Below, in pieces: positions 1 to 32,295 of a DNA stretch of 32,295 nucleotides. A model generated the notes under the pieces. The model ran no database searches. It worked only from the letters and a program-made list of their open reading frames with translations, and was not told the origin of the DNA. The position numbers and the translations under genes are program-made. The DNA is from Clostridia bacterium (lineage in GTDB: Bacteria > Bacillota > Clostridia > Oscillospirales > CAG-272): assembly GCA_017532025.1 (NCBI GenBank), contig JAFXJX010000006.1, forward strand, positions 1-32,295. The letters run 5' to 3'. Every line of letters starts with the position of its first letter. The first letter of the stretch is position 1.

Positions 1-114
1 GTACAGGGCGACGAGCAGTTTGAGATCGACGATAACCGCAGCCTTGACAAGATGTATAAAGATATTGAGAGCGAAGGTCTTCAGCCCGTTCTGAATGATT
101 ATCTCTACGTATAA
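1..114 (+). CDS. thiH: C-terminal end of 2-iminoacetate synthase ThiH (partial, start outside window)
   Basis: The first 37 codons are open from base 1 to a TAA at 112-114. The visible tail, with EQFEIDDNRSLDKMYKDI and a terminal LQPVLNDYLYV, resembles the end of ThiH, which typically has a Q-F-x-I-x-D-x-R-S segment followed by a G-x-x-P-V stretch close to the C-terminus. ThiH is a radical SAM tyrosine lyase that makes dehydroglycine for the thiazole half of thiamine. Its iron-sulfur motif lies outside the window, so the call rests on the tail and on the thiE and thiD genes directly downstream. The ribosome binding site of thiE overlaps the stop codon, which indicates one operon. HydG, a relative, ends in a Cys-rich tail that is absent here. 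Confidence 0.7.
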   Translation, partial: VQGDEQFEIDDNRSLDKMYKDIESEGLQPVLNDYLYV

Positions 115-124
115 GGAGAAGAAT

Positions 125-769
125 ATGAAAAGCTTTGATACAACACTTTACTTTATAACCGATTCCACGGGCTTTGCGGAAGATGAGTTCCTTCGCCGTG
201 TGGAAGAAGCAATCGCAGGCGGTGCGACCATCCTTCAGCTCCGTGAGAAGAACAAATCCACAATGGAGTATATAGACCTTGCGGAAAAAGTTCACGAGCT
301 GACGAAAAAATACAACGTTCCGCTGATTATTGATGACCGCATCGATGTAGCTCTTGCTGTGGGAGCAGAGGGGGTACACCTTGGAAAAGAGGATATGCCA
401 ATTGCAACCGCAGGAAGAATCCTTGGCGATGACTTTATTATTGGAGCGACTGCAAAAACTGTTCCGTGGGCAAAGGAAGCCTATGAGGATGGCGCTGATT
501 ACCTCGGTGTCGGTGCAATCTATCCGACCACGACCAAGGTAAAAACCGTTCTTACTTCTGTCGAAACACTCGCTGACATTTGCAAGGCTGTTCCGATCCC
601 CGTGAATGCCATCGGCGGGCTTAACAAAAACAACATAGACGTTCTCGCAGGCATTCCAATCGCAGGCATTTGTGTCGTTTCCGCTATTATGAAAGCCGAA
701 AGCCCTAAAACAGCAACGGTAGAGCTTAAGGCAAGAGCAAAGGAACTTGGAATTTATCACCGTTTTTGA
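125..769 (+). CDS. thiE: Thiamine-phosphate synthase ThiE
   Basis: ThiE joins HMP pyrophosphate to the thiazole phosphate carboxylate to give thiamine monophosphate in the cytoplasm. The 214-residue product is a typical TIM barrel of this family: LQLREKN in the pyrophosphate-binding region, DDRIDVALAVGAEGVHLG, IIGATAKT, the YLGVGAIYPTTTK loop, and VNAIGGLN and GICVVSAIM at the phosphate-binding end. The ATG at 125 was chosen over one at 95 because AGGAGA lies 6-7 bases upstream and the protein then begins at the family's usual point. It follows thiH by 10 bases and precedes thiD by 80 bases. The 80-base gap is longer than usual for this operon and holds nothing I recognise. Confidence 0.95.
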   Translation: MKSFDTTLYFITDSTGFAEDEFLRRVEEAIAGGATILQLREKNKSTMEYIDLAEKVHELTKKYNVPLIIDDRIDVALAVGAEGVHLGKEDMPIATAGRILGDDFIIGATAKTVPWAKEAYEDGADYLGVGAIYPTTTKVKTVLTSVETLADICKAVPIPVNAIGGLNKNNIDVLAGIPIAGICVVSAIMKAESPKTATVELKARAKELGIYHRF

Positions 770-849
770 AACAGCACAAATATAAAAGCGGCAGATTGGG
801 GGCACCACTCTCTGTCGCTCAAGAAAAAATAATGTTTAGGAGAAAGAAC

Positions 850-1647
850 ATGAAAACAGCATTATCAATCGCAGGAAGTGACTCCTGCGGAGGCGCCGGT
901 ATTCAAGCAGATATCAAAACGATGACAATGAACGGTGTTTATGCTATGAGCGCAATTACAGCACTGACGGCACAGAACACGACCGGCGTAAGATCAATTA
1001 TGGAGTCCACTCCCGAATTCTTAAAGGATCAGATCGATGCAGTGTTCGAGGATATCCGTCCCGATGCAGTTAAAATAGGAATGGTCTCTTCAGCAGAGCT
1101 TATTCGAGTAATTGCCGACCGACTTGCCTGTTACAAAGCGAAAAATATTGTTGTCGATCCCGTAATGGTCGCAACAAGCGGCTCGAAGCTAATGAAAACC
1201 AATGCGGTATCGGTGCTGACAGGAGAGCTTCTTCCTCTCGCTATCCTTGTTACGCCCAATATCCCCGAAGCAGAGGTTTTGTCAGGGATGTGTATTCATA
1301 CGAAGGAAGATATGGAGCAAGTGACGAAGGTTATAGGCGATAGTTATGGATCTGCCGTTCTTCTCAAAGGCGGTCACAGCATCAACGATGCCAATGACCT
1401 TCTGTATGCAAACGGGAGCTACAAGTGGTACTGTGGTAAACGAATCGACAATCCCAACACACACGGTACGGGTTGTACGCTCTCATCAGCCATTGCATCA
1501 AATCTTGCCAAAGGATATGACCTTGAAAGTTCAATTCAAAGAGCCAAGGATTATATCTCGGGCGCACTTGCATATACGCTCGACCTTGGTCAAGGATCAG
1601 GTCCTATGAACCACGCTTTTGATCTTAACAGTAGATTCGCCCAATAA
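850..1647 (+). CDS. thiD: Hydroxymethylpyrimidine kinase / HMP-phosphate kinase ThiD
   Basis: ThiD phosphorylates HMP twice to HMP pyrophosphate, the pyrimidine substrate of ThiE. The protein of 265 residues is full length for this ribokinase-fold family. It begins with ALSIAGSDSCGGAGIQADIK, the N-terminal substrate-binding signature, and carries VDPVMVATSG, LVTPNIPEAE, LLKGGHS and the C-terminal NTHGTGCTLSSAIASN motif with the GTGC anion hole and catalytic Cys. The ATG at 850 is preceded by AGGAGA and matches the family start; an in-frame upstream ATG at 766 would add 28 residues unlike the family. Because thiC just downstream is destroyed, this kinase probably acts on salvaged HMP. Confidence 0.95.
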   Translation: MKTALSIAGSDSCGGAGIQADIKTMTMNGVYAMSAITALTAQNTTGVRSIMESTPEFLKDQIDAVFEDIRPDAVKIGMVSSAELIRVIADRLACYKAKNIVVDPVMVATSGSKLMKTNAVSVLTGELLPLAILVTPNIPEAEVLSGMCIHTKEDMEQVTKVIGDSYGSAVLLKGGHSINDANDLLYANGSYKWYCGKRIDNPNTHGTGCTLSSAIASNLAKGYDLESSIQRAKDYISGALAYTLDLGQGSGPMNHAFDLNSRFAQ

Positions 1648-1672
1648 CCATGCTTGAAAGGAACCAACGAAA

Positions 1673-1811
1673 ATGAGAAACTATACAACATAAATGGATG
1701 GGTTGCAATATGCGCGAATAAGTTACATAACAGCCTTTCCGCAGAAAACTGACAAGCGAATGTCCTGCTATGATCGGTACAGTTCCCGTATATGACAGTG
1801 TGATCCATTAG
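1673..1811 (+). pseudogene. thiC: Decayed remnant of phosphomethylpyrimidine synthase ThiC
   Basis: Three short peptides in three frames match successive parts of clostridial ThiC. Block 1 (1673-1699) reads MRNYTT, stop, MD after an AAAGGA ribosome binding site; intact ThiC begins M-x-N-Y-T-T-Q-M-D, so the stop is a CAA to TAA change. Block 2 (about 1696-1746) reads GWVAICANKLHNSLSAE, like the conserved I-P-A-N-K-N-H-x-S-L-S segment. Block 3 (about 1734-1808) reads PFRRKLTSECPAMIGTVPVYD, like F-R-x-x-L-x-x-x-x-P-A-M-I-G-T-V-P-x-Y-D, then TAG. The order is that of ThiC and most of the roughly 430-residue gene is deleted. No intact ThiC can be made from this locus. The identification is from remembered family motifs, not from an alignment. 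Confidence 0.8.
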
Positions 1812-1820
1812 TTTCATGCA

Positions 1821-1856
1821 TAATAAAACACACCGCAAAAGCGGTGTGTTTTATTA
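1821..1856 (+). terminator. Rho-independent terminator after the thiamine operon (works both ways)
   Basis: A perfect 16-bp stem (TAATAAAACACACCGC with its complement at 1841-1856) encloses an AAAA loop and carries A- and T-rich flanks, so it can end thiED transcripts on the plus strand and transcripts of the zinc-ribbon gene coming from the right. Confidence 0.85.
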
Positions 1857-1884
1857 TGAAGACTAACCCTAATTTTAATACAAA

Positions 1885-1974
1885 TGCACCCCCTTTTAAG
1901 GTTAGGGGGTGCAAAGTCATTTTAGGGGGTGCATTTAGTGAGTAGGGGGTGCAAAATTGGGTTTAGGGGGTGCA
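1885..1974. repeat. Array of TAGGGGGTGCA repeats, about 20-bp period
   Basis: Four direct copies of the 11-mer TAGGGGGTGCA lie at 1903-1913, 1923-1933, 1943-1953 and 1964-1974, with start-to-start distances of 20, 20 and 21 bases, about two helical turns. Three carry a further T before the core. An inverted partial copy, TGCACCCCCT, sits at 1885-1894 and could pair with the nearest direct copy as a 10-bp stem. The array begins right after the stop of the minus-strand zinc-ribbon gene. The spacers differ in sequence, so this is not a simple tandem duplication. Function unknown. Confidence 0.85.
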
Positions 1975-1976
1975 GA

Positions 1977-2273
1977 TTATTCTCGATTGGCCTTTTTTTC
2001 TTGTTTTTCTGCTTGGTAAATACTATTTACAGAAAAGCTTTTATCACACTTACCGCAATAGAACTCCGTCCAGATAAACTTCACATTACCAATCATATAT
2101 CCATCTCCGCCGGGGGACGAAAAATCGTAGTCCTTGGCTTCTTCAGATTGTGAATTGACAATTTTGGAAATCTTGATTTTCTGTAATTCTACACCACAGA
2201 TCGGGCAGAAGTGCTTTCCCCATTTCATAAACAAAGGTCTTGACCAAATGCGTTTAACATGATGTACTTTCAT
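1977..2273 (-). CDS. Small zinc-ribbon protein of unknown function
   Basis: The 98-residue product has two CxxC knuckles, FCPICG near residues 23-28 and YCGKC near residues 72-76, the layout of a four-cysteine zinc ribbon. Between them lies a Gly/Asp-rich stretch (SSPGGDGYMIG) and the segment KFIWTEFYC. The C-terminus is charged (AEKQEKKANRE). There is no signal peptide or membrane segment. The ATG at 2273 is preceded by AAGGAGG eight bases away and a 17-nt-spaced promoter; a TTG at 2324 in the same frame lies inside the -35 box and is rejected. Zinc ribbons of this kind bind nucleic acid or proteins, but no specific role can be read. The gene is flanked on both sides by phased repeat arrays. 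Confidence 0.75.
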   Translation of the reverse strand: MKVHHVKRIWSRPLFMKWGKHFCPICGVELQKIKISKIVNSQSEEAKDYDFSSPGGDGYMIGNVKFIWTEFYCGKCDKSFSVNSIYQAEKQEKKANRE

Positions 2274-2295
2274 TTGATTCGCCTCCTTCAGATTT

Positions 2296-2324
2296 ATTGT
2301 ATCATACACCCTGCCATCTTTCAA
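2296..2324 (-). promoter_or_regulatory. Promoter of the zinc-ribbon gene
   Basis: On the minus strand TTGAAA (2324-2319), a 17-base spacer and TACAAT (2301-2296) form a sigma-A-type promoter. The start of transcription would be near 2289, right before the ribosome binding site, giving a very short leader. The -35 box overlaps the first unit of the 20-bp repeat array. Confidence 0.7.
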
Positions 2325-2408
2325 CGGTTCGGTTTATAATTTTACGATTGTTCCTATAATTCAACGATTGTGGTTGTAATTTAACGATCCCTTGCCTTTT
2401 AACGATTT
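2321..2408. repeat. Five-copy ACGATT repeat array upstream of and into the -35 box
   Basis: On the plus strand the core AACGATT or a variant recurs with its ACG at 2324 (TCAACGGTTC), 2344 (TTTACGATTG), 2364 (TCAACGATTG), 2384 (TTAACGATCC) and 2402 (TTAACGATTT): spacings 20, 20, 20 and 18. In the sense of the gene the unit reads ATCGTTRAAWT. The promoter-proximal copy contains the -35 hexamer. Direct repeats on one helix face, abutting -35, are typical of operator sites for regulators that bind cooperatively; LytTR-type sites (direct repeats with a GTT core, 21-22 bp period) are similar but not identical. Confidence 0.8.
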
Positions 2409-2480
2409 GTAATAGATTCATATTGTCAATTTAGAGGTTTCTTTCCAAAAAAGTTCTCAAAATGCTGATTTTAGGTATAA

Positions 2481-2518
2481 AATAACCGTCATTCCGTTGT
2501 ATCAGAATGACGGTTATT
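2481..2518 (-). terminator. Terminator of tmRNA
   Basis: A 14-bp perfect stem (AATAACCGTCATTC with its complement at 2505-2518) and a 10-base loop lie four bases beyond the mature 3' end of tmRNA; on the minus strand it is followed by TTTATA. Confidence 0.85.
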
Positions 2519-2521
2519 CTT

Positions 2522-2872
2522 TGGTGGAAGCGAGGGGAGTCGAACCCCTGTCCGAAAACCGATTCACGGAACTTTCTACGAGTGTATGTTACCTATTGAA
2601 ATTCCCCTTGGAGCACCCGATAACCGGGGCGCATCCTTGGGTAGCTTTTTTATGCGTGACTGCTTCAAAAGCAAACAGGCAGTGCACGTGCATCACTAAG
2701 TGACGCCCAAACGGAAGCCGTGATCCTCTTCCGCAGGACGGGCCGCAACTTAGGCAGCCAGAGCTAATTTATTATTGTTAGCGTTTAATTTTAAGTGTGG
2801 ACCTTTATAGAGATTGTCCGGCTCTACTCGCTTATCCCGCTTCACAATCCCCGTCGAAACCTTTACGCCCCC
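2522..2872 (-). ncRNA. ssrA: Transfer-messenger RNA (tmRNA, SsrA)
   Basis: tmRNA rescues stalled ribosomes and tags the nascent chain for proteolysis. The 351-nt RNA starts GGGGGCGTAAAGGTTTCGAC, the conserved 5' tRNA-like end, and finishes with a T-arm-like GGTTCGACTCCCC and an encoded CCA at 2524-2522. GGGGGCG pairs with CGCTTCC to form the acceptor stem, with two G-U pairs. The reading frame at 2782-2750 encodes the tag ANNNKLALAA followed by TAA; the hydrophobic LALAA end is the usual ClpXP signal, while Lys replaces the common aromatic residue. Only one piece is needed, so this is a standard, not permuted, tmRNA. Its protein partner smpB is the next gene. Confidence 0.97.
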
Positions 2873-2891
2873 ATGTGAAGCATTCTTCCCT

Positions 2892-2920
2892 ATTATACTC
2901 GTTCAACGGTTGTTTGTCAA
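2892..2920 (-). promoter_or_regulatory. Promoter of tmRNA
   Basis: TTGACA (2920-2915), 17-base spacer, TATAAT (2897-2892) on the minus strand: a consensus sigma-A promoter about 20 bases before the mature tmRNA 5' end. The spacer contains CAACCGTTGAAC, which shares TTCAACGGTT (plus strand) with the promoter-proximal repeat of the zinc-ribbon promoter. Confidence 0.9.
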
Positions 2921-2931
2921 GTGAAAAATGC

Positions 2932-2949
2932 TAACGCTATATTGCGTTA
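2932..2949 (-). terminator. Possible weak terminator after smpB
   Basis: TAACGC, a 6-base loop and GCGTTA form a short hairpin, followed on the minus strand by GCATTTTTC. It lies 10 bases after the smpB stop and just before the tmRNA promoter. The stem is short, so read-through into ssrA is possible. Confidence 0.45.
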
Positions 2950-2959
2950 CAATACAGCC

Positions 2960-3427
2960 TTAATCTTCGTACCGATTACGACTTCTGAATTCCCTTTCAA
3001 TTTCACGGTTGGCTTGCTTGGCAGCTTCAACGTCGCGCTTATCATACAGCTTTTTACCGCGGCAAAGACCTATCTCCATTTTTAGGTTTTTGCCTGAAAA
3101 ATAAAGCGAAAGCGGCACAAGTGTATAACCCTTTTGTGTCACAAGACCAAACAGCTTGAGAATCTCTTTTTTGTGCAATAAAAGCTTTCTGTCGCGATAA
3201 GGATCTTTATTGAAAATATTACCCTTTTCGTAAGGACTGATATGCATTCCGTAAACGAACATTTCTCCGTTTTCCACGCGGCAGTAGGAGTCCTTTAGGT
3301 TAACACTTCCCTGACGAATGCTTTTCACTTCTGTGCCAAACAAAGCAATACCGGCTTCGTATGTTTCATCCACAAAATAGTCATGGTATGCTTTTTTGTT
3401 TGTGGTAACGATTTTTCCTTTTGCCAC
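2960..3427 (-). CDS. smpB: SsrA-binding protein SmpB
   Basis: SmpB binds the tRNA-like end of tmRNA and delivers it to stalled ribosomes. The 155-residue protein has the family's features in order: [29 protein letters not shown] near residues 10-40, [34 protein letters not shown], and the basic tail ([25 protein letters not shown]) that enters the mRNA channel. The start codon is GTG at 3427; no in-frame ATG gives a better start, and AAAGGA lies upstream at a rather long distance. It follows rsmI by 46 bases and precedes the tmRNA promoter, so the two parts of the trans-translation system are adjacent but separately promoted. Confidence 0.97.
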
Positions 3428-3473
3428 TTACCATTCATTCCTTTCGTTTCAGTTTTGACTTGTTTGTATTAAC

Positions 3474-4343
3474 TTAATCAAGTATCTCTTTGTAAATAAC
3501 CCCTTTGGGAACGCCTCTGTCCTTGGCGGTTTGTTTGATCGCATCCATTTTGGAAAGCCCAAGCTTAATGTAATGCTCAACTTGCTCTTGAACTGTCATA
3601 TTCACCCAAAACTCCCCGTCATTCGAATCGGGCGCACCTTCCACAACAAGAACGTACTCCCCGCGCGGAGAATGCTCTTGATAATACGCAACAGCCGTCC
3701 CGAAATCACAGCGCATGATTTCTTCATTTAGCTTGGTCATCTCACGGCAAAGCGAAACCTTGCGACCTTCACCAAATGCTTCTGCCATCAAAGACAGCGT
3801 TTCGATCAAATTATGCGGTGCCTCGTAAAAGACCATCGTACGCTTTTCGGTTTTCATATTCGAAAGGTATTCGCGCTTGTCTTTGGCTTTGCCTTCCAAA
3901 AAGCCTTCATACACAAAACGGCGTGCCGAAAGTGCCGAAAGTGCCAGCGCATTGATCATGGCACAAGCACCGGGAATCAATGTCACGGGAATATTCTCCA
4001 CCGCACACAGACGAACCATATCCTCCCCGGGATCGGAAATCGCAGGTGTACCCGCATCTGTCACGAGTGCCCACGCCTTTCCCTCTTTCAGAGAAGCAAT
4101 GATTTCTTCCCCTCTTTGGCGTTTGTTGTGTTCAAAATAGCTGATCAAGGGTTTGGAAATACCAAAATGCGTTAAGAATTTCAAGGTATTGCGCGTATCC
4201 TCGGCAGCAATGCAATCCACTTCCGAAAGTACCTTTAAGGCTCTTTCCGAAATGTCGGCAAGATTTCCGATCGGAGTGGCAACCAGATACAAAACACCCG
4301 GCAATACTTTATTCTTTTCCTCACGGCTTGTCATATTGCTCAT
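3474..4343 (-). CDS. rsmI: 16S rRNA (cytidine-1402-2'-O)-methyltransferase RsmI
   Basis: RsmI methylates the 2'-OH of C1402 in the decoding centre of 16S rRNA using SAM. The product shows the tetrapyrrole-methylase fold signatures: GVLYLVATPIGNLADIS at the N-terminus, IAAEDTRNT, YFEHNK, ALVTDAGTPAISDPGE for SAM binding, IPGACAMINALALSAL, FVYEGFL, and MVFYEAPHNLIETL. I chose the ATG at 4343 (289 residues) because CGGAG lies seven bases upstream; an ATG at 4361 in frame has no good site. The gene overlaps the end of the preceding methyltransferase gene by about 23 bases, so the two are translationally coupled. In Bacillus subtilis the same pair (yabB-yazA-rsmI) lies downstream of holB and ricT. 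Confidence 0.95.
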   Translation of the reverse strand: MSNMTSREEKNKVLPGVLYLVATPIGNLADISERALKVLSEVDCIAAEDTRNTLKFLTHFGISKPLISYFEHNKRQRGEEIIASLKEGKAWALVTDAGTPAISDPGEDMVRLCAVENIPVTLIPGACAMINALALSALSARRFVYEGFLEGKAKDKREYLSNMKTEKRTMVFYEAPHNLIETLSLMAEAFGEGRKVSLCREMTKLNEEIMRCDFGTAVAYYQEHSPRGEYVLVVEGAPDSNDGEFWVNMTVQEQVEHYIKLGLSKMDAIKQTAKDRGVPKGVIYKEILD

Positions 4344-5073
4344 GGAAAACTCCGTTCTCATAGATATATTTCATGTCGGGTGAATCTGTTCCATCCGAAT
4401 TTTTCAATAACAAAGGCTTGGTTAAGAACAATCCGGATGCACCGCCTTTTTTGGCTTCGATCAACACAAGCGAGGGGCTATGCTCACTGTCTGCATACAC
4501 GTACGTCATACGTTTAGGCTCAAGGGATGCTTCTCGTAGCGCGAAAAGCAGATCCACAAGACGGTCAGGACGGTATACAACATAAAAACTGCCACCGTAT
4601 TTGAGAATTCTTGATGCCGCGGAACAAAAATCCTTGATTGTGCCAAACACTTCATGTCTTGCAATATATTTCTCAGAATCTCGATTTTGGAATCCGCTGT
4701 CTTTGGTCATATACGGCGGATTGGAAAACACAACATCAAGCTCCCTGCCAAAATCCTTGGCAGAAAGATCTCTAACGTCACAGCAAACCACTTGCATCGA
4801 AGAATCAAGCTTGTTTTCCAATGCATTTCTGGCAATCAAATCGGCAAAAGATTCTTGAACCTCCACAGCATACACAAAAGAAAACTTTCTTTTAGCAAGC
4901 GATAACAGAGAGATAACACCTGTCCCTGCACCAAGATCGGCAGCATAGGCGTTCTTCTTGGCTCTCATATAAGCATACAAAAGATATGCATCACTACCAA
5001 ATGTCAGCCCGTTCTTTTTTTGAATTAAGCTAATGTTTTCGTTGACTTTGTCAAGTCTTTCGTCAAAATTCAT
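4321..5073 (-). CDS. tRNA1(Val) (adenine-37-N6)-methyltransferase family protein (TrmN6/YabB-like)
   Basis: This is a class I SAM-dependent methyltransferase of the YabB/YfiC group, whose E. coli member methylates A37 of tRNA1(Val). Motif I is AADLGAGTGVISLL, an acidic residue follows at VYAVEVQE, and the catalytic NPPY motif (VVFSNPPYMTK) typical of N6-adenine methylation is intact. The N-terminal FDERLDKVNENISLIQKKNG and FGSDAYLL segments are family hallmarks. Two ATGs stand in tandem at 5076 and 5073; GGCGG upstream fits the second better. The product is about 250 residues. It lies 78 bases after the ferredoxin gene and overlaps rsmI. The exact tRNA substrate in this organism is an inference from the family. 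Confidence 0.85.
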   Translation of the reverse strand: MNFDERLDKVNENISLIQKKNGLTFGSDAYLLYAYMRAKKNAYAADLGAGTGVISLLSLAKRKFSFVYAVEVQESFADLIARNALENKLDSSMQVVCCDVRDLSAKDFGRELDVVFSNPPYMTKDSGFQNRDSEKYIARHEVFGTIKDFCSAASRILKYGGSFYVVYRPDRLVDLLFALREASLEPKRMTYVYADSEHSPSLVLIEAKKGGASGLFLTKPLLLKNSDGTDSPDMKYIYENGVFHEQYDKP

Positions 5074-5151
5074 CATAATACCGCCACGACGGGAAAAGGG
5101 CGATGCATGGATAACACCAGCCATCACCCTTCTCGTTTGAATGTACTCGAA

Positions 5152-5325
5152 TTATTCAGCCTTGGGAGCGCCAACAGGGCAAGCACCTTCGCATGCGCCG
5201 CAATCGATGCATTCGTCAGCATTGATGACATACTTGCCATCTTCTTCCTTGATTGCACCAACAGGGCATTCGTCTGCACATGCACCGCATCCGATGCACT
5301 CATCGAGATTGATTTTGTAAGCCAT
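5152..5325 (-). CDS. 2[4Fe-4S] ferredoxin (clostridial type)
   Basis: The 57-residue protein holds two complete cluster motifs, [12 protein letters not shown] and [12 protein letters not shown], the repeated CxxCxxCxxxCP pattern of small clostridial ferredoxins, which carry electrons for anaerobic oxidoreductases and radical SAM enzymes in the cytoplasm. The start at 5325 ([10 protein letters not shown]) has GGAGGTG six bases upstream; an in-frame ATG at 5355 lies within the promoter region. A consensus promoter stands just upstream, so the gene probably leads a unit with trmN6, rsmI and smpB. Such a gene is not part of the Bacillus version of this cluster. Confidence 0.95.
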
Positions 5326-5353
5326 AATAACACCTCCGTTATTTGATGCATTC

Positions 5354-5382
5354 ATTATACATCACAAATCTGCAATTGTCAA
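5354..5382 (-). promoter_or_regulatory. Promoter of the ferredoxin-trmN6-rsmI-smpB unit
   Basis: TTGACA (5382-5377), 17-base spacer, TATAAT (5359-5354) on the minus strand. It lies within and just after the last codons of the preceding ricT gene, so no separate terminator for ricT is visible. Confidence 0.85.
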
Positions 5383-5389
5383 TTCTTTT

Positions 5390-6879
5390 TTATTTTTTTT
5401 CAGAATTATCTTTCTTTTCCTGCGTATTAACAGCAGAAAAAGCATTTCCGGGGCGCGATTTAACCTGACCCAAACGGTTTCGACCGCTTTTTTTGATTGA
5501 ATTGCTCGGCATCGGTGCATAATTCTTTCGATTGTTCCCTTCAGTGGGAGGATCGGAAGGAGCCGTATTCTTTTGAGGTGTGGTCGGTGCTGTCGGTTTT
5601 TCCTTGACAACTTCTGCCACTTCTCTTTTTTCGCCACCCTGCTTTTTGTGATGGTGACGGTTTCGGTTGTGTTTGTTATTTCTGCCGCCATCTTGCGTCG
5701 GTATCTCTGCAGGTTTGTTTTTCTCGGTAGAGACAATCGCAGGATTGGTTTTATCGTTAACTACATTTTCTTTAATTGAAGGCTCAACCTTCTCTGCTCT
5801 GTCCCTGTTGCGGTTTTTGTTATGATGATGATTCTTTTGATTTTTCTTTTCGTCTTTGTCATCATTTCTGTCTTCTTTGGGTTTCTTTTCAACCAATACA
5901 GCATCATGCTTCTTGTTTTTTTCCTCAAATTCACCGCGACGTTCATTGGCAGTAGCCTTTTGCCCGCCCTTTACTTTGGTTTCTGACGCAGCTTCAGCTT
6001 TGTCTACTGTCACCGGTGCATTTTTTTCAAACGGTTTGAGTACAGAGAGATGATATTGCTTTGGTTGTTTTTCGTTTTCATTTGAAAGCATAACCTTAAC
6101 GATATTCTGTAACGGTTTCAACTCAGTTACGACACCCACACCGTCAGGTGTAACCACTGTTGTATCCACCTTCGGCATTCTGCGAAGTTCTTCCTGATAG
6201 GTATCGTATTCGTACCGCAAGCAGCACATGAGTCGTCCGCAAGCACCGGATATTTTGGCAGAATTCAAAGAAAGATTCTGCTCCTTTGCCATTTTGATCG
6301 AACCTGAACAAAATCAGGTAAGAACGTATTACAGCAAAAAGGTCTTCCGCAAATACCGAGACCGCCCATAATTTTGGCCTCATCTCGAATACCAATCTGA
6401 CGAAGCTCGATTCGTGTTCTGAAATAACCGGCAAGGTCTTTCACAAGCTCGCGGAAATCCACACGGTCATCCGACGTGAAATAGAAAAGAAGCTTGGAAT
6501 TGTCGAATGTGTATTCCACGTCGATCAGCTTCATATCAAGCTTGTGATCAAGAATTTTCTTAACACAAACATCAAACGCATCCTTTTCCTTGTCTCGGTT
6601 GGCTTCGTAACGCATATCGTCGTTTTTGTCGGCAATACGAATTACGTTTTTCAACGGAAGAACAAGCTCTTCGCGCTTAACCTTGGCATTGGTCAGCGTT
6701 ACCTTACCGTATTCAAGACCGCGAGCGGTTTCCACAATGGCATTATCGCCCTCTTTGGCAATACAACCATTCGCTGCAAAATAATATATTTTCGTTGCTC
6801 CACGAAATGAAATGCCGATGATTTCCACAACCTCGGGTAATTCGTCGTGAACAAAACTGTTGTTTTCCTGATTATCCAC
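5390..6879 (-). CDS. ricT: PSP1-domain protein RicT (YaaT), interrupted by a one-base deletion near 6301
   Basis: RicT (YaaT) is a PSP1-domain protein; in Bacillus it forms an iron-sulfur complex with RicA and RicF that aids RNA maturation by RNase Y. Residues 1-193 are in one frame and end VQV; the rest, starting KMAKEQNLSLNSAKISG, is in another. The family reads F-x-x-V-S-I-K-M-A-K-x-Q-N-L-S-L, so a single T is missing from what should be GTTTCGATC (AA instead of AAA at plus-strand 6301-6302). Restored length is about 496 residues against about 275 in Bacillus. Cluster-type cysteines are kept: GLGICGRPFCC and GACGRLMCC. After about residue 290 follows a 200-residue low-complexity tail rich in Lys, Asn, His and Glu. 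Start is GTG at 6879 with AAAGG upstream. It lies 26 bases after holB. Confidence 0.85.
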
Positions 6880-6905
6880 TTTTATAACCTTTCATTTGTT
6901 AGCTG

Positions 6906-7904
6906 TTAGATCAAACAAAGTTTGGTGTACAGCAATGTTTTCGTCGTTTGAATGTTGGGATTGCTGACACTGTCTTTTTCAATGTCAACAATAAGATCAA
7001 AAATCTTTAGAAGTCGATCCAGTGAAAGTTTACCTGCATAGCTGCCAATTGTTTCACATTTCGGAAACAGATAATCGCAGTCTCCACGTGTGGATCGGTA
7101 AGCAATAATATCACGTACCGCTAACTTAAAGAGATAAATCGCTTCATAAAAACCGTCGCGGGTCGGCGGAAAACTCTCAATTTTCTTTCGCATTTCCGCC
7201 CGGTGACGCTCACAAATAGCCGTCAGAAGATCCAAAACAATATAATTGAGGTCGCCAATCTTGATTTCAGCATCTACAATTTTCCAAAGCGCCTCACCGT
7301 ATGCACCGCCGGAGGAACGAAGAATCACATCGTAGGCTTCACGCTCTTTCGCATATAGCTTTTCTGCATCGGGTGAATAACGAAGGAGTAACTCCGATAG
7401 TTCTTCGGGCGAAAAAATCTGCATACGAAGAATAGGGGCACGCGAGCGAATGGTTGGCAAAAGTGTGGCGGCGTTTTCACAAAGCAAAAAGATAAAAACG
7501 GCACGCGGCGGTTCTTCAATTAACTTAAGTAGCGCATTTTGTGCCTGTTGTGTTAACAGATGCGCGTCACTGATAATAAACACTTTGCTCTCAAGATCAT
7601 TCGGTTTCACAACCGACGCAAGCTTTAGACTACGTACCGTGTCAACACCAATACTCTTGCGATTTTCTGGCAACGAAATCTCAATCACATCGGGACAGGT
7701 TGCCGTTGTAATCTTTTTTACATCGGCAGAGGTATCAGCCAACGATGCCGCAATCGTTCTGGCAAGCATCAACTTACCACTGTTGCGAGGACCTTCAATG
7801 ATATAGGCGTGTAACAGTTTGTTGCTTTGGATATCGGAAATTAAGCGCCTTTTCAGATCAATGTTTCCGTATATAGCATTCCAAAGATGTGAAACATCTA
7901 TCAT
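6906..7904 (-). CDS. holB: DNA polymerase III delta' subunit (HolB-like)
   Basis: The delta' subunit is part of the clamp loader that places the sliding clamp on DNA. The 332-residue protein has a clamp-loader ATPase fold: GNIDLKRRLISDIQSNKLLHAYIIEGPRNSGK with a Walker A-like loop, VFIISDAHLLTQQAQNALLKLIEEPP (the Walker B and sensor region of this family), and LPTIRSRAPILRM, a changed form of the SRC motif (SRA). The zinc module of four cysteines normally found after Walker A is missing; only one Cys (TATCPDV) remains there. The ATG at 7904 has AGGAG seven bases upstream. The gene leads an operon with ricT, the order seen in Bacillus subtilis, which supports the call. Confidence 0.9.
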   Translation of the reverse strand: MIDVSHLWNAIYGNIDLKRRLISDIQSNKLLHAYIIEGPRNSGKLMLARTIAASLADTSADVKKITTATCPDVIEISLPENRKSIGVDTVRSLKLASVVKPNDLESKVFIISDAHLLTQQAQNALLKLIEEPPRAVFIFLLCENAATLLPTIRSRAPILRMQIFSPEELSELLLRYSPDAEKLYAKEREAYDVILRSSGGAYGEALWKIVDAEIKIGDLNYIVLDLLTAICERHRAEMRKKIESFPPTRDGFYEAIYLFKLAVRDIIAYRSTRGDCDYLFPKCETIGSYAGKLSLDRLLKIFDLIVDIEKDSVSNPNIQTTKTLLYTKLCLI

Positions 7905-7953
7905 AAGCGATCTCCTCTCCATATATATCGTAAACAATCACAAACACATAGTA

Positions 7954-7982
7954 AGTATAGCATTTATTTTGTCGTTTGTCAA
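7954..7982 (-). promoter_or_regulatory. Promoter of holB-ricT
   Basis: TTGACA (7982-7977), 17-base spacer, TATACT (7959-7954) on the minus strand, about 50 bases before the holB start. Confidence 0.85.
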
Positions 7983-8011
7983 TTTTTTTCTTGTAAAAGT
8001 CTTATATAAAT

Positions 8012-8044
8012 CAAAGAATCCCCTGGAAAAACAGGAGATTCTTG
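8012..8044 (-). terminator. Probable terminator after serA
   Basis: On the minus strand CAAGAATC-TCCTG and CAGGGGATTCTTTG pair around a TTTTTC loop, about 11 bases after the serA stop. The downstream T tract is poor (GATTTATATA), so efficiency is uncertain. Confidence 0.55.
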
Positions 8045-8055
8045 ATAATATTCGG

Positions 8056-9225
8056 TCAAACGATAACTCTGACGCGGATCACACCATCAACAGCCATAAT
8101 CAAATCGATCAGATCTTTGGAAACAGCATCCGCATCAAGATCGGCAAGTGTGTAGGCAAACTCACCTTTCGAAGCATTTGTCATATGAGCAATATTGATT
8201 TTTTCCGCAGCAACAGCAGACGAAATGCGCGAAAGCACTGCGGGAATGTTGCGGTGCAAAACACACAGGCGAACTGCAGAAGATCTCGGCATGGAAACAT
8301 TCGGGAAATTAACCGAATTCTTGATGTTTCCGTTTTCAAGATAATCGATCAATTCCTTTGCGGCGTATGCAGCACAGTTGTCTTCTGATTCTTCGGTCGA
8401 TGCACCAAGGTGCGGAATGGTCACAATGCCCTCTACACCAACGGTGTCGTTGGTTGGGAAATCGGTAACGTAACGAGCTACCTTGCCTTGCGATATAGCC
8501 TCTTTTAAGGCATCGGTATCCACAAGTTCCGCACGCGAAAGATTGATCAGTCTGACACCGTCTTTCATCATAGCAAGCGTTTCTTTGCCAATCATACCTT
8601 TTGTATCTTTGGTTGCGGGAATATGGAGTGTGATAAAATCACAAGTTTTGAAAATTTCTTCATAACCAGAAGCACGTTTTACCGAACGCGAAAGATTCCA
8701 TGCACTTTCAATTGAGAGGAACGGATCATATCCAATCACGTTCATGCCAATTGCCGAGGATGCGGCAGCATTGGCTACCTTACCGCCAATCGCACCAAGA
8801 CCGATGACTCCGAGCGTTTTGCCTTCCAGCTCAATACCGCCAAATGCACTCTTCCCTTTTTCCACCGCTTTGGCAACATCGTCGCAATCGAGCGAAGAAG
8901 CCCAAGCAATACCGCCTGAAACATTACGAGCTGCCAAAAAGAGCGCCGCAAGCGTCAGTTCTTTTACGCCGTTGGCATTGGCGCCGGGCGTGTTGAAGAC
9001 TGCGATTCCCTTTTCGGAATATGCATCAACAGGAATATTGTTAACACCTGCACCGGCCCTTGCCACGGCAAGCAGATTCTCTCCAACTTCCATATCATGC
9101 ATTTTTGCACTTCTCACCAAAATGCCATCAGGATTATCAATCGCCTCACCCAACTCATACTGTTCTTTATCAAAAAGGTTCAGACCGAGCGGCGAGATTT
9201 TATTTAAGAGTAAAACTTTTTTCAT
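8056..9225 (-). CDS. serA: D-3-phosphoglycerate dehydrogenase SerA with ACT domain
   Basis: SerA oxidises 3-phosphoglycerate to 3-phosphohydroxypyruvate with NAD, the first step of serine synthesis. The 389-residue protein has the 2-hydroxyacid dehydrogenase layout: an N-terminal substrate domain (VARAGAGVNNIPVD, the GAGVxNI motif), the Rossmann motif VIGLGAIGGKVA, the catalytic Arg in LINLSRAELVD, an acidic residue in the DFPTND region, and the catalytic His in IPHLGASTEES. Residues about 315-389 form a short ACT domain (NIPAVLSRISSAVAAEKINIAHM), likely a serine-binding regulatory domain. It lacks the long intervening domain of type-1 enzymes. It starts 13 bases after serC, so the two form an operon; AGAAAGG precedes the ATG. 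Confidence 0.95.
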   Translation of the reverse strand: MKKVLLLNKISPLGLNLFDKEQYELGEAIDNPDGILVRSAKMHDMEVGENLLAVARAGAGVNNIPVDAYSEKGIAVFNTPGANANGVKELTLAALFLAARNVSGGIAWASSLDCDDVAKAVEKGKSAFGGIELEGKTLGVIGLGAIGGKVANAAASSAIGMNVIGYDPFLSIESAWNLSRSVKRASGYEEIFKTCDFITLHIPATKDTKGMIGKETLAMMKDGVRLINLSRAELVDTDALKEAISQGKVARYVTDFPTNDTVGVEGIVTIPHLGASTEESEDNCAAYAAKELIDYLENGNIKNSVNFPNVSMPRSSAVRLCVLHRNIPAVLSRISSAVAAEKINIAHMTNASKGEFAYTLADLDADAVSKDLIDLIMAVDGVIRVRVIV

Positions 9226-9238
9226 TTTTTAGCCTTTC

Positions 9239-10327
9239 TTAACCTTTGGGATTTGCTTGTGAAAATTGTTTCATAAATTCAACAAGCGCTAAAACGCCCT
9301 CTTTGGGCATTGCATTGTAGATCGAAGCACGCATACCGCCGACCGAGCGATGTCCTTTCAGATTTACAAATCCTGCAGCAGCTGCTTCCTTAGCGAATTT
9401 GGCATCAAGATCTTTATCACCTGTTACAAAGGTTACATTCATCATGGAACGAGCTGTTTTCTCATTCGGATTCTTATAGTAATCCTGACTGTCAAGATAA
9501 TCATACAGAATCGCGGCTTTTTCCTGATTGTAAGCCTTCATACCTTCAAGACCGCCCATATCCTCTTCTACCCACTTGGCAACAAGTCCTGCCACATAAA
9601 TGCACCAGCAAGGCGGTGTATTATACATAGAACCGTTATCTGCCATTACCTTGTAGTCAAGCATGGTGGGACAAATCGGCAAAGCATTTCCCAAAAGATC
9701 CTCGCGAATAATAACAATGGTAAGACCGGCAGGCGCCATATTCTTTTGTGCACCCGCATAAATCATACCAAATTTTGTTACATCAACGGGTTCGGACAGA
9801 ATGCAAGAAGACATATCGGCTACCAGCGGAGCGGGTGTTTCAGGAATATAATCCCACTTGGTTCCAAAAATCGTATTGTTAAAACAGATATGCACATAAT
9901 CAGCATCGGGACGGAAATCTTCTTTGGTAAGGCGAGGAATATAGGTGTTATTCTTGTCTTCGGAAGATGCAACAAGACGAATATCACCGTACTTTTTTGC
10001 TTCCGAATATGCCTTTTTTGAGAACTGTCCGGTTACCACATAGTCTGCTTTTCCGTTTTTGGAAAGAAGATTCAACGGAATGGCAGCAAACTGTGTAGAG
10101 GCTCCGCCTTGAAGGAACAAAACTTTATAATTATCAGGAATCTGCATCAATCTGCGGAGGGTGCTTTCACAATCCTGAATGATCGTCTCATAGACTGAAG
10201 ATCGATGACTCATCTCCATCACGGACATTCCGGAGCCATTGTAGTTCATAAGCTCGGATGCGGTAATCTCCAACACTTTCTCAGGAAGTGTGGAAGGACC
10301 GGCAGAAAAATTATACACTCGATTCAT
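9239..10327 (-). CDS. serC: Phosphoserine aminotransferase SerC
   Basis: SerC transfers an amino group from glutamate to 3-phosphohydroxypyruvate, giving O-phosphoserine; PLP is the cofactor. The protein of 362 residues begins VYNFSAGPSTLPEKVL, the family signature, and continues with SVMEMSHRS, FLQGGASTQFAAIPLN, ADMSSCILS, and GAQKNMAPAG with the PLP-binding Lys; YNTPPCW and GGMRASIYNAMP near the C-terminus complete the family. Two ATGs stand at 10330 and 10327; the second has slightly better spacing from AAAAGGG, though both are close. A stronger AAGGAGG lies about 40 bases upstream, separated by an inverted repeat. First gene of serC-serA; no phosphoserine phosphatase is in the window. Confidence 0.96.
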   Translation of the reverse strand: MNRVYNFSAGPSTLPEKVLEITASELMNYNGSGMSVMEMSHRSSVYETIIQDCESTLRRLMQIPDNYKVLFLQGGASTQFAAIPLNLLSKNGKADYVVTGQFSKKAYSEAKKYGDIRLVASSEDKNNTYIPRLTKEDFRPDADYVHICFNNTIFGTKWDYIPETPAPLVADMSSCILSEPVDVTKFGMIYAGAQKNMAPAGLTIVIIREDLLGNALPICPTMLDYKVMADNGSMYNTPPCWCIYVAGLVAKWVEEDMGGLEGMKAYNQEKAAILYDYLDSQDYYKNPNEKTARSMMNVTFVTGDKDLDAKFAKEAAAAGFVNLKGHRSVGGMRASIYNAMPKEGVLALVEFMKQFSQANPKG

Positions 10328-10340
10328 CATACCCTTTTCG

Positions 10341-10359
10341 TCTGAACAATCTGTTCAGA
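10341..10359 (-). promoter_or_regulatory. Perfect inverted repeat between the strong SD and the serC start
   Basis: TCTGAACA (10341-10348), a 3-base loop and TGTTCAGA (10352-10359) form a perfect 8-bp dyad. It lies between AAGGAGG (10373-10367) and the serC start. As RNA it is a compact hairpin that would shorten the distance between the two; as DNA it could be an operator. No T-run follows, so it is not a terminator. Confidence 0.65.
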
Positions 10360-10405
10360 TTACTTTCCTCCTTGTATAAATTTTGTAGTAAGATTGAAAT
10401 CGCAT
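10355..10405 (-). other. Possible 16-codon leader ORF in the serC leader
   Basis: In the serC leader an ATG at 10405 opens a 16-residue frame (MRFQSYYKIYTRRKVI) ending in TGA at 10357-10355, inside the inverted repeat next to the serC start. AGGA lies nine bases before the ATG. The peptide has only one Ser, so classical serine attenuation is not supported. It may be chance. Confidence 0.3.
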
Positions 10406-10438
10406 TGTTTCTCGTCCTAAGATTATTAAGAAACAATG
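10403..10438 (-). promoter_or_regulatory. Perfect 10-bp inverted repeat at the serC transcription start
   Basis: CATTGTTTCT (10403-10412) and AGAAACAATG (10429-10438) are exact complements around a 16-base centre. With the promoter at 10472-10444 the transcript should begin near 10437, so the dyad covers the start of transcription and would fold into a hairpin at the very 5' end of the mRNA. Repressor operator or 5' stabilising stem are both possible. Confidence 0.65.
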
Positions 10439-10443
10439 AATAA

Positions 10444-10472
10444 ATTATAGACCTATTTTTTTTATTTGTCAA
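10444..10472 (-). promoter_or_regulatory. Promoter of serC-serA
   Basis: Full-consensus TTGACA (10472-10467), 17-base spacer, TATAAT (10449-10444) on the minus strand. The leader to serC is about 107 bases. The stretch between this promoter and the pfp terminator (10473-10596) holds AT-rich DNA in which I see nothing else. Confidence 0.9.
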
Positions 10473-10596
10473 GCGCTTTTTTCAAAAATTATTTTGTTTT
10501 ACGGAAAAAGTTATTTTCATTTTGAATATATTTTCGTTCTTTCCGAAAAACTCATCAAAACAGTATATGCCCTGCTCTGAGAAATGCAACAAAAAA

Positions 10597-10623
10597 ATAC
10601 GCCACCCCGTAGTGATAGCGTAT
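10597..10623 (-). terminator. Terminator of the PPi-phosphofructokinase gene
   Basis: On the minus strand ATACGC and GCGTAT pair, with an inner CAC/GTG extension and a small bulge, followed by seven T. It lies just after the gene's stop. Confidence 0.75.
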
Positions 10624-10636
10624 GTTTTATGTGCTT

Positions 10637-11866
10637 TTATTTCTTTACAGTAAAGTGCTTGGGCAAACCGTTGGTATAAACGATCGGATACTCACCTTGA
10701 ATCAACGGCAACAAATAGTTCAAGCATGCATCTGTCACGTTGTTGCCTTCTGCGTTAATAAATTCTGCGGGAACTTTTCTGATCTTGTTTGCAATCTCAC
10801 TCACATCCTTAGCACGGTAAGTGATACTGTAAGGAGCGTCGCTTCTTTCATAGCAAATCATGCAGCCTGACGCCGTGGGGGAATTCATAGCCGCGGCTCT
10901 TCCTGCAGCAAACGATTCGTTTATATCATTTGCAGAAAGAATATGTGCGGCACAGCGCTGAGGAAGGTTCAGTTCAACCGAGCGAACCTTGCAACCGAAA
11001 TGATCTTTTACCAGCGTTTCAAGCGCTTTTCCTGTGCCTTGCAGATACTTGTGACCAAACGCATCGGTAGCGCCACTCTGTGTTCCCTCTCCCACATAAC
11101 GACCGTCGGCAAAACGAACACCCTCGGAAACCGCAATCACGACATTAGGATGCTTTTCAAATGCTTTTTCAATATCGGCATAGAAAGAATTTAAGTCAAA
11201 AACAACTTCGGGAAGATAGATGTAATCGGGGGCAACATCAGAAACAAGACGAGGGAGTGCGGCGGAAGCTGTCAGCCAACCCGCATCACGACCCATGATT
11301 TCAACGATGGTAACAGCTTTGACCGTGTAAACTGCCGTATCACGCAAAATTTCCTGCATAGTAGCGGCAATAAACTTTGCCGCAGAACCAAAACCGGGGG
11401 TCTGAGATGTTCCTTCCAAATCGTTGTCAATTGTTTTGGGCACGCCTACAAAAGAGATGCCTTCAATGGCATTGGCTTTGGCATACGCTGAAAGCTTAGC
11501 AACCGTATCCATGGAATCGTTACCGCCAATATAGAAGAAATAGCCAATATTATGGCGGGCAAAGAACGAAAAAAGCTTTTCGTAAATTTCCCTGCCGTTT
11601 GCATCATCAGGCTTCGGTAATTTTTTACGGCAAGAGCCCAGTGCCGCAGCAGGTGTTTGCTTCAAAACAGTCAGCGCATCACCTTCGGAAAGCTGTGCAC
11701 CGATGTCAACGAATCTTTCATCAAGAATACCCTCAACACCGTTCAAAGCACCGTAAATCTTATCAATGAAAGGCGCTTCCAAAGCACCTGCAACAACTCC
11801 CGCAAGAGTTGCGTTGATGGCTGATGTCGGTCCTCCCGACTGTCCCACGATGGCATTTTTTTTCAT
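10637..11866 (-). CDS. pfp: Pyrophosphate-dependent 6-phosphofructokinase
   Basis: The enzyme interconverts fructose 6-phosphate and fructose 1,6-bisphosphate using pyrophosphate. The 409-residue protein opens with NAIVGQSGGPTSAINAT, has YIGGNDSMDT at residues 113-121 where ATP-dependent enzymes have GGDGS, then VPKTIDNDLEGTSQTPGFGSA around 142-161 and the substrate motif EIMGRDAGWL near 195. The Asp after GGN and the Lys of PKTIDND are the determinants usually linked with PPi use. The length fits the short bacterial PPi class. AGGAAAGG-like sequence precedes the ATG at a slightly long distance. It has its own promoter and terminator and is divergent from trxA. Confidence 0.92.
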   Translation of the reverse strand: MKKNAIVGQSGGPTSAINATLAGVVAGALEAPFIDKIYGALNGVEGILDERFVDIGAQLSEGDALTVLKQTPAAALGSCRKKLPKPDDANGREIYEKLFSFFARHNIGYFFYIGGNDSMDTVAKLSAYAKANAIEGISFVGVPKTIDNDLEGTSQTPGFGSAAKFIAATMQEILRDTAVYTVKAVTIVEIMGRDAGWLTASAALPRLVSDVAPDYIYLPEVVFDLNSFYADIEKAFEKHPNVVIAVSEGVRFADGRYVGEGTQSGATDAFGHKYLQGTGKALETLVKDHFGCKVRSVELNLPQRCAAHILSANDINESFAAGRAAAMNSPTASGCMICYERSDAPYSITYRAKDVSEIANKIRKVPAEFINAEGNNVTDACLNYLLPLIQGEYPIVYTNGLPKHFTVKK

Positions 11867-11898
11867 ATCTTAAACTGCCTTTCCAATTCTTTTTTATT

Positions 11899-11927
11899 AT
11901 TATAGCAAATCTTTTCTCAATAGTCAA
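11899..11927 (-). promoter_or_regulatory. Promoter of the PPi-phosphofructokinase gene
   Basis: TTGACT (11927-11922), 17-base spacer, TATAAT (11904-11899) on the minus strand, 30 bases before the start codon. Confidence 0.85.
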
Positions 11928-11970
11928 ATCCTTTTTTGTTTTTGACGAAAATATTATAAACCTCTCTTTA

Positions 11971-11999
11971 TTGACAAGATAACCGTGTCATGGTATAAT
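11971..11999 (+). promoter_or_regulatory. Promoter of trxA and the rhodanese lipoprotein gene
   Basis: Full-consensus TTGACA (11971-11976), 17-base spacer, TATAAT (11994-11999); the leader is only about 15 bases long and carries AAAAGGAG. Confidence 0.9.
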
Positions 12000-12020
12000 A
12001 AAAAAAAAGGAGTTTTTGTT

Positions 12021-12329
12021 ATGAAGTATATTACGATCACAAAAGACAATTTCGAAGAAGAAGTTATCCAATCCGATAAGCCTGTTCTTCTTGATTTTTG
12101 GGCATCTTGGTGCGGTCCTTGCCGTATGATCGCTCCTACCGTCGAAGAAATTGCCGAAGAGAACGATTCCATCAAGGTCGGCAAAATCAATATTGACGAT
12201 GAACGCGCTCTTTCTCTTCAGTTTGGCATTGAAAGCATCCCCACACTGATTGTTGTGAAAAACGGAAAAATCGTAAACAAAGGTGTCGGCGCAATGCCCA
12301 AAGAGAATATTCTTGCGCTTCTTGATTAA
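12021..12329 (+). CDS. trxA: Thioredoxin
   Basis: A 102-residue cytoplasmic thioredoxin that reduces protein disulfides. It has the active site [14 protein letters not shown], the buried Asp in LLDFWA, and the cis-Pro loop [14 protein letters not shown]. The start at 12021 is fixed by AAAAGGAG and a 17-spaced promoter; an ATG at 11985 in frame lies inside the promoter and cannot be transcribed from it. There is no signal peptide. The next gene, a rhodanese lipoprotein, begins six bases after the stop, so both are on one transcript. No thioredoxin reductase is in the window. Confidence 0.95.
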
Positions 12330-12335
12330 CATTGT

Positions 12336-12848
12336 ATGAAGTATAAACTGATTCTCGGGCTTATATTGATTATGCTTGCAACCACACTGATTGTTTCATG
12401 CTCTTCTGAAACAACTGATACCACAAATATCACCACCCAAGCCGAAACGTTGCAAACTTTACCCATCACATCAGCTGAAACATCAATGGTTGATTCTTCA
12501 AAATCACCCGCTACAACCACTCCTGTTACCACATCACTTCCCACGGTTCACAAAATCGATCCCGAAGAAGCCAAAGCCATGATGGATCAAGGCAACGTAA
12601 TCATTGTGGATGTTCGCCGTATTGATGAATTTGAACAAGGATATATTCCGGGGGCAATCCTTGTTCCCAATGAAACCATTCTCACCGAGGCTCTCACAAA
12701 GCTTCCCGATAAAAACGCTATGATTCTGATCTATTGCCGCTCTGGAAGGCGTTCTGCCGAAGCGGCTGAAAAGCTGCTTTCTTTGGGTTATACACAGGTG
12801 TATGATTTTGGCGGTATTCTCGATTGGCCATACGATATCACAAAATAA
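12336..12848 (+). CDS. Rhodanese-domain lipoprotein
   Basis: The 170-residue protein has a type II signal peptide (MKYKLILGLI... with lipobox LIVSC, lipid Cys at residue 22), a 45-residue Thr/Ser-rich linker, then a single rhodanese domain from about residue 70: IDPEEAKAMMDQGNVIIVDVRRIDEFEQGYIPGAI and the active-site loop IYCRSGRRSAEAA with the sulfur-accepting Cys at residue 134. It should be anchored on the outer face of the membrane. Rhodaneses move sulfane sulfur or act as thiol-dependent carriers; the substrate is unknown. It follows trxA by six bases with no clear ribosome binding site, so translation is probably coupled to trxA. Confidence 0.9.
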   Translation: MKYKLILGLILIMLATTLIVSCSSETTDTTNITTQAETLQTLPITSAETSMVDSSKSPATTTPVTTSLPTVHKIDPEEAKAMMDQGNVIIVDVRRIDEFEQGYIPGAILVPNETILTEALTKLPDKNAMILIYCRSGRRSAEAAEKLLSLGYTQVYDFGGILDWPYDITK

Positions 12849-12888
12849 AAGCAAACGGAGTTTCTTTTATAGAGAACTCCGTTTGCTT
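12849..12888 (+). terminator. Terminator of trxA-rhodanese operon
   Basis: AAGCAAACGGAGTT and AACTCCGTTTGCTT form a perfect 14-bp stem with a 12-base loop, directly after the stop codon, followed by GTTTCTG. Confidence 0.8.
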
Positions 12889-12949
12889 GTTTCTGTCAAA
12901 TCACACAAAATATGTTTTTTTTTGTTGTAAAAAATCCCCAATTATTGCA

Positions 12950-12978
12950 TTGACTTCATAAAACGAAAGTGATATACT
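12950..12978 (+). promoter_or_regulatory. Promoter of the antiporter gene
   Basis: TTGACT (12950-12955), 17-base spacer, TATACT (12973-12978). The gene follows after a leader of about 40 bases with GGAGGTG. Confidence 0.8.
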
Positions 12979-13023
12979 GTATTCGTTGGTGTAAAATTTC
13001 GATATACATTCGGAGGTGTTTCC

Positions 13024-14337
13024 ATGGAAACGCTACTTATTTTATCAGTAGCTCTTTTTGCAGGATTGATGCTTTCCCGTTTGGCAAAGGTAATGCAGCT
13101 TCCTGCTGTCACAGCTTACCTTGTTGCCGGTATCCTGATCGGTCCGTATTTGCTTGGCAAATTGGGTATTCACGGTCTCGGTTTTACCAGCATGGATGAA
13201 ATCCATACTTTTTCTCTTCTGTCAGATATCGCACTTGGTTTCATTGCGTTCTCCATCGGTAATGAATTCCGTCTTTCCCAACTGAAGAAAACAGGCAAAC
13301 AAGCAACCGTCATCGGCATTTTCCAAGCAGTGTTTACCACACTTTTGGTAGATGCTTGTCTGATTGGACTTCATTTCCTGATTCCCGATAAATTCCCACT
13401 TCCCGCTGCAATCATCTTGGGTGCTATCGCTTCTGCCACAGCGCCTGCTGCCACTTTGATGGTTGTCAGACAATATAAGGCCAAAGGTCCTCTTACCGAT
13501 ATTCTTCTTCCCATCGTTGCGCTTGATGATGCCGTTGGTCTTGTGTTGTTTGCCGTTTCATTTGGGATTGCCAACGCTATGATCAAAGGTTCGGTTGATT
13601 TTATTTCCATGATTTTGGAACCGGTTCTCGAAGTTGTTTTCTCGTTGCTTCTCGGTTTTGTTATGGGGCTTTTCTTCTCCTTCTTCGAAAAATTCTTCCA
13701 TTCTCGTTCCAAACGTCTTGCTATGTCTGTCACCTTTGTTCTTCTGACAGTTGCGCTTTCCATGCTTGAGTTTGAAATATTCGGCGTACACATTGTGTTT
13801 TCTTCGCTTCTTGTCTGCATGATGCTCGGAACTGTCTTTTGCAACGTCTGCGATTTCTCGGAAGAACTTATGGACCGTATTGACAGATGGACCGCACCTC
13901 TTTTCATTCTATTCTTTGTTATCAGCGGCGCTGAGCTTGAACTTTCCATCTTCAAGGATTACATTATTGTGTTGATCGGTCTTGCTTATATCGTTTGCCG
14001 TTCCTTTGGTAAATACTTCGGCGCGCGTATCAGCTCAAAAGCCGTTCACTGTGACAATAACATTCAAAGATTTCTCGGTATCACACTTCTTCCCCAAGCC
14101 GGCGTTGCGCTTGGTATGGCAATGAAATCTCAGGCACTTGGTGAAGTTGGCATTATTGTTGCCAACATCACCCTCTTCGGTGTGTTGATCTACGAACTGA
14201 TCGGCCCGCTTCTCACCAAGATTTCTCTTACCAATGCAGGGGAAATTCAGCCCGAAGGTAAGGTTAGCGCGCGTGATCAAATCCGTAAAGAAATGGAAGC
14301 CAAAAAGGCTCTCTCCGAGCAAAATCAAACCAAATAA
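13024..14337 (+). CDS. CPA2-family cation:proton antiporter
   Basis: A 437-residue membrane protein with about 12 hydrophobic segments, the size and layout of the CPA2 (NapA/KefB-type) exchanger core. Key features: LPAVTAYLVAGILIGPYLLG near residues 26-45, SDIALGFIAFSIGNEF, the unwound-helix segment ATAPAATLMVVRQY around 138-151, and the paired acidic residues IVALDDAVGL (Asp168-Asp169) that mark electrogenic exchangers. The C-terminus is a short charged cytoplasmic tail with no RCK/TrkA-N domain, unlike Kef channels. It likely exchanges Na+ or K+ for protons; the ion cannot be told from sequence. GGAGGTG lies six bases before the ATG. It is a single-gene unit between two terminators. Confidence 0.9.
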   Translation: METLLILSVALFAGLMLSRLAKVMQLPAVTAYLVAGILIGPYLLGKLGIHGLGFTSMDEIHTFSLLSDIALGFIAFSIGNEFRLSQLKKTGKQATVIGIFQAVFTTLLVDACLIGLHFLIPDKFPLPAAIILGAIASATAPAATLMVVRQYKAKGPLTDILLPIVALDDAVGLVLFAVSFGIANAMIKGSVDFISMILEPVLEVVFSLLLGFVMGLFFSFFEKFFHSRSKRLAMSVTFVLLTVALSMLEFEIFGVHIVFSSLLVCMMLGTVFCNVCDFSEELMDRIDRWTAPLFILFFVISGAELELSIFKDYIIVLIGLAYIVCRSFGKYFGARISSKAVHCDNNIQRFLGITLLPQAGVALGMAMKSQALGEVGIIVANITLFGVLIYELIGPLLTKISLTNAGEIQPEGKVSARDQIRKEMEAKKALSEQNQTK

Positions 14338-14340
14338 CAT

Positions 14341-14370
14341 AAAAACGGACAGTAGCTACTGTCCGTTTTT
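14341..14370. terminator. Shared bidirectional terminator (30-bp perfect palindrome)
   Basis: AAAAACGGACAGTAG is followed directly by its exact complement CTACTGTCCGTTTTT, a palindrome without a loop. It lies three bases after the antiporter stop and touches the stop codon of the convergent leucine-rich-repeat gene, ending both transcripts. Confidence 0.85.
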
Positions 14371-15008
14371 TATATCAATTTTACTGTTTGAAAAGAGCTT
14401 TTTCCAAAAATTCTTACCAGATCATCACGAAAACACTTGGGAATTGTTATACACTTTAAGATCTCACATCCACGAAAAGCATCTTCTTCGATTCTGACAA
14501 CCGAAGACGGAATTACCACTTCAGTAAGCTTCTTGTTGTTATAAAAAGCTCTTTTGCCGATTCTTGTCAAGCCGTCAGGCAATCGAATCGCTTCAAGACT
14601 TTCACAAAAAGCGAAGGCTTCCATGTGAATCTCTGTCACAAACGGCATGGCAAAGACCTTCAATAAGGAACACCCGTAAAAAAATCGACTGCCAATCTTT
14701 TCTGTCTGCTCAGGCAATACCACCGATTCAAGCGATGTACAGCCGCAAAAAAGTCCGGCGCCTAAATTCACCACCGATTCCGGAATTGCCATGTCACGCA
14801 AAGCCGTACAGCCACTAAAAGCATATTGTCTGATACGTAAAAGGCTTTGAGGAAACATCACTTCGCTAAGATTTTGGCAATTCTGAAAAACAAATTCATC
14901 AAGCACTGAAACCCCTTCGGCAATCTTCGCACAAACAAGCGTGCGATTGGGAATGTCTTTTGCCTTAAGAATCTGTGAAACGCCTGTTACCATGATATCC
15001 GAACACAT
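14370..15008 (-). CDS. BspA-type leucine-rich-repeat protein
   Basis: The 212-residue protein is built of about seven repeats of the LRR_5 (BspA, Treponema pallidum) type, each near 23 residues, with the pattern I-x-x-x-A-F-x-x-C-x-x-L-x-x-V-x-I-P-x-x-V, for example IRQYAFSGCTALRDMAIPES, IGKRAFYNNKKLTEVVIPSS and IEEDAFRGCEILKCITIPKC. Unlike most BspA-like surface proteins it has no signal peptide, anchor or membrane segment, so it appears cytoplasmic. Such repeats bind proteins; the partner is unknown. The ATG at 15008 is six bases after the pnuC stop, with GGAAAT in the pnuC end, making it the last gene of the radical SAM-azlCD-pnuC operon. Confidence 0.85.
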   Translation of the reverse strand: MCSDIMVTGVSQILKAKDIPNRTLVCAKIAEGVSVLDEFVFQNCQNLSEVMFPQSLLRIRQYAFSGCTALRDMAIPESVVNLGAGLFCGCTSLESVVLPEQTEKIGSRFFYGCSLLKVFAMPFVTEIHMEAFAFCESLEAIRLPDGLTRIGKRAFYNNKKLTEVVIPSSVVRIEEDAFRGCEILKCITIPKCFRDDLVRIFGKSSFQTVKLI

Positions 15009-15014
15009 AAACGC

Positions 15015-15710
15015 TTATTTCCTTTCGCCGTTTTGTCTTTTCTTGCGTTTCTGCCAACTGATAAATCCGTAGAGATCATTTATCATAAATACCGCAAAAC
15101 AAACAATCATGGGTATATATGAAAGATCCCGTATGGATGCCAAAACCCATAAAACGATCAAAACCAAATCATTGAGCGTATAACCAAGAGCGTAAAAAGG
15201 ACTGCGTAAAAAGGTAAGCGATGCTGCCACAAAACTTGTTGTCACAGAGATTGTACTAAACAGTAAGCTTTGTGTTCCCAAATATTTCAAAATAAAATAG
15301 AAAACAACCGTAACCACAACCGAGAAAAAAGAAAGCAGAAATATACTTCTTTTCGAAACAGAGGCAATCTTTACCTCGTGTGTATCATCATCAGTATGCC
15401 TAAGCCAAGACCAGATAGAAAGAACTGCCATTGGCATAGACATTCCGAGATAGGTCATCATTTCACCGTAATAAGAAAAACAATAGGATATAACCCCATA
15501 GAGAAAAGAAAACAGAATAATGAGAAACTGCCCAAGTATATGACCTTTTGCCAAAAACACAAGTGCCGTCACGCCAACAAGTGAAGCAAATAAGGAAAGA
15601 AACTCTTTTTCGGGAACAAACATGAAGCATATGATCACCGCAACCACTGATGCACTCCAAAGCCCCCATTCAAAACGGTTTAATAACGAAAACGGATTGT
15701 GTTTTTTCAC
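15015..15710 (-). CDS. pnuC: PnuC-family nicotinamide riboside transporter
   Basis: A 231-residue protein with about seven membrane segments. The segment LAKGHILGQFLIILFSFLYGVISYCFSYYGEMMTYLGMSMPMAVLSIWSWLRH is long and typical of the Firmicutes branch of PnuC, in which vitamin-like substrates (nicotinamide riboside) enter by facilitated diffusion and are trapped by phosphorylation. A second similar half (YALGYTLNDLVLIVLWVLASIRDLSYIPMIVCFAVFMINDLYGFISW) follows the pseudo-repeat of the fold. The start is GTG at 15710 with AAGGAG seven bases upstream, overlapping the azlD stop. The C-terminus is very basic (KRKKRQNGERK). It sits between azlD and the leucine-rich-repeat gene; no nicotinamide riboside kinase is nearby. 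Confidence 0.85.
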   Translation of the reverse strand: MKKHNPFSLLNRFEWGLWSASVVAVIICFMFVPEKEFLSLFASLVGVTALVFLAKGHILGQFLIILFSFLYGVISYCFSYYGEMMTYLGMSMPMAVLSIWSWLRHTDDDTHEVKIASVSKRSIFLLSFFSVVVTVVFYFILKYLGTQSLLFSTISVTTSFVAASLTFLRSPFYALGYTLNDLVLIVLWVLASIRDLSYIPMIVCFAVFMINDLYGFISWQKRKKRQNGERK

Positions 15711-15720
15711 AATAGACTCC

Positions 15721-16035
15721 TTAATTCAAAGTTATCATAATAAGGTCTGTCATTAACGACAACGCACAGCAAACGAAAGCGACAAGCGTCAAACCCTTCC
15801 CTTGCAAGGCCAAAACACCGCCTGCGATAAGTCCGAGCGAAGCGGCAAGCATATTTCCTGTTGCCAAAACAGCGGCAGGAAAGGTCATAGCGGCAAGCAC
15901 CGTATACGGTATGTAATAAAGGAACGATCGAATAAAACGATTTTTGATCTTTTTCCGCATAAGAGCAAACGGAAGAGCACGAACCAAATAGGTTGACCCT
16001 ACCAGTATGACAAGATAAATAAAAAATTCTCTCAT
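15721..16035 (-). CDS. azlD: AzlD-family branched-chain amino acid export subunit
   Basis: A 104-residue hydrophobic protein with four membrane segments. It begins FFIYLVILVGSTYLVRALPFALMRKK, the standard AzlD start, and has the YYIPYTVLAAMTFPAVL-like segment of the family. AzlD works with the larger AzlC to export branched-chain amino acids (and analogues such as azaleucine). Its ATG overlaps the azlC stop in an ATGA, so the two are translationally coupled and expressed as a pair. Full length for the family. Confidence 0.92.
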   Translation of the reverse strand: MREFFIYLVILVGSTYLVRALPFALMRKKIKNRFIRSFLYYIPYTVLAAMTFPAAVLATGNMLAASLGLIAGGVLALQGKGLTLVAFVCCALSLMTDLIMITLN

Positions 16036-16733
16036 GCTTCATTCTCCTCTTCATCATGCGGAAAAAGCCATGCACCGATCAAAGCCGCTACAATGGCACA
16101 AACACTTACCGCAATTCCCGACGATACGCGATTTAAGATAGGAAGATACACAAACATAACATGAAGAAGAATCGCAACAACAGTAACACAGAGCACCGCG
16201 CGTGAAGTTCTCGCCTTAGGTGCAATGATGGCAAGAAACATTCCGTAAATCGCAAGACATAACGAATTCATCAAAACCTCAGGCAAAATATTGCCGAGAA
16301 CGCTCCCGCCGAGTGTTCCAAGCGCCCATCCAAAATACGGCGCCACCGAAAGCCCAAAGAAAAACTTGGCATCCACCGTCTTTTCCGCACTGGCAACTGC
16401 AAAAATCTCGTCCGTCATAAAAAAGCCGAGAAGCCAACGCTTCATGCCGCTAAAAGATGCCGCCACCTTTTGCGAAAGCGAAACGGACATAAAAGAATAC
16501 CGAATGTTAATGGTAAGTTGCGAAAACAGCATTTCAAGATACTGCCCGGGATGAACCATCACCGAAATGCCCGCAAGCTGCCCCGCCGATGTTAACGTCA
16601 GCATAGAAATGATAACTGCCTGCCACCAAGAAAACCCATAAGAAACAGCCATAATACCAAAGGTAAACGATACCGATAAGTATCCAATGCCTATCGGTAT
16701 GCCGGCACGAAATCCGCGCGTAAATTCAGACAT
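16032..16733 (-). CDS. azlC: AzlC-family branched-chain amino acid exporter
   Basis: A 233-residue integral membrane protein. Family features include FRAGIPIGIGYLSVSFTFGIMAVSYGFSWWQAVIISM at the N-terminus, SAGQLAGISVM, TINIRYSFMSVSLSQ (the conserved N-x-R-x-x-x-M-S segment) and MTDEIFAVA. It forms the exporter with AzlD. The start at 16733 has GGAAG about eight bases upstream; it lies 29 bases after the radical SAM gene, with no promoter between them, so it depends on the promoter at 17660. In Bacillus azlCD are controlled by AzlB; no such regulator is in this window. Confidence 0.92.
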   Translation of the reverse strand: MSEFTRGFRAGIPIGIGYLSVSFTFGIMAVSYGFSWWQAVIISMLTLTSAGQLAGISVMVHPGQYLEMLFSQLTINIRYSFMSVSLSQKVAASFSGMKRWLLGFFMTDEIFAVASAEKTVDAKFFFGLSVAPYFGWALGTLGGSVLGNILPEVLMNSLCLAIYGMFLAIIAPKARTSRAVLCVTVVAILLHVMFVYLPILNRVSSGIAVSVCAIVAALIGAWLFPHDEEENEA

Positions 16734-16762
16734 ACTGTTTCACTTCCTTTCAAGAGTTACCG

Positions 16763-17602
16763 TCAGTCGCCCAGCGACCACCTTTGTGCATAGCCGCATC
16801 TGCGGCATAATTCTTCACTTGCTGTGCGACACTCGAATCCTTTTTTGATTGCCTGTGCACGCAGTGAAGACAAAATGTCATCAAGCGGTGTTTGAAACAA
16901 GTTACCAAGCGCGACCACACCGTCGCTATCAAGACAGCATGGCACAACTGTACCATCACATAGAATTCCAAAATGGTCGCGCATGCCATAGCAAAAGACA
17001 TTCTTGTCATACATAGTAGCTTCCTTGTCGGGCCATATAAAACGGTCGCCCCATTCCAAAAAAAGCTTGTTTCTGATTTTAACTCCGCGAGAGTTTTCTC
17101 TCCATTCTCCCGGAAGTTGATTCTTTAAGAACAACATCACGCGATCGTTCAAACCGTTATCATAGCCGCTGTTCCAAAGACGAAATACAATAATCACGCC
17201 TAACGCGTCAGCCTTTTTTGCAAAATCGACTACGCGATTCATATATGCCGCAAAGACACTTTCGTCAGCATCTTCAAGACTATGAACCGAAATGTTAACT
17301 TTGTGTACACCGGCTTTCAAAATCTCATCCCCAAACTTCTCTATCAAAGTACCGTTGGTGGTAATCATCGAATGAAAGCCTTTATCTTTTGCTGTTTTCA
17401 GAAAAAGCGGAAGTTCAGGATGTAACAAAGGCTCACCCATCAGATGGTAATAGATATATTGGGTCTTGCCTTGAAGTTCGTTCAGAATTGTTTGAAAGGC
17501 TTCGAGTGACATCATTTCTTTTTTCCGCGAATGACCGTGACAAAATGAACAGTTCATGTTACAAATGTTGGTAATCTCTACATAAACACGAGAGTATGAC
17601 AT
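16763..17602 (-). CDS. Radical SAM / SPASM-domain protein of unknown substrate
   Basis: The 279-residue protein carries the radical SAM motif CNMNCSFC (Cys14, Cys18, Cys21), the GEPLLHPEL segment that binds SAM, and the TTNGT strand. The C-terminal part has a SPASM-like cysteine set: VFCYG, ILCDGTVVPCCLD, the GNLF segment, then CRTASEELCRRCG, enough for one or two auxiliary Fe-S clusters. SPASM enzymes modify peptides or proteins, but several short ones act on small molecules. No precursor peptide gene is seen beside it. It heads an operon with azlC, azlD, pnuC and a leucine-rich-repeat gene. The ATG at 17602 has GGGGGAT a few bases upstream. Function not assigned. Confidence 0.85.
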   Translation of the reverse strand: MSYSRVYVEITNICNMNCSFCHGHSRKKEMMSLEAFQTILNELQGKTQYIYYHLMGEPLLHPELPLFLKTAKDKGFHSMITTNGTLIEKFGDEILKAGVHKVNISVHSLEDADESVFAAYMNRVVDFAKKADALGVIIVFRLWNSGYDNGLNDRVMLFLKNQLPGEWRENSRGVKIRNKLFLEWGDRFIWPDKEATMYDKNVFCYGMRDHFGILCDGTVVPCCLDSDGVVALGNLFQTPLDDILSSLRAQAIKKGFECRTASEELCRRCGYAQRWSLGD

Positions 17603-17631
17603 AATATCCCCCTTTTCTGCAACATGCCCCT

Positions 17632-17660
17632 ATTATAGCATAGGGACTTTTACTTTTCAA
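17632..17660 (-). promoter_or_regulatory. Promoter of the radical SAM-azlCD-pnuC operon
   Basis: TTGAAA (17660-17655), 17-base spacer, TATAAT (17637-17632) on the minus strand. The -35 box lies in the last codons of the transposase remnant, so the operon may use a promoter created at the edge of the old insertion. Confidence 0.8.
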
Positions 17661-17868
17661 GAGTTTTACGTTTTATCAATTTACTTTGTTGAATTGTCAA
17701 TGATAGGTGATCAAACAAGTTTTCAAACAGGCTTTTGTGATCACACTTCTTTTGAAGCAAGGCGTTGGTGAATTCAGAACCGTTATCCCTCTGTATTTCT
17801 CTAATGGGAAAAGGACATTTCTTTATCAAATTAGCGAGAAACTGTGCCGAGTTGTAGGTACAATAAAA
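17650..17868 (-). pseudogene. Remnant of a DDE transposase (IS481-like integrase core)
   Basis: One minus-strand frame with no start codon runs 17868-17650. Its translation, TYNSAQFLANLIKKCPFPI followed by REIQRDNGSEFTNALLQ and HKSLFENLFD, matches the middle of integrase-core transposases of the IS481-like group, including the catalytic Asp in the D-N-G-S-E-F-T motif. The first catalytic Asp, the final catalytic Glu with its HNGKVER motif, and both ends are missing. After LFENLFD the similarity stops. No inverted repeats or target duplication are visible. The remnant begins right at the terminator of the neighbouring P-loop gene. Family assignment within the integrase core group is from memory and could be IS3-like instead. 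Confidence 0.8.
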
Positions 17869-17896
17869 AAGACTCGGAAAAATCCGAGTCTTTTTT
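17865..17896 (-). terminator. Terminator of the P-loop protein gene
   Basis: GACTCGGA, AAAA loop (read on the plus strand) and TCCGAGTC, extended by A/T pairs to about 14 bp, with T-runs on either strand. It lies 15 bases after the stop of the P-loop gene. Confidence 0.85.
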
Positions 17897-17911
17897 TATT
17901 GTATCATCCAA

Positions 17912-18322
17912 TTATGCAACATACGCTTTGAGACCATCGGGAAGATCGGCAGAATCAAGCGAGAGTGTCAAGGTGAGATTGATGTTGTTGGGAGCAAGAA
18001 TAGCATCTGCTTCTTTCACGAACTGCTCAATCAAAGCAAGATCTCTTTGGCAGATTCTCATTGTGCCATCAACAAAAATATCAGTAATATCGTAATTGCT
18101 GGCGCATACGCCGCAAACAAATCCGTAAAGCGAATTAGCGGTGGTGATATTATAATCATCTGCATTGATCAGTCTTACACTGCGTGTAATTTCGTGAATC
18201 AGATTGCTACCCTTCTGAATGCATACAACAGCACCCTTTGTGGTCTCTGCAGCAGTATTGACTAAGTTGATAAGTGTTTTTGTTTTGCCGGAACCTTTCA
18301 GTCCTACGATCATTTTAACCAT
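17912..18322 (-). CDS. Small P-loop NTPase-like protein of unknown function
   Basis: The 136-residue protein starts MVKMIVGLKGSGKTKTLINL, with a Walker A loop GLKGSGKT at residues 7-14. A possible Walker B is DIFVDG near residue 83. It also has ITTANSLYGFVCGVCASNYD in the middle. The size is too small for a full ATPase of a known class; similar short clostridial proteins are often mislabelled as PilT-like. There is no signal peptide or membrane segment. GGGAG precedes the ATG by nine bases, and its own promoter and terminator make it a single-gene unit next to pgi. Confidence 0.75.
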   Translation of the reverse strand: MVKMIVGLKGSGKTKTLINLVNTAAETTKGAVVCIQKGSNLIHEITRSVRLINADDYNITTANSLYGFVCGVCASNYDITDIFVDGTMRICQRDLALIEQFVKEADAILAPNNINLTLTLSLDSADLPDGLKAYVA

Positions 18323-18352
18323 AATTTTTATCTCCCTTCAGGACTTTTTTCT

Positions 18353-18381
18353 ATTATAATATAAAATGTTTCTGATTTCAA
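18353..18381 (-). promoter_or_regulatory. Promoter of the P-loop protein gene
   Basis: TTGAAA (18381-18376), 17-base spacer, TATAAT (18358-18353) on the minus strand, about 30 bases before the start codon. Confidence 0.8.
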
Positions 18382-18403
18382 TAGTCAAAATAAACAAATA
18401 AAA

Positions 18404-19744
18404 TTACATTTTTTTGGCAAGCTCGCCACGAAGCTTTTCGTGCTCTTCTCCGGGCTTTCCGAGCAGTGCAAACATATTCTTTTTGTATGCTTCCACACCG
18501 GGCTGATCAAACGGATTCACACCAAGCGTGTAGCCCGAAATCGCGCAAGCAAGCTCAAAGAAATAAACAAGATAACCAAATTCATACGCGCCTCTCTTTT
18601 CAAGCTCAAGCACGATATTGGGAACACCTCCGTCAACGTGAGCCATTGCCGTAGCCATAAAAGCGGTACGGTTGACATAGTGCAGATCCTTGCCTGCCAC
18701 AAAGTTCAAACCGTCAGAATTGCTCTCATCGTACGGAATTTCCATTTTATCGGAAGAATTCACAAGGTCAATTACCGTTTCAAACATAATACGGCTTCCC
18801 TCTTGAATGAACTGACCGAGTGAGTGAAGGTCGGTAGTAAAGGTGACCGATGCGGGGAAAACACCCTTATTATCCTTGCCTTCGCTTTCACCGTAGAGCT
18901 GTTTCCACCACTCTGCCGTCATGGCAAGCGAGCTTTCGTATGTGGCAAGAATTTCAACAGATTTTCCTTTTTCAAGGAGAATATTACGGATTGCCGCATA
19001 TTTATAGCAATCATTCTTTTCAATATCACACTCAGCGTACGCTTTCTTAGCGGCAAGTGCACCATTCAGCATATCGTAAACATCAATACCGGCAACCGCA
19101 ATCGGAAGAAGACCAACAGGGGTCAAAACAGAGAATCTGCCGCCCACATCGTCCGGCACAACAAAGGTTTCATATCCGTTGGCATCGGCAAGCTCTTTCA
19201 GCTTTCCTCTTGCCTTATCGGTTGTTACAAAAATTCTCTCAGCAGCGCCTTCCTTGCCGTATTTCTTTTCGAGAAGCTCACGGAACACGCGGAACGAAAT
19301 CGCAGGCTCGGTGGTTGTTCCCGATTTGGAAATAACATTGATGCAAATATCCTTGCCTTCGCAAATTTCAAGAAGCTCAGCAAGATTCGATGCCGAAATA
19401 TCATTACCCGAGAAATAAATGTCGGGAGTATCTTTCTTCAAATTGTTATATCTTGCACTCTTGCAAAACTCAATCGCAGCACGCGCGCCAAGATAAGAAC
19501 CTCCAATACCGATGGCAATAAACACATCGCAACTCTTCTTAATCTTTTCCGCAGCCTGAACGAGTCTTGCGATCTCTTCTCTGTCAAAACCGTCGGGAAG
19601 CTCGGTCCAACCAAGAAAATCATTTCCCGCACCGCTCTTGTTCACAAGCGTTTCGTGTGCCGCTTCAATTCTCGGAGCAATACCGGCAAAATCCTCCTGG
19701 GTAATAAAATTTTTGAGATACTTGTCATTGAGTCTAATCGTCAT
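18404..19744 (-). CDS. pgi: Glucose-6-phosphate isomerase
   Basis: Pgi interconverts glucose 6-phosphate and fructose 6-phosphate in glycolysis. The 446-residue protein matches the short Firmicutes form. Sugar-phosphate-isomerase motifs are present: [34 protein letters not shown] binding the phosphate, [36 protein letters not shown], and the C-terminal [20 protein letters not shown] with the catalytic Lys. The ATG at 19744 has AGAAAGGA ten bases upstream; an in-frame ATG at 19792 would add 16 basic residues foreign to the family. A moderate promoter lies upstream. Confidence 0.97.
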
Positions 19745-19821
19745 ATGCCTCAAATCCTTTCTTTTTTGGATAACACGCTTCACGCAAAGCATTCCTTTGC
19801 TGTAAAACGATTCCTACTTTA

Positions 19822-19850
19822 ATGATACTACAAACTCTAAAAAAACGCAA
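19822..19850 (-). promoter_or_regulatory. Possible promoter of pgi
   Basis: TTGCGT (19850-19845), 17-base spacer, TATCAT (19827-19822) on the minus strand; both boxes deviate from consensus. It gives a leader of about 70 bases. Confidence 0.55.
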
Positions 19851-19866
19851 GAGTTTTTTTGGATTT

Positions 19867-21012
19867 TTATTCCAACATTAAATAATTTGAAAGTGCTTTT
19901 TTCAAAAGACCGAAAAAAGTCATTTTGGGTATCGTCTCGCCCGCCGTAATATCGGCTTCGGCGATCACCAAGTCTTTCGACTTGTAAACAATCTTTCCAA
20001 TCACATCACCTTCATAAACAGGTGCCGTAACAGATTCAGCAAGTTGAATTTCATAGTTCAAGGTTCCTTTTTTCTCTTTGGGAAGCACTTTGGCAAGCGG
20101 TAAGGTTTTGCCGAATGACGCTCCTTTGACCCCACCTGTCACCCGAAAAGAAACGTTCTCTTGGTAAGAAAGCTCGACATAGCTGTAATTGGCAAATCCG
20201 TAATCAAACAGCCGTTTGGCTGTCAAATTACGCTTGTCGGATGATTCAGCCCCCATAATCACAGCAATCAGTTGAAGTCCGTCTCGCTTTGCTGTTGCAG
20301 AAATACAATACCCCGATTTAGAAGTAAATCCCGTTTTCAACCCGTTTGCGCCGCTATAAAAACGAACCAATTTGTTTGTATTGGTCAGTGTAAACGCACC
20401 GCCGCGAATCGTATCTTGCCAAATCGTAGTATAATTTAAAACCGACGGATGGTTAACGATCAATTCTCTCGACATCAGTGCAATATCGCGCGAAGACGTC
20501 AGGTGCGTTTCGGTGGTATCGTCAAGTCCGTTGGTATTGTCAAAATGAGTATTCTTCATACCAAGCGCCAAAGCTTTGGCATTCATTTGATCCACAAAAG
20601 CGCTCTCGCTTCCCGCCACAAATTCGGCAAGCGCCACCGCCGCATCGTTGGCAGAACACACCACCACCGATTTAACCATATCTTCCACACTCATCTTTTC
20701 CCCAACCTCAAGGAACACTTGTGAGCCACCCATACTTGCCGCACGGTCACTGACCGTAACCGCATCGGTCATTTTGATTTTCCCCGAATCAATCGCCTCA
20801 AACACGAGCAGCAAAGTCATCACTTTGGTAACCGATGCGGGATGCCGTACCTCGTCGGCGTTTTTTTCATATAATACCGTTCCCGATTCTGCCTCCATCA
20901 AAAGCACACTCGGTGCTTCCACTTCCACTCCATCGGCATAAACAGGAATCGGAAACAACAATACCATACATAAAAAAGCCATGAAAAAAGCAAGCCCTCT
21001 GAATCGTCTCAT
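19867..21012 (-). CDS. Serine-type D-Ala-D-Ala carboxypeptidase (DacA/DacF-like, PBP5 family)
   Basis: The enzyme trims the terminal D-Ala from peptidoglycan stem peptides outside the cell. From the ATG at 21012 the 381-residue precursor has a signal peptide ending near VYA at residue 26, then the penicillin-binding motifs in order: SVTK (Ser60-Lys63, nucleophile), SAN (Ser120-Asn122) and KTG (Lys226-Gly228). The DTTETHLTSSRDIALMSREL region is typical of family S11. A C-terminal all-beta domain (about 280-365) and the amphipathic tail FFGLLKKALSNYLMLE fit membrane association as in DacA and DacF. GGAAAGG nine bases upstream favours 21012 over the ATG at 21066. It lies 85 bases after the ABC-F gene without a clear promoter. 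Confidence 0.92.
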   Translation of the reverse strand: MRRFRGLAFFMAFLCMVLLFPIPVYADGVEVEAPSVLLMEAESGTVLYEKNADEVRHPASVTKVMTLLLVFEAIDSGKIKMTDAVTVSDRAASMGGSQVFLEVGEKMSVEDMVKSVVVCSANDAAVALAEFVAGSESAFVDQMNAKALALGMKNTHFDNTNGLDDTTETHLTSSRDIALMSRELIVNHPSVLNYTTIWQDTIRGGAFTLTNTNKLVRFYSGANGLKTGFTSKSGYCISATAKRDGLQLIAVIMGAESSDKRNLTAKRLFDYGFANYSYVELSYQENVSFRVTGGVKGASFGKTLPLAKVLPKEKKGTLNYEIQLAESVTAPVYEGDVIGKIVYKSKDLVIAEADITAGETIPKMTFFGLLKKALSNYLMLE

Positions 21013-21097
21013 ACACAACAACCTTTCCGTAAAAACACTTTTTCCTACTTGTCTTGTATGATTCAATTTTATGCTTGCCTTTTGTTTTTATTCCTTT

Positions 21098-23014
21098 TCA
21101 GATACCGAGTTCTTCCTTTAAGCTATCCCGCTCTTCCCACATGGTTAATAGCATTTCTTCCAGTTCCTCGTTCCTTTGATACAGTTCTGTTAGACGTACA
21201 TGGTCAAGCGCCGCCGTGGTTTCGCATTCAAGCGTATTATCCTCAAGCTCTTTTTCAGCTTTTTCAATCTCCACCGAGAGCTTTTTATAACGGTTTTCAA
21301 GCTTTCGTTTCTCAGCCGCCGCTTGCTTTGACAAAAGATACCTGGCTTTGGCATCTGTCATCACCTCGGTCGGTGCGGAAGAATTCGAATCACTCGACGT
21401 CTTTCCACCTAACTTCAAACGTTCCTTGTAATCAAGATACTCTTTATAATTGCCTTCAAACGCCTGAACAGCCGCACCTTCAAAAGAAAGAATTCGCGTG
21501 GAAAGCTTGTTGATAAAATAACGGTCATGGCTCACCGCAAGAATCGTTCCTTCGAACGCATCCAGCGCATCCTCCAAAATCTCACGCGAAGGAATATCCA
21601 AATGGTTGGTCGGCTCGTCAAGAATCAAGAAATTCACCTTCGTCAGCATCAGCTTGGCAAGAGAAATCCTCGCCTTTTCGCCGCCGCTCAAAACCGAAAT
21701 ATCCTTAAAGACATCATCACCCTTGAACAAAAAAAGTGCAAGTACACTTCGAACCTCGGTTTGCGTCAACTTGTCGTAATCATCCCAAAGCTCATCAATC
21801 ACAGTGCCGCTTTCCGATATGTCATGATGCTCTTGGTCATAATAACCCACACGAACATTGTAACCGTAATGAACAAAACCAGAAGTTTGCGGAACTGTAC
21901 CGTAAATAATTTTCAAGAGCGTAGATTTTCCGCATCCGTTCGGACCGATCAGCATAGCACGGTCATTCTTTTTGAGTTCAAAACTCACATCGTCAAAAAG
22001 TTTTTTCACGGGATAGCTTTTGGAAAGATGCCTTATATCGAGTACATCGTTACCGCTTTCGCTCGCCGTTTGAAACATCATGCGGATATTCTGCGGATCA
22101 TGCTCGGGGGCTGCAATCTTTTCCATACGGTCAAGACGTTTTTGACTGCTTTCCGCCTTTTTGATATTCTTTTCTCTGCCCCAACGCCGTTGCTGTTCGA
22201 TGTGCGCTTCCAATCGGGAAATCTCTTTTTGCTGATTCTTGTATTGATGCTCAAGAACTTCCCGATCTTTTTTCTTTTTGGCAATATAGGTATCGTAATT
22301 GCCGTCATATAACCTGCCGTGACAGTTTTCAATTTCCAAGGTTTTATTGGTTGTCTTGCAAAGGAAATAACGGTCATGCGAAATGATCATCACCGTTTTC
22401 TTGGTACCGGCAATGAATTTTTCAAGCCACTCGATGTTTTCGATATCCAGATGGTTGGTCGGCTCGTCCAGCATGATGATGTCGGGCTCTGTCAAAAGCA
22501 GTTTTGCAAGTGCCACACGCGTTTTCTGACCGCCTGAAAGCTGCCGTATCGGCATATTGTGATAGGCTTCATCAAACCCGAGACTACCAAGCACTGAGCG
22601 ACAACGCCCGCGGTATTCAAGCCCGCCCCTCGCAATAAACGATTCATTCATGGCAGAATACTTCATTTGCGCTTCAAAATTGCCGTTTTCCGCCTCACGG
22701 CGCATATATTCGAGTTCATGTTCTTCTCGAATCAGATCTTTGAACGCATCCAGCATTTCGCCAAGAACCGTGTTATCGCTTTCAAACACAGGATTCTGTT
22801 CAAGATACCCTATCGTTTTCTCGCGTGAAATATAAATATTTCCCGTATCAGGCTCGCACACACCGGCTATAATGCGGAACAAGGTAGATTTTCCGGCACC
22901 GTTTACTCCGACAATACCGAGCTTATCGCCGTCATTCAATGAAAAAGAAAGATTCTCAAACAACAAATCCGTGCCAAATGAAAGCGACAGATTCTCACAG
23001 CTGATACTGATCAC
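21098..23014 (-). CDS. ABC-F family ATPase (ribosome-associated)
   Basis: A 638-residue soluble protein with two ABC domains in one chain and no membrane segments, the ABC-F pattern of translation factors and ribosome-protection proteins. The first domain has Walker A GVNGAGKST (36-44), signature LSGGQKTR and DEPTNHLD; the second has GPNGCGKST, LSGGEKAR and DEPTNHLD, both with catalytic Glu in the ABC-F form. Between them lies a charged linker (DREVLEHQYKNQQKEISRLEAHIEQQRRWG), the arm that reaches the P-site tRNA. The C-terminus is a coiled coil (about 555-638) like that of Uup or YdiF. Start is GTG at 23014 with AAAAGGGGTG upstream. Antibiotic protection is not implied; housekeeping members look alike. 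Confidence 0.93.
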   Translation of the reverse strand: MISISCENLSLSFGTDLLFENLSFSLNDGDKLGIVGVNGAGKSTLFRIIAGVCEPDTGNIYISREKTIGYLEQNPVFESDNTVLGEMLDAFKDLIREEHELEYMRREAENGNFEAQMKYSAMNESFIARGGLEYRGRCRSVLGSLGFDEAYHNMPIRQLSGGQKTRVALAKLLLTEPDIIMLDEPTNHLDIENIEWLEKFIAGTKKTVMIISHDRYFLCKTTNKTLEIENCHGRLYDGNYDTYIAKKKKDREVLEHQYKNQQKEISRLEAHIEQQRRWGREKNIKKAESSQKRLDRMEKIAAPEHDPQNIRMMFQTASESGNDVLDIRHLSKSYPVKKLFDDVSFELKKNDRAMLIGPNGCGKSTLLKIIYGTVPQTSGFVHYGYNVRVGYYDQEHHDISESGTVIDELWDDYDKLTQTEVRSVLALFLFKGDDVFKDISVLSGGEKARISLAKLMLTKVNFLILDEPTNHLDIPSREILEDALDAFEGTILAVSHDRYFINKLSTRILSFEGAAVQAFEGNYKEYLDYKERLKLGGKTSSDSNSSAPTEVMTDAKARYLLSKQAAAEKRKLENRYKKLSVEIEKAEKELEDNTLECETTAALDHVRLTELYQRNEELEEMLLTMWEERDSLKEELGI

Positions 23015-23055
23015 GGCAATTCACCCCTTTTCAAAAGCAAGTTAATCATTTTCAT

Positions 23056-23160
23056 TTACATACTGTGTTTCTTGATAAAGGAAACAAGTTTATCTACCGT
23101 CGTAAAACAAAGACCCGTCACCGTATCGGCGCAATCACAATCCTCACTTGTTCTTTTCAC
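23056..23160 (-). CDS. Possible 34-residue small protein overlapping the GNAT stop
   Basis: A GTG at 23160 overlaps the TGA of the GNAT gene (GTGA) and opens a frame of 34 residues with the start MKRTSEDCDCADTVTG and the end VDKLVSFIKKHSM, closed by TAA. It has three Cys (CDC near the start and one at LCF). There is no ribosome binding site of its own, so it would depend on coupling to the GNAT gene. It does not resemble a family I know and may be chance; it is listed because it fills most of the 142-base gap before the ABC-F gene. Confidence 0.3.
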   Translation of the reverse strand: MKRTSEDCDCADTVTGLCFTTVDKLVSFIKKHSM

Positions 23161-23687
23161 AGAAGAAGATCAAATGCAATCCGCTTCTCTCTCTGTCCGT
23201 TTCTTTCGTAATAGACTACACCGCAATACTGAAAACCGCATTTTCCAAGAAGAGAACGCATGGGTTTGTTGTCTTCATGCGTATCGCAACGTAGCGACAG
23301 CGCGTGATCAATATGCGCAAGCTTTGTGGCATAGTCAAACACACGACCGCCAAGTCCGTGTCCGCGAAGCTCAGGAGAGACGGCCACACGGTGTACCGAA
23401 GAATAACGGTAACCGTCTTCACGGAAAGCCCCCTCGGTAATCTTTTCATATACCTCTTCTTTGCCTGATGTGTAAGCAAAATATCCAACAACCGTTGATT
23501 CTTTGACAAGAACATAGGCTTGATCGAGTTTCATATCTTCTTCAATATCCGTGCTGAACGGATATCCGTCTTGCCACTGATCAATTCCCTGTTCTTTCAT
23601 GGTTTGCCTTGACTTGGCAAACAAATCACAAATTGCGGGAAGATCGGCTATCACAGCGCTTCGAATGCGAATATCAGAAATTGACAT
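23157..23687 (-). CDS. GNAT-family N-acetyltransferase
   Basis: The 176-residue protein has the GNAT fold: an N-terminal IRSAVIADLPAICDLFAKS, YVLVKESTVVGYFAYTSG, then motif A VHRVAVSPELRGHGLGGRVFDYA with the acetyl-CoA pyrophosphate loop R-G-H-G-L-G, and motif B (SLRCDTHEDNKPMRSLLGKCGFQYCGVVYYE). The substrate cannot be told. The ATG at 23687 has GGAG eight bases upstream and overlaps the end of the oxidoreductase gene by 14 bases; an ATG at 23702 in frame has a worse site. The pair is translationally coupled. Confidence 0.9.
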   Translation of the reverse strand: MSISDIRIRSAVIADLPAICDLFAKSRQTMKEQGIDQWQDGYPFSTDIEEDMKLDQAYVLVKESTVVGYFAYTSGKEEVYEKITEGAFREDGYRYSSVHRVAVSPELRGHGLGGRVFDYATKLAHIDHALSLRCDTHEDNKPMRSLLGKCGFQYCGVVYYERNGQREKRIAFDLLL

Positions 23688-24651
23688 AGGTTTTATCTCC
23701 ATTTTTAGCAGACTTGTAGGACGCAGCCGTTAAGGCAGTCAAAGACACCGCATCTTCGATTAAAAGACCTTTGGGTGCTTCAGCCTTGCCGGTACACCAA
23801 TCGAGCCACTTATCCACAGGATTCTTTTCTCCTTGCGGAAGTTCGGTTACGGTAACAAGCTTTCCGCCTGTGGTTTTATCGGAAAGCTCCACCTTGCCAT
23901 CAGTAATCACAAGGTATCCTTCCGTACCGCTAATCTCCAGTGTATAACGTGTACGGTCGGCCACAAAGCCGGTTTCCGAAACAGCGCTTGCACCGTTTTC
24001 AAATTCGATCAAAGAAACAGCATTGTCCTCTACCCCTCTTTTGGTTAAATCGGTAAAGAGAGACTGTACAAACAAAGGTTTTCCGAGAAGCCATTCAAGT
24101 GTGTACATCGGATGCGCGCCAAGATCGATCATAGCGCCGCCGCCGCAAAGGGATTCATCATAGAAATAAGATGGAAGCCAATTCGCCGAACTTCCGTTAT
24201 GAACATTTCTCACGCGCGCATATGTGATCTTACCAAGACGTCCGCTTTCCACGCATTCTTTGGCAAACAGCAGAGACGGACGGGAAAGATGTGGGAAAGA
24301 AATCGCAAATTTCACACCGTTTTCCTTGACAGCCGCTTCAATTCTTCTGGCATCTGTCAACTTGATCGAGAGTGCTTTTTCGGTAAAAATGTGCTTTCCC
24401 GCCTTTGCGGCTCTTGTCATAAGCCAAGGGTGAAGCGATGTCGGCGATGTAATCACCACAGCCTCAATATCAGACTTTAAAAAACGGTTAAAATCACCGT
24501 AATATTGGCAACCGAATTCCTGAGCCCACTTCTTTCCTCTTTCGGCATTTTCGTCCCAAATAGCAGCCACTTCCGCATCGGGATAATTCTTAACGTATTC
24601 TGCGTATTCGTTGGCGTGTACATGCCAACGGCTGACAAGTCCTATTTTCAT
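23674..24651 (-). CDS. Gfo/Idh/MocA-family NAD(P)-dependent oxidoreductase
   Basis: The 325-residue protein has the Gfo/Idh/MocA layout: an N-terminal Rossmann strand (KIGLVSRWHVHANEY, an unusual form of GxGxxG), AAIWDENAERGKKWAQEFG, VVITSPTSLH, and FTEKALS, which holds the conserved Lys of the EKP motif. The C-terminal substrate domain carries GGGAMIDLGAHPMYTLEWLLG with the catalytic Asp/His pair. Such enzymes oxidise or reduce sugars, inositols or glycan units. The ATG at 24651 has AAAGGTGG seven bases upstream and a promoter of its own; an ATG at 24759 lies upstream of that promoter. It is divergent from the alpha-mannosidase gene, which suggests a sugar substrate. Confidence 0.9.
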   Translation of the reverse strand: MKIGLVSRWHVHANEYAEYVKNYPDAEVAAIWDENAERGKKWAQEFGCQYYGDFNRFLKSDIEAVVITSPTSLHPWLMTRAAKAGKHIFTEKALSIKLTDARRIEAAVKENGVKFAISFPHLSRPSLLFAKECVESGRLGKITYARVRNVHNGSSANWLPSYFYDESLCGGGAMIDLGAHPMYTLEWLLGKPLFVQSLFTDLTKRGVEDNAVSLIEFENGASAVSETGFVADRTRYTLEISGTEGYLVITDGKVELSDKTTGGKLVTVTELPQGEKNPVDKWLDWCTGKAEAPKGLLIEDAVSLTALTAASYKSAKNGDKTYVNF

Positions 24652-24687
24652 CTTCTTCCACCTTTTTTCTTCATAACAATATAAAAC

Positions 24688-24716
24688 AGTATATAACAAA
24701 TCAATTAAAAAAGCAA
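24688..24716 (-). promoter_or_regulatory. Promoter of the oxidoreductase-GNAT unit
   Basis: TTGCTT (24716-24711), 17-base spacer, TATACT (24693-24688) on the minus strand. The divergent region 24652-24886 holds this promoter and the mannosidase promoter; I see no operator dyad in it. Confidence 0.65.
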
Positions 24717-24818
24717 CTGTTTTTTGAAACAAAACCTGCAATAATGCATCGCAAGTCAAAAGATTTTTTATTTTTTATGTTTCAAGTTGAAGAAAATAAG
24801 GTTTTCCGTGTTTTTCTA

Positions 24819-24847
24819 TTGCAAAAACAAAAAAAATAAGATATAAT
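24819..24847 (+). promoter_or_regulatory. Promoter of the alpha-mannosidase gene
   Basis: TTGCAA (24819-24824), A-rich 17-base spacer, TATAAT (24842-24847), about 40 bases before the start codon, which is preceded by AGAAAGGA. Confidence 0.8.
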
Positions 24848-24886
24848 GCTACCGAGATTGATATATTCAAAGAAAGGACATTTCCG

Positions 24887-27800
24887 ATGAAAAAACGATT
24901 CTATGCTGTCTCCAATGCACACTTGGACACGCAGTGGAACTGGACAATTCAGTACACCATCAGAAAATGCATAAAAAACACCCTTGAAGAAAACTTCCGT
25001 AATTTCAGACAAGCCCCTAAATATCTCTTCAACTTTGAGGGTGCTTTCCGATATAAATTGATGCAAGAGTATTATCCCAAGCATTATGACTTGGTGAAGA
25101 AGTATGTTGCTGAAGGCAGATGGCATCCCTGCGGTGCTTTCTGGGATTCCTGCGATGTCAACGTACCCTCCTCCGAGGCACTGATGCGTCAGGCTCTCCT
25201 TGGCAACAAATACTTTGAAAAAGAATTCGGTATATTCACAAAAGATATTTTCCTGCCCGACTGCTTCGGCTTCAGAAGTTCAATCCCTTCGATTGCCAAG
25301 CACATGGGACTTAACGGCTTTTCCACACAGAAACTCACATGGGGTGTCGGATGCCCGATCGTGAATGAAGACGGCAGTGTTTCCCGTCCGGAATTTGGCA
25401 AGCACAAACGCCTTGACCTCGGCAAATGGAAAGGTCCCGATGAATCTGAAATTTTCGTTGCCCTGAACGGTGGCACATATATCTATCAATTCCCGGAAGA
25501 AGAAACTCCCGTCAATCAGCGCGAGTGGATTCTCAAAGCCATCGAAAAGAATCAGGATATTTCCGGCTTTCCGTGGCGTTCGATGTACTTCGGCGTGGGT
25601 GACGAAGGCGGCGGCTGCTCTACCGAATGTGCCAAGATGGTATCCGATGCCGAGCTTTCCGATGACGGTCTTTACGAAGTCAAGAACGCTTACTCTTACG
25701 AAATCTTTGACGATCTCGAAAAAGAGGACACTTCCAAGATGCCCACCTACAAAGGTCATCTCCACATTCCCCACGGCTTTGGTGCGCTCACATCGCATAC
25801 CATCTCCAAGCGCTTCAACCGCCTTTGCGAAAACCTAGGCGATGCAGCAGAACGTGCCTCAGTGCTTGCCTCGGTTTATACCGACAAATCCTATCCGCAG
25901 GAAAGACTCAACGATGCTTGGAAAACCTTCTTGTGGCATCAGTTCCACGATTCTTAACCGGCACGTCGATCTGCGACGCGTACGTCTTCTCTCATAACGA
26001 CTATGCCATTGCGCTCAACCAGTTTGCCGCTGAGCTCGGCGCATCGGTAGAGGCTGTTTCTCAGCTGCTCGACACAAACGTTGACGGCACACCGATCGTA
26101 CTCTTCAACCAAACCGGCAAACAGCGCACCGCGACTGTAAAAGCTGATATTGCCGTTGACGGCGATTATGTAAAAGTCTTTGACGAAAACAATAACGAAG
26201 TTCCCTCACAGGTTTCGGTGATTGACGGTGTGAAGACCGTCATCTTCTCGGCAAAGGTTGACGCCGTTGGCGTTGCCGTTTATTCGGTCATTCCTTCTGA
26301 TACACCCTATGCCGGCGAAAACACACTCTCTGTCAGCGAAAACACACTTGAAAACAAATTCTACCGTGTTACCGTTAACGAAAACGGAGACATTTCCTCG
26401 GTATATGACAAAGAACTTGGCAAAGAGCTGCTCTCTGCGCCTTCCCGTCTTGAAATCTCGCCCGACAACAGTACCAATTGGCCCTCTTGGGAACTCTGCT
26501 TTGAAGATAACGCCCTTGAACACGCTTTCGTTAAAGATAACTGCAAGTGCGAGATCGTTGAAAACGGTGCCGCAGAAGTTGCACTCCGTATCACCCGCAC
26601 ATACGGCTCCAGCACATTCATTCAGACCGTTTCGCTTTCCGCCACCGAAAAAGTGGTTACTGTCGATAACTATGTCGATTGGTTCAGCCGCAACTCGCTT
26701 TTGAAAGCAACCTTCCCGCTCACGGCATCCAATCCTTATGCAGAATTTGATGTCGGTCTTGGCACAGATAAAGGTGAAAACACCACCACCTATCCCTATT
26801 TCCAGCACTGTGTTCACACCTACGCCGATCTCACCGACACAAGCGGCGACTTTGGCGTTGCTATCCTCAACGACTGCAAATACGGCATGGACAAGCCGGA
26901 TGACAACACCCTCCGCTTAACACTCATCCACACCCCGGTTGAGCCCTATGATAACGAAAAATCCAACCAGGACTGGCAGGATTTCGGTAGAAACGAATTC
27001 CGTTACGGCATCACTTCTCATAAGGGCGAACGCGACGGCGTAGCATTGATTGCCGACGAATTCAATAAACCGGTTCTCCCCTTTGTCACTGCAAAGCACA
27101 ACGGTAACGGCAAAAAGCTTTCTCTCATTGAATCCGATAACGCCGAAGTTCTCATTCGCGCTGTCAAAAAAGAAGAAGACGGTGACAGAATCATCGTTCG
27201 TCTGCAGGAAATGTCGGGCAAGGACACCGAAACCGAACTTCGCTTTGCTTGCCCCATCGATTCCATTGTGGAAACCGACGGCTATGAAAGAGAGATTGCA
27301 CCCATCGCAACAAACGACAATACAACCAAGATCGCACTCTCTCACTTCGCACCTAAGACCTTTGCCGTAACACCCAAGCAAGAAAAAACTTCGCTTGGCA
27401 GAATCTATACCCCCATTGAGCTTCCCTATTCGCACAAGATCACAACCGAAAACGGTCTTTTCGATTCCGATTTTGACGTAGCCATTCCTGCTGAATTGTT
27501 CGTCAAAAACATCACCTCTTCTGGCGTTCCGTTCGTCATGGGTGATGCCGATAAAAACAATGCCGTTCTTTGCGATGGGCAGACACTCAAGCTTCCTTGT
27601 GGTGCAAAGAAGCTCTATATTCTTGCCGCGATTCACGAAGGAACAGGTCCTTGCGAATTCCAAAAAGACGGAAAAGGACCTCACTCTTATCAGGTTTCCA
27701 ATATGTATCAGAACGTTGGAACTTGGGATATGATCGCCAAAGCCAACACCTGCTACCTCAACCGCGATGAGATCGCTCACGTTTATACCCACACCCACGA

Positions 27801-28617
27801 TAAACGCGGCGATAAGGTATATGAATTTGCCTATCTCTTCAAGTATTCCCTCAATGTTGAAGGCGTTAGCGAGATCACACTTCCCAAGGGCAAAGAAATG
27901 CTCCTGTTTGCCGCGACCGCTTCCACTTCGGATTCCTCCACGCTTGACGTTTGGCCGCTTTATCCCATTGCCGAGAAATCCTACAAGCCGACCCACACCA
28001 TCACCGTAGAAGATACCGACATCAAACTTACCATGCAAGAAGGCAATTACGCGCTGATCACAGCGCCTGATAATGATCCCAATTCCCTGTTTGACTCTTG
28101 GGTAGGTGATGCTGTTAAGACAACCAACGGCATGGTCGCTTTGGTATGTATGCCCGAAGAAGATGCGACTCTTTCGATCAAACGCCGTTATCTTGGCACC
28201 AACCTCACTTACAAAAAGCCTGCGACAGCAAGCAATTCTGAAAACGAGGATGAAACACCCGATCATGCCGTCAACGGTATCTATGATCAAAAATGGTGCT
28301 CGCCAATCGACGAAAAAGGCGCGTATATGGACGTTGACCTTGGAAAGGCTTATACCGTCAACCGCTGGCTCGTCAAGCACACAGGTAAGATCGAAGGTAG
28401 CGGATGGAACACCAAGGAATTTGCGCTTCAGTACAAAGTAAATGAAACCGATGAATGGACACTCGCCGATCAAGTAACAGACAATAAAGATGATATCACA
28501 CTCCGCGATATCGAGCCTATCACCGCAAGATATGTTCGTCTCTTTGTGACCAAAGCCGGTCAAGATGATGACGAAAGTCATGTCCGTATCTACGAGTTCT
28601 CTGTTTTTGAAGCTTAA
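24887..28617 (+). CDS. GH38 alpha-mannosidase with C-terminal discoidin-like domain, interrupted by a one-base deletion near 25955
   Basis: The gene reads in frame for 356 codons to a TAA at 25955-25957 and continues in another frame to 28617. One T restored in CACGATTCTTTAACC joins them as HQFHDSLTGTSI, the family's H-Q-F-H-D-x-x-x-G-T-S-I motif, giving about 1243 residues. GH38 features: AHLDTQWNW at 11-19 (His12, Asp14 metal ligands), DCFGF with nucleophile Asp125, MYFGVGDEGGG, and the metal His354. Large beta domains follow, and the last 135 residues (NLTYKKPATASNSENE onward) are a discoidin (F5/8 type C) domain ending YVRLFVTKAG. There is no signal peptide, unusual beside a carbohydrate-binding domain. 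As read, a protein missing the beta domains would be made. Confidence 0.88.
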
Positions 28618-28635
28618 GTATCTTTTTTAACATTT

Positions 28636-28666
28636 CATACCGCATGAGTCATTCTCATGCGGTATG
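28636..28666 (+). terminator. Terminator of the alpha-mannosidase gene
   Basis: CATACCGCATGAG and CTCATGCGGTATG form a perfect 13-bp stem with a 5-base loop, followed by TTTTCC, 18 bases after the stop. Confidence 0.85.
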
Positions 28667-28693
28667 TTTTCCTTCAAAGAAACCGATAAAATC

Positions 28694-28722
28694 TTGACAA
28701 AAAAAGTTTTATATGGTACACT
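28694..28722 (+). promoter_or_regulatory. Promoter of the first EEP lipoprotein gene
   Basis: TTGACA (28694-28699), 17-base spacer, TACACT (28717-28722). Confidence 0.75.
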
Positions 28723-28766
28723 AAAAATAGATTAACCAAAACTAAATCACAAAGGAAAGGTTACTT

Positions 28767-30377
28767 ATGAAGAAATTATCCCTGTTTCTGCTTTTAGCGC
28801 TTCTTGTTGCGCTTATGTTTACCGTATCTTGCGGTAGCACCAACACACCGTCAGAAACAACTGCCCCCTCCTCATCTTCGGCAGATAGTTCCGGCGTTTC
28901 AACAACAACCACTACCACAGCACCTATCACCACCACCGCCACCACAACGGCAACCGTCACCACACAAGCACCCAACACCACATCAAAACCCACAGTAAAG
29001 GCTGAGCCCGTCAAACTGCTCACCTTCAACCTTCGCTACGACATCACAAGCCATGAATTGATGTCTCTTGAAGTTCGCGGCCCTCACCTGATGGAAATCA
29101 TTAAGAAATATGATCCCGATTCGATCAGCTTCTGCGAAGCCACCAATAACTGGATGAAATACTTGCGTGAAGAAATGCCCAAGCTTGGCTACAGCTGTGT
29201 CGGCGTTGGCCGTGATTCAGGCGCCACAGGCGGCACAGGCAACGGCAACGAACATTCCCCTGTTTTCTATAAAACAGATAAGTATGAATTGCTCGAATCC
29301 GATACATTTTGGATTTCTGACACCCCCGAGGTTGCAGGAAAAGCATGGGGCACCTCCATTAAGCGTATCTGTAGCTATGCCGTTTTGAAAGACAAGAACA
29401 CAGGCGCAAGCTACGCTCACTTCGGTACGCACCTTGACCACCAGAGCGAAGAAGCTCGTCAAAACGCAGCTCTCGTCATTGAATCTTACATCCGCGAAGT
29501 GTTGAAAAAATACGGTGATATCGGCATCGTACTTTCCGGCGACTTTAACACCTCTATGTCCTCCACGGCATATCTCTCGTTTACATCTTTCCTGGATGAC
29601 TCCAGAAGCATTGCCAAAGAAAAGAAGGTAGTCGGCATCACCACCAACAGCTACCGTCCGAACGAATGGGAAAGCAGTTCCTCCTCCGGCAAAACTCCCA
29701 CCGTTGGCACCGGTTCTCCCATTGACTATATATTCCTTGGCAAGAATACCGCTTCGGTTTCGGTTTACACAGTCGTTAACGATCTTTTCACCTTTGAGCA
29801 TAACGGAAAAACATGGCATGAGCATCCGATATCCGACCACTACGGTGTTTTCTGCGAAGCAACCTTTACCTCTCCCACTGCCAATTTACCCTACAGCGAA
29901 AACAAACTCATTACCTATCGCGCAGAGTATGCTCCTTCTGCAACACTTCCCTCTTCCTACGAAGGCTTGTCTATCATCAACGACCGTTTTTCAGTCTCCT
30001 GTAATTTGTTGGCAGTCAAGCCGATTTCCAATGTTTTAACAGACGATTCTTCGGTCGGATCTGTGATGGTATCAGGTAACAAAAACGGCGTTTGGGAAAT
30101 CACTCTGTCTACCGATACGACTACGGAAATCCAAGGTCTTTCCTTTACCACCGGTACGGCAGCCACTAAGCTTCCGCAAATGCTTCGCGTCTACGTTTCA
30201 AATGACGGAAGCTCATGGAAGCGCATGGGTAGCGTATACACCGATGAAATTGAAGCCTCTACCACGTATTATCTCTCTAACCTTTCCACCAGAGTCCGCA
30301 CAAAATACGTAAAGCTCGTTTTCTCCGATTGCGACAGAAGCGTTGAACTTGCGAATATTAACATTTACGGACAATAA
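28767..30377 (+). CDS. Lipoprotein with endonuclease/exonuclease/phosphatase (EEP) domain and discoidin-like C-terminus (first of a tandem pair)
   Basis: The 536-residue protein has a lipoprotein signal (lipid Cys at residue 22, TVSC), then a linker to about residue 80 made almost only of Thr, Ser, Pro and Ala. The EEP domain (about 82-368) has all key residues: TFNLR (86-90), Glu124 in SFCEATNNW, GTHLDH (220-225), SGDFN (257-261), IDYIF (319-323) and SDHYG (356-360), so a Mg-dependent phosphodiesterase or phosphatase is expected. Residues about 400-536 form a beta domain with WEITLSTDTTTEIQGLSF and LRVYVSNDGSSWKRMGSVY, like F5/8 type C carbohydrate-binding domains. It should sit on the outer membrane face. 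Substrate unknown: nucleic acid, phospholipid or sugar phosphate. AAAGGAAAGG precedes the ATG. Confidence 0.88.
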   Translation: MKKLSLFLLLALLVALMFTVSCGSTNTPSETTAPSSSSADSSGVSTTTTTTAPITTTATTTATVTTQAPNTTSKPTVKAEPVKLLTFNLRYDITSHELMSLEVRGPHLMEIIKKYDPDSISFCEATNNWMKYLREEMPKLGYSCVGVGRDSGATGGTGNGNEHSPVFYKTDKYELLESDTFWISDTPEVAGKAWGTSIKRICSYAVLKDKNTGASYAHFGTHLDHQSEEARQNAALVIESYIREVLKKYGDIGIVLSGDFNTSMSSTAYLSFTSFLDDSRSIAKEKKVVGITTNSYRPNEWESSSSSGKTPTVGTGSPIDYIFLGKNTASVSVYTVVNDLFTFEHNGKTWHEHPISDHYGVFCEATFTSPTANLPYSENKLITYRAEYAPSATLPSSYEGLSIINDRFSVSCNLLAVKPISNVLTDDSSVGSVMVSGNKNGVWEITLSTDTTTEIQGLSFTTGTAATKLPQMLRVYVSNDGSSWKRMGSVYTDEIEASTTYYLSNLSTRVRTKYVKLVFSDCDRSVELANINIYGQ

Positions 30378-30391
30378 ATCTGTTCCCTGTC

Positions 30392-30426
30392 AAGCATCCG
30401 AAACAGCACTACTGTTTCGGATGCTT
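30392..30426 (+). terminator. Terminator of the first EEP lipoprotein gene
   Basis: AAGCATCCGAAACAG and CTGTTTCGGATGCTT form a perfect 15-bp stem with a 5-base loop, followed by TCTGTTTCTT. Confidence 0.85.
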
Positions 30427-30434
30427 TCTGTTTC

Positions 30435-30463
30435 TTGACAAGTGTCGATTGGTATAGTATAAT
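30435..30463 (+). promoter_or_regulatory. Promoter of the second EEP lipoprotein gene
   Basis: TTGACA (30435-30440), 17-base spacer, TATAAT (30458-30463), full consensus. The leader from about 30470 to the start at 30554 is about 85 bases long, longer than others here; no known riboswitch is recognised in it. Confidence 0.85.
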
Positions 30464-30553
30464 ATGTTTTGGGCATTTGTAAAACTGCGGTTTACTCAGG
30501 CGCGTGGACTCGCTATGCTCGTCTAAAAGGTGTTTTGTTAAGGAGATTAAGTT

Positions 30554-32122
30554 ATGAAGAAAAAACCGCTACTCACGCTTATCGCTCTCGCCATACTGAC
30601 GCTTATCTTCTCGGTTGGTTGTGACACCAACCAATCAAACAACCCGATTCAAACACAAACAACAACCGATACCGTAGCCGTCACACAACCTGTCGCACCC
30701 AAAGTAACAACCCCTTCCTCCACAACTGAAACACAAGAACCGTTATCGCTCAGGCTGATGACCTTCAATTTGCGTTTTGATACCACAAGCCATCCTTGTA
30801 TGTCTACCGAAGTACGTGGTGCACACCTGATGGAGATCATCAAAAAGTACATGCCCGACTCCATCAGCTTCAATGAAGCAACAAATAATTGGATGAACTA
30901 CTTGAATGAACAGATGACAGAATTGGGGTATAGCCATGTAAGCAGTGGACTGTCTTCCGTTCAAACGTATCCATTGCCGACAGGACTTGATAACAGACAA
31001 CAAAATCCCATTTTCTATCAATCTGCCAAGTATGAGCTTCTTGAATCGGATACGTTTTGGCTCTCGGAAACCCCGGAGCTTAACGGTTCTGTTTCGTGGG
31101 ATTCGTCCTGTGTACGTATTTGTACTTATGCCGTTTTGAAAAACAAAGAAAGCGGTGCAATCTATGCACACTTTGGAACACATTTGGACCACATCAGCGA
31201 AGAGGCTCGTCAAAACAGCATTCTCGTCATAGAATCGTATATCCGCGCCACATATAAAAAATACGGCGAAATCGGGATCGTGCTGTCTGGCGATTTTAAC
31301 GATACCAACCAATCCACAACCTACAAATCCATTATTTCATTTATGGATGATGCCTCAACTCTCGCAGAAACCAAGTTAGTTGTCGGAGCCACCGCCAACG
31401 GGTATAGCCCCGATCAATGGGAAGAAAACTACGCCGGCACTAAAAAGCCAACTGTTGCGGCTTCATCACCCATTGACTATATTTTCCTTGGCAAAAAAAC
31501 AGCTTCGGTTTCGGTTTACACCGTTGTCGACGATCTCTTCACTTTCGACTACAACGGAAAAACCTGGACAGATCATCCTATATCCGACCATTATGGCGTT
31601 TTTTGCAAAGCAATCTTCACTTCCCCCTCACAAAGTATAACCTATGATGAAACCCGATTACCGTACCGCAGCACGATTGTATCATCTCAAACGTCACCTT
31701 CCTCTTTTGAAGGTTTATCTGTTATCAACGATCGATTTAACATCTCGTCATCTCTCTTTGAAACCAAACCCATTGGTAATCTTTTCAAAAATGATGACTC
31801 TGTCGCTTCGATTCGTGTTGGAGGCAACAAACACGGAGTTTGGATAATAACGCTCACCGCTGATGCTCTCACCGAAATCAAAGGAATCTCCTTTACCACA
31901 GGCCAATCTTCGCCGACCACACCTCACACCCTTCGTATTTTTATTTCGAACAACGGAACATCCTGGTTGCAATTGGGCAAAGTTTACGCCGAAGATTTGG
32001 CTGCCTCAACCACATACTATATCTCGCTCGCCTCCCGAGTGCGTACCGATCAAATTAAGATTATATTCTCCGATTGTGTCAATCACACTGAGCTGACCAA
32101 CCTGACCGTATACGGAAAATAA
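30554..32122 (+). CDS. Lipoprotein with EEP domain and discoidin-like C-terminus (second of a tandem pair)
   Basis: A 522-residue paralog of the preceding protein in the same domain order: lipoprotein signal with lipid Cys at residue 23 (SVGC), a Thr/Gln/Pro-rich linker to about 62, EEP domain (about 65-355) with TFNLR, Glu108 in SFNEATNNW, GTHLDH (208-213), SGDFN (245-249), IDYIF and SDHYG (344-348), and a discoidin-like C-terminus (about 385-522). Long stretches are nearly the same in both (VRGAHLMEIIKKY, ASVSVYTVV, HPISDHYGVF), while the linker and the surface loop after GYSHV differ, the loop here (SSVQTYPLPTGLDNRQQ) lacking the Gly-rich run of the first copy. It has its own promoter and terminator. 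All catalytic residues are kept, so both should be active. AAGGAG precedes the ATG. Confidence 0.88.
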   Translation: MKKKPLLTLIALAILTLIFSVGCDTNQSNNPIQTQTTTDTVAVTQPVAPKVTTPSSTTETQEPLSLRLMTFNLRFDTTSHPCMSTEVRGAHLMEIIKKYMPDSISFNEATNNWMNYLNEQMTELGYSHVSSGLSSVQTYPLPTGLDNRQQNPIFYQSAKYELLESDTFWLSETPELNGSVSWDSSCVRICTYAVLKNKESGAIYAHFGTHLDHISEEARQNSILVIESYIRATYKKYGEIGIVLSGDFNDTNQSTTYKSIISFMDDASTLAETKLVVGATANGYSPDQWEENYAGTKKPTVAASSPIDYIFLGKKTASVSVYTVVDDLFTFDYNGKTWTDHPISDHYGVFCKAIFTSPSQSITYDETRLPYRSTIVSSQTSPSSFEGLSVINDRFNISSSLFETKPIGNLFKNDDSVASIRVGGNKHGVWIITLTADALTEIKGISFTTGQSSPTTPHTLRIFISNNGTSWLQLGKVYAEDLAASTTYYISLASRVRTDQIKIIFSDCVNHTELTNLTVYGK

Positions 32123-32136
32123 AACCACTTCGAGTC

Positions 32137-32173
32137 AACCACCCAAAACAGAAATTCCCTGTTTTGGGTGGTT
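32137..32173 (+). terminator. Terminator of the second EEP lipoprotein gene
   Basis: AACCACCCAAAACAG and CTGTTTTGGGTGGTT form a perfect 15-bp stem with a 7-base loop, running into a T tract. Confidence 0.9.
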
Positions 32174-32208
32174 TTTTTGTGCAAAACTACAAATCAAGAA
32201 GATAATTA

Positions 32209-32237
32209 TTGACAATTATAGGGTTATATAGTAAAAT
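32209..32237 (+). promoter_or_regulatory. Promoter for a gene beyond the window
   Basis: TTGACA (32209-32214), 17-base spacer, TAAAAT (32232-32237). No start codon with a ribosome binding site follows before the window ends at 32295. Confidence 0.65.
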
Positions 32238-32295
32238 AATTTAGTAGAAAAACAAACGATTGCGTTATTTGGTTGATACATAATCATGCAATCGA

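Follow-up and report, generated by a model that had tools for sequence, protein, structure and literature searches.

Within the window, by which we mean the whole 32,295-base stretch of DNA analysed here, positions 1673–1810 very probably represent a recent thiC pseudogene, the last member of a thi operon; the capacity to make HMP-P would have been lost at this place, with uptake of thiamine through ThiT as the most likely alternative supply. The pyrimidine half of vitamin B1 is the product of ThiC, and loss of the thiC gene is a usual route to dependence on this vitamin, albeit one that is mostly deduced from absence; here, the steps of the loss can be read, namely, which bases have gone, how recently, and how repeatedly the same operon position has been hit. 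In the scheme that we propose, an ancestral operon of order (S-F-G-)H-E-HAD-D-C would have had its thiC broken by a stop at codon 7 (CAA to TAA), by deletions of 97 and 166 bp, and by loss of everything beyond base 401; a deletion of ~607 bp would have taken a HAD-phosphatase gene from the same operon, and the cell would have come to import thiamine via ThiT, the use of HMP through ThiD and ThiE being an option.

Genomic setting and operon organization

The source genome (G000) is an uncultured gut-type Clostridia MAG of 2.0 Mb in 108 contigs and is 80% complete; the window makes up contig C19, or at any rate the first 32,295 bases of that contig. Its closest ThiD neighbours belong to MAGs named Clostridia or Oscillospiraceae, many of them from ruminant guts, and the ThiD of the window is 89% identical to that of locus L113. 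The gene order runs from the 3' end of thiH through thiE and thiD to the thiC remnant, with the following features:

1–113, forward strand: 3' end of thiH (final 37 codons and stop), truncated at the contig edge; reads VQGDEQFEIDDNRSLDKMYKDIESEGLQPVLNDYLYV and resembles the C-terminal end of ThiH from L062 and L063
125–769, forward strand: thiE, thiamine phosphate synthase (TIGR00693, 215.6 bits, over cut-off; dN/dS 0.04–0.05)
753–786, forward strand: 3' end of the deleted HAD-phosphatase gene (ITVFETAQI-stop), from spliced alignment to L114, L116, L119 and L123
850–1647, forward strand: thiD, HMP/HMP-P kinase, intact (TIGR00097, 343.9 bits, over cut-off; dN/dS 0.07–0.12)
1657–1663, forward strand: ribosome-binding site AAAGGAA of the lost thiC, conserved in the thiD–thiC spacer of relatives
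1673–1700, forward strand: thiC piece 1 (thiC bases 1–28), containing the codon 7 stop; spliced alignment
1701–1729, forward strand: thiC piece 2 (thiC bases 126–154; VAICANKLH); spliced alignment
1730–1810, forward strand: thiC piece 3 (thiC bases 321–401; QPFRRKLTSECPAMIGTVPVYDSVIH), with the remainder of the gene missing beyond it; spliced alignment, BLAST and tblastn
1819–1858, forward strand: perfect 18-bp inverted repeat, terminator-like, at the present operon end

The first-pass annotation had placed the remnant after an 'otherwise live' operon with undamaged ThiH, ThiE and ThiD. This holds for ThiD; the C-terminus of ThiE, however, is altered, and only the last 37 codons of thiH lie in the contig. 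Nor can the operon as a whole be called live, given that its HAD gene is deleted and that the assembly lacks both thiG and the 5' portion of thiH. Since the contig breaks inside thiH, thiSFG may sit in the missing fifth of the genome.

The thiC remnant

Spliced alignment of the remnant, with jumps allowed, to nine intact thiC genes gives three pieces that are, as had been proposed, in order and in three frames, and that are interrupted by stops. Eight of the nine genes yield identical breaks; the most diverged, from G095, moves the second break by a few bases. Relative to the intact genes, 97 and 166 bases are missing internally, both deletions being frameshifting, together with at least 904 bases at the 3' end, such that only ThiC residues 1–9, 43–51 and 108–133 are covered and ~90% of the gene has gone. 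The stop described earlier at codon 7 is present (TAA at 1691–1693, where the relatives have CAA or CAG), and the ribosome-binding site, reported as intact, is indeed common to the relatives. One detail requires revision: of the block given as ANKLHNSLSAE, the ANKLHN part stands (properly VAICANKLHN), whereas SLSAE is thiC from base 321 onward read out of frame, a stretch that gives QPFRRKLTSE in the ThiC frame.

The spliced score of the remnant is 153, compared with a maximum of 32 both for 300 dinucleotide shuffles and for 200 other stretches of the window. By BLAST, piece 3 matches the thiC of one relative with 93% identity (E 1.3e-27), and the thiD–thiC junction (1650–1700) matches another relative with 94% identity (E 4.7e-16); by tblastn, 26/26 residues of piece 3 are identical to several intact ThiC proteins. 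Piece 3 alone scores 10.8 bits against PF01964 (cut-off 25), and a Pfam scan of the joined remnant peptides matched nothing, because the pieces are too short for the model. The locus is collinear with intact thiC, occupies the orthologous position and carries disabling changes, as expected of a pseudogene, and, on this sequence evidence, we regard 1673–1810 as confirmed to be a true thiC fossil.

ThiC (PF01964) is a radical SAM HMP-P synthase. Nothing is left at the locus after thiC base 401 of 1305, and the C-terminal cysteine motif for the iron-sulphur cluster is therefore gone; since a broken ThiC would lack both the barrel and this motif, synthesis of HMP-P from AIR should be impossible here, judging from what ThiC does. 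As for the cause of the deletions, slippage between short repeats was rejected, as the two internal junctions share no bases when compared with the intact genes.

Across the 44 remaining codons, the remnant differs from seven intact thiC genes by 0–2 amino-acid changes per ~102 non-synonymous sites (the codon 7 stop being set aside), and by 11–23 silent changes per ~27 sites; the one disabling substitution seen corresponds to a 95% upper limit of ~4.7 changes per 102 sites. As the divergence is almost wholly silent, nearly all of it would have been gathered while thiC still worked; on these counts, the loss appears recent when set against the divergence from the relatives compared. The earlier reading of the decay as recent, with the gene retained in relatives, is thereby borne out: in their orthologous operons, an intact thiC lies ~25 bp 3' of thiD.

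The position after thiD in related genomes

Among 80 named loci picked by ThiD similarity, the position after thiD holds thiC in 51, cytX in 11, tenA in seven, a thiC stub in four and nothing recognized in seven. The 51 thiC genes comprise 44 that are full-length or nearly so, five that are cut by a contig edge and two that are frameshifted; L146 and L182 have nearly full-length thiC with one frameshift each, which is either early decay or sequencing error. The four stubs retain the following parts:

L118, after thiD: thiC 1–61
L130, after thiD: thiC 1–106 and 1108–1132
L157, after thiD: thiC 1–26
L172, after thiD: thiC 1–107 and 1210–1305

The 5' end is retained in all four, and their break points differ. 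In a ThiD tree, L118 pairs with the intact L120, and L172 with the intact L163; the window and the four stubs require five separate changes, at least three of them forced by well-supported branches, a count that is approximate, as the tree represents one gene, possibly moved between lineages, and has many open forks. Decay of thiC at this operon position is, by the sequences compared, apparently recurrent. In the five stub genomes, neither intact ThiC nor CytX was found. Moreover, in 41 genomes chosen by slot type, for which the P-value is descriptive, ThiC and CytX over cut-off (12 genomes each) never occur together (Fisher p 0.008). Across the family, PF01964 is present in 52 of 395 sampled genomes, and in 29/171 of the better ones.

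It seems to us rather likely that the terminal position of the thi operon, directly behind thiD, serves as an interchangeable 'HMP source' slot that can hold thiC (to make), cytX (to import) or tenA (to salvage), and from which thiC has been lost repeatedly and independently; the window would be one such loss, with nothing yet replacing the gene. As the slot is filled elsewhere by a transporter or a salvage enzyme, whether loss or replacement comes first is testable by comparative genomics, and the repeated loss or exchange of this one operon position is the part worth following. A separate observation concerns the start of tenA in L113 and L114 (ATGAAATTGACAACTCAAATG): the ACAACTCAAATG within it also opens certain thiC genes, either by chance or as a vestige of gene replacement at this position.

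A second loss from the operon

In relatives such as L114, L116 and L119, a HAD-phosphatase gene stands between thiE and thiD; this gene is deleted in the window, where 607 bases are missing between thiE and thiD relative to L114, whereas the adjoining spacer and thiD start (787–870) are identical at 83 of 84 positions. The last four residues of ThiE (YHRF) are the HAD tail read out of frame, which accounts for its altered C-terminus. The gene is also absent from L122, L124 and L129, relatives with an intact thiC, so its loss need not be tied to that of thiC. HAD enzymes are reportedly able to supply a phosphatase step of thiamine diphosphate synthesis, and, from its operon position, the deleted gene may have encoded the TMP phosphatase of the pathway. 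The likeness to the HAD phosphatases of thiamine pathways described by Hasnain et al. (2016; cited in PMC5627462) lies in the location of such a gene within a thi operon; the window differs in having the 3' end only. Constraint is still apparent in both thiE and thiD (dN/dS 0.04–0.12), although they may have been released too recently for decay to show.

Thiamine supply and alternative explanations

The assembly contains neither ThiG nor the 5' part of thiH, and no ThiM, TenA or CytX was found in it; as it is 80% complete, these absences are probable, not certain. A single TPP riboswitch was found in the genome, and it precedes a gene that scores over the ThiT cut-off. With ThiT under a TPP riboswitch, and no CytX or TenA, uptake of thiamine is likelier than uptake of HMP, and we infer that the TPP need is most likely met by thiamine imported via the riboswitch-controlled ThiT. 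The first-pass annotation had argued from partial loss of thiamine synthesis to dependence on outside HMP. The loss of thiC is upheld, no other ThiC being found in the assembly, but outside HMP is one option, and ThiT points instead to thiamine; likewise, the proposed search for HMP transporters did not find CytX in the assembly and found ThiT instead.

HMP obtained from outside and processed by ThiD and ThiE may nonetheless be the source. Here, the loss of thiC would be real, and a transporter or salvage enzyme encoded in the fifth of the genome missing from the assembly would feed the two enzymes, both of which are intact and constrained; two congeners provide models, G004 having CytX under a TPP riboswitch and G006 having TenA. 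A variant that retains thiD and thiE ('Ah') has, moreover, been described among HMP auxotrophs of the human gut, where it accounts for 199 of 2,228 genomes, and 97% of the HMP auxotrophs have a candidate HMP transporter (Rodionov et al. 2019, PMC6593275). Like 'Ah', the window has thiD and thiE kept and thiC lost in a gut bacterium; unlike 'Ah', no CytX or TenA was found here, thiG is absent from the assembled sequence, and what remains of the lost gene can still be read. The absence of both proteins from the assembled 80%, the further loss of the HAD gene and the presence of ThiT make us consider an HMP-fed cell unlikely, if still the likeliest of the alternatives. A similar comparison can be drawn with the available part of a report on Roseburia inulinivorans, in which thiC was not detected and cytX is present (PMC7478625): in both cases, thiC is missing from a gut Clostridia lineage with HMP-making relatives, but there cytX covers the loss, whereas no replacement was found here; that part of the report makes no mention of a pseudogene. 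HMP auxotrophy by loss of thiC is, accordingly, already known, and the window is a fresh case of it. In a literature search that covered a minority of subscription papers, no paper joined thiC, cytX, tenA and the operon, which is weak evidence.

A second possibility is that another thiC elsewhere in the genome allowed this copy to decay, with no auxotrophy. The genome being a MAG, 80% complete and in 108 contigs, another thiC could indeed be missing from view; an extra full or partial copy occurs in G452 and G422, and thiC lies away from this thiD in G436; the intact thiC of the 98% complete congener G003 belongs to a different ThiC lineage and sits in a different operon (order thiC-thiM-thiE-thiD). 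Such extra or displaced copies are, however, rare (3/41 genomes), and the assembled 80% of G000 has no PF01964 match to represent a functional ThiC, so redundancy appears improbable. Less probable still is an assembly artefact, in which the deletions and the stop would stem from a bad consensus and the thiC of the organism would be intact. A MAG with a contig end 1.7 kb away invites this suspicion, as does a one-base frameshift near 25.95 kb in another gene of the window, which indicates that single-base errors are possible; a faulty consensus would nevertheless have to produce three separate breaks and a stop, as well as a fourth deletion, that of the HAD gene, in the same operon, while leaving no thiC fragment anywhere else in the assembly, and comparable thiC stubs, broken at other points, occur in four other MAGs. 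Finally, retention of the pieces for a function of their own, for example, as a regulatory RNA or small protein, is scarcely credible: pieces 2 and 3 are nearly unchanged at the protein level, but recent loss accounts for this, the pieces are spread over three frames and broken by stops, there is no Rfam match, and the other stubs retain different parts of thiC.

Other features of the window

AGGGGGTGCA occurs five times within 1885–1974, once inverted and four times in direct orientation, with spacings of 20, 20 and 21 bases (two helical turns) between the direct copies. The left part of this repeat recurs in the same genome at G000:C88:6504 (89%), and a diverged copy is present in a congener (G001:C179; 77%), which identifies it as a dispersed element. 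It was rejected as the agent that removed the 3' end of thiC, as it lies beyond the terminator-like hairpin at 1819–1858. At 24887–28617, the one-base shift near 25.95 kb divides the gene for a GH38 alpha-mannosidase carrying an F5/8 domain between two reading frames; this shift is either a true mutation or an assembly error. The adjoining proteins encoded at 28767–30377 and 30554–32122 are evidently paralogous; the former has an endonuclease/exonuclease/phosphatase domain (PF03372) together with a sub-threshold F5/8 type C match.
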